Source: Apium graveolens
Taxonomy: Eukaryota > Streptophyta > Magnoliopsida > Apiales > Apiaceae
Assembly (NCBI RefSeq): GCF_009905375.1
Contig: NC_133650.1
Coordinates: forward strand, 299,707,957 to 299,771,956
DNA: 64,000 bases
Direction: 5' to 3'
The position numbers were made by a program, and so were the translations under genes. The number at the start of each line of letters is the position of its first letter. Positions within the stretch are counted from its first letter, which is position 1. Below the pieces are notes generated by a model, which saw nothing but the letters and a program-made list of their open reading frames with translations, searched no databases and was not told where the DNA came from. This document shows positions 1 to 64,000 of this stretch, one piece after another.

Positions 1-7
1 TAAAGGT

Positions 8-310
8 ATGCTTTCTGGCCGTAGTTTGTTGGTATCAGTGTGCATCATCTTTGTTTGTCTTGTTGTTTTAGAGCTACCATCACCTCTTGGAGTACTTAGG
101 TCTTGGAATTTATCATATATATACAGAAAGTAACCAAATGACATCCATCCAAGTTAAGTAACTACTAATCAAAATCATATAGGAGCAAAGCATCATAAAA
201 ATATGCTTTCTGGCCATATTTGTTGGTATCAGTGTGCATCGTCTATGTTGGTGGTATTATATTAGAGATCCATCACCTGTTGGAGCAGTTAGGTCTTAGA
301 ATCTCATCTT
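8..310. repeat. Diverged direct duplication, ~105 bp units 195 bp apart
   Basis: The stretch beginning ATGCTTTCTGGCC at 8 recurs at 203 with roughly 85% identity over about 105 bases, including the shared core TTGGTATCAGTGTGCATC. The 82-codon ORF in the second copy (220-468) resembles nothing I know and is probably chance. The rest of 1-1033 shows no coding exon I can support; it is probably an intron or the upstream part of the WD40 gene. Confidence 0.55.
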
Positions 311-1033
311 ACTTTTTGTTCTACATCATTATGTTAATTATTAGTTATCTGTTTCTAAAGTTATTTAGAAAAATACCAAAGAGATGGTTTGATGGTCTAC
401 TTTTGTGGTGGCTTTATCACAATTGTGTAATAGCATATTTGCTGATTTTAGCCATTTTATGTGTGTAACTACCTAGCATGCCTTGGTGCTGATGCTGAAC
501 AATGTTAAGAAATGTTGAAAAAGAAATATTTTTTATTTAGGACCCCTACATTTCCTTGTATAGGAGTAAAACCATTTCTTGGATAGTTAGAGACTGATTC
601 CAGTAAATTTCTAGATTTCTGATAAATAACTTCTACTATATATCCAAACTTTTAATAGACAACTCCCGATATAAAATTCCATTTTTTTTTGAATATTTCT
701 GGTAGAAATACAAATATATTATTACACAAGTATTTTAATAATGGCGTAAGCCGTAACATATAACTTGTTATAATTACATTCTGCTTCACAACATTCTCTT
801 CTCCATTAAAGAAGTTGGAAAAATTTTAAGCGTGATGATGTGGTAAATTTTCTAAGACTGTTGTTCTTCTACCTATCGGTTCTTATTTAATAAATGGTTT
901 TATAATGACGTTTCGTGGTATCATCTGCCGATCAAGTTATCATACAAACAACCATCTATTTAAGTTAATAGTACCAACAACAGTTTTTCAGTACAAAATT
1001 TGAATCTTACTCATTTTTCTTGACTACCAATAC

Positions 1034-4000
1034 ATGATGTCAGATCGAGATGTCAATAGGATTATATATTCAGCAAGCCCTCAGGACTGCGGGGTTGGAG
1101 AAGGAAGCTGGGCAGGCCTTTGCTTTAGTCCAACACAATGGTCAATGGTAAGTTTCCTTGATCAGAACGAATTATTTTCTAAGCAAAAACTGATGCACTT
1201 GATGACTTGATCTTAATTTTAACATTTAAGCTCCAAAAACACTGTGAATGCAACCTTTTAAGGACGTGGACAAATATGTTTTCTTGTGTCTACTGAGGAC
1301 AACTGGTCATGTGAGCATGAGAGTGAAGCATTGACATGAGAAAGGTTTTTGTACACAAATTTAGTAGTTGATCTTCGATTTTATAGGAAAATGATATATT
1401 TTCCTATAGCAGGTTAAAACATATAGATTGTTGTGTGAAGGCTGTTGAGGATTCCATAAACATTATATGTAATTTTTTTTGTACGCGCCTATGTTACTCT
1501 GACTCACATACGGAGTGTCACATACATGACGCATATCCGAGTCTCAGACTTTAAAAAACAATCTGAAATTTCGTGACACGGGGACACCGTCCTATTTTCG
1601 GACACGGGTAAGGGGACACAACATAATATATATTGATAAACAAGTAATGTAAGTATTCTATCTTAACAAAAAGTAAAAATGAAGCTCACATTAAACATGT
1701 TTTTTGTTAAGGACTTTGAAAATTAGGCATCTTCTCCACTTTTATCTCATTCTTGCTTCTTTCTTTCTTCTCACATATATTTTTTAAATTGTAAGATTCA
1801 CTCATATTTGATTTTTAAATTGATCAAAGTGTCCACGTTTTAGTCAAAGAATCCGACACAGAATAAGGGTCGTGTCCGAGTGTCTGACACGGGTACGGTC
1901 ACCTGAACAGAAGAGTCGGAGTAAAATAAGAGCTCTGACAATTTCCCCAGTGTTGAAATTCATCGCCGCTGTAGTTACTCGTAGGCCATAACAGTCTGAG
2001 GATATTATGAAAGTGTATTTAAGATGAGATATGAATGTACACGCCCGTGTTCTTACACACAAAAATTTGTATGTATTAATGAGGATAGTGCGCCTTAGAT
2101 TTCATCACAGGGCATGGAAGTCTACTCTGTATAAGTTAACTTATTTTGCAAGAAAATCAACATTTTAACAAAAACTTCCTTTTCTCTAAATCTTTTGACA
2201 TGATCTGGAAACTTATACCGTGGTCTTCACATTTCCTTAACTGAAGTTTTTGTTGTAGGCAGCTGTGGCACGCAGCTACTCCAAAAGCATTGATGTATAC
2301 GACCAAGATATTCACCTCCGGACTTTACAAACGTAAGTGGTGTCTATGATGTCGAATGATGATTGATATACATATTTATTAAAGCTGCTTAAAATAATCC
2401 ATAAGCCACAATTTTTCAGTCCATTTTTGATGAGTTATACCTATTTATGCTAATACGAAATCAACCCTGTAACAGTGGTGTCTGTTTTATAAACGTGTCA
2501 TCGTGTTCATAAATCATAACGATGCTATTGCAATGCTAAAAGCAGCCCCGTCCCTTTTTTGGGACGTTTGAACAAATAGTTCATTTTTTTGGCACATGTG
2601 TTCAGAATTGGACAAAAATGACACAAAACGCCACTATTTCTGGGGTTCTGCCATTGACACCTGGAAGTAGTGGCATTCTGAAGTATTTTAATTTATTTAT
2701 TTTCATTCCTTCCCCCTCCGTTTATGCCTTGTACATTTTTTTACAAGGTAAAAAATCATGGTGAATGGCATATTTTGACCCCTTATATTGAATTAAGTAA
2801 AAATTATTTTGGTCAATTTTTTTTGGTTGGATAGTGATATAAAACTATTTTTAGTACGTATTTTTTATTTTAATAAAAAAATAGTATATATATGACTTTC
2901 GTCGTTTCAAAAAGGGTACCTTGCGAGTCGAGTGCGCATTTTTTTGATGAAGACACAATTTCACGGGTTTTTCAAATGTAGTTGCAATTTTTTTTTGTAA
3001 AAACTTCTTTCCGTGTATTAGTACTTCTGTAGTACTTTGATTACTTTATATTTTTAAAAATAAATAAATTGAAAATTTATGTGTTTTGACTACCAAAAAA
3101 TGGTAGTATAAATTCATGATAAACTAAGAGAGAACTAATACATAACAGTAATTTGATACAAAATTGAAATTAGCACACAAATATTAATGATAATAACATT
3201 ACAATAAAGAAAGATACAACTAATATAGATCTAGAATGCATAAATGCAAAAAAAAAAACGAAATGGAAAAATAATGCAGATACAAAATACGAAATGAAAA
3301 TTTGCATGCCGTCAAATCAGAACACAATGATTCTCGTTAACATGCTGCGATCGAGGTTCAACATTACCATGATCATGGGTCACCAATACTTCGTGTTCAC
3401 ACAAGAGATGTATTGTTAACCCTAAATCTGCAGCTAACTCACTGTCTTCCGCACTCTGACGATTAACGTAAAACCTAGTTGAAGGTGCATCGGTCAGTCA
3501 GGTCTCGCCTGTATCAGTATCAAGGTTCATTTTGCATCCAGAAATGGGTGTAGAAGTTGCAGAGCAACGAAGTTCAACTCCCTATTAACTGGTACACCAT
3601 TTACTTCCGAAAAGACAACTTTAACTTTGTTACTGCAATGTAGTAGCAATTTTGAGAAAACAGAATACATATTTTGAAAAATCTTTGCACTAGGATGAAT
3701 TTAACTTGTTTTTCTTACATTTCATCACCAATAACCATTTTCAAAGACCTTTGATGTACATTTATTGTATTTGTAACTTGTTGTAAATTTCCTAGGTCAA
3801 CAATTAATCCAATCACATATACAACCCAGAAAAGAAGAAAATGTTAATATATAATGAAATGTAATACGAAAATGTTCAATGAAAATGGAGTACAATGATT
3901 ACCAACGCAATGATCATTTTGGAAGTGAACCTCATCAATTGTTAAAGTTAAATACATCTTCATAAGTGTTGGGAAATTCAGTAATTTGAGTTAAATAACA

Positions 4001-7000
4001 AATGAGAATGTGCATGTCCCTTACGACACATTTATAATTGCCCTCGTAGTGTATTACAAGAAAATTTAAAATATTATAAGTTTGATCTTCGATAATTCGA
4101 CCATGAAAACGACCTACCTCCCCATACGGTGTTGCTGTACGGACCCATGAATAGATTTATGAGAATCATATAAATGAATTTGGTGATTGACAAGATTAAG
4201 TTTTTAAAGCATCTTACATATTCATCAACAAGTATCATCTCCAAACCTCGATACGCTGCGTTGTTATTGCTATAGTCATCCCATTCTCGTGATAATTGAA
4301 CTTTGATTCTCCACTGAATTTGACTTACAGGCCGAAGGTTTCTTAGTGATGTGTATTGTACTGAATTTATTAAAATGTAGTATAAATGGTTTGTAACTTA
4401 TGCAATTGCAAAAGAAATGCAATATGACTTAAGATCGTGTACGTTTTAATTTATAGACCCTTATCAGTAAATGAGTTAGGTATTCCGTAAATACACAGGA
4501 TAATGCACATGCAAGTATTTTCAATAATTTTGAGACAAACACTGAAAATGTTCAAGTGGAAGGAGACACGGAAAAAAATAAAAACAAGTGAAATCATATA
4601 AATGAAATAAAGAGGAAAATATAACTCTTTGATAAAAGTTTCACTTTTTGCAGATGAAATTAAATAAGGTTACTTGTATCAATGTCACTTTGCAACTGCA
4701 AATTTGTAAGGGCATGCCACTGCTAGGTAGCCACATGCAGAATGCAACAAAGTAAATGAGTAGTCTTGTCAAATGCAGCAAAAGTTGTAAAAACTGTATA
4801 ATTTGACAAATCAATTATATGTGTTTCAAAGCAGTATGAAAATTAAGTAGCATGTGAATGTTACAGGCATGTCTACTTCATTTATGAGGTACAATAATTT
4901 TTGATTTGACAATGCAATAATTACTTTATACTTAAAAATAGATAAAATGAAATGACATTTCATCTTTGTTTATTATCTAAATAGGATGTTGTTCAGAAGT
5001 TGATGTAGTATATTAATTAAAGAGAAATGAGTTACACTCCTGGTGATATTATTCGAGCTACTGGTCGGAAATGGTTTTGTGATGACGATTTTAGGTATTC
5101 AATGGATCCGAATTTATGTTACTCAAGAGGTTCAGTAATCACGATGCATAGGGATGGGAATGACGTGTAGGGTGTTTGCAAATATGTGTAGCCCAATGTC
5201 AAGAGCATGGAGTGCGAATAACTAAACAACGCGCCATGCAAATGCAGCGAGACACCCCTCAACAACTGGAACTAGCTTTATTCCGTGCAAGAGAGGAAGA
5301 GAATCAAATGAGAATGCGTTTAAACCATATGGATCTAAAAAAAATGTAGGGAGTTTGCTAAAGATGACGACCATTACAGCGAAAGAATGTATCATCATTT
5401 CGTTACGAGTCCCGACTATGTTTCTGATTACTACTTGTCCGATGATGAGTAATAAACATATGAAGTGAGGTTCAAAATATGATAGATAATGCAATGCGTT
5501 GTATCATTTTTCATACAATATATTCAAATATTGTATTTTGATATTGTACTCTATTATTTTGAGATTTTGAAATTATTATGATAAATTTCAAAATGACCTG
5601 ACTACTCAGATAGCGTGTGAGTGTGTATGAAAAATTTATTATGAAGTACTGTACGAATCTATTGTCACGTAATTGTTATGTTGCCCTATAAATGTCTCAT
5701 TACTTGCAATTGAAAATCATAAAATGGATAAGGGTAAAAAAAGAGCATCTTCTAGCACATATAAGTCCATTTGGCGTCAGCTCAGTATCACGGAATGTAT
5801 CGGTCGCGTAAAGGAAATGAAAGAAGCTGAGAGCGCCAGAAAGATGAAGAAGAAGGTGAATCAAAATATTTTGGGCGTGATAAAAGCTGATAAAGAAAAG
5901 ATTTTAAAGGCTTACAATGATCGGTCCCGCACGGAGGATGAATGCATCCGTCAGATCGATGAAGTGTATAAAAAATATGACAAAATGGAAATCAACCTGA
6001 TTGAAAGAGACAATAGTGAAATTGCATGGTATGTTGAAGTTCATGAGGCCTGGCGTGAAGTTGGAGAAGATGAGAATGAAAAAGAGGCTGAAGATGTGGA
6101 GAGTGCAAGAAGTGATGAAGATTTATATGTTGTTAACCTTGCTGATTTTTAAGTAATCCTGTGATGTTTGTTGTATAATTTTAGTAATAATGTGAAGGCC
6201 TAATTGAAATGTGTGTTTAGAATGGGATACAACTAATAGTAGTTCCACATTTGTAAGTTCGAATGTACAGTACAATAAACAAACTTTTGTATGTAATGTT
6301 CGAAATAGCATGATAGGATACTTAAATAATACAAATGACAATTGTACTAAACCATGTAAAATGAAAGATAATTGGTGAAAAGTAAGACAAGAAAATGCAA
6401 TAATGCTAAGAAACAACAACTAGAAGTTCACGTTGTTAAGTGTGGGCGGCCTGAACATTTCTTGCTACGCTTGGTGTGACCTTCTTGGTTGCGTACAATA
6501 CATTTCTTTCCTGACCGCGGACCATCAATCTCCATCTGCACCGATTAGCCTTTATCTCCACGTTTTTTCTTAAATTTTTTCAATGACTCATCCGACACAA
6601 ACTTTCCATAGCCATGCCAAGGTAAGGTAATTCGTAGTTCCAGTATTCAGTTGGTTGCAACGGATAAATCATTGGCCTGTACACGTTCTCCACTGTCTGG
6701 TTCTTATGGCAATTTTCAATGAAATGATCCCAACTCAATCCATGTCTTATACAATCAACCATTGCTTGAGAGCACATCATATGATAGGTCGCCCATTTTC
6801 CACACGTGCACGTACGGTCATTGAGGTTGACGACCTGGGTTTTACCTCCATTTACCCTTCCTTTAGCAGTTGTGTATTGATGTGTAACTATTTTCAAGAT
6901 CCCACGTACACAAGATCCCACGTACACAATGAAAAGTAATTACCGTATGTCCTGTTGCCTTTTTTTGAATTTTTGCTAACATAGCGGCTGAATGCGCACA

Positions 7001-10000
7001 TAACTGTTGACCCTGTTGCAGACCGTCATCCACTATATTTTGATTTGTGTCAATAATTGTGACAGCCTTGTAGAAGAGGTACTCCATCATCGCTGTTACC
7101 GGAAGAAAACGAGCCCTTCTTATGTTGCCGTTGAAACCCTCAAACATGTTTGTGGTTGTTTGACCATAGCGAACACAAGTGTCGTGGGAAAGTATCCACC
7201 TCTCCACGGGTATTCTGGCAAGATAGTCAAGGGGGAATTTCACCCATCCTTGCCATGTATGCGTCATGTTTCGAGACTTGAGTGGTTCCAGGGTTCCACA
7301 TCAATTTTTTTAGTTCACCACCAGGGTGATGATGGCAAAAGTTGCTTCTGACATGGAGTAGACGAAACCTATGGATTCCTAATGGCTCAGCAAATCCGTT
7401 TTGAGGGTCTCGTATTGCAGAGATAATACCGGCTGCACGATCGGAGATGATGCACACGCCGACCTTTTGGCGACAAACATGTCTCCGAATACGTTGCAAA
7501 AACCAAGACATGTTTCCGTACGTCTCCTCATCAACCAAGCCATAGCAAAGAGGAAAAGGGTGGTTGTTCGAATCTACACCCATAGCAATAAGCAGCTTGC
7601 CCCTATATCTTTCCTTCAAGAAAGTTCCGTATATTGAAATCACCGGGCGCGCATGTTGCCACCCGTCCATCATTGCCTTCAAACACCAAAAGAATCGCTT
7701 GCATACGGACGTGCCCCATTCCTCAGCATGAGGCACGACATCGATCTCAACAATGGTTCCAAGATTTGTCTTCATTATGGCTGCAAAAAACATGGGCAGA
7801 GCTTGGTATGTTGTAGCCCAACTGCCATAGACTTCCTCAATGGCTATTTGTTTGCCTCTCCACGCTTTCTTGTACCCCACTATATGGTTGTGCTCGTTGT
7901 TGATAAGCGGGATAATGGTTTTAATGGGGATTTCTGGTGTATCTATTATCTGTTTCACATATCACAGTAAATGTCAAAATATTTCTGTACCAAATATGTA
8001 GCGAAGTTGAAAAGTTATGTAGGTGAAATTGCTTACTAGTGGTTTCACAATCCGCGAAATCATCCTTGCAGATAACTTCTTGTGATTGGCCAGGGTCTTC
8101 TTCGGCTAATGAGACCTCGACTGATCATGGCATAAACCATGCCTAGATACCCGAAGACCGGTTTTCCCGAAAAAAACGAATTTACTTCAAATATCGTATA
8201 CGGTCAGTCTCGCTACCTCTTTAGTTGCCGCCCCCTACTTGCTCATTCGGCCATAGCCTGCACTCCCCGGAAAAGCATTTTCACGTCTATTCGGTCCGTT
8301 TCATCCGACTTAGATTGAACTCATGCATGCTGTCGAAAGTCATCTTTTGTTCGAAGTCTTGTCCCCCCTATTTGTCCTATTTGTAAAGTACTCAAGAGAA
8401 AAAAAGGACTTTACTTGACCCACTCTCCAGTCTCCCGCACCGCCGGTGGTTGTTGGATATGAAAGGCAGGGCTCTTTCTTTTCGTCTTCATCCGCAAAAG
8501 CGTAGAAAGCCGTGATTTCATCATATTGGTTCTATCAACATACGAGGGATCTCATCGGAAATGTTTGATGCTTCTTGGGGCTTCTTTGGCGACCTTGAAG
8601 TCACCGGATGAATTGCCGAAGATTATTCCAGAATAAATGGGCAATAGTTAGAAGAGGTGCGCCAGCGGCGAGCAGAAGCAAGGTTATTAGATGCCTAGCG
8701 AAACTACAAGTGAAGGGGCGCTATCCGGAACCCTTAAGGTCGGGGACAATCTGCTTCGATTGGGCCTTGGCGGGTTGCTTCCTCTGTCGTCGCCGGGGAG
8801 CTCTTGGCGAGGGGGGACCTTAGGAGAAGTTGGCGTGTCCACGCTTACGGCTTCCGATGATCCACAAGAAAGGTGGCAGGATTCGAACCTATGGCCGGCC
8901 CACCCCTGACCTAATAAGAACGGAATATTCCACCCAAATCTCGATCAACTGACCACGTGAGAATACCGCCAAAAACAAGGGACCTACTTCTCATCCTAGG
9001 AGTTAGCAGGTATGAAAGAGATCTTGCAACGGCTGATCAACCATGCATTGTGTTCCTCTTTATTCACATTTATCCTCCAGTACCCAGAATCATGCATGAA
9101 AGCAGCTCTCATCCTCTAGTTACAGCCCTCCGCCCGACACTGTACAATGAGTTGTTTTTTGTTACTCTTTTTCGTTTTATATGTACGATCAGTGAAAATA
9201 TGAGCACGCCTCCCTGCAAACAAGAGGGTGGCTTTGTCATGGTAACACATTCCTGCACTCAGTTCCCCCTGATCGAGGTCTTCATCAACATATATATCAT
9301 TAGTGTTATCTATTATTGGGGGAATATATTTCTCTGTGCGAAACCATGGAACCTTTGGAACATGATGCTTTCCCCAACAACTGGAAATATGCTGGAAATT
9401 TCTTCCCACCATATTCTTTGGTTGTGAAAATGCCATATATACATTATCTCCACCATTACCTTCATTATTTTCATAACTACTCCCCCTTCATACCCTCCAC
9501 CATATTGAGTACTCCCCCCTCCAAACCCTCCACCATGCTGACTAGTCCCCCCTCCAAACCCTCCAATATGTTGACTAGTCCCCCCTTGCATACCCTCCAC
9601 CATATTGTCTAGTCTCCCTTTCATACCCTCCACCATATTGACTAGTCTAATTCATCTACTGAGGAGAATTTTCACCTTCATGATGATGATGAAGAAGAAT
9701 CTTCAGGCAACGATGGAAGTGAAGGGCATTTAGAGAGGAACGAAGAAATTTCCAGCATATTTCTAGTAGTTGGGGAAGAGCATCATGTTCCAAGGGTTCC
9801 ATGGTTTCGCACATAGAAATATATTTCCTCAATAATACATAACCCTAATGATATGTATGTTGATGAAGACCTCGATCAGGGGGAACTGACTGCAGGAATG
9901 TGTTACCGTGACAAAGTCACCCTTTTGTTGGCAGTGAGGCGTGCTCATATTTTCACTGATAGTACATATAAAACGACAAAGAGTAATAAAAAACAACTCA

Positions 10001-13000
10001 TTGTACAGTGCCGGGCGGAGGGCTGTAATTAGAGGATGAGAGCTGCTTTCATGCATGATTCTGGGTACTAGAGGGTACATGTGAATAAAGGGGAACACAA
10101 AGCATGGTTGATCAGCCGTTGCAAGATCACAAGAAGTTATCTGCAAGGATGATTTCGCGGATTGTGAAACCATTTGTAAGCAATTTCACATACATAACTA
10201 TTCAACTTCGCTACATATTTGGTACGGAATTTTTTTGACATTTATTGTGATATGTGAAACAGGTAATCGATACACCAGAAATCCCCATTAAAACCATTAT
10301 CCCGCTTATCAACAACGAGCACAACCAAATAATGGGGTACAAGAAAGCATGGAGAGGCAAGCAAATAGCCATTGAGGAAGTCTATGCAGCTGAGCTACAA
10401 CATACCAAGCTCTGCCCATGTTTTTTGCAGCCATCATGAAGACAAATCCTGGAACCATTACTGAGATCGATGCCGTGCCTCATGCTGAGGAACGGAGCAC
10501 GTCCGTATGCAAGCGATTCTTTTGGTGTTTGAAGGCAATGATGGACGGGTGCAACATTGCGCGTCCGGTGATTTCAATAGGCGGAACTTTCTTGAAGGGA
10601 AAATATAGTGGCAAGCTGCTTATTGCTATGGGTGTAGATTCGAACAACCACCCTTTTCCTCTTTGCTATGGCTTGGTTGATGAGGAGACGTACGAGAACT
10701 AGTCTTGGTTTTTTCAACGTATTCGGAGACATGTTTGTCGCCAAAAGGTCGGCGTGTGCATCATCTCCGATCGTGCAACCAATATTATCTCTGTAATACG
10801 AGACCCTCAAAACGGATTTGTTGAGCCATTAGGAATCCATAGGTTCCGTCTACTCCATGTCTAAAACAACTTTTGCCATAATCACCCTAGTGGTGAATTA
10901 AAAAAATTGTTGTGAAAAGCTGGAACAACCACGCAAGTCTCGAAATATGATGCATACACGGCAAGGATTGGTGAAATTCCCCCCCGCCCTGGACTATCTT
11001 TGCCAAAATACCCGTGGAGAGGTGGACACTTTCCCACGACACTGGTGTTCGCTATGGTCAAAGAACCACAAACATGCTTGAGGGTTTCAACAACAACATA
11101 AGGACTCGTTTCCTTCCGATAACAGCGATGATGGAGTACCTCTTCTACAAGGCTGTCAGAATTATTGACACACATCGAAATATAGTGGATGACGGTCTGC
11201 AACAGGGTCAACAGTTATGTGTGCGTTCAGCCGCTATGTTAGCAAAAATTCAAAGAAAGGCAACAGGACATACGGTTATCACTTTTCACCGTGTACGTGG
11301 GATCTTGAAAATAGTTACACATCAGTACAAAACTGCTAAAGGAAGGGTAAAGGGAGGTAAAACTCAGGTCGTCAACCTCAATGACCGTACGTGCACGTGT
11401 GAAAAATGCGCGACCGCGACCCATTATATGATGTGCTCTCACGCAATGGCTGGTTGTATAAGATATGGATTGAGTTGGGATCATTTCATTGAAAATTGCT
11501 ATAAGAACCAGACAATGGAGAACTTATACCGGCCAATGATTTATCCGTTATAACCAGCTGAATACTGGAACTACGAATTACCCCTACCTTGGCAGGGCTA
11601 TGAAAAGTTAGTGCCGGATGAGTCATTGAAAAGTTAAGAAAAAACGTGGAGATAAGGGCCAATCAGTGCGGATTCGAACGGTGGTTGATGGTCTGCGGTC
11701 AGGAAAAAATGTAGTGTATGCAACCAAGAAGGTCACATTAAGCGTAGCAAGAAATGCCCATGCCGCCCATACTTAACAACGTGAACTTGTAGTTGCTCGT
11801 TTCTTAGCATTATTGCATTTTCTTGTCTTACTTTTCACCAATTATCTTTTATTTACATGTTGTAGTACAATTGTCATTTATATTATCTAAGTATTCTATC
11901 ATGCTATTTCGAACATTACATGCAAAAGTTTGTTTATTGTACTGTACATTCGAGCTTACAAATGTGGAACTACTATCAGTTGTATCCTATTCTAAGCACA
12001 CATTTCAATGAGGCCTTCACATTGTTACTAAAATTATACAACAAACATCACATGATTACTTAAAAATCAACAAGGTTAACAACATATTGATCCTCATCAC
12101 TTCCTGTACTCTCCACAACTTCACCCTCTTTTTCATTCTCATCTTCTCCAACTTCACGCTAGGCCTCATGACCTTCAACATAGCATGCAATTTCACTATT
12201 TTCTATTTCAATCAGGTTGATTTCCATTTTGTCGTATTTTTATAAACTTCCACGATCTGACGGATGCGTTCATCCTCCCGGAGGGACCGATCATTATAAG
12301 CCTTTAGAATCTTTTGTTTATCAGCTTTTAACACGCCCAAAATATTTTGATTCACCTGCTTCTTCATCTCTCTGGCGCTCTCAGCTTCTTTCATTTCCTT
12401 TCCGCGATCGATATATTCCGCCCTACTGAGCTGACGCCAAATGAACTTAGATGTGCTGGAAGATGCTCTTTTTTTACCCTTATCCATTTTTTGGTTTTCA
12501 ATTGCAAGTAAGGAGACATTTATAGGGCAACATAATAATTACGTGACAACGGATTCGTACAGTACTTCATAATAAATTTATCATACACACTCAAACACTA
12601 TCTGAGTAGTCAGATCATTCCGAAATTTATCATAATAATTTCAAAATTTCAAAATAATATAGTACAATATCAAAATACAATATTTGAATATATTGTATGA
12701 AAAACGATACAACACATTGCATAATCTATCATATTCTGAACCTCACTCATACGTTTATTACTCATCATCGGACAAGTAGATCAGAAACATAGTCGGGGCT
12801 CGTAGCGAAATGATGATACATTAGTCGGGGCTCGTAGCGAAATGATGATACATTCTTGCGTTGTGATGGTCGCCATCTTCAGCAAACTCCCTACTTTTTT
12901 TTGTAGATCCATCCGGTTTAAACGCATCCTCATTCGATTCTCTTCCTCTCTTGCACGGAATAAAGCTAGTTCCAGTTGTTGAGGGGTGTCTCGCTGCATT

Positions 13001-16000
13001 TGTATGGCGCGTTGTTTAGTTTTTCGCACTCCATGCTCTTAATATTGAGCTACACATCTTTGCATACACCCTACACGCCATTCCCACTCCCTATGCATCG
13101 TGATTACTGAACCTCTTGAGTGACGTAAATTCTGATCCATTGAATACCTAAAATCGTAATCACAAAACCATTTCCGACCAGTAGCTCCAGTAATATCACC
13201 AGGAGTGTTACTCATTTCTCTTCAATTAATATACATCAACTTCCGAACGACATCCTATTTAGATAATAAACAAAGATGAAAGGCCACTTCATTTTATCTA
13301 TTTTTTAGTATAAAGTAATTATTGCATTGTCAAATCAAAAACTATTGTACCTCATATATGAAGTAGACATGCCTGTAACATTCACGTGTTACTTAATTTT
13401 CATACTGCTTTGAAACATATATAATTGATTTGTCAAAATTATACAGCTTTTGCTGCATTTGACAAAACTACTCATTTACTTTGTTGCATTTTGTATGTGG
13501 CTATCTAGCAGTGGCATGCCTTTACAAATATGCAGTTGCAAAGTGACATTGATACAAGTAACTTTATTCAATTTCATCAGCAAAAAGTGAAATTTTTATC
13601 AAAGAGTTATCTTTTCCTCTTTATTTCATTTATATGATTTCACTTGTCATTATTGTTTTTCGTGTCTCCTTTCACTTGAACCTTTTCAGTGTTTGTCTAA
13701 AAAATATTGAAAATACTTGCATGTGCATTATCCTGTGTATTCACGGAATACCTAACTCATTTACTGATAAGTGTTTATAAATTAAAACGTACACGATCAT
13801 AAGTCATATTGCATTTCTTTTGTAATTGCATAAGTTACAAACCATTTATACTACATTTCAACGGATTCAGTACAGTACACATCACTAAGAAACCTTCGGC
13901 CTGTAAGTCAAATTCAGTGGAGAATCAAAGTTCAAGTACCACGACAATGGGATGACTATAGCAATAACAACGTAGCGTATCGAGGTTTGGAGATGATACT
14001 TGTTGATGAATATGTAAGATGCTTTAAAAACTTAATCTTGTCAATCACCAAATTCATTTATATGGTTCTCATAAATTTATTCATGGGTTCGTACAGCGCA
14101 ACCGTATGAATGCATGAATACCGTTTGGGGAGGTAGGTCGTTTTCATGGTCGAAGGTCAAACTTATGATATTTCAAATTTTCTTGTGACACCCTACGAGG
14201 GCAATTATAAATGTGTCGAAGGGGACATGCACATTCTAATTTGTTATTTAACTCAAATTACTGAAATTCCTGACGCTTATGAAAATATATATTTGACTTT
14301 TGTTGATCTTTCAACAATTGATGAGGTTCACTTCCAAAATGATCACTTCGTTGGTAATCATTGTACTCCATTTTCATTGAACCTTTTCGTATTACGTTTC
14401 GTTATATATTAACATTTTCTTCTTTTCTGGGTGGTTGGATTAATTGTTGACCGAGGAAATGTACAACAAGTTACAAATGCTAGAAATATACATCAAAGGT
14501 ATTTGGAAATTGTTGTTGGTGATGAAATGTAAGAAAAACAAGTTAAATCCATCCTAGTGCAAAGATTTTTTAAAATATGTATTCTGTTTCCTCAAAATTG
14601 CTACTATATTGCAGTAACAAAGTTAAAGTTGTCTTTTCAGAAGCAAATGATGTACCAATCAATAGGGAGTTGAACTTCGCTGCTCTGCAACGTCTACTCC
14701 CATATACCATCACCATTTTTGGATGCAAAATGAACCTTGATACTGATACAGGCGAGACCTGACTGACCGATGCACCTTCAACTAGGTTTTACGTAATCGT
14801 CAGAGTGCGGAAAGACTACGCTGCAGATTTAGGGTTAACAATACGCCTCTTATGTGGACACGAAGTATTGGTGATCCATGATCATGGTGATGTTGAATTT
14901 CGATCGCAGCATGTTGACGAGAATCATTGTGTTCTGATTTGACGGCATGCAAATTTCCATTTCGTATTCTGTATCTGCATTATTTTTCCATTTCTTTTTG
15001 CATTTATGCATTCTAGATATATATTAGTTGTATCTTTCTTTATTGTAATGTTATTATCATTAATAGTTGCATGCTAATTTCAATTTTGTGTTGAATTACT
15101 GTTTTGTATTAGTTTTTTTTTGGTTTATCATGAATTTATACTATCATTTTTGGGTAGTTAAAATTCATAAATTTTTAATTTATTTATTTTTTAAAATATA
15201 AAGTAATCAAAGTACTACTAAAGGGAAAGAAGTTTTTACAATTTTTTTTTGCATCTACATTTGAAAAACCCGTGAAATTGTGTCTTCATCAAAAAAATGC
15301 GCACTCGACTCGCAAGACTCCCTTTTTGAAGTTACGAAAGTCATATATATACTATTTTTTCATTAAAATAAAAAATACATACTACAAATAGGTTTATATC
15401 ACTATCCAACAAAAAAAATTAGACCAAAATAATTTTTACTGAATTCAATATAAGAGGTCAAAATATGCCCTTGACCATGATTTTTTACCTCGTAAAAAAA
15501 TTCACAAGGCACAAACGGAGGTGGAGGGGAAAAAATTAAAAAACCCCAGAATGCCACTATTTCCTGATGTCAATGGCAAAACCCCAGAAATAGTGGCGTT
15601 CTGTGCCATTTTTGTCCAATTCTGAACACCTGTGCCAAAAAAATGAAATATTTGTTCAAACGTCCCAAAAACGGGACGGAGCCCTGAAAGCATATTATCT
15701 TGAACAGACTTGACCATTTTACATAATCACTGGTACACTAGGATGCTCATTACCGATCTGATTGCAATATGCACATGTTCAATTAAATATAACTTGTACA
15801 TTGTTACTTCTCTATGATGTGGTTGGTCACTGTCATAGGAGGATTACATCCTAAGAACCGGGGACACTTGGGTCGTATGCCGAGTCCCTGTGTCGGATTC
15901 TCATACACACGTATCCCCGTATTGGACACACGGATTCTTCCACTATACTAGACTGAAATTTAATCTTTAGAAATTGTAGTCAAAATTTATTTTAGCAAGC

Positions 16001-16391
16001 TACAATCATAAAATTAAGTATTCATGTCTATTAGTACTACAAAAGTAATGATTAACGTATCCATTTTTGCATGAACTAAAAGCTTTTAATTGAATTTTTG
16101 TGTTTTAGATTCAATAAATGATGCATTTGATTCATTTTTTAATGCAAGTTTTGGTTTTGTTAGTAGATTTTATTATGTTTAACATGAAATATATAAGAAT
16201 TTTTGTGTTTGTTTTCCCTGTGTCCCCCGCACCCGTATCCCCGTATTATTATATTTGTCGAATTCTCGTATCCCCACACTACGCACTCGCACTCCCGCAC
16301 CCGTGTCCTTGCTTCCTAGATTACATCACAGTTATCTTTATATTTGTTCTATGCCAGATTTTATTTACATGTTTCTATATTTAGAATATAA

Positions 16392-16426
<35 letters not shown>

Positions 16427-19400
16427 TTGTTATGATGTTAAAATTTAGATGCATAGGCTGAGCATGGCACCTTTGCTCTGCACACTTTCCAAAACAAGAT
16501 CTCTAGCCATCCATCTAGAGATGAAATTCAATATTTTGGACCCATTTAATGTGGAAGAACTATGCTTTTCTCAGGGAAACTATAAACCCTTAAGAGGAAA
16601 AAAGGGATTGAGATGCGGAAGAAAATGAAAAGAAAAGTATGATAGATGAAGGGGACAGCTTTGGGAGTGGGGAAAAAGAACAGTATATTAAAAGAATAGT
16701 TTGTAAATGTTTGATAAAAGTTCAGTCACTATTTATTTTTTTCAGTTTTTGATATATTTATGTACATCAATCAATGCAGTATTACACTTTTACTGAAATG
16801 AGTATTTATTTTCAAGCTTTGCCATATTTTCGAGAGTCCAACTCTGCTTCCAACTTTTTACAGCAGTGCACTCAACCAGCTATTGTTTTAATTGAATAAA
16901 CTATTACACATTTTTCTGAATATTTTATGACTCTAATAAAGCTATTTGACAGATTGCGGTATCCAACTTCTTTAAGTTTTGTACAGAACTTATGTTTAGG
17001 AAATGGAAGTTCTTTATTAGCTGTCACAGAAGGTTGCCAGGTTTACTTCTATAAACTGTTATCTATTTGGATATGTTATATTATTGCATGTATCTTCCTC
17101 TCTTATTCTCGTCATTTTTGTAGCTGTCCTTGTGGGATTTAAGAGTAAAAGAAAATAGTGGTTGTGTGCATAGAATTACTGGATCTGTTGGAGATACTTT
17201 ATACGCAGTCAGCAACTCTTTATATGGTAATATAGCAGTAGGTGGAGCTGATCGTACCGTTACTATCTATGATCCCCGCAGGTAGTTTCCTATTCAATAT
17301 TAAGTGTCCTAAAATGTTAATCTATTAATCATGCAACTTTCTTATGCTTGTATGTAGGGGAGCTTTTTAACACTGTTCTATTAAGGGTCAAATTTTCAAG
17401 GCAAGTTTTGATTTGGAAAAAATTAAGAGAGTGATTAAAAACATTCTAGGTCAACTAAGGCTAAAGCAGCAAGTGTGATAATGAAGATTTTGGCAATTCT
17501 TTCCTTTGGGTGATTTACATGCACCGTCGACCCTAATACTTTGATTAGAAAATATATTTTTTGCCGAACTACAGGATTTTTCTTAAAGTTTTTCCATCAT
17601 TTATTCTTTTCTGTTACTGTGTGGGATTCCATTAAAATAAAAGAGAGATATTTTTTTATGTGTGTGTGCGCGTATGTTTCATCGTATTCTGGCCTTTGCA
17701 CTTGGTTTGTTAATAATAATGAAATCCTGATCTCGGTATACAATGTTCTGTGTAGATTGACAGCTATGTCAAGGTGGGTTCATTGTTCAAAATATGAGGT
17801 CAGTGTTGATTCTTTTTTGACTTATTTTAATGCGATGCACATGCTTTAGTTTCTCTCCCTGGAAAGAAAAACTCTTCCTATATGGAAGAACTAGGTATAC
17901 GAATTGATTTGGTGGACGGAAGTTTCTTCATACAAACTTTATTCTTGGAAACTGTCATTTTTCTTGTAATGGAGTCATGTATACTCCTTTTTGCTTGCAT
18001 GATTATCGTATTTAGTGATTCTTACAGGAGAGGAGACATACATAAATCAAATGCGCACACACATTATAAATGTGACATCTGTGTCGTGTTACAGTAGATT
18101 GTTTCTAAATGGATATTGTTTATAGGGATAGAAAATTAGAGTGTTATGCATGAGTTTTATATGAAATTTAATGTTGGCGGCTTTGCTTTTGTTTTACTAT
18201 GTATTATGTGACCTACCTTCTGTTTATGCATACGATTGGAATATTTATGTCTACCTGGCCATAATAGGCTATACAATTATTAATGTTCTGCATATGCGTA
18301 ACAAAAAAATCATTCACTTTTTGGTGCAGATTACTGGTCTGGCTTTCTCATGTGCTGACTCCAACTACATCTACATACAAGGGGTTGATTATGAGGTAAA
18401 TTCTTTCCATGTGTCAGAGTAATAACATTATGGAATGCTTCAAACCTGACACTGTCTCATGTTTTAGCACTCATATAAATTACTGTGCATCTCTATGATA
18501 CTGTTAAGTGTTATCTGAAGTGGTAGGGGTTTATTGGAAATGTTTAATATCATATTGGTCCCTCACACCCCTTTTCATTGAGCGATCATAAATTATGGAG
18601 AGCACTTTTGGCTTTGGGGGTTGTCATCACATGAAACTGTAGTGTGTTTTTTTTGCTAAATGTTGTAGTGTGGTTTACCTAGAAGATATACATATTTTGT
18701 TCTCTAGATTAATCAGCAGGGAAAAATGTGTGGTCTACCTCTGTTATTAGTATACTGTATTCCTTTGTCTCCCTATTATACATTCCATTGATTAAAATAA
18801 TTTGCTAGGACACTACCCTAAGAAAATGAAGGCATGTAAAGATGATGATGCTCTTTAAACGCCGAGTCCATCTCCTTGTATTGGTCCCCGTATGCTGGAA
18901 TAAGTGTTTTTGTGGGTCTAGGATCCAAGGGTCAGGAAAGGGAATCAAGGTTAGATGTAGAGCAACATGACTATCTTTGCTCCGCGTAGATCTTTGTAGT
19001 TCAATGATATCCTACAACATTACTCTCCGTTTGATACTTTATTATGGCCTGATTTTTAGTTTAATACTTCTGTGAATTCCAGAATAGTGAGTACTTAATT
19101 GTAATCAAAGGTTAAAATTACTTGATATAAAGTAGTTAATATTCCAATAATGCAAACAAATTTATTAAAAAATTACATATCATATATCGAATCTTAAACA
19201 CAAAAAGATTTTTTTAATTCTTGTACAACTTTGAGATGGTGCAAGCCATGGCAAAAGCTTTTTTATTGTCTAAACACTTGATGAACTAGAGAATAGCCAG
19301 CACAGCTTCAGCAAGAAATTTGAAACCTGATCGTTAATACTTATTTTACAGAAGTAAACGTACCACAAGTTTGGAGTTCGGGCTATGGGAGACCTACAAT

Positions 19401-20451
19401 AGTATGCAAGTGTAATTTTCAAGCCAGGGTGTGGCAAATAGTTTTTATGACTTTACATATTTCATCATCTTATTATACGTCAGCACGTCGTGGCAACCCT
19501 TCTTATACCAGATTTGTGTCTGTTTTCTCTCATACTAGGGACAATACTGGTTTAATACTATACATTGCTGAGGTCCAGCTTTAAATCATGTAATAACATC
19601 TCAAAGTCCCCTAGACTTAAAAAGGTTGTTGTCTTTTGAGGCATTAATTTAGCACTTGTAGAAACAGCTTAAGATCACTGAAGAAAATTTGATCTACCTC
19701 TTGCTATAGTCCCATCTTAAAGTTAAATATTATATTGAATTTTGACTTTATTGGAGCTCCTCAAGGTGACACTCTGACACCATCAAATTGAATATTTTGG
19801 TAGGTCATATGTGGACAATGGGAAGAAAGCATGAAGGCATATTCTTTTAAAGGAGACTCAAACTGGCTCGGATTCAGCAAGGTATTGCATATATATATAT
19901 ACACAGGCCTGGTTATGAAGGGAGGCCGATCTATGTTGGGGAATCTAGGGAGCCAATATGTTCCATAAAATAGTCTATGTTGTGTTTTGTGAATTTTTTA
20001 CTAGAGTTTTCGTTGAAATTGTCATTTTTTTACATGGAACTGTTTTTATTAGACCATTTTCATTTTCGACGACCAAGATCACTATTACTGGGAAGGAACT
20101 ATGTACTAGTCCCCAACTTCAGGGGTTTCCCCGTTGTGGAAAGCAAAATGTTAATGGCTTGTCTTGATTCTTGAATAAAACTAAAGTATTAATGTAAGTT
20201 TTTAAGTTTGATGGTATAAGTATCTAATCCACACTATATCATAGTGATGTAATGTTCGATTTTTGCAACTCAAATATTCAAGTGCTGCACGATTCTTTTG
20301 AATGTATTTGATGTTCAACTTTCATGTATATCATGTATTAGACTTCCATTTAATTGTAATTATCCTGTCTCTGCAGTGTGCAAACCGTGATATCTTGGGG
20401 GGATGGTGTGACTCAGGTAGCATCTTTGTAGCGGACTTCGTAAGAGCATGA
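1034..20451 (+). CDS. WD40-repeat protein (C-terminal exons; intron 2 hosts a MULE)
   Basis: Eight exons splice in frame with GT-AG borders: 1034-1147, 2259-2332, 16953-17040, 17124-17281, 17756-17798, 18330-18395, 19804-19881 and 20377-20451 (696 nt, 231 aa plus TGA). The product shows WD40 blades: LSLWDLRV ends one, and [18 protein letters not shown] and [16 protein letters not shown] form others. Such proteins are usually propeller scaffolds; I cannot name the orthologue or its partners. The length is short for a seven-blade propeller, and the frame upstream of ATG 1034 closes at a TGA near 1003. The true first exons are therefore probably left of the window, and exon 1 may instead start after an AG at 1043 or 1059. 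Intron 2 is 14,620 bp because of the inserted element, yet no exon carries a frame lesion, so the gene probably still works. Product class is secure; the 5' end is not. Confidence 0.78.
1491..1927. repeat. MITE-like insertion in WD40 intron 1
   Basis: The ends are imperfect inverted repeats: GTTACTCTGACTC at the left and GAGTCGGAGTAAAA at the right. Inside are several GTGTCCG / CGGACAC motifs (GACACGGGGACAC, GTGTCCGAGTGTCTGACAC). No coding capacity was seen. A small non-autonomous DNA transposon fits. No clear target-site duplication was found, so the family is open. Confidence 0.4.
2536..2570. repeat. Left TIR tip and 9 bp target-site duplication
   Basis: CTAAAAGCA (2536-2544) abuts the element tip at 2545. 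The tip itself contains a small inverted repeat, CGTCCC...GGGACG. The matching right tip and duplication lie at 15655-15692. Confidence 0.75.
3312..4365 (-). pseudogene. RPA70-like OB-fold ORF, left arm copy
   Basis: Read on the minus strand, the sequence encodes [18 protein letters not shown] followed by [18 protein letters not shown] and VDEY. That is the opening of the DUF223/replication protein A large-subunit-like OB fold found in many plant proteins and in plant Helitrons. A donor-like GTAAGATGC follows VDEY. The later part, ending in [15 protein letters not shown] sequence with stop at 3312-3314, is parallel to the right arm copy. Frame breaks are present, so I treat it as a pseudogene. 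RPA-like proteins bind single-stranded DNA; whether this one ever served the element is unknown. Confidence 0.55.
5027..5460 (+). pseudogene. Small charged ORF A of the MULE, left copy
   Basis: Starting at ATG 5027 it reads [20 protein letters not shown] and continues to a TAG near 5168. Beyond a frame change the same gene continues with [20 protein letters not shown], a Glu/Arg-rich likely coiled coil. The right arm copy (13215-12740) reads through the first break, which shows that these are one gene. I know no characterised function. It occupies the place of the second gene (mudrB side) in autonomous MULEs but shows no clear similarity to MURB. Confidence 0.5.
5686..5693 (+). promoter_or_regulatory. 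TATA-like box before ORF B
   Basis: CCTATAAATG lies about 30 bases upstream of ATG 5724, at a typical plant TATA distance from a start site just before that ATG. The mirrored copy in the right arm is near 12524. Confidence 0.4.
5724..6152 (+). CDS. Small basic/acidic ORF B of the MULE (142 aa), left copy
   Basis: An open frame of 142 codons from ATG 5724, starting [12 protein letters not shown]. It is rich in Lys and Glu with heptad-like spacing (residues ~25-110) and has a strongly acidic tail ([12 protein letters not shown]). Upstream codons in the same frame lie before the TATA-like box, so I chose the internal ATG. The right arm copy (12487-12068) has the same protein with a one-base frameshift after about 80 residues. 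Conservation of the frame in one arm suggests that the ancestor encoded it. No known domain was recognised; a transposition accessory or DNA-binding coiled-coil protein is only a guess. Confidence 0.55.
   Translation: MDKGKKRASSSTYKSIWRQLSITECIGRVKEMKEAESARKMKKKVNQNILGVIKADKEKILKAYNDRSRTEDECIRQIDEVYKKYDKMEINLIERDNSEIAWYVEVHEAWREVGEDENEKEAEDVESARSDEDLYVVNLADF
8087..9019. mobile_element. 933 bp organelle-like DNA insertion (probable NUMT)
   Basis: The left arm follows the right arm exactly up to 8086 and again from 9020; the intervening 933 bp has no counterpart in the right arm. The trinucleotide GAT stands at both junctions, so joining used microhomology or made a 3 bp duplication. The insert is clearly richer in GC than its surroundings and has the texture of plant mitochondrial intergenic DNA, including a tRNA 3'-half-like stretch (8868-8899). 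It carries no transposon ends. Plastid or another nuclear origin is not excluded; organelle origin is my inference. Confidence 0.6.
8868..8899 (-). tRNA. tRNA 3'-half remnant (T-arm and acceptor strand), inside insert
   Basis: On the minus strand the stretch CCATAGGTTCGAATCCTGCC contains the invariant GGTTCGAATCC T-arm followed by an acceptor-like ACCTTTC. From general knowledge it is close to the 3' half of plant mitochondrial tRNA-Pro. A normal D-arm and anticodon arm are not found at the right distance, so this is a fragment, not a gene. Confidence 0.4.
9478..9645 (-). repeat. ~33 bp tandem repeat at the palindrome centre (Gly-rich coding)
   Basis: About five units of ~33 bases, each containing a form of CCCTCCACCATATTG and ACTAGTCCCCC. 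Read on the minus strand they encode repeated GGTSQ(Y/H)GGG(F/Y) units, an apparently disordered Gly-rich N-terminus of the left transposase. One-base differences between units shift the frame. The array lies entirely in the non-paired spacer. Confidence 0.65.
9640..11784 (+). pseudogene. mudrA-type MULE transposase, right copy
   Basis: Mirror copy of the left transposase, without the foreign insertion. The N-terminal region runs from about 9640 with an acidic stretch (HDDDEEE). The core is at 10254-10900 ([16 protein letters not shown], then after a frame change [12 protein letters not shown]), with an in-frame TAG where MSW is expected (near 10700). The SWIM region CTCEKC...CSHAM lies at 11391-11450, and a zinc knuckle precedes the stop at 11782-11784. 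The first catalytic Asp is replaced by Gly (codon 10580-10582 GGC). The SWIM His is kept here but lost at left. Several further frame changes make it non-coding today. Confidence 0.85.
12068..12487 (-). pseudogene. ORF B of the MULE, right copy (frameshifted)
   Basis: From ATG 12487 the frame gives [20 protein letters not shown] and stays parallel to the left copy for about 80 residues. It then shifts by one base in an A-run (near 12235), after which the remaining acidic tail is readable in another frame to about 12068. This confirms that ORF B belonged to the element before the arms diverged. Confidence 0.5.
12740..13215 (-). pseudogene. ORF A of the MULE, right copy
   Basis: From ATG 13215 the frame reads [20 protein letters not shown] and stays open through MHREWEW to one TAA (near 13039), where the left copy has a CAA/Gln codon. 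It then continues in the same frame with [20 protein letters not shown]. Together the two arms indicate an ancestral protein of ~150 aa with a C-terminal charged coiled coil. A local duplication of about 35 bp near 12790-12855 disturbs its end. Confidence 0.5.
13866..14942 (+). pseudogene. RPA70-like OB-fold ORF, right arm copy
   Basis: The copy has exon-like pieces. The first encodes [20 protein letters not shown] and [20 protein letters not shown], with a donor at EY|GTAAGATG (14011). The second resumes after TACAG near 14097 with RNRMNA and then, in the frame from 14146, [21 protein letters not shown] third contains DRGNVQQV (14440-14500). A last part ends ENHCVLI with stop 14940-14942. 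'GLEMILVDE...NRMNA' followed by '[12 protein letters not shown]' is the DUF223/RPA1-like pattern common in plants. Stops occur, so it is decayed. It is parallel to 4365-3312, so it was captured before the palindrome formed. Confidence 0.6.
15655..15692. repeat. Right TIR tip and target-site duplication
   Basis: CGTCCC AAAAAC GGGACG ends the element at 15683, followed by CTGAAAGCA (15684-15692), which differs from the left duplication at one of nine positions. Confidence 0.75.
15860..16325. repeat. GTGTCCG/CCCCGTATCC-rich dispersed repeat
   Basis: This stretch has recurring units such as GTATCCCCGTATT and CACCCGTGTCC near both ends (15880-15950 and 16220-16310), recalling the repeat in intron 1 (1491-1927). 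Likely the remains of a related small DNA transposon in the part of intron 2 that predates the MULE. Boundaries are approximate. Confidence 0.35.
16396..16423. repeat. (TA)n microsatellite
   Basis: An uninterrupted run of alternating TA, about 14 units, in WD40 intron 2. Confidence 0.9.
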
Positions 20452-21821
20452 AGCTGGGAACTGGCAGTTTATTTGAGGTGGGCAGTGGGCTAACCTGTTC
20501 AATGCTTTCGCTATCTTGTTTTCTCAGTTGTAGCAATTAAAGAGTTAGTTAAACTTTAGGCTCTGGCTACTCACATACTTTACAAGCATTTAGTCACCAA
20601 TTTATTTACTTTATGACAGTTCCACAGAAAGACAGTTTTGCTGTTTAGAGGCATCTGTGGGATTTGCAGGGGTTATACTCCTCATTCGGTCAACCCTTTG
20701 CTGCTAGTTTTTATGTATTTTTTTAGCCAATGCCAGACTGTAATTGTTTATGCTGTACCAATTTTAAGTAGGATTTTATTTTTATTCATTGCTTTAACTT
20801 CTGGAAATCATAACAGCAGTAGCATTTTGTTACATCCATTTTGTTACATCTTTGCAAGGGTTAAACATACTTTGCTATCCTTGCATCATCTAATGTTCAG
20901 GCCTCCAGAAGATGAATTTAACTGCAATGGCGGTTGAATTGTTGTTTTTTTCCTAGGTAACACACTCACACACCTACCTTCTTACAAGGTTTGAACCCTC
21001 AACAAGTCACATCACTAAAGGGAGCTAGAGAGGCACAACAACACTAGCTTGCTCCCGAGTTTTTTAATGGGAAGGAATGAAGTGTTTAGGAGGTAAAGTA
21101 TTTTCATCTCATTTTTGGAGCGAAAGATTGTTAAATTTACATTCATAAACACTTGATTTTGCTCCTTTTAAAAATTTGGGAGCATAATTATTAGGGAAGT
21201 GAAATTAATTTACTTACATTTCACTTGCTTATAGACAAACACTTTTGGCCTTTTGTAGCTGTTCATTAGTTACCAGGGTTACTAGTGTATAATCCCTACA
21301 ATGCACGGAATGATTATAATATTTGTAATTTTATTATTTTGTTTTATCACAGAACTAAATTATAAAAATAATTGTTATATATATTATTGAAATTAATAAA
21401 GTTAAAATATTTATGTATTATTTTATATGTATTATATATTATTGAAGAATTCAAAATTTCAATAGTTAAAATTTTAAAAAGTTTTTTCTTGTTCTGCAAC
21501 CTATATGATGGGTGTAGGACCTATAAGAAATTGGGAGTCTTGAATATAAGTGTATATGGATAATTTGCAATAATTTTTTTTTAATTTTTCCTTGATTTAA
21601 TAAATATTTTATTATATTATAATTTGAATTGATAAAATTAATTTTGGAAGTGTTTGATTTCTTACTAAGAAAGAAGTTAAGTGCTCTTAGATATCAAGCT
21701 GGATTATAATTCATAAAATTTATAAAGTTTATAATTATATTAGATATATGATTTATTTTAATTAAATAGTATTTGTTTAAACTTTTTTGGAAAGATGTTA
21801 ACCTATTTTTTAGGAAGATGA
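20452..21821. other. WD40 3' region and gene-free DNA
   Basis: Contains the 3' untranslated region of the WD40 gene and AT-rich DNA. The short ORFs here (20638-20937, 21372-21563) show no family resemblance and normal stop-poor AT statistics. I see no further gene. Confidence 0.6.
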
Positions 21822-21830
21822 ATTTGCTTA

Positions 21831-21998
21831 TTTTTTTTTTTTTTTTTTTTTGCCTAATTTTGGCTTATAGCCTTACAAATGAGTATCTGTTCTCAGAAAT
21901 TCTCGGGGTGAGCCAGGATCGAACCCAGGATCTGGGACGACAGAGGATAAGCCCTTTACCACTTGAGCTATCCAACCGTGCTCAAGTGGAAAATTAGC
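21831..21998 (-). mobile_element. tRNA-derived SINE with poly(A) tail and target duplication
   Basis: Read on the minus strand it begins with a tRNA-like head containing a Pol III box A (TAGCTCAAGTGG) and box B (GGTTCGATCCT), followed by a ~70 base body and an A-tail (T run on the plus strand, about 21831-21851). ATTTGCTTA stands on both sides (21822-21830 and 21999-22007) as the target-site duplication. The length of ~168 bp suits plant SINEs. The A and B boxes look intact. Confidence 0.88.
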
Positions 21999-22648
21999 AT
22001 TTGCTTATAATATCACTATTAGCATGGAAAAGCATTGATTTTACATCTATGGGTATTGGAAAATGTTCGGATCAAATATATATATAATCAAATGAAATCA
22101 TCAACCTGATGATGATCTCAGTACTACTTGAGTGAGGTTATAACATTTTTTTATATAAATACACGAGGATAAATTTGTAATTTTAGAATAAGTTACTAGT
22201 ATTTACAAAAATGCTATTAAATTTATATGGGAGAAGTCGACCCATTTTTCTCTAATCAAATCTCAAAACATATTTCAAATAAATGTTAATAATAGTAAAT
22301 AAGTTCTATATATTCACAGCAAATTGATATTTATGTTTGAATTAAATAATTAAAAATATGTAGATGTAACATTTTGAGTTTTTGGCTTAAAAATAAAGAT
22401 TTTAAATTTTTCGTTGGGAACAATAAATAAATAATAAAATGACAAAATATGGCATTTAGTCTTGCGATTTGATTAGTTTAGAATAAAATACTGATTTTTG
22501 ATGGTTTCAAAATGATTAAAATATGTGTACCCCTTAAATGAATAAATGGTAGAACTAGATATTTTGATAATAAATAATTTTATTTCAAAAATGTTCACCT
22601 CAAAATAAATAAATATAATATAATATTTAATTAATGAAACCTGAACAC

Positions 22649-22721
<73 letters not shown>

Positions 22722-22722
22722 T
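22649..22722. repeat. (TAA)n microsatellite
   Basis: About 24 TAA units with one interruption at the end, 580 bp upstream of the eIF5B start codon. The rest of 22010-23300 is AT-rich promoter and leader DNA of eIF5B without further recognisable features. Confidence 0.95.
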
Positions 22723-23300
22723 AATAATTAGAAAAACAGGCCGGGGTTAGGTTAAATTTCCATACAAAACCTATTCAAACGGGGGACGATTTTGTTGAAA
22801 GACCTACGTGGTTAAGTTTGATAGCTCAATTAGGTTAAAAGTTTATCATCCGTCAATCCCAGAGTTTCTCGGTCAGTTTTAGAGCTCTATTTATTTATTT
22901 TACAGTACCATTTTTTTATCATCATCTTTATTTTTTTAATCTTCCCTGTATGTTTGCATTGCTTTTTTTATGATTTGTACCCTCGTAATTTAGTTTATGA
23001 TACTGTTACACTAGTTTGTCCTGTTTGTTATTCAGGTTTTTATGGTGTGTGCTTATAATAAGTACGAGATTTTATAAGGTTAGCTTGTTTTGATCGGCTC
23101 ATACTTCCTAACAGTAGCGACCCTGTATTCACAACAACTACACCCGTTAAAATGAACTAAATTCATAGATTTTAGTGCTTAGTATGTGTTCATCATTACA
23201 CACGCAAGACAACCCCTTATTTATTTTTTCTTGTTTTGGTTTGTTGAATCTGTATTAGGGTTTAGAGCAAAGTTTTATTTGTCGAAATCAATAAAGATTG

Positions 23301-26300
23301 ATGGCTCGAAAGAAGCCTGTCAGGCGTGACGAAGAGGCAACTGAATTACCGGAGGATCAAGTGGCTGAGGAGGTGATGCAGGTTGCACCTGTTAAAGACA
23401 AGGGGAAGAAACAGAAGTTCATGAATTCTCGAGATAATGAAGAGGACGGTTATGATAATGTTGTGCAGGGTGATGGTGATACTGATGACGATGTTACGCA
23501 GAAGTTAAATTTGAGAAATAATGCGAATAATGCTAGGTTAACTACTTCGGGTTTTGAGTTGCTTGGGGTTGATGGTGAGAGTTCTGGTGTTCATGATCAG
23601 GATGGCGACAATGCATCAAGTGAGGTAGATGGTAATGCTGCTCTAGCTTTTAGGGATAATGACGATTCTAGCTCTTTCGGTGGAGATGCATCCATAGTAA
23701 TATTTTCTGGTAAAAAGAAGTCATCGAAAAAGAAGAGTGACACTGGTTTTGCTCAGCTTGAGGCTGAGAAATCTGACAAAGCTTTGGGTGAGCAAGAAAA
23801 GCCTAGTACAAGTGTTAGTGATGATGTGGTGGTAACTTCAGTAAGCAAAAAGAAGAAAAAGAAGAGCGGAAGGACTGCACAGGAAGAAGATGACCTTGAT
23901 AAGATTCTAGCAGAACTTGGTCTAGGCCCGCCACCAGCAAAGAGCGATACTGCTCCACAACAGGAAGAAAAAGTTCCAACTCAAACTGAACCAGAAGTTG
24001 GAGAAGGCGTTGTGGAGTCTGCTGCACAGAAGAAGAAGAAAAAGAAAAAGGAGAAGGAAAAGGAGAAGAAGGCTGCTGCTGCAGCATCTGCACCCTCTGT
24101 AGAAGAAAAACAGGAAGGAATAAAGAATGAAGTTGCAGAGAAGAAGAAAGTCCCAAGACATGTCAGGGAGATGCAAGAGCGGATTGCCAAACAAAAGGCG
24201 GAGGAAGAAAGAAAGGAAAGGGAAGAAGAGGAGAGATTGAAGAAAGAAGAAGAGCAGAGGATACTGCAAGAAGAGTTGGAAAGACAAGCAGAAGAGAAAA
24301 AAAGATTGAAAAATGAGAGAAGGAAGGAAAAACTTTTGAAGATGAGACAAGATGGAATGCCAATAACAGCGAAACAGAAGGAAGAAGCTCGTCGGCTGGA
24401 GGCAATGAGGAACCAATTTCTTGCTAGTGCTGGTGGTGTACCTCTCACAAATGCCGACATTGCTGGTCCATCAAAGCGGCCCAAGTATCAGAAAAAGAAG
24501 ACAAAGCCACAATCTCAGGTAAATGGGGAAACCCTTTTTGACACTGATGAAAATGAAACCACAGAAGCAGATAAAAATCAGGAAGTTATGCCCTGTTCGG
24601 CCTCTGAAACTGAGGATGTTGAAGAGACAAACTCAATGGAAGTAGAGGAGAAATCTGATGTTGCTGATGTAGTTGAAGAGGATGGGATGGAAGAAGAGGA
24701 TGATGAGGAAGAATGGGATGCTAAGAGTTGGGATGACGATAATCTTAAGCATCTTGGTAAAAGTGCATTGGTTGATGAAGAGACTGACTTGGAACCGGAA
24801 ACTGTGGTAAAACATAATACAGAACGTTTACCTACTGGCAGTTGTAACACCAAACCATCAAAATCTACTGAGACAGTGTTCTCGACTGCTCCAGTGAAAT
24901 CTGAGGATAATGATAAAAGCCTGCCAATGGGTGTTATTGCAGCCAAAACTAAGCAGAAGAATATAGCTCAGAAAAGAGAATCCCAAAAAGCAGAAAATGA
25001 AAATCTCCGGTCCCCTATCTGCTGTATTATGGGTCATGTTGATACTGGAAAGACCAAGCTGCTTGATTATATCCGAGGCACTAATGTCCAGGAAGGTGAA
25101 GCCGGAGGAATTACCCAGCAAATTGGCGCAACATATTTTCCTGCTGAAAATTTACGGGATAGAACTAGGGAATTTAACGCTGGTGCAAAATTGAAAGTTC
25201 CAGGCCTGTTGGTTATTGATACCCCTGGGCATGAGTCATTTACAAACTTGCGCTCTCGGGGATCCGGGTTATGTGATATTGCAATTTTGGTCGTGGACAT
25301 AATGCATGGATTAGAACCACAAACCATCGAATCACTTAACCTATTGAGAATGAGAAGTACAAAGTTTATTGTGGCCTTGAACAAGGTGAGATATACTGTT
25401 CTTTTACCTTTATAAAGTGCAATTTTCATAATGATTTCCTTGACTTATCTGGTTTCTTAATCATGACTTCACAAAGAGCAGGTGGATAGATTGTATGGGT
25501 GGAAAACTTGTCGCAATGCACCAATCAAGAAGGCAATGAAGCAACAGAGTCAAGATGTCCAGAATGAATTTAAGAGAAGGCTTATTCAGGTTATTTATTA
25601 TTTCTTTATTTCTTAATTTTTCCCAGGCGGGCATGTTAAGTTACACTTCTTTTTGGGGGGGACAACTTTAGATCACCACCGAGTTCAAGGAGCAAGGATT
25701 GAATACTGAGCTCTACTATGACAACAAAGAAATGGAGGAGACTTTTAATATTGTACCTACAAGTGCAATCAGGTACGTAAGCTATATGTTTATTCTTGTA
25801 AAACCTTCTTTGATGTTCCTCTACTTTGTTAGATTTAATGATGACCTTCTCTGTTCTTTACGATACAGTGGCGAAGGCATCCCGGATCTGCTAATGTTAC
25901 TAGTGCATTGGTCACCGAAGACTATGGTTGAAAAACTTATGTACAGCGATGTAGTGCAGGTAGACTTTCTTCTTAACTTTCTGCCCAGTTATTCAAGAAT
26001 CAAGTCTTGTTTCTGAGTGTTTTAGAATTCTTTGTCAGTGTACAGTTCTGGAGGTTAAGGTCATTGAAGGTCAGGGAACTACACTTGATGTGGTGTTGGT
26101 TAATGGTGTGCTCCACGAAGGTGATCAGATAGTTGTCTGTGGTACGCAGGTAAACTTCTGATGTTACTGTGTAAGGTGTAATTTGATGATAGACTCAGAG
26201 AATTAAGCATGGACTCTTTGTTAGGGACCTATTGTTACGAGAATACGAGCATTGTTGACTCCCCATCCAATGAAGGAACTCCGTGTTAAGGTAAAACTCT

Positions 26301-29300
26301 TTCTTAATTCTTTCTTTATCCGTGTTAAGGCCCTAAGATAGCAATAGGAAATACGAAAATGCAATTAGTGAAATTTTTTAGGATTCGTGGTACACTTTGA
26401 TTCATAAAAGATATTCACTGCAACAGTGATAGCCATATCAGCATGCTGTTTGCTGATCACACCCACTCACATAATGTGGAGAGATAGAATTGCAAGACTT
26501 TGACCTACCAATCGAAGTATGGAAGAGAAAAATTGTCTCACACTTTTCTTTCTCCACATTAAGTGATTCGGTATCAGCATGCTTACATTATTTACTGGGA
26601 TTCACTCTTGCAGAATATAGACCAAAATGATTAGCCTTTTATTTAGATGTCTTGAAAAAGTTATTTATCTTTCCTGTCATATAGAAATATGTTAGTTTCA
26701 TTAGAAGAATATTGTGTACTTTCTGATTTCAGGGTACTGATCTTCACCATAGAGAAATCAAGGCTGTCCAGGGTATCAAGATTACTGCTCAGGTGAAAAC
26801 AATAGCTTGGATCCTTTGATTTTGTTTAATGTTAACCTTTTTGAAGGAATTATAAGTTCTTAGACCAAGTAGGCAGTGTAATGTCTGTTTTTGGTGGGTT
26901 TCTCTTTTGTTTGTACTGTCTGTCTACTTGTTCTTTCTGAGTTTTTTTTTCTTCTACGCCTTAACTGTGTATATGTGTGTGTGCATGTATCCAGTCCTTT
27001 CTTATAAATGAGTATAGATCTCCTTACTGGTAATATCGTTTTTGAATCAAATTCATATTTGAATTGTCCTTTTGTGAAGGTCTTTGTGAATTACTTTGTG
27101 CTTTATATTTTCTGCAGTGCCTTGAACATGCAATTGCTGGCACCTCTCTTTATGTGGTTGGGCCTAATGATGATTTGGAAGTAGTCAAAGAGTCAGCCAT
27201 GGAAGACATGAACTCGGTCATGAGCAGAACTGACAAAACTGGTGAAGGGGTTTACGTTCAAGCTTCTACTCTTGGTTCATTGGAAGCATTGCTAGAGTTC
27301 TTGAAAACCCCAGCAGTTAATATTCCTGTGAGTGGTATAGGCTTAGGCCCTGTCCACAGGAAGGATGTCAATAACGCTATGCATGAAAAGAAGAAAGAGT
27401 ACTCAATCATCCTGGCTTTTGATGTCAAAGTGAGACCAGAGGCTCAGGAACATGCAGATAAGCATGGTGTAAAAATATTCACTGCAGATATCATTTACCA
27501 CTTGTTCGATCAATTTAAGGCCTACATTCGTACTCTTAAGGAGGAAAAGAAGGAAGCTGCTGATGAAGCAGTGTTTCCATGTGTGCTTAAGATTATGCCG
27601 AATTGCGTTTTTAACAAGAAGGATCCAATTATTTTAGGTGTTGATGTTCTTGAGGGGATTGCTAAGGTGCGTAATTTCTTGTCGTTGCATTGCCAGGTTT
27701 TGCGTTACCACTACATTAATGATGTAATTGTTTTCATTTTTCACCACATATTGTCTGATGAGTAAAAAGAGTGTTTAAAGCTCTTTAAACAAACTGTGTG
27801 CATGGGTCTTAAACTGGTGCCACATAAATAAGTAAATAATGTTTGTAGGAGTTTTGAATTTTTATTTTCCACGGCTATATTGAAGTTATTGTGTTAATGC
27901 ACTTTGATCGTGGGATTTCCTAATTTAAGCTCATTGGTTCTTATTAGATGATATTTTACTTATCTTTTCAACTTCCTTTCTATAAATTCAAATTTCTTAA
28001 TGTGGAGTACTTTGTTGGAAAGAGAACCATAGTTTCCTAAATAGTGACTTCTAGTAAATATTACTATCAACTTTTTCATCTTAAGCATCCCGGCTAATTC
28101 TACTTATCCTAACAACACCTTACAAATTTTTAAAACAACTGACAATTTTTCAAATAATAACTATGAATCTTTCCTTGAACAACATATATGCAGGTCGGAA
28201 CTCCAATATGTATTATCCAAAAGGAAGTCATTGATATTGGTCAGATAGCTTCCATTCAAAAAAACCACAAGCCAGTTGATTTTGCTAAGAAAGGAAGTAC
28301 GGTGGCCATCAAGGTACCAAACCTCAAACTGCGCTTGTAAAGTTCACATCTTTTAATTTTCGTGATTTTAGTACCTAAGATTACAATTATATATTCTTAG
28401 TTTATTTTGGCTGGTCTGCACGAGTGAGTAGTAAATAGTATCAATGATAGCAAAGGCATATTTACAACCTGATAAGGGCTAATGTTTTCTGAGACGAGTG
28501 TATTAAAGGTTCAGTGTTTTTTGTAATTATATCATGTCGCTTAAAGAGATATGGAAAGGGAAAATTATTGTGCTATAACTGGTACAAATAGTAGAGATAG
28601 GATCCTCTTTTAATTCAAATGCATGAAACCACATTTTATATACAATTACAGGTGTTTGCTAGTTTTAAGAATATACAAATATTACACTGTTTTAATGTCT
28701 GCGCATATAAAACATAAAAAGTCTAGTTTTCTTCTTTTCCTTTTCTTTGGTACAACAAACTGAAGAAAAAACACTCTATTTAAAATCTCTTTAATACTCC
28801 CTTGCTCTAATACGGTTCTTTGAGGTGAGAACTTCCACACAGGGTGTTGAAGATTGAAATCTGGGTTGGCGCTTCTTTATCTGCACTTTTTTGTTTTTTA
28901 ATCGTTCTTTGAACAATTTCTTTATCTCCTTGATGTTATAAATTAAATTACTGTTGATGTGTGAATATCTGCTTTCCTTCCACTTTCTCCTATTAATGAA
29001 AAGGATTAGAGAAGAGTAGACTGGCTTCATTTATATACTAGATACTCACTTGCAATTATATATGTGTTTCTTCTGTAGATAATTGGAAGCAATCCGGATG
29101 AGCAGCAAAAAATGTTTGGCAGACATTTTGAGATTGAAGATGAGCTTGTCAGCCACTTGTCTCGGAGGTCGATCGATGTACTGAAGGAAAATTATCGGGT
29201 AAGTTAAAATCTCACTTTATGTGGTTTGGAAGTAGAGGAATGAGAGTTGAGTAGTTTGTAGCCATTATGCACAAACACCCGTTTCCTTTGTTCATTCTGT

Positions 29301-29623
29301 TGTTAAAACTAGAGATGATTCCTTCCACTTCACAAAAATATGCTCATTTCTTGTTCCGCTTGTAGTCTTCACGAATCTTATCATAAGAAATTAACACCAT
29401 AGCGTTCTTATTGCGCTTCTCATTGCATCTTTAATTTTCTTCACAGTCTTGATCTGTTCCCAGCCTAGTCAATTCCACCCAACCAACAGAGAGTGTAGCA
29501 TAATCTTATGCAAACCAGTATTCAAATTTTTGAACATACTTTGTTAATCATGTGCAGGATGAGTTGTCTAATGAAGAGTGGCGACTGGTTGTCAAACTGA
29601 AAAACCTGTTTAAAATCCTGTGA
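23301..29623 (+). CDS. EIF5B: Eukaryotic translation initiation factor 5B (eIF5B/IF2-type GTPase)
   Basis: Eleven exons join in frame: 23301-25385, 25482-25589, 25672-25772, 25869-25959, 26039-26149, 26225-26290, 26733-26792, 27118-27666, 28194-28313, 29079-29198, 29558-29623 (3477 nt, 1158 aa). The factor is a ribosome-dependent GTPase that promotes 60S joining. Residues 1-~560 are the charged, Lys/Glu-rich N-terminus usual for eukaryotic eIF5B, with poly-Lys and coiled-coil stretches (~225-360). The GTPase motifs are complete: GHVDTGKT (578-585), [16 protein letters not shown] (640-645) and NKVD (694-697, split by intron 1). The beta-barrel domain II, domain III and the C-terminal domain (ending [20 protein letters not shown]) follow. 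The start is ATG 23301, [13 protein letters not shown]; the codon before it is not a start. Length is close to that of plant and human proteins. No lesion was seen, so it should be functional and housekeeping. Confidence 0.97.
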
Positions 29624-29989
29624 CTCTTGCCGTTAGTGTACTTGAAGCAATTCCCGTTGTATGACATGCCCTAGAAGACAGGAGATTACAGATAATTACC
29701 GTAAAGTAAGAGCTTATATGTGAAGCAACTACAGATATTTACTGTCGTTGGGGTTATATGTGCCACTGCCAGCATCAGTTTAGAACATAGAATTTTTTAT
29801 CTCTATGATATCCTAGCCGTACAAGTACTAATATAGATTTTATAAAAAGGAAATGACAATCTTTTAAGTTTCTTCTTTAACTGTAGTTTCGAAAATTGAA
29901 TGTTGGTTTACACTGTCTCAAAGACTAAATCTGTTCTGGAGTGCTGGTAAACTCACTGTATTGAATATTGGTAAACTGCATTAGTCACG

Positions 29990-30200
29990 GGACCGCAGAC
30001 AATGTCAGTATCCAAAAAAAATATGTTTTTGTCTTTGAGTCACGTATTGTGGATATTGTCTGCGGTTGGTATTTTAAATTATCTGTTGATGTTAATGCAG
30101 GGACAGTCTATTTTAAGTCTCAATCGTCGACAATGTCCGCGGTCATTGAACAGGGATAAAAAAATAATTTTTTCGAACCCCTGATAATGTTCGCGGTCTA
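29990..30200. repeat. Four iterations of a GACAATGTC(C)GCGGTC-type motif
   Basis: Forms of the same 16-mer stand at 29990 (GACCGCAGACAATGTC), 30054 (inverted sense, GATATTGTCTGCGGT), 30129 (GACAATGTCCGCGGTC) and 30183 (GATAATGTTCGCGGTC). The inverted pair spans a 60 base loop. It may be the worn end of a small DNA transposon between eIF5B and the bZIP gene. The remainder of 29624-30640 shows nothing else. Confidence 0.35.
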
Positions 30201-30639
30201 TATAACTAATTTTTTTAATAACAATCATTGGATGCGATCCTACGACTATAAAACTGTTTGTTATATAAGGATTTCCTGACAAACCGTGGTCAGATCTTCC
30301 CCATCATAATTGGTTTTCTTTTTAAATCTCATACAAATCGAAGTTCCCCTCCTTTTATATTATAATCTACTTGAAATGTGAAATTGTTAAAATCTTTTTT
30401 TAATAATTACTATATATCTAAATTTTTCTTAAATTAATATTCCCCTTAACATGGACAGATATAAAGTAAACTTTGTTCACCTTACTAAATTACAAAAACA
30501 CGCGTAATGTCCTGGTATAAAATCACCTAACCCAACCAAGTGTTGTACTAAGCTCAACTTAAACTCACCCCCTTTAGTCAATCACACACTCTCTCTCTAA
30601 TAATTAGGCAGGTAGACCAAACAGGTGAGCAGAGAGACT

Positions 30640-30782
30640 CCAGAGAGAAAACGAGAGAGACAGAGACAGAGACAGAGAGAGAGAGAGAAAGAACGAGAGA
30701 GAGAGAGAGAGAGAGAGAACGAGAGAGAGAGAGAGAGCAGAGAGACTAAAGAGAAAACGAGAGAGACTAGACAGAGAGAGAG
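30640..30782 (+). repeat. GA-rich microsatellite in the bZIP leader
   Basis: A purine run dominated by GAGAGA, ending directly at the bZIP start codon (AGAGAG ATGGAACC). It probably forms the 5' untranslated leader. GA repeats in this position are common in plants and can bind BPC/GAGA-type proteins; binding here is inference. The opposite-strand Leu-Ser ORFs are a translation of this repeat and are not genes. Confidence 0.75.
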
Positions 30783-33664
30783 ATGGAACCACCACACAAG
30801 TTCACCGGAAAACCTCTCCCATCTCCCTTCTCAACCCGACCAACCGACATAGACCAGATGCCAGAAACTCCACTCCGCGGGTCCCACCACCGCCGTGCAC
30901 AATCCGAAACCTTCTTCCGTTTCACAGACGACATCCTTCTAGACGACGCCGTTGCAGACTTCGATCTCTCCACTCTCGACCTCCCTTCTTTATCTTCTGA
31001 CAACAACAACAATCTCATCTCAGCTGCTGAGTCTGATTCATCGGGAGATGTGAAGACAGCTGTAGTCAAACAATCACCTGGTCCCACATCTTCTACTACT
31101 AGTTCTCATTTCAGAAGTGTTTCTGTTGATGCTGACTTCTTTGATGGCTTGTCTCTTGCTGATGATGGTAGTGATGTCAGGCCTAGGAAGTATCATCATA
31201 GACATAATAATTCCATGGATGGTTCTTCCACTGCGAATTCGTCTTTCGATGAAATGATGATGATGGTCGATATTAATGCGAAAAAGGCTCTTGCTCCTGA
31301 TAAATTAGCCGAGCTCTCCTTAATTGATCCCAAGAGAGCTAAAAGGTCTTACTTCTATCATACTCCATATGTTTCCATTTGTAATTTTTTTTCGGGTTGG
31401 AAGTTTTTTGGGTTTTTTTGTTGAATTTGTGGTTTAGTTGTTGTTTGTGGAATTTTGTGATTGGTGAGTGGACTAATATGGTTTTTTATTTTTCATTGGA
31501 TAGGATCCTTGCGAATAGACAATCTGCAGCGCGATCAAAGGAGAGGAAAATTCGGTATACAAGTGAGTTGGAGAGGAAAGTGCAAACGCTTCAGACTGAA
31601 GCAACTACCCTTTCTGCACAGGTTACAATGTTGCAGGTATTCACTTGTTACTATTTGAGCCATCGAGGAGGCATTCTTCTTTTATGTATTGGTGAATGTT
31701 TTCTGTATTAATATTAATTGATATTTGGTACATCATTTTAATGCTAAGTTCTGAGGAGTTTGGTAACTTTTAGGCCGTTGTTACTATATACGTCTTTGTG
31801 CTTTCATACTTCTGTTTTCTTGCAGCCATTGTCTTATGACTAAATCACAATTGTATCCATACTTTAGTTGATTTTACTTTGTTAAAAAATTCAGATTTTT
31901 ATAGCTAGCTTTGGTTGCAACTTGCACATAATTCTCTTACTGGCTACTGGTTGTGACTTCTTCAACGTAAATTCATAAACTTGAGAACTTTTATATATCT
32001 TCAGCTAAGCTCATTCATTTTGTGGGAACTCTGAACCTGTTAATACATAGAACAAACTCGTAGATATAGATTAACTGATCAAGGTGATTGATATAATGCT
32101 ATTCAGGTACGAGTATATGAAAAATGCTTATGCTTGTTTAAGAATAAAAAAAAGCAGGCATGATTGAGTGGTTTGCTTGAGCTAGTTCTGAGGAAACATT
32201 ATTGTCCACTTACATACTAAAGTTAGGCAGTGCATTACTCTGTCTTTGGTAAAATGTATGACATGAAAAAAATACATGTATATAAAGCTAGACATTGTTT
32301 TAAGTGACAGCGTTGCATTCTTCTTGACATAGATGTCTTTATATCTAATTTGGCCAATGTCATAGAGATCGATATAATTTTTGCATTTTTCAAATGCAGA
32401 ATATAGGGAAAATGTCCATAGCTTGCAACAATGAGAAAAAACAAAATATATTGTCTTATTGAGCCACTGTTGATATTTTACATGGTCTATGGATTTAAAT
32501 AGATCTTAACAGCATCAGGAAGTCTTCTTCTTCTTCTTATCATATCTATCCATCCATTCATCAGGTCGAAACCTCTGAGCTTCACATTTTTATTTTGAGC
32601 TAAAATTTCTGTAGGAGACAGTTTATGTTGCATAACACATGACTACTCTCAGCCACCAACTTATTTTAGACGGAAAATGGAAACAGAAGGATTTATAACT
32701 CTGGCAAAATTATCATCCGTTCAATATAAATCTCTATTTCTGCTATATGACAATTTAGTATGCAAGATATATCTACTTATAGCTCTGTGTGTTATTATTG
32801 AATCTTCATTACATATGTTGATGCAAGGTCAAGCAATACTTTCAGTGTCTATGTGCATGATTAATAATTACCTAAGATTAGTGACTAGGTGATCGTTAGT
32901 AAAATTAGGGTAGCCTTAGTTGTGTACTGCTTATTATTGTTTAGATTTAAAAACCTTAACTAATTATATGATGAAAATAATATTGAATACCAAATTAGAA
33001 ACAAACTCTGTTATATTTTTTGAGAGAATTTAAATTGAATTCCAAATTAGTAACTAACTCGTTTTTTTTTTTGCAATGCAGCGAGATACAAGTGGATTGA
33101 CTATTGAGAACAAGGAACTTAAGCTGCGGCTACAGGCTATGGAGCAGCAGGCACATCTTCGAGATGGTATATCCCTTAAGTCATTGACACATGAAACTGA
33201 GTGGTCCACGTAATCGTTATGCTTTTTAATTCCGAGTCATTTGGTGATTTACAGAAGAAAGATTCACCATTGTATATCAGTACATGTATATGTGTATGGT
33301 TGTGTGTTTGTAATACGTACCTAACTACAGTTAATTATGTATTATTTTCTTAGTAAGCTTAATTTCTTAACATTGTGTGATGTGTTTAAATATTTGTGCA
33401 GTGTTAAATGAAACACTGAGGGAGGAAGTCCAGCGCCTGAAGATAGCAACAGGACAAGCACCAGCTGCCAATGGGAACAACTTCAACAGAGCTTTACAAA
33501 GTCAGTTTTCCTCCCATCCGCAGGCGTATCATTTTGGTGCTCACCAGGCACATCAATCCCAACAGCAGCAGGCGCAGCAGCTTCACATGCCTCCTCGCGC
33601 AGCAAGTCTCAGTACCCAGAACCGATCTGGGCAGCCGCAACCTAGCTTTGCGGAGTTCAATTAG
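30783..33664 (+). CDS. Group I bZIP transcription factor (VIP1/RF2/RSG type)
   Basis: Four exons, 30783-31345, 31504-31636, 33082-33166 and 33402-33664, join in frame (1044 nt, 347 aa). The basic region has NRQSAARSK (about residues 192-200), with Lys where most bZIPs have Arg, the signature of group I. A long leucine zipper follows ([20 protein letters not shown] to LREEVQRL). The N-terminus has RAQSE inside a Ser/His-rich stretch, a candidate 14-3-3 site as in VIP1 and RSG, plus acidic segments. The C-terminus is Gln/His-rich ([10 protein letters not shown]). Family members are nuclear or shuttle on osmotic and mechanical cues; which paralogue this is cannot be said. Intron 2 is 1.4 kb. The large element at 34239 starts 575 bp past the stop and could affect the 3' end. 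Confidence 0.95.
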
Positions 33665-34238
33665 ACGGTTTAACATCCGACAGCAGTCTTGATATGTTAA
33701 ATTTCGTAACTGAGAAGGTATTACTGATTTAAGATAGCATCTTGTACATTATACATATGGTTTATACATGCTGAAAATTGTGATGTTTCTGGAGGCTCCT
33801 GTGTACCTGTTCTGCATCAGACTTATGACATTTTAGATCCTTGTTAAATATCTAAATCGGTATTATGGGTTGTAATCTTGTATATTTCTTTCTATTTGAA
33901 TTTCCATCCATCTTTTAGTAGAGGAAAGATGTGTGGAGATTATCTTTGAGATCCTTAACAACTGTGCTTGTCCAATATTATGAGATTGCCATTCACGAGT
34001 TCATCATTTACTGCCAGAAAAATAGAACTCCGAGTAATCCCCATCTTGTGAAAGAATTGGAGAATGTGATTTTATTTACTATCACACCTCTAATGAACTG
34101 AATTTGAACAATTTAGAGAAAAAAATGAGTGCTTGCAACAGCAGTCGGTCGGCCAGCAGGTTAAATATTACTGATTGTTGTGTTAAGTTTATATTTGTAG
34201 CTTGTGTTGTATTTTTATCTTCTAGAATATATATATAT
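33665..34238. other. bZIP 3' region
   Basis: Contains the probable 3' untranslated region of the bZIP gene and AT-rich DNA up to the TIR of the next element. No other gene was seen. Confidence 0.6.
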
Positions 34239-34400
34239 GGGGTTTGGTCCACAACCCCGGGTGGTTGTAGTAACCACCTTCCGCATTGAAACATTGCGGC
34301 AGATACTGCAGCATTGTTTCATTGCAAAGGGTACAATGAAACATTGCTGCAGTTGTTTCAATGCAACAATACCCCGCATTGTTTCATTGCAACAGCGCAA
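34239..34400. repeat. Left TIR and subterminal GCAATG/CATTGC cluster
   Basis: After the TIR, the motif CATTGC/GCAATG occurs about a dozen times in 120 bases, in both orientations (CATTGAAACATTGCGG, GCATTGTTTCATTGC and others). Further members stand at 34915-34945 (CCCGCAATG...CAATGCGGG), 35020-35045, 35850-35930 and 36330-36520. Repeated short motifs near transposon ends usually bind the transposase. Confidence 0.7.
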
Positions 34401-34672
34401 TGAAACAATGAAACAGTTATCTAATAACAAAAAATTATATTTTAATGATTTAATTTGTTTCCGATATAACAGAGTCAAAATGTATATAACTAATTTCAAC
34501 AACTTGCTTTTATATTTACTAATTTTATTACTAATTCTCATTTATATTATCAATTGTATAATGAGTTAAGAATTTAAAATGTAATTAGATATATAATCGG
34601 AAAAATAATTAAAATATTAGTTTTAATGAAAAAAATAAAAAAACGTAGATGATAATTGAAATGTATCAATGT

Positions 34673-34736
34673 TATGATTGTTTATTGATCGAAAGGTGTC
34701 GTTTAAACGACACCTTTCGATCAATAAACAATCATA
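34673..34736. repeat. Perfect 64 bp palindrome
   Basis: The arms TATGATTGTTTATTGATCGA... and its exact inverse meet without spacer at GTTT|AAAC (34704/34705), with no mismatch over 32 bp per arm. It can extrude as a cruciform or form a hairpin in RNA. The flanking DNA is unrelated AT-rich sequence. Confidence 0.9.
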
Positions 34737-35057
34737 CTTGTTTGAACTTTTTTGAGTGAATTCTAATTAAACTATTTTAATTTAAATTTTAAATATTTCA
34801 AATTTATGTATAATAACACATTTGTACTGTATAATGAAGTTATACTGAATTAAAAAAAATCTATACAATTTTTCCATTTTAAAAATATAAGAACAAAATA
34901 ATAAAAAAATCCCCCCCTCCCGCAATGTATCAATGCGGGAGGTGTAAATCACAGCCACAACATATTTAAAACACGTCAGCTGGTGGTTGAAGAGCCATCT
35001 GCCGCGTTATTTCATTGAGGGAGCCGCAATGACACAATGCGGTAGGTGGTTGAGTTA

Positions 35058-35283
35058 TTCTAAGTTATTTTATATTTTTTATAGGCAAAGAAAATTCAAT
35101 AAAATTTCATTTTTTTAGTTTTTCACATTTTTAATATGTGCATGATAACATAACAAGAAATTTTTATATAGTTTGTTACCAAGAAATTTTTAACATTTTA
35201 GAGGCTAAGTTATTTTATATTTTTTATAGGCAAAGAAAATTCGATAAAAATTCATTTTTTTAGTTTTTCACATTTTTAATTTT
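35058..35283. repeat. Direct repeat of ~78 bp, 148 bp apart
   Basis: The stretch AAGTTATTTTATATTTTTTA...TTTTTCACATTTTTAAT stands at 35058 and again at 35206, almost identical. It lies in the left end of the element. Confidence 0.65.
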
Positions 35284-35453
35284 TAACATTATATTTGTTT
35301 ATTATAAATTAAAAATTGATAAATTAAATTCGACAAATACAAGAAAGATAAATATTAAATAATTTATTTCATTCAAATAGAAAAGGAGTACATTCAAATA
35401 TTTTCTTAAACAAAATACATAATAACTTAAACATTTTATTCCGACGAGAATGA

Positions 35454-35678
35454 TCAAGTTTTAACGGTGTTGGAAGAACCGCCTTTATCACCCTTATCGT
35501 CGTCCTTCTTCCTCTTCAACTTTTCCGCTTTCGCCTCATTTTCCTTTCTTTTTTTGCGCTCAAGCGCCATTTGAATACGGCGGAGAGCTATTGCCATGTC
35601 TTCATCTCCTTCCGGCCCGTCGTAAGCCACGCCATTGATAATTACCTTGTTATTGTCCCAATCATAGTAGAAAACCAT
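35454..35678 (-). CDS. Small lysine-rich ORF inside the element (74 aa)
   Basis: ATG 35678 opens MVFYYDWDNNKVIINGVAYD, followed by an acidic turn (GPEGDED) and a charged likely helix (RRIQMALERKKRKENEAKAEKL) ending in a Gly/Ser tail. A TATA-like box stands 70-80 bases upstream on the same strand. It resembles no family I know. The layout of one small charged ORF beside a MULE transposase recalls ORF B in the first element, without sequence similarity that I can see. It may be an accessory gene of the transposon or chance. Confidence 0.45.
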   Translation of the reverse strand: MVFYYDWDNNKVIINGVAYDGPEGDEDMAIALRRIQMALERKKRKENEAKAEKLKRKKDDDKGDKGGSSNTVKT

Positions 35679-35747
35679 TTTTCGGAAAATAGAGAAGAAA
35701 ATGTTGAAGAGAAAATGTAGAATGAAAAAAAATGAGATTACAAAAGC

Positions 35748-35758
35748 ACTATTTATAG
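35748..35758 (-). promoter_or_regulatory. TATA box for the 74 aa ORF
   Basis: On the minus strand GCCTATAAATAGTG is a near-consensus plant TATA box, about 75 bases upstream of ATG 35678. This supports transcription of the small ORF. Confidence 0.5.
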
Positions 35759-35779
35759 GCTGAAAACCGGAATTTTAAA

Positions 35780-36382
35780 AACCAAAAATTTAATTTAGGC
35801 ACAAAAAAAAATGTTACGGAAGCTGAGGGGTAAGACTGTTGACTAATCTGCCGCAATGACCCAATGCGGCAGGAACTACTGCAGCAATGGGTCAATGCGG
35901 AAAGAGATTATGTAGCAATGAGCCAATGCGGTATGTCGGTCCAACTCCTTAACCTTTGACCAGTCAATTTATAATAATAATTGCACAAAAATTAAGTATG
36001 AATTCACAAAAAAGTATAAAATTATTAATATAAATTTTAAAAATAAAAATTAGGTATGAATTCACAAAAATTGATATTGATTTAATATTTGCACAAAAAT
36101 TAAGTATGAATTCACAAAAAAGTATAAAATTAATAATATAAATTTTATTATTAAAATTGATAATTTGATTTTTTAACTAAAATAACATATATGACAATTT
36201 TTAAAAACATAAAACTCACAAAATATTATAATCATAAAAATTTAGAAATATTATTTGAAAACCAAAAAATTAATTTAGGCACAAAAAAAATATTGTGGAA
36301 GCTGAGGGGTAAGACTGTTGACTAATCTGCCGCAATGACCCAATGCGGCATGAACTACGCAGCAATGGGTCAATGCGGGAGT
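35780..36382. repeat. Direct repeat of ~120 bp, 482 bp apart
   Basis: The block ending GCTGAGGGGTAAGACTGTTG and CCGCAATGACCCAATGCGGC stands at about 35780-35900 and again at 36262-36382 with few differences. Between them, GTATGAATTCACAAAAA is repeated three times (35995-36120). These repeats carry the GCAATG motifs of the left end. Confidence 0.7.
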
Positions 36383-36661
36383 ACTCCCGCATTGATTCAT
36401 TGCGGTAGGCCGCAATGCGTTATTGCGCCAGGAACTCGGCTATAATGACTCCAAAATCTAGTTGGTGGTTATATTTAATGGGTCACTCCAACAATGTTTC
36501 ATTGCTGGAATGTTTCATTGCTGGAGACAGTTTTGTTTGATTCAACATTTACTTTCTTATTACTCATTTTACAATTTACAATATACTTTCAACAATTTCA
36601 TATTTACTTTCAATTTACTCATTCTTGAAGGTGATCTCAAAAGGTTAGTTTTCGATTGTTG

Positions 36662-39214
36662 ATGGCTTCTTTTTTATTTAAAGCTTGTAGTTCCTCTTCT
36701 AGTGAAAATGATAATTACGATTATTATACCCCCGTTAGACGAAACCCCATAGCTCGTCGTAAGTTATTTGTTGATGAAGATATTGTAAATCTTGATAGTG
36801 ATGATAATATGAAAAATGTTGGTGGTGATAATATTGATGTTGATAATGTTAGTGTTCATAATGTTGATAATAATGTTGGTGGTAATAATGTTGGCGGTGA
36901 TAATGTTGATGATAACGTTGGTGGTGATAATGTTGGCGGTCATAATGTTGATGATAACGTTGGTGGTGATAATTTTGACGGTGAAAATGTTGATGACGTA
37001 AAAGATGAGAAAAATATTGAGAAAAAGAATCATGGATTTAAGAATAGTAACGATGTTGTGCCTTATGTTGGCAAGATTTTCGATACATTGGATGATGCAG
37101 AAGCATTTTATAGGAATTATGGTCGAAAAGAGGGATTCGAGATAATAATTAGGAATACTCATAAGCGAACAAACACAAATGAACCATCATACCGTTTGTT
37201 TATTTGTCGAAAAGGTGGAAGGGTAGGAGCGACGCCGTTGGATTTTAGTAAAGGAAAACGAGTTAGAGAGGTAATTCCACGAACGAATTGTGGTGCTCGA
37301 ATGTGTGTCGTTCACAAAGTGAAGATGGACAAATGGCAAATTAGTTCGGTGGATTTAGAACACAATCATAAATTGGTGTCGTCGGAAAAAGTTCAATTTT
37401 TTCAAAGATCACTCAACATAGATTTTATGACGCGATCATTGATTGAGTTGTTTAACAAATCGGGAATTGAGACGGGCAAAGTAATGAAGTTTCTTAGCGA
37501 GACAAAGGGGGGTGTTGAAAATCTTGGTTTTTCTAATCAAGACGTACGTAATGTCATACGTGATATTCGGCGCCGAGTGTTTGATTCGGGTGATGCGGAG
37601 TGTGGATTACTTTTGTTACGAGAACTACAAGAAAATAGTTTTGGTAATTTCTTTTATCGGGTGGATGTAGATGATGAGAATCATGTACGGGGTTTGGTGT
37701 GGGTTGATCCTCGGTCCATGAACGCGTACAAGAATTTTGGTGATGTGGTTACGTTTGATTCAACTTGCCGGACGAATAGGTATTGTATGCCTTTCATACC
37801 TATTACGGGCGTAAACCACCATTATCAAAATATACTATTTGGATTTGCACTTGTAAGGGATGAGACTGAGGCATCGTATAAGTGGGTTTTGAGGACATGG
37901 TTGGAAGCCGTCGACAAAAAACCGTCTCGAACAATTATTACTGATCAAGACATTGCATTGGGAAATGCCATTGTCGAGGTCATGCCTATGCCACAAACAA
38001 AGCATACGTATTGTGCATGGCATATAAGTAGTAAGTTTCCCGAGAAGTTGTCTTATTTGTACACAAATTATCCGGAGTTCAAGACAGAGTTTAATGCATG
38101 TGTGTACAAGTCGTTGACACCTACAGAATTTGAAGGTAAATGGGAGCAATTAGTCGAGAAAAACGATCTTGAGGATCATGCTTGGTTAAATGACATGTAT
38201 GCTATTATAACTCAATGGATTGGTGCTTACACGAAGCAACATTTTTCCGCCGGCATGACTACAACTTCAAGAAGCGAGTCTATAAATTCTTTTTTTGATG
38301 AATATGTGCAATCATCTACCGGTTTGAAGGAATTCATTGAGAACTCCCAAAAGGCTTTGGAGACACAATATTTGAAGGAGGTTAAAGCCGATTATGACAA
38401 CGAACAATTGGAAAGGAGATTAGTTTTGCACTCATTCTTGAAAATGCATGCATCCGAAATCTACACGAAAGAAATGTTCAAAAGGTTTCAAAAGGAGCTT
38501 ATGAAAAGTACATGTTACATCGTGAACAGTGTCAAAAATAATGGAACTTATATGTCGAAACTGTATTTGGTTGAGAAGGCTACCCTGCCGGAGAATTGCA
38601 GAAGAAAATATCGAGTGACGGTTTTCATGTACGAAAAAATTGAATGCTCGTGTAAGAAGTTTGAACATTCCGGGATGATTTGCAAACACATAATCCGTTA
38701 TCTTGACAAAAAACAAAAAATCAAGATACCGGAAAGTCTCATCATGGGTAGGTGGACAATGAACGGCAACAAAATTGCGGGGCCTCTTCCATATGCTCCT
38801 CCCGGTATTGGTAATGATGGTGCGTCACAACCATTAAGGTATGGTGCATTGTGCAAATCTTTTCAAGATTTAGCTGCTTCCGGTAGTTGTTCTGTTTCAC
38901 GGTATAAATACTTAATGGGTGTGATTGATAGAGAGTAGAGATACTTGAAAGATGCTTTTGCGGATGAAGAGTATAGAGAAAGAACCCATGAGGCGAAAAA
39001 TCAAGAGGACTACCAACATGATCCAATATTTGATCCTCCAACGTCGAAAACTAAAGGAAGGAAGAAAACAAAAAGATATAAAAGCGGAATTGAGACGGCA
39101 ACTTCAAAGATCAAGATCAAGCCTCGAAAGTGCAATTATTGTGGGGCGATCGGAGGAGAACATGATGCAAGAAACTGTCCCCTAAGGGAGGAGCATGATC
39201 GAAGAAATTTTTAG
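36662..39214 (+). pseudogene. FAR1/FHY3-type MULE transposase, split by one in-frame TAG
   Basis: From ATG 36662 the frame is open for 758 codons to TAG 38936-38938, then continues in the same frame for 91 more codons to 39212-39214. Domains are an N-terminal Asp/Asn/Val/Gly repeat tract (~55-115, DDNVGGDNVGG type) and a FAR1 DNA-binding zinc domain (~146-240, AFYRNYGRKEGFE to DLEHNHKLV). The MULE catalytic core has all three acidic residues: TFDST (~D365), TDQD (~D427) and SRSES (~E538). A SWIM finger follows, CSCKKFEHSGMICKHIIRYL (~662). Past the TAG is a zinc knuckle (CNYCGAIGGEHDARNCP). Apart from the TAG no lesion is visible, and the shorter protein keeps all catalytic parts. It could therefore still be active, hence marked as a doubtful pseudogene. 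Confidence 0.85.
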
Positions 39215-39445
39215 GTTTTAACCTAACAATTGTTGACAAGTAGTACATTAGTTCTTTTAACTTTTCTATTTAAGTTCCATAATATTAACGTTATTTAAAT
39301 TTATACATAATATTAATGTTGCATATTAATGTTATTTTTTAACAAAAAATATTATCCAACTCTTATTATTAATATTAATATTATTTAAAATATTTTCAAC
39401 ACCAAAACTCTTATTATCCAACTTTAAATATTGTAAGAGAATTGT

Positions 39446-40740
39446 GACAGAGCACCCAGCAATGAGACATTGCTGGAGGTCCTTACTGCAGCAATGACTC
39501 ATTGCTGGGTACTATGTTCCACCCAAAACACACTGCCTCTTTTTGTTAACAAAAGTGAGTTTAGTAATATTAATATTTTTAAAATATTTTCCAACACCAA
39601 AATTCTTAAAATATTTAAAATATGCAGTATTAATGTAAAAATTTGAAAAAAGTGATTTAATCAAAAAAGTCAACTAGACATTAAATTAATCAATGCGAAC
39701 TAGTGACAGAGCACCCAGCAATGAGACATTGTTGGAGGTCCTTATTGCAGCAATGACTCATTGCTGGGTACTCTGTTCCACCCAAAACTCACTGCCTCTT
39801 TTTGTTAACAAAAGTGAGTTTAATAATATTAATATTTTTAAAATATTTTCCAACACCAAAATTCTTAAAATATTTAAAATATGCAGTATTAATGTAAAAA
39901 TTTGAAAAAAGTGATTTAATCAAAAAAGTCAACTAGACATTAAATTAGTCAATGCAAACTAGTGACAGAGCACCCAGCAATGAGACATTGCTGGAGTTCC
40001 TTACTGCAGCAATGACTCATTGCTGGGTACTCTGTTCCACCCAAAACTCACTGCCTCTTTTTGTTAACAAAAGTGAGTTTAGTAATATTAATATTTTTAA
40101 AATATTTTCCAACACCAAAATTCTTAAAATATTTAAAATATGCAGTATTAATGTAAAAATTTGAAAAAAGTGATTTAATCAAAAAAGTCAACTAGACATT
40201 AAATTAGTCAATGCGAACCAGTGACAGAGCACCCAGCAATGAGACATTGCTGGAGGTCCTTACTGCAACAATGACTCATTGCTGGGTACTCTGTTCCACC
40301 CAAAACTCACTGGCTCTTTTTGTTAACAAAAGTGAGTTTTGTAATATTAATATTTTTAAAATATTTTCCAACACCAAAATTCTTAAAATATTTAAAATAT
40401 GCAGTATTAATGTAAAAATTTGAAAAAAGTGATTTAATCAAAAAAGTCAACTAGACATTAAATTAGTCAATGCGAACTAATGACAGAGCACCCAGCAATG
40501 AGACATTACTGGAGTTCCTTACTGCAGTAATGACTCATTGCTGGGTACTCTGTTCCACCTAAAACTCACTGCCTCTTTTTGTTAACAAAAGTGAGTTTAG
40601 TAGTATTAATATTTTTAAAATATTTTCCAACACCAAAATTCTTAAAATATTTAAAATATGCAGTATTAATGTAAAAATTTGAAAAAAGTGATTTAATCAA
40701 CAAAGTCAACTAGACATTAAATTAGTCAGCTAGTGATGTA
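39446..40740. repeat. Five tandem copies of a 259 bp unit
   Basis: GACAGAGCACCCAGCAATGA recurs at 39446, 39705, 39964, 40223 and 40482, exactly 259 bases apart each time. Each unit holds a pair of CAGCAATGA...TCATTGCTGG motifs able to pair with each other and, 40 bases on, AACTCACTG...GTTAAC...AGTGAGTT. Identity between units is above ~95% by eye. The 70-codon ORFs repeated at the same spacing are by-products of the array. Confidence 0.95.
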
Positions 40741-40888
40741 AAATGTGACATCTCCCGCAATGATTCAATGCTGAAGTATGGTGCAATGCCTCATTGCGGG
40801 GTATGATCACTGCAGCAATGATTCATTGCGGGGTGACTAAACTGTAAAATATGTATAATATGATATCTCCCGCAATGATTCAATGCTG
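40740..40888. repeat. Internal GCAATG motif cluster
   Basis: CCCGCAATGATTCAATGCTG is present twice (about 40753 and 40869) with further CATTGCGGGGT motifs between. This matches the motif class at the element ends. Confidence 0.65.
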
Positions 40889-40970
40889 AGGTCTGTGACC
40901 AGTTTTCTGCAGAAAAATGACAAGCAAACTAGTGCTTGCCAGTTTTCTGCAGAAAACTGGTCACAGACCT
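40889..40970. repeat. Inverted repeat with 28 bp perfect arms
   Basis: AGGTCTGTGACCAGTTTTCT... at 40889-40916 is the exact inverse of 40943-40970. The 26 base loop again contains an inverted pair (CAAGCA...TGCTTG around CTAG). The whole can form one nearly continuous hairpin. Confidence 0.9.
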
Positions 40971-40983
40971 TTATACTGCTAAC

Positions 40984-41215
40984 ATCAACATTGCGGGTGA
41001 TTTATATAGTTTAAGAAAAAAAAATGGCATGGTTACGTTTATTTTTATAACTTACCAACCTGTTTCAACTAAATCTAAATCAACCAACCAACAACCAATC
41101 AACATTGCGGGTGATTTACATAGTTTAAGAAAAAAACGGCATGGTTCCGTTTATTTTTATAACTTACCAACCTGTTTCAACTAAATCTAAATCAACCAAC
41201 CAATCAACATCAAAT
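40984..41215. repeat. Tandem duplication, ~114 bp period
   Basis: ATCAACATTGCGGGTGATTT begins both copies, at 40984 and about 41098. The copies run to ATCTAAATCAACCAACCAA and differ by a few bases. Confidence 0.85.
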
Positions 41216-41338
41216 CTAAACGCAACATCAATCCAATAAAAATAATCATAACCAATAACAAAGAAAATACCGAAACAAATCCAAAATATAAACTATAGTC
41301 CCCTGTTCCTCTGCTGGATCCCATAGTCACTTATCCGT

Positions 41339-44300
41339 CTAGCGAGCCCTTTTGAAAGCTCCCAAGCTATGCAATACCGGAATGTCCAAATACCCAATAC
41401 AGGCTCCCAAACAGCATCTCTCCAACGATATACCATTAAGTATAGCATCCATGTACTTGCACACGTACACGCCACAATCATGGGCATTGGACTACATCGG
41501 TCGTTCCTGTACGAAATGAACCTTCAACTTATGTCCATCAAATCTGGAAGGATCCAAGTAATGCAATATAGCTGGCACTATGCACTCCTAGAAAGGTTTG
41601 GTTTCATATAATTAGTAACCAACAATGACAATTGTATGTAAATTGACTAGTAATTACGAAGAACATAGAATACCATGGCATATATATATCGAGAGTAAAC
41701 ACTCTTAAGACTATCCCCCCATTCAGCTAGAGGATCAATTAAAAGGAGCTTCTGTTGTTTAATGTCCAGAATGAACAAAAACCAGTGAGCATCATTGTAG
41801 CAAGGGTAGAAAGCAAAGTCACAATCCAATAATGATGGCCCAATCCGCTGGACTGCATATGAATTATATAAACTATGTAGACCGGCCAACTGCACATCTG
41901 AAAGTTCAGCTTCGGGATGGGCCTGCAACATTGAAACAATTATAAAAGATCAAATGCAAAATCAAAGAGTTATCAATTATCATTAACTTAGTAACACATG
42001 AACTAAAAAGTACTTTTTGTTTTACCTTCAAGTTCTTGCAATAATCTTTTAACAGCAGTTGCACGAAAAAGCTGAAGTTAAAGAAGAACTTCTTAGCTGT
42101 GGGCTCCAGACCCGAGATGGACTCCCTAACCTTCAACAACTCTATGTGGGCATCCACGACATTACTTTCTAAATCACATTCGGGCTTTAAGGTTTGGACA
42201 TAATCCCAAGTAAGCTCAGCAGTGCCTCTATGATCTCTCCAAATAAAATCATTCTTATTACCCCACCAGTGCTTGTATAGCCAAAAAATCTTCCTGTTTT
42301 TCAATGGCCTCGTCATATCAGCACGCCGCCCAGGACCACCCCGCCTCAGTTTATCCTTCAACTTGTCTTCAGCATGTCCATCTGCAAATACATTTCAAGA
42401 GTATCAAATCAAACACATATTCAAAATACGTACTGCAAGAATCAAACATAAAAAATGGAATGATTCAACATACGTACATCAAGAATCATCCTCAAACTAT
42501 CAGGAATAACACCACTACGACTACCGAATTTCACCATGCCACCTGCAAGTGGAGTCAACTCAGTAGCAGGAGTCAACTCAGAACTCCCAAAAGTGCGCTC
42601 GGTAGTAGGAGTAACAGGGGTAGCAGTAGCAGCAACCTACAAATGCATTGAGTATCAAATATTATATACATCTCTAAATCTAAAGAGTTAGACTACTCGA
42701 ATAACATACTCGAATATGTATAAGACACACAATAGGAAAAAAAGAGTAAAGCTCTAAAACTAAAGAGTAGTACCTCAGACTGAACAACATCAGACTGAAC
42801 AACAGGGGGGGCGGATAGGGGGGTCGACTGTGAAGCAGGGGGAGCAGTAGCAGCAACCTACAAATGCATTGAGTATCAAACATTATATACACCTCTAAAA
42901 CTAAAGAGTTAGACTACTCGAATAACATACTCGAATATGTATAAGACACACAATAGTAAAAAAAAGAGTAAAACTCTAAAACTAAAGAGTAGTACCTCAG
43001 ACTGAACAATATCAGACTGAACAATAGGGGGGACGGATAGGGGGGTCGACTGTGAAGCGGGGGTAGCAGTAGCAACCTACAAATGCATTGAGTATCAAAC
43101 ATTATATAAACCTCTAAAACTAAAGAGTTAGACTACTCGAATAACATACTCGAATATGTATAAGACACACAATAGTAAAAAAAGTAAAGTTCTAAAACTA
43201 AAGAGTAGTACCTCAGACTGAACAAAATCAGACTGAACAACAGGGGGGCGGATAGGGGGGTCGACTGTGAAGCAGGGGGAGCAGTAGCAGCAACCTACAA
43301 ATGCGTTGACTATCAAACATTATATACATCTTAAAACTAAAGAGTTAGACTACGCAAATAACATGCTCGAATATGAATAAGTACCTCAATCTGAACAGGA
43401 TGAGAGACATGTACAGGGATAGCCGCATCGTTAGGGACTACAGTCTCATCCTACATTAGATGTCAATAACTCGATCAAACTACATATAATTCGGTGTAGT
43501 AGACTACTCGAATAACTTACTCGAGTAAGTACCTGACGAGGACGTTTACTGGCTGCCTGTGTAGGTGAATCATGAGAATCAGAAGCAAACTCCTGCAATA
43601 ACACGATAAGATAACAATCATACACACATTCACATTCAATATAGTAGACTGGATTTTGGAATGACATAAATGAAACGCACCTCACGTGTACATTTATGCG
43701 GTGAAGGAGGAGCACTTGGATCAATATGCATATCATGTGCACGTGAGGGTCTATCAAAACTGGGTCTACTGAATGCAGGACCCCTCCACTCAGTGTTGAC
43801 TCGATCATAACGAATCAGAAACTCAGGAATGCACTCATAGAACCAGTCTGGGGGATCATGGCTGTGAATAGTATGCAATGTCCTCATCCCACAGTCAAGC
43901 TAAACAAATCATTAACTATTAATCATCTACCTAAACACCCTATAAAAATGCAATAATGAAATAAATGAATACATGATTCAAATATTAAACTAAACTCTAA
44001 AACATACCGCATCAACCATGTCCTGCTGAGAGTACCAGTCACGCGGCACTATCTTGCGTGAATCAACACCCATAAAACGAGCAATCCTCAGCTTACTATG
44101 GGTCCTATACCAGTACATATACTGGTCAATGCTCACGTACTGCCCCTCTCCAACGGGCTCTATCTGGCCATCAAGATAAGCATACCACTCATCCCGATAC
44201 TGTCTCAGAGTAGTCATATGCTGGTCCCTCTGCCAACGAGATAACCTGTCCCTCCGCAGAGCAGACATATCAATAGGATCATCTGGAATATGCTGCAGCA

Positions 44301-45784
44301 TACCGAACTGTCTCAAGACTCTGTCCGGCATGACATACTCGACAATCTCGAAGCAAATAAGTGGAATACGGTCGAGACTCATATACGAAGCATCCATCAG
44401 CTCAACATCATACTGCTCCTCAGAATAGTCCACCGCATCAAAGAATAACCGATAAGGCTCCCATGTCAGCCAACTCATCTCAAATCGGTCAAAATCCCCT
44501 CGATACTGACCTATAAGCAAAATAATAAGGGAACATATGAAATTGGATAGTTCAAAAGCTTGCAAATGTTTATTCGAATGAGAGTTCAAATAGTAAATAT
44601 GTAAAAAAGAACAGTACCTGTATGATGGTGAGGGTTCTCCCTCTGACCAGGGTTCGGCTCAGCCCATGCCAAAGCCCTCGGCCAAACAAGCTCCACCCCA
44701 GGTGCAATCTTAGGAGCACCAGGTAACAACCTCTCGTGTGCCCACAACATCAGTAGCATCGTGCATCCATTAAGTGCTGTTGCACTCTTATGAGCAGCCT
44801 TGGTCAAACCTCTAAACAAATAGCTCTATACAACAGCTCCCCATGCATACGATTTAATCCGAGGTGAATCTTGGATGAGCTGTAAGTACCTGCGATAAAG
44901 GAAATACAGAGTAAGTAAGAATACAGGGCAAAATATGGGCATGATAATAAATGAGAATACAAGAATTATAGTGTCAAATTGAAAATAAATGAGAATACAG
45001 GGCTTCATATGCAAAATCAACAAAAAAGGACAAGTGAAGGACTAAGATGCTATAAACTAAAATTTAAAAACTGAAATGCAACAAATACAAGTAAATACCT
45101 CGGATGCACGGTATATCGACTCGATGAAGGAAATAATATGCCCCCAATGATATATAAAGATAAGCCCGTGTGTAAACCACAAGATCCTCTTCTAGCCCCC
45201 CCCCTCTGGTAGCTCCGCATATCGTTCCCTTAATTTGTAAAGCTTGACCCCTTCCCTATACATATCTTTACGCCCCACCTCATCCAATCTTGCATCCTGC
45301 CATTCCCTCATCCAATACGACTTCGGAGCGTGAAGCTCCCTATGAGTAACTGGACGACCCTTAACAGGGAGACCCATAATCATGTATACATCCTCGAGGG
45401 TGATGGTCAACTCACCAAATGGAAAGTGAAAGGTGTTAGTCTCTGGCCTCCACCTGCAATTGCATTCATACACAAACAACACAAACATTGCCAGTGACGA
45501 TTCAAATAAATGAGAAAATTGATTACAAATTAGTACCTTTCCACTAAGGCTGTTATCAAACGAATATCGTTTTGAGGAACTGAACGAATGTTCGTGAAAG
45601 CCGAGAAACCCCATTGGCTCAGCAACTCACGCTGAGGATCCGAAAGTATCCACTGCTGATGATTAGTTGTGTACTGCCGTACATCCAGCTTATCCCGCAC
45701 ACCTCCCGCCCATATGACAGTACTAATATGATCATCCTGCATCGTCAGGAGTGATCCAACAATAGGCCCACACTCATTCTCCAT
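41339..45784 (-). pseudogene. Plant mobile domain (PMD) plus Ulp1-type protease gene
   Basis: Multi-exon gene on the minus strand. Exon 1 is 45784-45537 and exon 2 starts at 45453 with RPETNTFHFPFGELTITLED, the hallmark of the plant mobile domain (PF10536). Further PMD exons follow (YAWGAVV at 44850; EMSWLTWEPYRLFFDAVDYS at 44480), then Pro/Ser-rich repeated exons (43330-42600). Last comes a C48 Ulp1-like cysteine protease with the HWFLF His motif (~41770), an IDPL Asp and SNAHDCGVYVCKYMDAIL with the catalytic Cys (~41460), stop 41339-41341. Lesions are a G9 run at 45198-45206 that breaks the frame before EDLVVYTRAYLYISLGAYYF, a TAG at 44826-44828 and a TAG directly before SNAHDCG where Gln is usual. 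PMD proteins (MAIN/MAIL) act in silencing, and PMD genes spread with transposons. Exon borders in the middle are approximate. Confidence 0.72.
42600..43330 (-). repeat. ~220 bp tandem repeat, each unit an 84 nt exon plus intron
   Basis: Units start at 42633, 42854, 43073 and 43291 (CAACCTACAAATGC on the plus strand). On the minus strand each full unit carries an exon flanked by TAG and GTACTAC, encoding VAATAPPASQSTPL, S(A/V)PP(V/I)VQSD and VQSE; the unit nearest 42633 ends in a different sequence. The exon is 84 nt, a multiple of three, so duplication keeps the frame. The copy near 43250 has one C fewer in its poly-C and is out of frame. Confidence 0.75.
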
Positions 45785-46269
45785 AGTAACTGCAAAGTGC
45801 ACAATAAAAAATACTATATAATCCCAACTTAAACACGAAACATTTATAGAACCGTTATTTTCTATTTTAAGTCCTACCGAAAAATCGGCATGACTCATTC
45901 GTTTATAAGCTAGCCACAACCAATCAATCAATCAACAAGCATTCCATCCACTGTCTAATCACAATAACATATCTCAACTTACTATGCCAAACAATTACTA
46001 GTACATTTCGAACCATTAAAGCGCACAAACGAGTCAAATTACTACTAACCAAATTCACAACAACACAATCCAAATAATTCGAATTATATCAGCTAGGTTA
46101 CAATTTTGTATTCTGCATCTTTTATACTTGGCATTCTTAATCACGCAATTGAATTATAACATATCCTAATCTCAAAACTTCTTCGAGTAAATTGAATTAT
46201 AACATATCACTAGAAAAACACATAAATATAACTCCAAACAGTCTGAATCACGCAATTGTTATAACAATC

Positions 46270-46910
46270 TCACCATAGGAGGCAGCAATGGGTCATTGCG
46301 GCAGTATATAACTATGTGTATGTATACGTGTATGTATACGTGTGTGTAGATGATGAGAATCATACCTAAGTAGCTGAATCGCCGGAGTAGATGTTGAAAT
46401 CGCTCGAATTCACCTGAAATCGCCCGCTGCTTTTGGAATTAGGTTTTTAATATTATGAAATTAGGGATTTCAGGAAGAAACAGGTTAAAACCGGGTCTCG
46501 TCTGCAGCAATGGCTCATTGCGGCAGCCGCAATGGCTCATTGCGGCAGCGGGGGCTGTTCTGTAATTTCCCGAATTTTAAGTAATAGTTTGTTAAAATAA
46601 AGAATTTATTAACAGAAATATATAAATACAAAATAAAAATATAAAAACCAAACAATAACTAAATTAGCAATTTAAACATCAATTAAAATTATTTATATAT
46701 TTATTATCTATTATTTTACAATTATTTAAAAATAAAACTAAATTATTTTCCAGCAATGAAGTATTGCGCAAGCCGCATTGAGTCAAAGTTGGTGAGCTCC
46801 CGCAATATAACAATGCGTAACCCGCATTGAAACAATGCTGTTATGCTTCCGTAATGTAACAATGCGGCAGGTGGTTATTAGAACCACCTGTGGCTGTGGA
46901 AGGGCACCCT
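46270..46910. repeat. Right subterminal GCAATG cluster and right TIR
   Basis: AGCAATGGGTCATTGCGGCA (46286), CAGCAATGGCTCATTGCGGC (46503) and a second copy at 46529, then a series CCGCATTG...GCAATATAACAATGCG...CAATGCGGCAG (46750-46870), lead into the TIR (GGTGGTTATTAGAACCACC). Between them are AT-rich spacers and, at 46312-46345, a short TGTATACG repeat. The stretch 45785-46270 holds nothing recognised apart from the presumed promoter of the PMD gene. Confidence 0.65.
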
Positions 46911-48244
46911 ATATATATGACTTGAAAAAAAACCGACAAATTTAATTAAAGAAAAGCTTGTACTACCTCCTGAATAATGTGGTTATTAATTGATTTTATG
47001 ATAATGAGTCGAGTTAAAAATGTATCTACACATTTCCTTTATTTTATTGACAGAAGAATAAAACTGATGCAAATTCTTTGATAAAACCTAGCCAAAAAAA
47101 CGAATTCAGCCAAATAAGAAAAGCAAGAGTTTTTATATTTCAAGATATCAATATCATGCTACAATGAGGCATAAGCACAATGAAAGAATATGCCTCTTAG
47201 TATATGCCTTGAATGCAAAAGCATATTCTTATAACTCAACAATCTGTAGTGATACCCAAAGGAACAATTTCCAACTTGTACAACAAAGAGATCACTCCCT
47301 GCTCACAGAAATCCTATTAACAGAGAGTATTGTTCATGAGTCTGCACTTGCTACTACTCTTTTCACCCCTGCACATATTTTTATCTCGGATCAAACTAAT
47401 GATGATCTGCTTATTAGTTGCTGGCAATCCATCTTCACTCTTGATTTCACCATCTGGCACTCGAGGTACGATAAGCTCTTCCATTGTTTCTTATCGAGGT
47501 AAGTGCCCTCTTCGGTAGAACAAAATGTCTGAATCTCTTCATAGTTCTAGTGCTCTATCATTGTTTCTTATCTAGGTAAGTGCCTTCTTCGGTAGAACAA
47601 AATGGTGTTCATTTTTTCCTTTTTCTGAAACTCTTGTGCTCTAGTGGCTTGTTATCAGTAGATTCTGAAATTAACTGTTTGAATTTACTGGAATATTGTT
47701 TGAATGTTAATTAAACGTCCATTGAATGAGGCTGAAAGATCTCCCTTGCATGTTAAGACTTAACTTTAGATTGATTCGAGTAATTATAGAGGTCCGGGAA
47801 AAAATGTGTTTGCGCTATTTGTCGTAAGAATTAAAAACATCTAGTATAGTACCAACCGATGACATTATTTTCTTGAACAGAATTCCTACCTGTAACAACA
47901 TTAAAAAACATGCTAATAATACCAATAACAAATTTGCTCAATACATCTGCAACAACCTTTATATATATTTGTATCTGAGAACTGGAAAAGATGGATACTA
48001 ATCTGTTTCATCTAGGGACAGTTGAAACTTTTATAATAGCATATTAAAGAACATAAATCTGTCTTGATAAATTCAAGCCACACTGGCAAATAATAAGCAA
48101 AGGAAGTCTAATGGCAAACACTAACATACTAGGATTCTGATAATTTAATACAATAACAGCAAAGCTGAAATGGGAATCTTATGAATTAATACAATCGACT
48201 CAAAACACTTCCACTCAAATAAGATTTAAGGTCTTCAATCAATT
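46911..48244. other. Gene-free DNA downstream of the decarboxylase
   Basis: AT-rich. It contains a tandem duplication at about 47489-47603 (TTCTTATC(G/T)AGGTAAGTGCC then CTTCGGTAGAACAAAATG, twice, 73 bp apart). The 112-codon frame 47164-47502 resembles nothing known and I do not call it a gene. Confidence 0.55.
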
Positions 48245-51200
48245 TTAGTTGCAATGAGCACAAGTACAATTTCCTTTCCCTATATCAGCTGCAAGACATG
48301 GAGGCTGCACTTTTTCATCTTGGTACCAGGTTGAGCGCTTTTTAATCAATTCTTTTAAGAAAAAATCCAGTTTATCAATGGTGACACTAGGCATCACAAT
48401 AACATGAGCCATATTTCTCTCACATGCAAGCTGCCACTGACGAACAAATTCCTCGTCTCGGGGTCGTTCAAACACAACAGTGCTGCTTAGCTCATTGAGC
48501 ATACAACTGATTCCTGCTTCTCTTAGACGGTCTTTCAAGTAATGAGCATTTCTAAGACATCTTTGAACCTCCTTCTGGAACCCTTTGTAACCTTTTTTGT
48601 TAAGAGTGTACCACAGGAAAATTGGAGCATGGCCATTCCGGCTTCCCATAATTGTTGCATCCCTTGAGGCAAGGTACTCGACATTGCTCGAAAGAACATT
48701 TATGTGCTTCATCCTTGTGAGCTGGACTCCACAAGGCATAGGACATCCAACAAACTTGTGGCCAGATACGCTTACACTTCCAATGGGCTTCTTGAAACTA
48801 ACCTTGGGTGCCTGTGGATTACAAGGATTAACAAACACATCATAAAAACATGTGAACAAAACAAAATCTAGCTATACATCAGGGGCTTTTCATCACAAGG
48901 AAGTAGTGTACCAGCTTAACTGCCTTGTGTTCAGATTGACATTTATGGTTGTCAACGTATTTGTGTTTTACATAAACTGGAATAGTGTTAAAGCTAAAGC
49001 ATTTGTCTCACCATCATTCATGAATCATGAGCAGAAATGAGGTCCATCTAATGCTAATCGGACGCTTTTTTTAACTACGGTCTATGATAGCGATGAATCA
49101 ACAATTTACTAGGGGCAGCAAAAACTAAAGGTACGATGACGTTCCTGTGAAATTTTTTTACATGCTTCCCATGCATCTAGTTAGAAAAAATCTCACACAA
49201 CCTATTTGGCTATTTTCATCTTACTTCTGATTCTTTAATTGTTCAAGTCCTAAAATGTGTCATATATTGAACTAAACGAGTCAGAAAAAACTGGGTATGG
49301 CTTTCGTCCTTTTCTATTAGTTGCAAGCACTAGGTGCCTAAACATATTTACTTACACGTTTGACAAATGGCATCATGAGCCCAAACAATGCTCCATCACA
49401 GTGAATATAAAATCTGTCCTCGGAAAACCCACATTCTTTAAGGGTCTCTATGACAAGATCAAGATCATCAACAGCCCCTTTGACAGTTGTTCCTGCAATA
49501 CAATGACAATAAATAATTAGGACTTTAGGAGATGTTATGAAAAGTTTATAGGCGAGTTTGATGCAATTAAAGCTATGAAGGGGAAAATTTAGGTACCGAT
49601 ATTAACATTGATGATAGCCGGCTTCTCCTTGTTAGCTAGTAGTTGAGATTTAAAATCTGCACAATCTATCTCCCCTGTTACTAGAGTGCCAACTTTAACA
49701 CAGTCCATCCTATACATTCGTGCTGCTTTGAAGACAGAGTAATGTGAGTCTCGTGATGCATAGAGGATACCATCAGGAAACACTTCTCTTCTGCACATGC
49801 AAAACCACGATCATAAGGAAACGTTTCTTTCAAGACATTAAAGAGTTATGCAAATACAGATATAAAATTGCTAAATTCTGGTACATACCCAACTAGGATT
49901 CCATGAAGATTGCCTTCAGTACCGCAATTTGTAATGTATCCCCAGTAACTATCTTTTTCAATTTCCCATAATCGAGCAAACCAATCCAAAACACCAACCT
50001 CAAATTGCCTTGAATGGACACCATAATTGCTCTCGATGAAAGGATCTCCCAGGTTATTAATGGAAAAATGTTGTAACTGGCTAAGGGCTCCATAATCGAA
50101 CTCCAGGTTATATGGATAGCCTATACATGTTCAAAGCTCCACTCTTTAGATAGAGTACTATATGAACTACAAGCTAATATTAGAACCTACAAGAGGGCTC
50201 CTACTATCAATTTCATTTTATCGAAGGACATTACATGAAAAAAATATGAATGAAATAACACATGATGTGAGAGGGATCAAAAAGCAGATTTTGGTGAATC
50301 AAGGAGTGCGCATAGAACAAGGTAGTCCCATTGTCACAAGAGTTTAAGAATTTGCTTCTTACCTCCACCCCTTGTATTAAGATATATAAACTACAAGGAA
50401 AACAGTTTGTGTAGTATCTCATTACAACCGTGCAGTGCACCCTCCATATAGAGAGCCTAGCAGCCTATAGACAAGACTCCTCTTCCCTTCATGACTAAAG
50501 GTCATCCCCTCCCCTAGTCCATTGAAAGATACGTACCCCGCCAAAAAAAAATCAAAAATTACAAGCATTCGTTGATAATCCAGTAACAGGACTCCTACCC
50601 CTATCAGTGACCGAAGGTCATGTGTTCAAACCCTCACTGCCCCTTCCCTTGAAGGCTTACACTTAGGAATCTAATGCACTGAAAATAACGTTAAATACCC
50701 ATAATACAGATTTTAATATGAGGTTTTGCATGAATAGGCACAACAAAATATAGATAAACTATTAATTCAGGAGATTTTAATATGAGGTTTTGCATGAATA
50801 GGCACAACAAAATATAGATAAACTATTAATTCAGGATTTTGCAGATCTAATAGAACTCAAAACGGTCTCTTCTTGTGAATAAGAACTGCTGAATTTTTTT
50901 TAAGATAGTGATTTTTAAGTACCATACATAGAAATTTTGAAAATTTAACAAATGCATTCGCGTAGACGTTTCTATATATGCAATATATAATTCACCTATA
51001 TATGCTTATGAATATATTTTGGTCCATGACATTCTATATTCCAAATTCTAATTTCCTATTTGGTCATAAGCATTGGCTTTAAGTAAATCAAAAATAAACT
51101 TACACGAAATCAGTAGCTTCTCTAGAAAGCACCTTCATGAATTAAGCAAACATTATTTATAATATATGTTAAGACATTAGACATGGTAATCAGCTACCCG

Positions 51201-52558
51201 GGCACATATTAAGGTATCAATCCTCTAAAACTGAATAATTATTCTTGTGTAGTGAACTTAATCTCATAGAACTTAGTCCCTAGTAGACACGTTTAAAGGC
51301 ACTGGCCTATTTATTTATTTATAAAGTATGAGGAGTGAATATCTGGCTCCTACTGTGCAAACTTTAAACTAACTAAAGCACAAGCCTTTAAGCGATCCTT
51401 TTTTCCCCTTGTAGATGACAGGAATATGAGATCTGCATAGTACTAGGTCACCAACTGGATAGACTTCCATAGAGCAAGAGATCTACTACAAAGTACTGGC
51501 TATTCACTGTACGCAACATGATGGGTTTGAGGACTTGTGGAGTTGTGTTGTGTGGGTGGATTAAAATTTTTATTGTACCCGGATCAACTGCATGGCCACT
51601 TACATAAATTAATGTTGATAAAACATTTAATTTTGATGAAGCATATGCTATTAGTTAATATTGATGAAACATTACTTGTAGTCCAACATCAAATACGAAG
51701 GCTAAACTATTTAAGTCACTTAAAGAAGAAACATGTTGTCTAATCCTTAAGAGCGTGCAAGCAATCATAGCAAGTTGGGCATTATTTACATGCTCAAGCT
51801 TAGTTATGCTTGTACGATAAATTTATTTCCACCATAAACACATTCGCTAAAAACTTTAATACTTTGAGGGTTAACATTTAAAACTTCCCTAACTTATCTA
51901 ACCAAAAAAAACGTCCCTCACTTCCTGCATTCCATTCCTACCAATTTAAAGGTCAAGCTCAGACCCACTAATACAAGGAAACCTCCAGTTAGCTTCCTAT
52001 TCAAGCCTAACTTAAATTAGTGTGTCGACAGACAAATTACGCAAATAAGCTAGTATATAATCATCTAATTGTTTTTAGTATGTTATTTGTTTTTCAATAT
52101 CGGAAGTTGGAGTTTGTCCCGACTGTATTATGTTCTTTATTTGTCAAAAATACTCCATCCATTTCTTTTTTCTTTCTATAGGACGCTTTGACTTTTTACG
52201 TATACTTTCGAGTCTTTGACCATGTATTTTGAAACGGAGGAAGTACATTTATTAAATTGTAGATTCCCTTTACCGTACATATATATATATCGAAAAGTAA
52301 CTGCAATAAGGTCATATTATTGTTACCTAAATGATTGCTAGTTCTCTCGACGAGATTCTTGCGGTAACGAGCAAGAACAGAAGCTATATAAGCATCTTTA
52401 TCTCCGGTGAACTCATCATCATCATTAGGTTCCGTGATGGAAAGGCACGTGGTGTGTACATTTCTCCCCATCACTATCTCTCTCGCTTCATCCTCGCCGT
52501 TGATTCTCCTCTTCAAACTGCCGTTTGATGGTGATTCAAATCCAACACTTCCGACCAT
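48245..52558 (-). CDS. SDC: Serine decarboxylase (PLP-dependent group II, 'histidine decarboxylase-like')
   Basis: Five exons on the minus strand, 52558-52327, 50120-49889, 49790-49597, 49492-49356 and 48811-48245, join in frame (1362 nt, 453 aa). Plant enzymes of this type convert serine to ethanolamine, feeding choline and phosphatidylethanolamine synthesis in the cytosol; older annotation calls them histidine decarboxylases. Key sites are the PLP Lys in [13 protein letters not shown] (~K284), the Asp pairing with the pyridine nitrogen in [10 protein letters not shown] (~D252), and the conserved [23 protein letters not shown] and [10 protein letters not shown]. The start at 52558 ([14 protein letters not shown]) begins a non-conserved N-terminus; an upstream in-frame extension lacks family character. 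Intron 1 is 2.2 kb with a small tandem duplication. No lesion was seen. The product is firmly a decarboxylase; serine as substrate rests on family knowledge. Confidence 0.93.
50709..50836. repeat. 64 bp perfect-looking tandem duplication in SDC intron 1
   Basis: GATTTTAATATGAGGTTTTG starts at 50709 and again at 50773, and the two 64 base units appear identical. A recent replication slip is likely. Confidence 0.85.
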
Positions 52559-53843
52559 TTTTACGCTGAACAAAACAAAACAAGAGTTGAAGTGACCAGA
52601 TCTAAAACAAAACAAGAGTTTATGTAAGAAATGTAAGTACCTATTTTCCAGGAGAAGATGGAATATGTGGAAGGACAGAAAGCGAGAGTTATTGGGAATG
52701 CTGCTTCTGTGGTGTGCTGCTACTCTGCTTTCCTCCCCCCTATATAAATAGTAGTAATAATAATTTACACGACCCCCAAAATATCTAGCGAACAAATTAT
52801 TAAATTATTTAAAAATACTTTATTCATAGGGTCCGTATTCCATACGGTGTGATGAATTTTATTAGCGGAGATTTTTATGTATAAAGTTATCGAAAAGAGA
52901 TTATTAAAAAAAATTAATTAGAGATGTTTGGTTCACGGTTAATGAGCCGGTTAATGACTCAATCTTATATTATAATATTTAGATTATCAATTTGATGGTC
53001 CGGAATAAGAATCTCATTTCGTTTAGAGTATCTCCAATAATCTCTTAATAAACTCATAAATATAATTACAAATGTTATGATGTTAGTAAGTTTATAAGTT
53101 AACATATATTTATAAGAGAACCAACTCCAACGGTACTCTTTATAATTGCTCTGTTTATATTTTATTCATATTTGAACATAAAAAAGTGATAAAAGTGGGG
53201 GTAAGAGTTGAAAGAAATAAATATTTTATTAAGAAATAAAAATTACAAGTTATGTAATAACTCTTAACTTTGAGAATAGGGTCGACTCTTAATATTTTGA
53301 AATATATTGTTGGGTAAAGAAATTAGTATTTTTAGTCTATTCTTTTGAAATTATGACATATAAGTATATAACTACTATTTAAAAATTAAAAAAAAATATG
53401 TATAAATGGAAATATGTACGATATTATTTATTCTTAAAATGAAATATTAAATTTACTTGCAGATTCAAAAGACGTTAAGCATGTGCAAAAATTTAAATAA
53501 ACACGAGGAGTATCAAATTATACAGTATCGAACCATGTAAAGGAACGGAGGACGTGATGCACGAGTGCCAGTTGTTAACACTGAAGACCACTTGTTCTGA
53601 TTTTGTAAATTTTATGTCGATCTTAACAATCATGTTCAATAATTGCACGCGGGGTCATCGTCATTTGCAATTGCATTTATGGCCATTGTTAAAAAAAAGG
53701 TACAAAATTAATAATTTTATCTACTTAATAGTAGTAACTGTTTACCAAAAAATTACGATTTAATATATGAAATATAGTTGTCAGGGAAATTATATTTTTA
53801 GAATAACTCAATCAAATATGTTGAATAAAGGATTTAAGAGTTT
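52559..53843. other. SDC promoter side and gene-free DNA
   Basis: CCCCTATATAAATAGTAG at 52739-52753 is TATA-like on the plus strand, but the neighbouring SDC gene is on the minus strand, where it reads less well. AGTATCTCCAATAAT (~53029) and CCAACTCCAACGGTACTCT (~53125) look like worn MITE ends. No gene was found. Confidence 0.45.
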
Positions 53844-54780
53844 TTAACATGTGTTCACCTAATTTATGATTTATGTGAGTTACAAAAAAAACTTTTATAC
53901 AATACACAAGCGTATTTTTATAAAAGAAAGATTTGTAAATATTATTATGATATTTGCATGAACACACTAGTGTATTTTGTTAAAAAAAGATTTGTAATAT
54001 TATAACAATTATGTCATTAATTTGTAGTAACCGCTTATATAACTCGTTTATTCCGCCTACGCATTTAATGGCATTTTTTCATAAATATACACATTGATAA
54101 TATTTAGCTTGTTACATTTGTTTTTCCATTATATGAAATTTTTTAGTAAAAGTTTTGATTTATTTCAAATTTGAGATTGTGGATGCGTGATAATTATATA
54201 TAAATAGCTTATTGATAAAGGTTTATACCAGATCATACTTATTATCAAATTTTCGAGTACGTTTTGACAAACTAATTTTATAAAATAGTTAAATTTTAAT
54301 TATTATAATAATTATCGTATAATTTGTTGTTGATGGATTATTTTTTCTTAAGAAAAAAATAACCGAATTAGAGAAAATAATGAAAAATGGTCTACAATAT
54401 CTCCTTTTTATATCAACTTGTCGTATTTCATCCAATATCATTGACGCATGACTTTTATACCACGCATGTGTCATATGCATATGTTAATCAAACATTAGAA
54501 TAACATAAAAATAATAGCAGATTTTTCGGTTCTTTTCTTCCTAATTTCATATTGTAAAATATCTCACATCTTTCTCTTACTCCTTATTTCTCTTGAATTC
54601 AAGCATGCATCAAAATCTTAAACCACTATCTTGTCATGTTATCTCTTATGTTCTTTTCTCCTCCTGACACGATCTTCTCATTTTTTCGGCTGATCTTTCA
54701 ATTTATAGTCTCAATTAAAATAAATACCAACATATCATAACTACACCAACATATTCATTGTTCTCAGTTACGGTAGAAGT
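53844..54780. repeat. Direct repeat copy 1 (~0.95 kb)
   Basis: From TTAACATGTG to GCGGTAGAA-like sequence (CGGTAGAAG here), this AT-rich block is repeated at 55693-56690 with roughly 90% identity and small indels. No ORF is conserved between the copies. The family is unknown; a non-coding segment of an older transposon is likely. Confidence 0.8.
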
Positions 54781-54781
54781 G

Positions 54782-55692
54782 TTGGAAATTGTCTATGTCA
54801 GGGATCAGGATCTGCCAACGAGTCAGTATCTGACAAAGGGCGTCACAACGGGAAGCCAGTCAGGATCTGTCTGCCAGTCAGGATCTGTCTGACAGTCAGG
54901 ATTTGTTCAACCGCCAGGATCTGATGCAGTCAGGATATGCATCAGGATTTGAAGATTGTCAGGATTTGAGTGGATAAGTCAAAGCTGCGCGATTAATCAG
55001 AATCTGCTGATTTATAAGATCGTAGTTGTTGATTTAAATATGTTTAAAAAGTAGATAAATTATACTGTAACATATCTTGTAATTGAGAGATTGTGTGATA
55101 TATAAACACATATTAGGTTATCACTGTGTGGTGTGCACAAGAGCATTTTATAACGTAGCAGCTCTTAAGAATATTATTCTTAAGAGGTTTTATAATAGTT
55201 TATTAAAGATCAAAATAAACTGACATTTGATTCATATGTGCTTTATTATTATTACTTTACTTTTGTGATAAATCAATTTATTTTAGTAATTGTATCCAAC
55301 CTCCCCCCCCCCACAATTACTTACTGGGCAACAAGTGGTATCAGTGCGGTCAAATTAATTGTTAGCTTGAAAAGATCAAGATGCCTGGAAGTAAATACGA
55401 AAGCATGAAAATTTCAATCCTGAATAATGCAGATTACTCTACATAGAGAGTAAAGATGTTGATGTTTTTAGAGGCCATTGATGATCCCCATGTTGATATC
55501 ATCAATAATGGGTCTCCTTATTCTAAGAAGCTTGTGTCAATGACACCAGAAGTTCCTGAACATTAATGATCAGATCATGAGAAACCTGCAATGCTTAAAG
55601 ATACAAAAGTCAGGAATATTCTTCACAACAGTCTGGATAATGCGATGTCCAACAGGGTGATTACTTGCAAGACTGCAAAAGAATTGAAAGAT
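54782..55692 (+). mobile_element. Ty1/copia fragment: LTR, primer site, start of gag
   Basis: Starts TGTTGGAAATT as a copia LTR. Within 54800-54975 the unit (G)TCAGGATCTG occurs about eight times in variants, as in LTR regulatory repeats. The probable LTR end near 55333 (GGGCAACA) is followed by a primer site. From 55381 a degraded gag begins (MPGSKYESMKISILNNADYS; later KVRNILHNSLDNAMSNRVI and CKTAKELKD) with several stops. It breaks off at 55692 directly into direct repeat copy 2. There is no pol and no second LTR, so it is a remnant. Confidence 0.78.
55336..55347 (+). other. Primer binding site of the copia fragment
   Basis: TGGTATCAGTGC differs by one base from TGGTATCAGAGC, the complement of the initiator tRNA-Met 3' end used by most plant copia elements. 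Confidence 0.7.
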
Positions 55693-56690
55693 CCTTAACA
55701 TGTACTCACTTAATTTATGTTTTATGTGAGTTACGAAAAAAAAAACTCTCGTAGGATGCACAAGCGTATTTTATAAAAGAAAGATTTGTAAATATTATTA
55801 TGATATTTGCATGAACACACCAATGTATTTTGTTAAAAAAATTTTGTAATATTATAACGATTATGTCATTAATTTGTACTAAATACTTATATAACTCATT
55901 TACGCCTCCTACGTATTTAATGACATTTTTCCATAAATATACAAATCGATAATATTTAGCTTGTTACATTTATTTTTCCATTATATGGAAATTTTCAGTA
56001 AAAGTTTTGATTTATTTCAAAATTCGAGATTGTGGTTGCATGATAATTATATATAAATAGCTTATCGATAAAGGTTTATAGCATATCATATTTATTATCA
56101 AATTTTTGAGTACGTTTTGACAAACTAATTTTTGTATAATAGTTAAATTTCAATTATTTTAATGATTATCGTAGAATTTGTTGTTGATGAATTATTTTAT
56201 CTGAAGAAAAATTTAACTGAATTGGAGAAAATAATGAAAAATGGTCCACAATACCTCCTTTTTATATCGACTTGTCGTACTTAAACCCATATCATTGGCG
56301 CATGACTTTTATACCACCACAAACTCTTGTCTCATATGTATATGTTAATCGAACAAATAGAATAACATTAAAATAATAGCAGATTTTTCGGCTCTTTGCT
56401 CCCTAATTTCATATTGTAAAATATCTCACCTATTTCTCTTACTCCTTAGTTCTTTTGAATTCAAGCATGCAACAACATCTTATACCACTCTCTTGTCATG
56501 TCATCTCTCATGTTCTCTCCTCCTCTTGACACGACCTTCTCATTTTTCCGGCTAATCTTCATATATCCTTTAACCTTTACTATGTTTTTGATATTTTTTC
56601 AATTTATAGTCTCAATTAAAATAAATACCAACATATCATAACTACATCAACATATTTATTGTTCTCCATTGCGGTAGAATAATATCCCGC
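55693..56690. repeat. Direct repeat copy 2 (~0.95 kb)
   Basis: Homologous to 53844-54780, starting at TTAACATGTACTCAC and ending at GCGGTAGAA. It has about 60 extra bases near 56570. It follows the copia gag fragment without spacer. Confidence 0.8.
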
Positions 56691-58170
56691 TTATATTGCT
56701 AAATCAAAGAATTTATCGAATTAACACGACATAGACAAAGACACATTCATTTCTTGTACACTTTACATGTCCTTTGTGTTAACATATTCATAATATTCTA
56801 CTCCTATATAAATGTGTTGTATTGATAATTTAAGTCAACTGTGATGGTGAGTAACATAAATAAAATTTGATTCATAAAGTGCTATGACATAATAATTTGA
56901 TTATTGGTCTAACTAAGATGCATCCTGTTACCAGAGAAAAGGTTTAAACAATACATGGCAAAGAAGCGTAACAGTCGAATATAAGTTTGTTATCAGAAAA
57001 TTAATAAGATACGTCCATTATTGAGGCGTATAATCGGGTATTGAAATCACTTTTCACGTATCATTAATATCTTTAATACGCACCGCTAATAAATGAAAAT
57101 TTGGACATTCACCGGAAAAAAAATTCTATGACATAAGATATTCAAGATATTGTTAGGTCAAAGGGAGTATCAAGTATCGACTTATACACATGTATTGAGT
57201 TAATACATTTATACACATTGCATGCCCTTTATATTCAATTATAATTAAATAAATATATTAATAATTTACTACCTCAACATAAAAGTATCAAATTGATAAG
57301 CGGGGATAACTGTAATGATGATATTTTAATGATGAAGGTGTAGAGCCCCTTGTTCGAAGACATTTAACGATAATGTTGACCTAGTCAATTTAGAGAAAGA
57401 CCTTCTAAATAAGCTAAAAAGGATTACTGGTATTGAGGACCATTTTATTGAAGTGAAGAAGCATCAACATGAGTTAAGCAACAAGAGTCATTTTATCAAA
57501 GTGAAGATGCTCCTTTAGGATATCTTGTAAATAATTTATAAATTAAAAGTTATATGTATTCTTAATTTATAAACAACTTATATATATGTACGAAAAGTTC
57601 ATCGTGTTTAATATGAAGAGGACAAGTAGTCATAACTTTTAGATGAAAACAAACAAATGTAGTTCCTATGCTTGAATAATTAACCAGCTTGTTTAAAACA
57701 ATTCAATTTGTGAGCGTGCAAGCAAGTTACGACATGTATCACACTTGTGATAACACAGGTCAAATCCCGGGTATTTTTTTGAAATCGGGTCAAGTTTCCA
57801 TTCCGAATCCGAAATCAGCCGAAGCCTACTGACTTAAATACAACCAACTTGGGTAAACAATAAGCTCACCACAGGCCCCCAAAAGATCATGATTTGTTGG
57901 TTCACTTAGTAGTAGTACTTTATCTTATAAACTGAACAGAAGTCCAAAATATCTTCGATGTGAGATTAGGCTGTTACAACACTAATAAGTATAATTTTAT
58001 AAATGACAATATAATAAGGGATTTATTTTTTATAATGTATTACGCCAGTAAGTAGTAAGTGTAAGTCTATAAATAACAACATAATAAGAATTTACTCTGT
58101 AATAAGATGATATTATTATAAAGTTCTTATAATAAGATTAGAGAGCGAATTAAAATATATTTAATTATTA
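56691..58170. other. Gene-free AT-rich DNA
   Basis: I see no gene. Around 57340-57520 a stretch reads like an old retrotransposon or gene fragment (GACCATTTTATTGAAGTGAAGAAGCATCA and a related repeat of it 55 bases later, TCATTTTATCAAAGTGAAGA), but no family is recognisable. A weak direct repeat lies at 57990-58100. Confidence 0.45.
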
Positions 58171-58414
58171 CTCTCTCCGTCCCCTTGGATTTTTAATATT
58201 TTCTATTTTGGGATGTCCCGTTAGATTATTAACGTTTCCAAAAATAGTAAACTATTTATACTATAATATTCAAGTACTTGCAACTTAAATCCATTAAAAA
58301 GTTTATATTATAGCCGAAACAGGTCCACCCATTTTAACAAGTAAGACCTTTCACTTTCACCTCATAATACTACAAAAGTAAAGTAAAATACTTGCCCTCA
58401 TCCAAGCAGCTTTA

Positions 58415-58756
58415 ATGGAGACCCATGAAAATTACTCTCTTCTAAATTCAGCCCCACAATACACTAGTTCACAAGAGGCAATTCTTTCTCCTTTAAAATT
58501 ATCACCTTCCTCTAACTTAGTTGTAAACAATAGTTTATCAAAGTCTTCTATTTCTCCTTCAAAACCAATCTCTCCTACCAACTTGATTGTGGAAGACACT
58601 CCTGAAAGAATGGGTTCCGGATGGAAACACATGCAAGACAACGATGGTCTACTACGAATTAAAAAATGCAAGGCTACAAATTTAAAACCACGAAAACTAA
58701 AGTTTGAAGATCCAGTCGGGCTTTTGGAGATCTTCTTACCCCGATTTTTTCGTTAA
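58415..58756 (+). CDS. Unknown Ser/Pro-rich ORF in the mariner-like element (113 aa)
   Basis: Open from ATG 58415: METHENYSLLNSAPQYTSSQ, a Ser/Pro/Asn-rich first part with SPLKLSPSS and SPSKPISP, then a basic part (RIKKCKATNLKPRKLKFED). The stop is in PRFFR at 58756. It runs against the transposase. No family was recognised. Plant mariner elements normally have only the transposase gene, so this may be a captured gene fragment, an element-specific second ORF, or the first exon of a longer gene. Codon composition looks coding, but nothing else proves it. Confidence 0.4.
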   Translation: METHENYSLLNSAPQYTSSQEAILSPLKLSPSSNLVVNNSLSKSSISPSKPISPTNLIVEDTPERMGSGWKHMQDNDGLLRIKKCKATNLKPRKLKFEDPVGLLEIFLPRFFR

Positions 58757-59149
58757 AATACGGTAAAAATATTTGTCATTTGGGTTGATTTATTTTATAA
58801 TTGTACTCGTCGATTCGATTTTATTAATTGTTTTATGAGTATTTTTTGGTACACTTAGTAAAATTAATTTACGATATGGGTTGAGTGAGTTATGTTTTTC
58901 TGATTGTGCTTATAAATTTAATTTGATTACTTTAATTTTTTGTGATTTATTTTGGATGATTGGAGCTTATTTTATCTTGATTATATTTCTTCTAATTTTT
59001 TGTCAAAGATGTAGCCCTAATAAAAGTCTAAATATATTGACATTAACATTTGGTTACATATAAATGCATACATATTACAGAGCCAAAAGCTCAAAGTCTA
59101 GCACAAAATAGAGCCTAACACAAAATAGAGTCTAGCACAAAATAGAGTC

Positions 59150-60173
59150 ATTTTTGAGTAAAAATATGCCTCTCCAATGCATCTTGTACCAAGTCTAGTG
59201 GGGCTGTGATAGTAGTCGGAAGAATTTCCAATCTTTCAAGTCTCTTCTTTCCAATGTGAGGAAGTGGATAATTGTTGTTTCATTTATATTTTTGGATAAG
59301 ACATTGTTTAATGACAAGTTTTGTGTTGCTTTAAATAGGCTTAATTTCCAGGACTCCTCTTGCCCTATTTTTGCTAGCTCTATATGTAGGTTCTGTAACA
59401 ATGAATGAAAAGATACAAATCTTTCCATCAAAAAATGCACACATCATTCTCATCATATCTAGGCCTAGCAATTGCACTCATAAACATAATTTCTGTGATA
59501 ATTTTTTTAGATTTACATGTCTTATGTGGTAATGGTTCCGATGGGAGTAGGTAGTATTTTTTGTGTAGCTCTTGTCATGTAAAATCAATTTTCGTCTATG
59601 TGCACACTACAATACATACCATCATAAGTCGGGTTTGTGTATAGTGTCGAACTTTCAAGACTTTTAAGAACATAATTCAATCTCGCTTCCATATTTATGG
59701 CTGTCAAAAAGGGCTTCAAGGTATTTGAGTGTGACCTCATTTTGCCTCTTTGTATAAGTCTGTGAACAACTGATTTTGAGGCACCCAGTTGACATGAAAG
59801 AGTCCTAATATTAGTTCTAAGGTGTAAAGGTATTGATGTTACCTTTTCCAAGTCAATTGCAAATTTGTTGATTTTTCCTTTGTACCTTCTCTCCACATCC
59901 GGTAATATCCCTTCTTTTATTTCCTTTAAAACAACCTTCCAGATTTTGTACACTGTGATCCTGCTAATACTGAAATCTGCAGCAAGCTTTTTTTATCATT
60001 CCATACTTTAATTTTTTATTTTTAAAATTCAGGGACAGTAAATTTCCTAGCTTCTTTTTTTCAACATTGGTCAGCCTCTTTTTTACTGGAGCTGAACATG
60101 TATAAAAATGGTGTGCTGGTCTACTAGCAGACATTGAAACCAAAATCAAGAATCCTTTATTTTGGTGTAGCAA
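59150..60173 (-). pseudogene. Mariner-like transposase (plant MLE)
   Basis: From about 60173 the minus strand reads KKRLTNVEKKKLGNLL, then after a frame change KIWKVVLKEIKEGILPDVER, DLEKVTSIPLHLRTNIRTLS, QLGASKSVVHRLIQRGKMRS, HSNTLKPFLTAINMEARLNY and SVHIDEN. This is the two-helix-turn-helix DNA-binding region followed by the first catalytic Asp of plant mariner transposases. Downstream, DGKI-F-FIVTEPTYRASKNR-type sequence (59450-59330) shows part of the core in another frame. Frame changes and stops are several; the later catalytic Asps are not visible. A dead copy of a Soymar/Vulmar-type gene. Confidence 0.75.
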
Positions 60174-60450
60174 TCATTTGTAAAATTATTTTGTGTATGT
60201 AAAGTTGGCTAGCTATATATAGTTATCTGTAAAAGTAGTTGAAAGTTTGTATTAAAAATTCAAACATTTAGTGGGAAGTGCAGAACTTTTAGTGGCACCA
60301 ATCCACTTTAATATTATGTGTACTTTAAATTCCAGCACGCTTTGCACTTGTTTATTTTATTTTCTTGATACCGACATAAGTTTTTTTATTACTTCTTAAA
60401 TTCTGTGCCAAATCTCAAATGTTAAGAAACCAAAGGGACATATGGAGTTT

Positions 60451-61049
60451 TATTAATAGACAGAATTTGCAAGAACTCATCAATGTTGCCATTTTTCCTA
60501 TCCCGTTTTCTTCTTTGTTCTCGAAGCAATATTTTGGTTAATAGATATATGTTTTTCGAAGATTGACGTGCCCTCAGCCATTTTTCATAATTTTGAGAAT
60601 TAAGATAAATATTCTGACTTCATGAACTTTCTAATGTTATGTATTTTATCATGGATTGACATTTAAAATTATAATGTATAAAAACCGTTTTATCATTTGT
60701 TTGACTAACAAATTTAGTCTTTTTTGCAGTTTTTTGGCCTGTACTATAATTAAATTGCACGGAGATGGCTAAATCAATAATTGTGCCATTTTGATGACTA
60801 AATGCGTAATTATCGAGCACTATGTGGGCTCCGCATCCCTTCTGTTAGCCTATATTTAACTCTGTTAGTCGATTATCATTTTAATATTAAAAGTACAAAG
60901 ATATATCAGTAAATGCATAGTGTAAAAGTAACATATACCCTCATTCCCTCAATTTCCCCGCATATACACCGGTTGGTCTTCTTCCTCACCAGAAAAGGCG
61001 ATTAAACCCTAATCACTGAATCCATCATTGCTGTCCGGAATCGACGAAG
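60451..61049. other. Probable 5' end and promoter of the third MULE
   Basis: No gene. GCACTATGTGGGCTCCGCAT (60819) and the later TTCCCCGCATATACACCGG lie before the short ORF at 61050, which may be the leader of the MULE remnant. A terminal inverted repeat could not be confirmed, since the other end is not in the window or was lost. Confidence 0.35.
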
Positions 61050-62898
61050 ATGGGTTTGTACAAGCGGAGCCCTAAAGAACATGACTTATACAAGCCTCGT
61101 GAATGTCCTGAATACACATGTATTACGTCGTTACCTATGTATATGATTTATATGTATGTCTATGTATGATTTTGAGATCATGGTTTGCTTGTATTAGAGT
61201 GTATATGGGTTTAATAATGTTACAAAGTCATGTTTATACGCGTTTAATAATATTAGAGTTTGATGTTGTTGTTTGAGTGTTTATAATATACTTGAATTTT
61301 AGGGTTTTAAATCCCATTTTAGGTGTAATATTGTTATTTGTCTTAGATATTTAATTAATATATGGATATAGTGAAAGCCCCAATTTTGATATTCAATTTA
61401 CTTATTATTCTGCATGTCGTAATGTTAGTTATGTTTTGGCATCCCCTGGGTATTTTACCATTAAACTTAACTATGGTGGTGAAATGAATATCGGTCCTAA
61501 CTATTATGTTGGTGGTAATATTGCTTGTTTTGATGATTGTAGTATAGATGCAATCAGTATGTTAGATCTTGAACAGATTATGAATGAGTTAGGGGAATGT
61601 GGAGGTTATCATAAATATTGGTATAGGTTTCCAGGGACTGATATGGAGAGGGGTCTGTTTGACTTGGATAATGATGAAAAGCTCATGTTAATGTGTACAA
61701 TGAATACCCACCACTATGTTCAAATGTATGATGTTGTCATCCCACCATTATCTAGTTCCCAACCTGAACTAAATTCAAAATATAGACTTTAAGTATATTA
61801 TGGAACCACAAAGAGAGGCAACCCCTATAGTTGAGGAACCCAATATGTTTAGCCATAAGGAGGTAAATTTTAGAGAGTTTGAATTTGCGTGTAGTACACA
61901 AGCAGAAATCAGACAGGAGGAAGAAGCTAGAGAATTATTTGGTGATGAATTTACTGATGAATCAGATGGTAAGAGTGATGAAATGTACTATCATAAATCA
62001 AAGGATAGTGATGAAGGATGCTTTCACTCTGACAACTCCAACAAAGATGACATTGATGATGACCTACAGTTTGATAAAAATGTTGATGATTTAGGTGCTA
62101 GTGATAAGAGATTTCATGGTGAAAAAGGTCACCAAGGAGATATGTTTGACAATGACCTAGATAGGGTTGACAGTGAGCATTCCAATGTTTATGCAGGTAG
62201 TGATGAAAAAAGAATGGCTGGGAATACAATTGATGTAGATGAGCCTAAAGGGTACCCTGTGTGTAATGATGATGCAGATGTTAGTCCAGTTTTTGAGTTT
62301 TCCATGTGTTTCGGAGATGCAAAAACTTTAAGAGAAGCAATTAAAAGACATGCAATCATGGAAAGGAGGCCTGCAATGGCATCAAGGAACTTTGGAAGGA
62401 AAGTACAATATATTTGTGAACCTACATGCCCCTGGAAGATTTATGCTTCCCCGGCTGGAAAGACTTCAACTTACCAGATTAAGACATTCAATCCAAAACA
62501 TACATGCATGTCGACTTTTGACCATAAGCAAATTAATAGTGCATGGATCGCAAAATACTAAGAAAAGGATATCAGAATGAATCCCTCCTGGCCCATCAAT
62601 GCCTTCCATCAAAAAATTGTCAATGATCTGAAATGTCATATTAGCAAGCATGTTGTATATAGAGCAAAGACAACGGCTCTCATGAAGATAAATGGAACAC
62701 TTTCTGAGCAATACAGTCAGGTCTAGAAATATGGTCATGAATTGAAGAGAGTGCTTCCTGAGACAACAATGAAAATTTTAACTGAGAATAATCCAGAACC
62801 AGATGCTGAAAGGGATCAGTTTATGAGAATGCATTTGTGCTTTGGCCCACTCAAGAAGTCATTTACTGAAAGTTACAGAAAGATAGTGGGGCCATGAA
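61050..62898 (+). pseudogene. MULE transposase remnant with PB1-like N-terminus
   Basis: A short exon-like start (MGLYKRSPKEHDLYKPRECP) at 61050 is followed, from 61439, by ASPGYFTIKLNYGGEMNIGP, YYVGG and, in the same frame, YHKYWYRFPGTDMERGLFDL. This is the PB1-like domain that starts one class of plant MULE transposases. After a stop, 61800-62561 encodes a long acidic linker and the MuDR-type DNA-binding region (REAIKRHAIMERRP, NFGRKVQYICEPTCPWKIYA, TYQIKTFNPKHTCM). More stops follow (62560, 62724). The sequence ends at SFTESYRKIVGP (62895), just before the expected DGCHLKG catalytic motif. The transposase core is missing and a probable LTR begins 40 bp further on. Confidence 0.72.
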
Positions 62899-62937
62899 GT
62901 ATATCTTTTATTCATTGGGGATAAAGGTGTTAGTGTT

Positions 62938-64000
62938 TGTGCCCTAGAGACAACACTATGATATTTTAGTTTAAGACATTTGGATTATTAATATTTATGT
63001 TCTATCGATTATTCCCTTTATAATTTATTAATTCCTAATTTACTGCGAGATAAATGTTAGATTAATAAATGTCCTTGGAATATGATATGCAATTCTATAT
63101 CTCTAAGTATGTGACTTAGAAATGAGATTATGAGAATAGTATCAATTTTCCTAAAGGTCCCTAGTCGAGTATTATTATTAAGGGACAATAATAATGCATT
63201 AAGACTGGTGTGTTTGTTGACTGATGATCACATCTCATTGATCATAGTTACAGTGATACTAAAGTAAAAAACACAGGCATATATAAATGTACATGGTGCT
63301 GGACAGACCCGATATGAGATTCTACATGTCTGTTGTGTCATAATTAATTCTCATAGTGATAATGATGTAATGGTCCTTATACTTGAAGTCATTATATTTC
63401 TATACGAGAATTATTATACACTGATTCCATTAAAAGTTATCCTTGACCGGGTAATGATAAAAGTGGACATTGGGTATATTATGAATCGTATGAGAAATAT
63501 GAATGATCTAGATGGGATTTAACCCTCCTATTTTAGGAGTGATATTGTTGGTCTCTTGTGTGAGCTAGGTTATGAAATGCGTGGCCACGCTCAAATGTTG
63601 ATTTGATATGATAGTCTACTCATTGATCAAGTAAACTTGGATTAAACTATGATGAGGATGACACATTACATGCCTCTAGTTTAATCTATAATATTTGGTT
63701 AAAGAGATTATATCACAGTGTACATTATTCACGAAAGGTTTAATCGATCACCGATTTAATTATTATTATTTGGGTACCAATGATGTATTACTAAATGCCG
63801 CTCATTGTTTATGATTTTAAATTAGATTTAAAATTTGTTGCCAACGTAATAATAACCTATAGGGTCACACACAAAGAATAATTGAAGGATTATTTAATTT
63901 AAATTGGATTTAAATTAAATTAAAGTAGTTTGAATTATTTATAATATTAATTAAGTATGACTTAATTAATTAGATAAATAATGATATTCGAATTTACTAA
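62938..64000. mobile_element. Probable copia-type LTR (runs off the window)
   Basis: Begins TGTTAGTGTTTGTGCCCTAG AGACAACAC, a start that I associate with a widespread family of long plant copia LTRs, and continues for over 1 kb of non-coding AT-rich DNA to the window edge. The LTR end, primer site and genes lie outside. Its position just after the broken MULE suggests insertion into, or deletion next to, that element. Confidence 0.5.

What the first reader, a model, noticed from the sequence alone, without database searches (positions are those of the whole stretch)
2545..15683. A 13 kb mobile palindrome in a transcribed intron: natural hairpin source against MULEs
Two ~5.93 kb arms, each with a full half-MULE, are inverted around a 336 bp spacer inside intron 2 of a host gene. 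Read-through of the intron gives an RNA able to fold into a ~6 kb double strand covering transposase, ORF A, ORF B and the RPA-like ORF. Maize Mu killer, an inverted duplication of part of MuDR, silences MuDR in trans in this way. Outer ends that are both the same (non-transposase) end, plus a 9 bp duplication with one mismatch, suggest that the palindrome moved here as a unit.
Basis: partly seen in the sequence, partly recalled or inferred. Interest (0 to 1): 0.9.

Follow-up and report, generated by a model that had tools for sequence, protein, structure and literature searches.

The report
Old inverted-dimer jumping gene in intron
In celery, two copies of the same half of a dead jumping gene sit head to head inside an intron of a conserved gene; the layout resembles maize Mu killer, but the copies have drifted apart and nothing here shows that the locus silences anything.

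Summary
The palindrome is real. The window lies on contig C4 of a celery assembly. Two inverted copies of the 3' ~6 kb of a Mutator-like element (MULE), 92.5% alike (K2P 0.079), lie in a 14.6-kb intron of a conserved WD40-like gene, flanked by a 9-bp target-site duplication with one mismatch. The 336-bp "spacer" is not foreign: the left copy runs on for 243 bp and the right copy for 93 bp into the transposase gene. The cut points lie 293 bp apart in a sister copy. The junction matched end to end only here among 40 scored candidates of 163. The arms group together, but only just.

The silencing reading is weaker. The arms diverged neutrally as pseudogenes. None of 28 sister copies examined keeps an open frame of 450 aa. 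The arms show less CG-to-TG decay than sisters, opposite to what lasting hairpin self-methylation predicts; this signal is moderate. In its favour, 955 of 1,126 perfectly paired 21-mers match sister copies exactly, and Mu killer is a close structural precedent.

Verdict: a Mu killer-like inverted dimer, probably a repair accident; transcription and silencing untested. Small RNA data would decide.

The parts
2536..2544 (.). left target-site duplication CTAAAAGCA
   Evidence: sequence
15684..15692 (.). right target-site duplication CTGAAAGCA (one mismatch)
   Evidence: sequence
2545..9405 (-). left arm: 3' half of a celery MULE, transposase sense on - strand; includes the 936-bp later insert
9742..15683 (+). 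right arm: 3' half of the same MULE family, transposase sense on + strand
9406..9648 (-). part of the 'spacer': left copy continuing into the Gly-rich repeat of the transposase gene (with a 138-bp deletion at 9401-9405 relative to sister L039, between short GAAGA repeats)
   Evidence: order checked against P0032 and P0037
9649..9741 (+). part of the 'spacer': right copy continuing into the acidic stretch of the transposase gene
9646..9649 (.). head-to-head junction, about 2 bp microhomology (TC, 9646-9647)
7230..7961 (-). left arm, open piece with MULE transposase domain PF10551 (E 2.8e-13)
9119..9487 (-). left arm, open piece of the DNA-binding region; weak DBD_Tnp_Mut match (E 0.0011, below cut-off) in a frame with stops as X
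9652..11550 (+). right-arm transposase pseudogene (several stops and frameshifts)
5724..6152 (+). ORF B of the left arm, family-specific protein of 142 aa, opposite strand to the transposase
12215..12538 (-). ORF B of the right arm, shorter open piece
4077..4397 (-). RPA-like piece (DUF223, E 1.2e-4, just below Pfam cut-off) in left arm
13834..14106 (+). RPA-like piece (DUF223, E 5.9e-5, just below Pfam cut-off) in right arm
8087..9019 (.). later insert in the left arm: patchwork of short pieces, several from the mitochondrial contig
1043..1147 (+). host gene exon (WD40-like), donor gtaagt at 1148
2259..2332 (+). host gene exon just upstream of the palindrome, donor gtaagt at 2333
2333..16952 (+). 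host gene intron that holds the palindrome
16953..17040 (+). host gene exon just downstream of the palindrome
17124..17282 (+). host gene exon; further exons near 17754, 18327, 19804 and 20374

Best explanation
A defective celery MULE in an intron of a WD40-like gene was turned into an inverted dimer of its own 3' half. The most likely route (inferred) is abortive repair: both sides of a break at the element copied the same end inward from one template, for unequal distances, and were joined by end joining at 9648/9649. This gives the same terminus on both outsides, the TSD, the 293-bp offset and the microhomology in one event. Since then both arms have drifted neutrally for a few million years; the left arm lost 138 bp and took up a mitochondrial patchwork. 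If the gene is expressed, the pre-mRNA could pair over about 5.8 kb, so the locus can be a double-stranded RNA precursor, but today it is most likely a passive relic and not a working silencer.
For: SHOWN: arms, TSD and both 3' termini. Spacer made of both arms, breakpoints 293 bp apart in sister L039. Junction query matched end to end at 1 of 40 scored candidates (163 candidates in all; 171 matches, list cut); the other matches listed are one-sided, and in the paired copies I compared (for example C3:296650682 and 296651003) the two sides lie in opposite orientation. No other pair of long inverted copies close together in the lists (40 candidates scored in each). L+R clade: ultrafast bootstrap 97 on 30 sequences and 2,447 columns, 87 on 9 sequences of the outer part. 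Both arms share a W-to-stop change, seen in 2 of 26 sisters with that region, and both lack one base at a second site where 0 of 26 sisters do. Neutral drift: differences by codon position 41 of 527, 38 of 526, 40 of 527 in four transposase blocks. Longest open frame 331 aa, 0 of 30 sequences (28 sisters and 2 arms) reach 450 aa. Less CG decay in the arms: 12 of 261 against 234 of 1,815 CG sites in 14 sisters. INFERRED: the repair route and the passive state.
Against: The L+R stem is short (0.003 against tips of 0.036 and 0.044). In the outer part L is nearly as close to L049 (92.0%) as to R (92.1%). On protein columns 34 of 45 quartets favour L+R, 8 are tied and 3 go against; only 3 derived residues are shared by L and R against 29 and 27 private ones. 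The shared missing base may be two different deletions (L CACAATGC, R CACAAAGC, sisters CACAAATGC). A palindrome formed elsewhere that then transposed would look the same. The CG result is moderate: lowest of 15 loci, sisters vary from 5.3% to 17.6%, and by per-sequence CG/CHH means the left arm (2.06) is not extreme in the inner part. Exact 21-mer matches to sisters (955 of 1,126) show that trans-targeting is possible in principle. Only 40 of 478 candidate copies were scored, and celery annotation holds predicted MULE proteins of this family, such as P0003 with 446 aa, so a live sister may exist.
Confidence: 0.55

Rival explanations
1. Natural hairpin silencer: transcription of the intron yields double-stranded RNA whose small RNAs silence (or once silenced) the sister MULEs in trans.
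For: Intron of a conserved gene whose eight exons in the window are open. 94.9% of aligned positions could pair in RNA counting G-U, 93 paired runs of 21 nt or more, longest 152. 955 of 1,126 perfectly paired 21-mers match exactly in 40 fetched sister stretches (34 places); reversed control 0 of the arm 21-mers. Mismatched hairpins can avoid self-methylation and keep working (PMC9263138, abstract and passages), which would fit the low CG decay.
Against: No RNA data. Arms 7.5% apart plus 33 gaps, whereas Mu killer was described as a perfect 2.4-kb hairpin (PMC2563033, passage). The mismatch designs in PMC9263138 changed every C or about 25% of bases, more than here. The 28 sampled sisters are broken, so there may be few targets left. 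Intron RNA is normally short-lived (general knowledge).
Confidence: 0.15
2. The palindrome formed at another site and transposed here as one composite element with two 3' termini.
For: TSD at both outer ends; both ends look like family termini.
Against: Junction found at one place only among the candidates scored, so no sister palindrome supports mobility; a TSD inherited from an ordinary first insertion explains the ends too.
Confidence: 0.25
3. Two MULE copies inserted separately in opposite orientation, followed by deletion between them; or an assembly artefact.
For: The family is large (478 candidates, 696), the tree is star-like and the L+R stem is short.
Against: Outer ends share a TSD (chance 1.1e-4 at fixed register); L is the best hit of R among the copies scored; exact element ends and unequal private changes argue against an artefact.
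Confidence: 0.05

Closest known systems
Mu killer (Muk) of maize
   Same: Inverted duplication of part of a MULE with transposase sequence; both outer termini come from the same element end; lies beside genes (PMC3440606 and PMC2563033, abstracts and passages).
   Different: Here the end away from the transposase start is kept, whereas Muk keeps the mudrA end; arms 5.9 kb and 92.5% alike instead of a perfect 2.4-kb hairpin; inside an intron; old instead of newly arisen; no silencing shown.
MULEs with multiple TIRs (PMC3310237, passages)
   Same: Rearranged MULE ends flanked by TSD.
   Different: Those carry extra copies of TIRs; here a whole 6-kb half including coding sequence is inverted.
Arabidopsis PAI1-PAI4 inverted repeat (named in PMC9263138, passage)
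   Same: Natural inverted repeat in a plant genome.
   Different: PAI is described as densely methylated; here the arms have a weaker CG-decay footprint than most sister copies. Methylation itself was not measured.

Membership tests
Mutator-like element (MULE) | MULE transposase domain | tested here: met
   PF10551 E 2.8e-13, over cut-off
Mutator-like element (MULE) | about 9-bp target-site duplication | tested here: met
   9 bp with one mismatch
Mutator-like element (MULE) | inverted terminal regions in the intact family | tested here: inconclusive
   sister on C11: 5' and 3' terminal regions 76% alike over 382 columns, inverted; its exact 5' end and TSD were not found
Mu killer-like silencer | inverted duplication of part of a MULE including transposase sequence | tested here: met
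Mu killer-like silencer | both outer termini from the same element end | tested here: met
   both resemble the family 3' end; it is the other end than in Muk
Mu killer-like silencer | perfect hairpin | tested here: not met
   92.5% identity, 33 gaps
Mu killer-like silencer | transcribed hairpin processed to small RNAs | not testable with these tools
   no RNA data
Mu killer-like silencer | silences active sister elements in trans | not testable with these tools
   only indirect: 955 of 1,126 paired 21-mers match sisters; no sister with an open frame of 450 aa among 28 examined

The most novel reading that the evidence does not exclude
A long-lived, host-driven RNAi locus: the inverted dimer, held in the intron of a conserved gene, kept making mismatched double-stranded RNA that silenced its family and helped end its burst, while its mismatches and genic position kept the locus itself from being methylated (hence the low CG decay).
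Probability: 0.1. Interest if true: 0.75.

Novelty: new member of a known kind. Interest (0 to 1): 0.42.

Why it matters
Mu killer, a standard example of a transposon silenced by its own inverted copy, arose within maize Mutator lines (PMC2563033, passage). An old, intronic counterpart in another plant family, with its sister copies in one assembly, allows a direct test of whether such dimers persist as silencers or decay into relics. The CG-decay comparison with sister copies is a cheap way to ask about the past methylation of an inverted repeat from sequence alone.

Tried and rejected
Separate insertion of the arms, and an adapter artefact, disfavoured as told above. Foreign spacer rejected. 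Rfam search of the window at gathering thresholds: 0 matches. ARAGORN: 0 tRNAs. The shared 1-bp loss was first taken as proof of common descent, then downgraded because the arms may have lost different bases. My first codon-position count had two overlapping blocks and one block in a wrong frame; one search replaces it. The Fisher p-value of the CG test (3.4e-5) was downgraded because sisters vary and sites within a locus are not independent. In one search the per-sequence CG/CHH means of the inner part put the right arm level with L035 as lowest (1.81) but the left arm (2.06) above L023 and L028; in the outer part both arms are lowest of 9. CHG/CHH of L-R is above the sister median in the inner part (about 2.2 against 1.5) and below it in the outer part (about 1.1 against 1.6), so CHG gives no clear message. 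One search used 14 of the 28 sisters (the nearer clade); one search used all 28 for the inner part and 7 for the outer part. In one search part of the left arm's C-terminal projection was misplaced, which adds noise to its counts. Short inverted pieces (about 250 bp or less) lie beside several copies (for example C5:113505221, C10:14152360, C8:62439905); they are not 6-kb palindromes.
Full report
WHAT WAS CHECKED. Inverted arms 2545-9405 and 9742-15683 exist. Aligned over 5,836 columns they are 92.5% identical, with 269 transitions, 166 transversions, 33 gaps and K2P 0.079. Identity is fairly even along the arms (0.90 to 0.94 per block). The largest gap is 936 bp present only in the left arm. 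The 9-bp TSD has one mismatch. With commonly used plant rates (6.5e-9 to 1.5e-8 per site per year, recalled) the arm distance means about 2.6 to 6 million years.

WHERE IT IS. A transposase query found celery (Apium graveolens) MULE proteins; one, P0005, reproduces left-arm sequence with part of the insert. The held assembly has 3,332,948,439 bases and the window is C4:299707957-299771956. The palindrome lies in intron 2333-16952 of a WD40-like gene (280 proteins at E 1e-10 or better, 120 of them listed). Eight exons in the window align to P0061 without stops. The 2,544-bp upstream flank has one full-length place; the other 39 candidates scored, of 201, match only a repeat at about 1487-1933. 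Transcription was not tested.

WHAT THE ARMS ARE. Each arm carries a broken transposase gene (PF10551 in the left arm; both arms align to sister transposases), an ORF B region and a DUF223 (RPA-like) piece just below the Pfam cut-off in both arms. ORF B had 4 database matches; the best, P0181, comes from a contig of the same length (4,839 bp) as that of transposase P0017, probably the same contig. Relative to a sister on C11 spanning about 8.7 kb between its terminal regions (2.1 kb in its middle were not fetched) each arm is the 3' 6.0 to 6.3 kb; the 5' terminus and the start of the transposase gene are missing from both. No TSD was found for that sister.

THE TIP. Against sister L039, window 9651 onward is colinear with position 3524 onward, while 9648 backward is colinear with 3231 onward on the other strand; the left copy lacks 138 bp (3477-3614). 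So the spacer is 243 bp of left copy plus 93 bp of right copy, and the junction (about 2 bp microhomology) joins points 293 bp apart. Sister proteins P0032 and P0037 confirm the order Gly-rich repeat, acidic stretch, DNA-binding domain. A 182-bp query across the junction matched end to end at 1 of 40 scored candidates (163 in all); the other matches listed are one-sided.

ONE EVENT OR TWO. R's best hit in the genome is L (91%), then C3 and C2 copies at 90% (40 of 478 candidates scored). A tree of 28 sisters and both arms puts L and R together (ultrafast bootstrap 97, stem 0.0032, tips 0.036 and 0.044); the outer part gives 87 with 7 sisters. The support is real but thin because the family expanded in a burst. 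On protein columns 34 of 45 quartets favour L+R, 8 are tied, 3 go against. The pair distance ranks 51st of 435, so the arms split before the youngest sisters did. Together with the shared TSD this favours duplication from one copy.

HOW IT FORMED (inferred). Repair in which both broken ends copy the same terminus inward and are then end-joined explains termini, TSD, offset and microhomology in one step, without a second palindrome elsewhere. Transposition of a ready-made palindrome remains possible.

WHAT IT DOES. Codon positions differ about equally between the arms (41 of 527, 38 of 526, 40 of 527): they diverged without visible selection on the protein. Of 30 sequences (28 sisters, 2 arms) none has an open frame of 450 aa; the longest is 331 aa. 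Celery gene models of this family exist nonetheless (P0003, 446 aa), so a live copy is not excluded. RNA of the intron could pair at 94.9% of aligned positions. CG-to-TG decay against the family majority is 12 of 261 sites in the arms and 234 of 1,815 in 14 sisters, while CHG (19 of 211 against 110 of 1,458) and CHH (48 of 1,078 against 350 of 7,468) do not differ. In pairwise form, CG/CHH for L-R is 1.55 against a median of 2.28 in 378 sister pairs (15 at or below L-R) for the inner part, and 0.77 against 1.83 in 21 pairs (0 at or below) for the outer part. Hairpin transgenes are reported as invariably methylated in the repeat unless mismatched (PMC9263138, abstract and passages). The low CG decay therefore argues against long-lasting self-methylation. 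It does not exclude a mismatched, unmethylated hairpin. By locus the effect is lowest of 15, so moderate, and not every way of counting makes both arms extreme (see Tried and rejected). Exact 21-mer matches to sisters (955 of 1,126 perfectly paired, in 40 fetched stretches from 34 places; reversed control 0) show that targets by sequence exist.

COMPARISON. Mu killer shares the layout but keeps the other end, was described as a perfect 2.4-kb hairpin with 26-nt siRNAs (PMC2563033, passage), and its read-through model was disputed in PMC3440606 (passages). My full-text searches for Mu killer-like or palindromic MULEs (8, 15, 9 and 10 papers listed) showed no title or abstract start describing such a case in celery; this is a limited library and no proof of absence.

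Noticed in passing
window 8087-9019: The left-arm insert is a patchwork of short pieces (about 49-86 bp), best hits 97-100% identical to scattered places. Pieces 28-88 (inside cox1), 115-163, 164-212, 610-683 and 683-746 match contig C4848 (371,275 bp, with a complete COX1 frame, so taken as mitochondrial) at separate positions: it looks like a break patched with mitochondrial scraps, much younger than the arms. The rest of the insert was not traced to C4848.
   Followed up: partly
window 9401-9405: 138-bp deletion in the left copy between short GAAGA direct repeats, removing the acidic stretch of the transposase.
   Followed up: yes
window 1487-1933: A repeat of about 440 bp in the neighbouring host intron, with 39 other candidates scored elsewhere (73-81% identity), perhaps a small non-autonomous element.
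   Followed up: no
window 5724-6152: ORF B is a family-specific 142-aa protein with only 4 database matches, encoded opposite to the transposase; function unknown.
   Followed up: partly
window 39444-40728: Tandem array with a period of about 259 bp, copies about 97% alike.
   Followed up: no
window 23295-27762: Next gene downstream looks like a translation initiation factor eIF5B/IF-2 (GTP_EFTU in 23295-25412, E 3.8e-27; the name is my reading).
   Followed up: no
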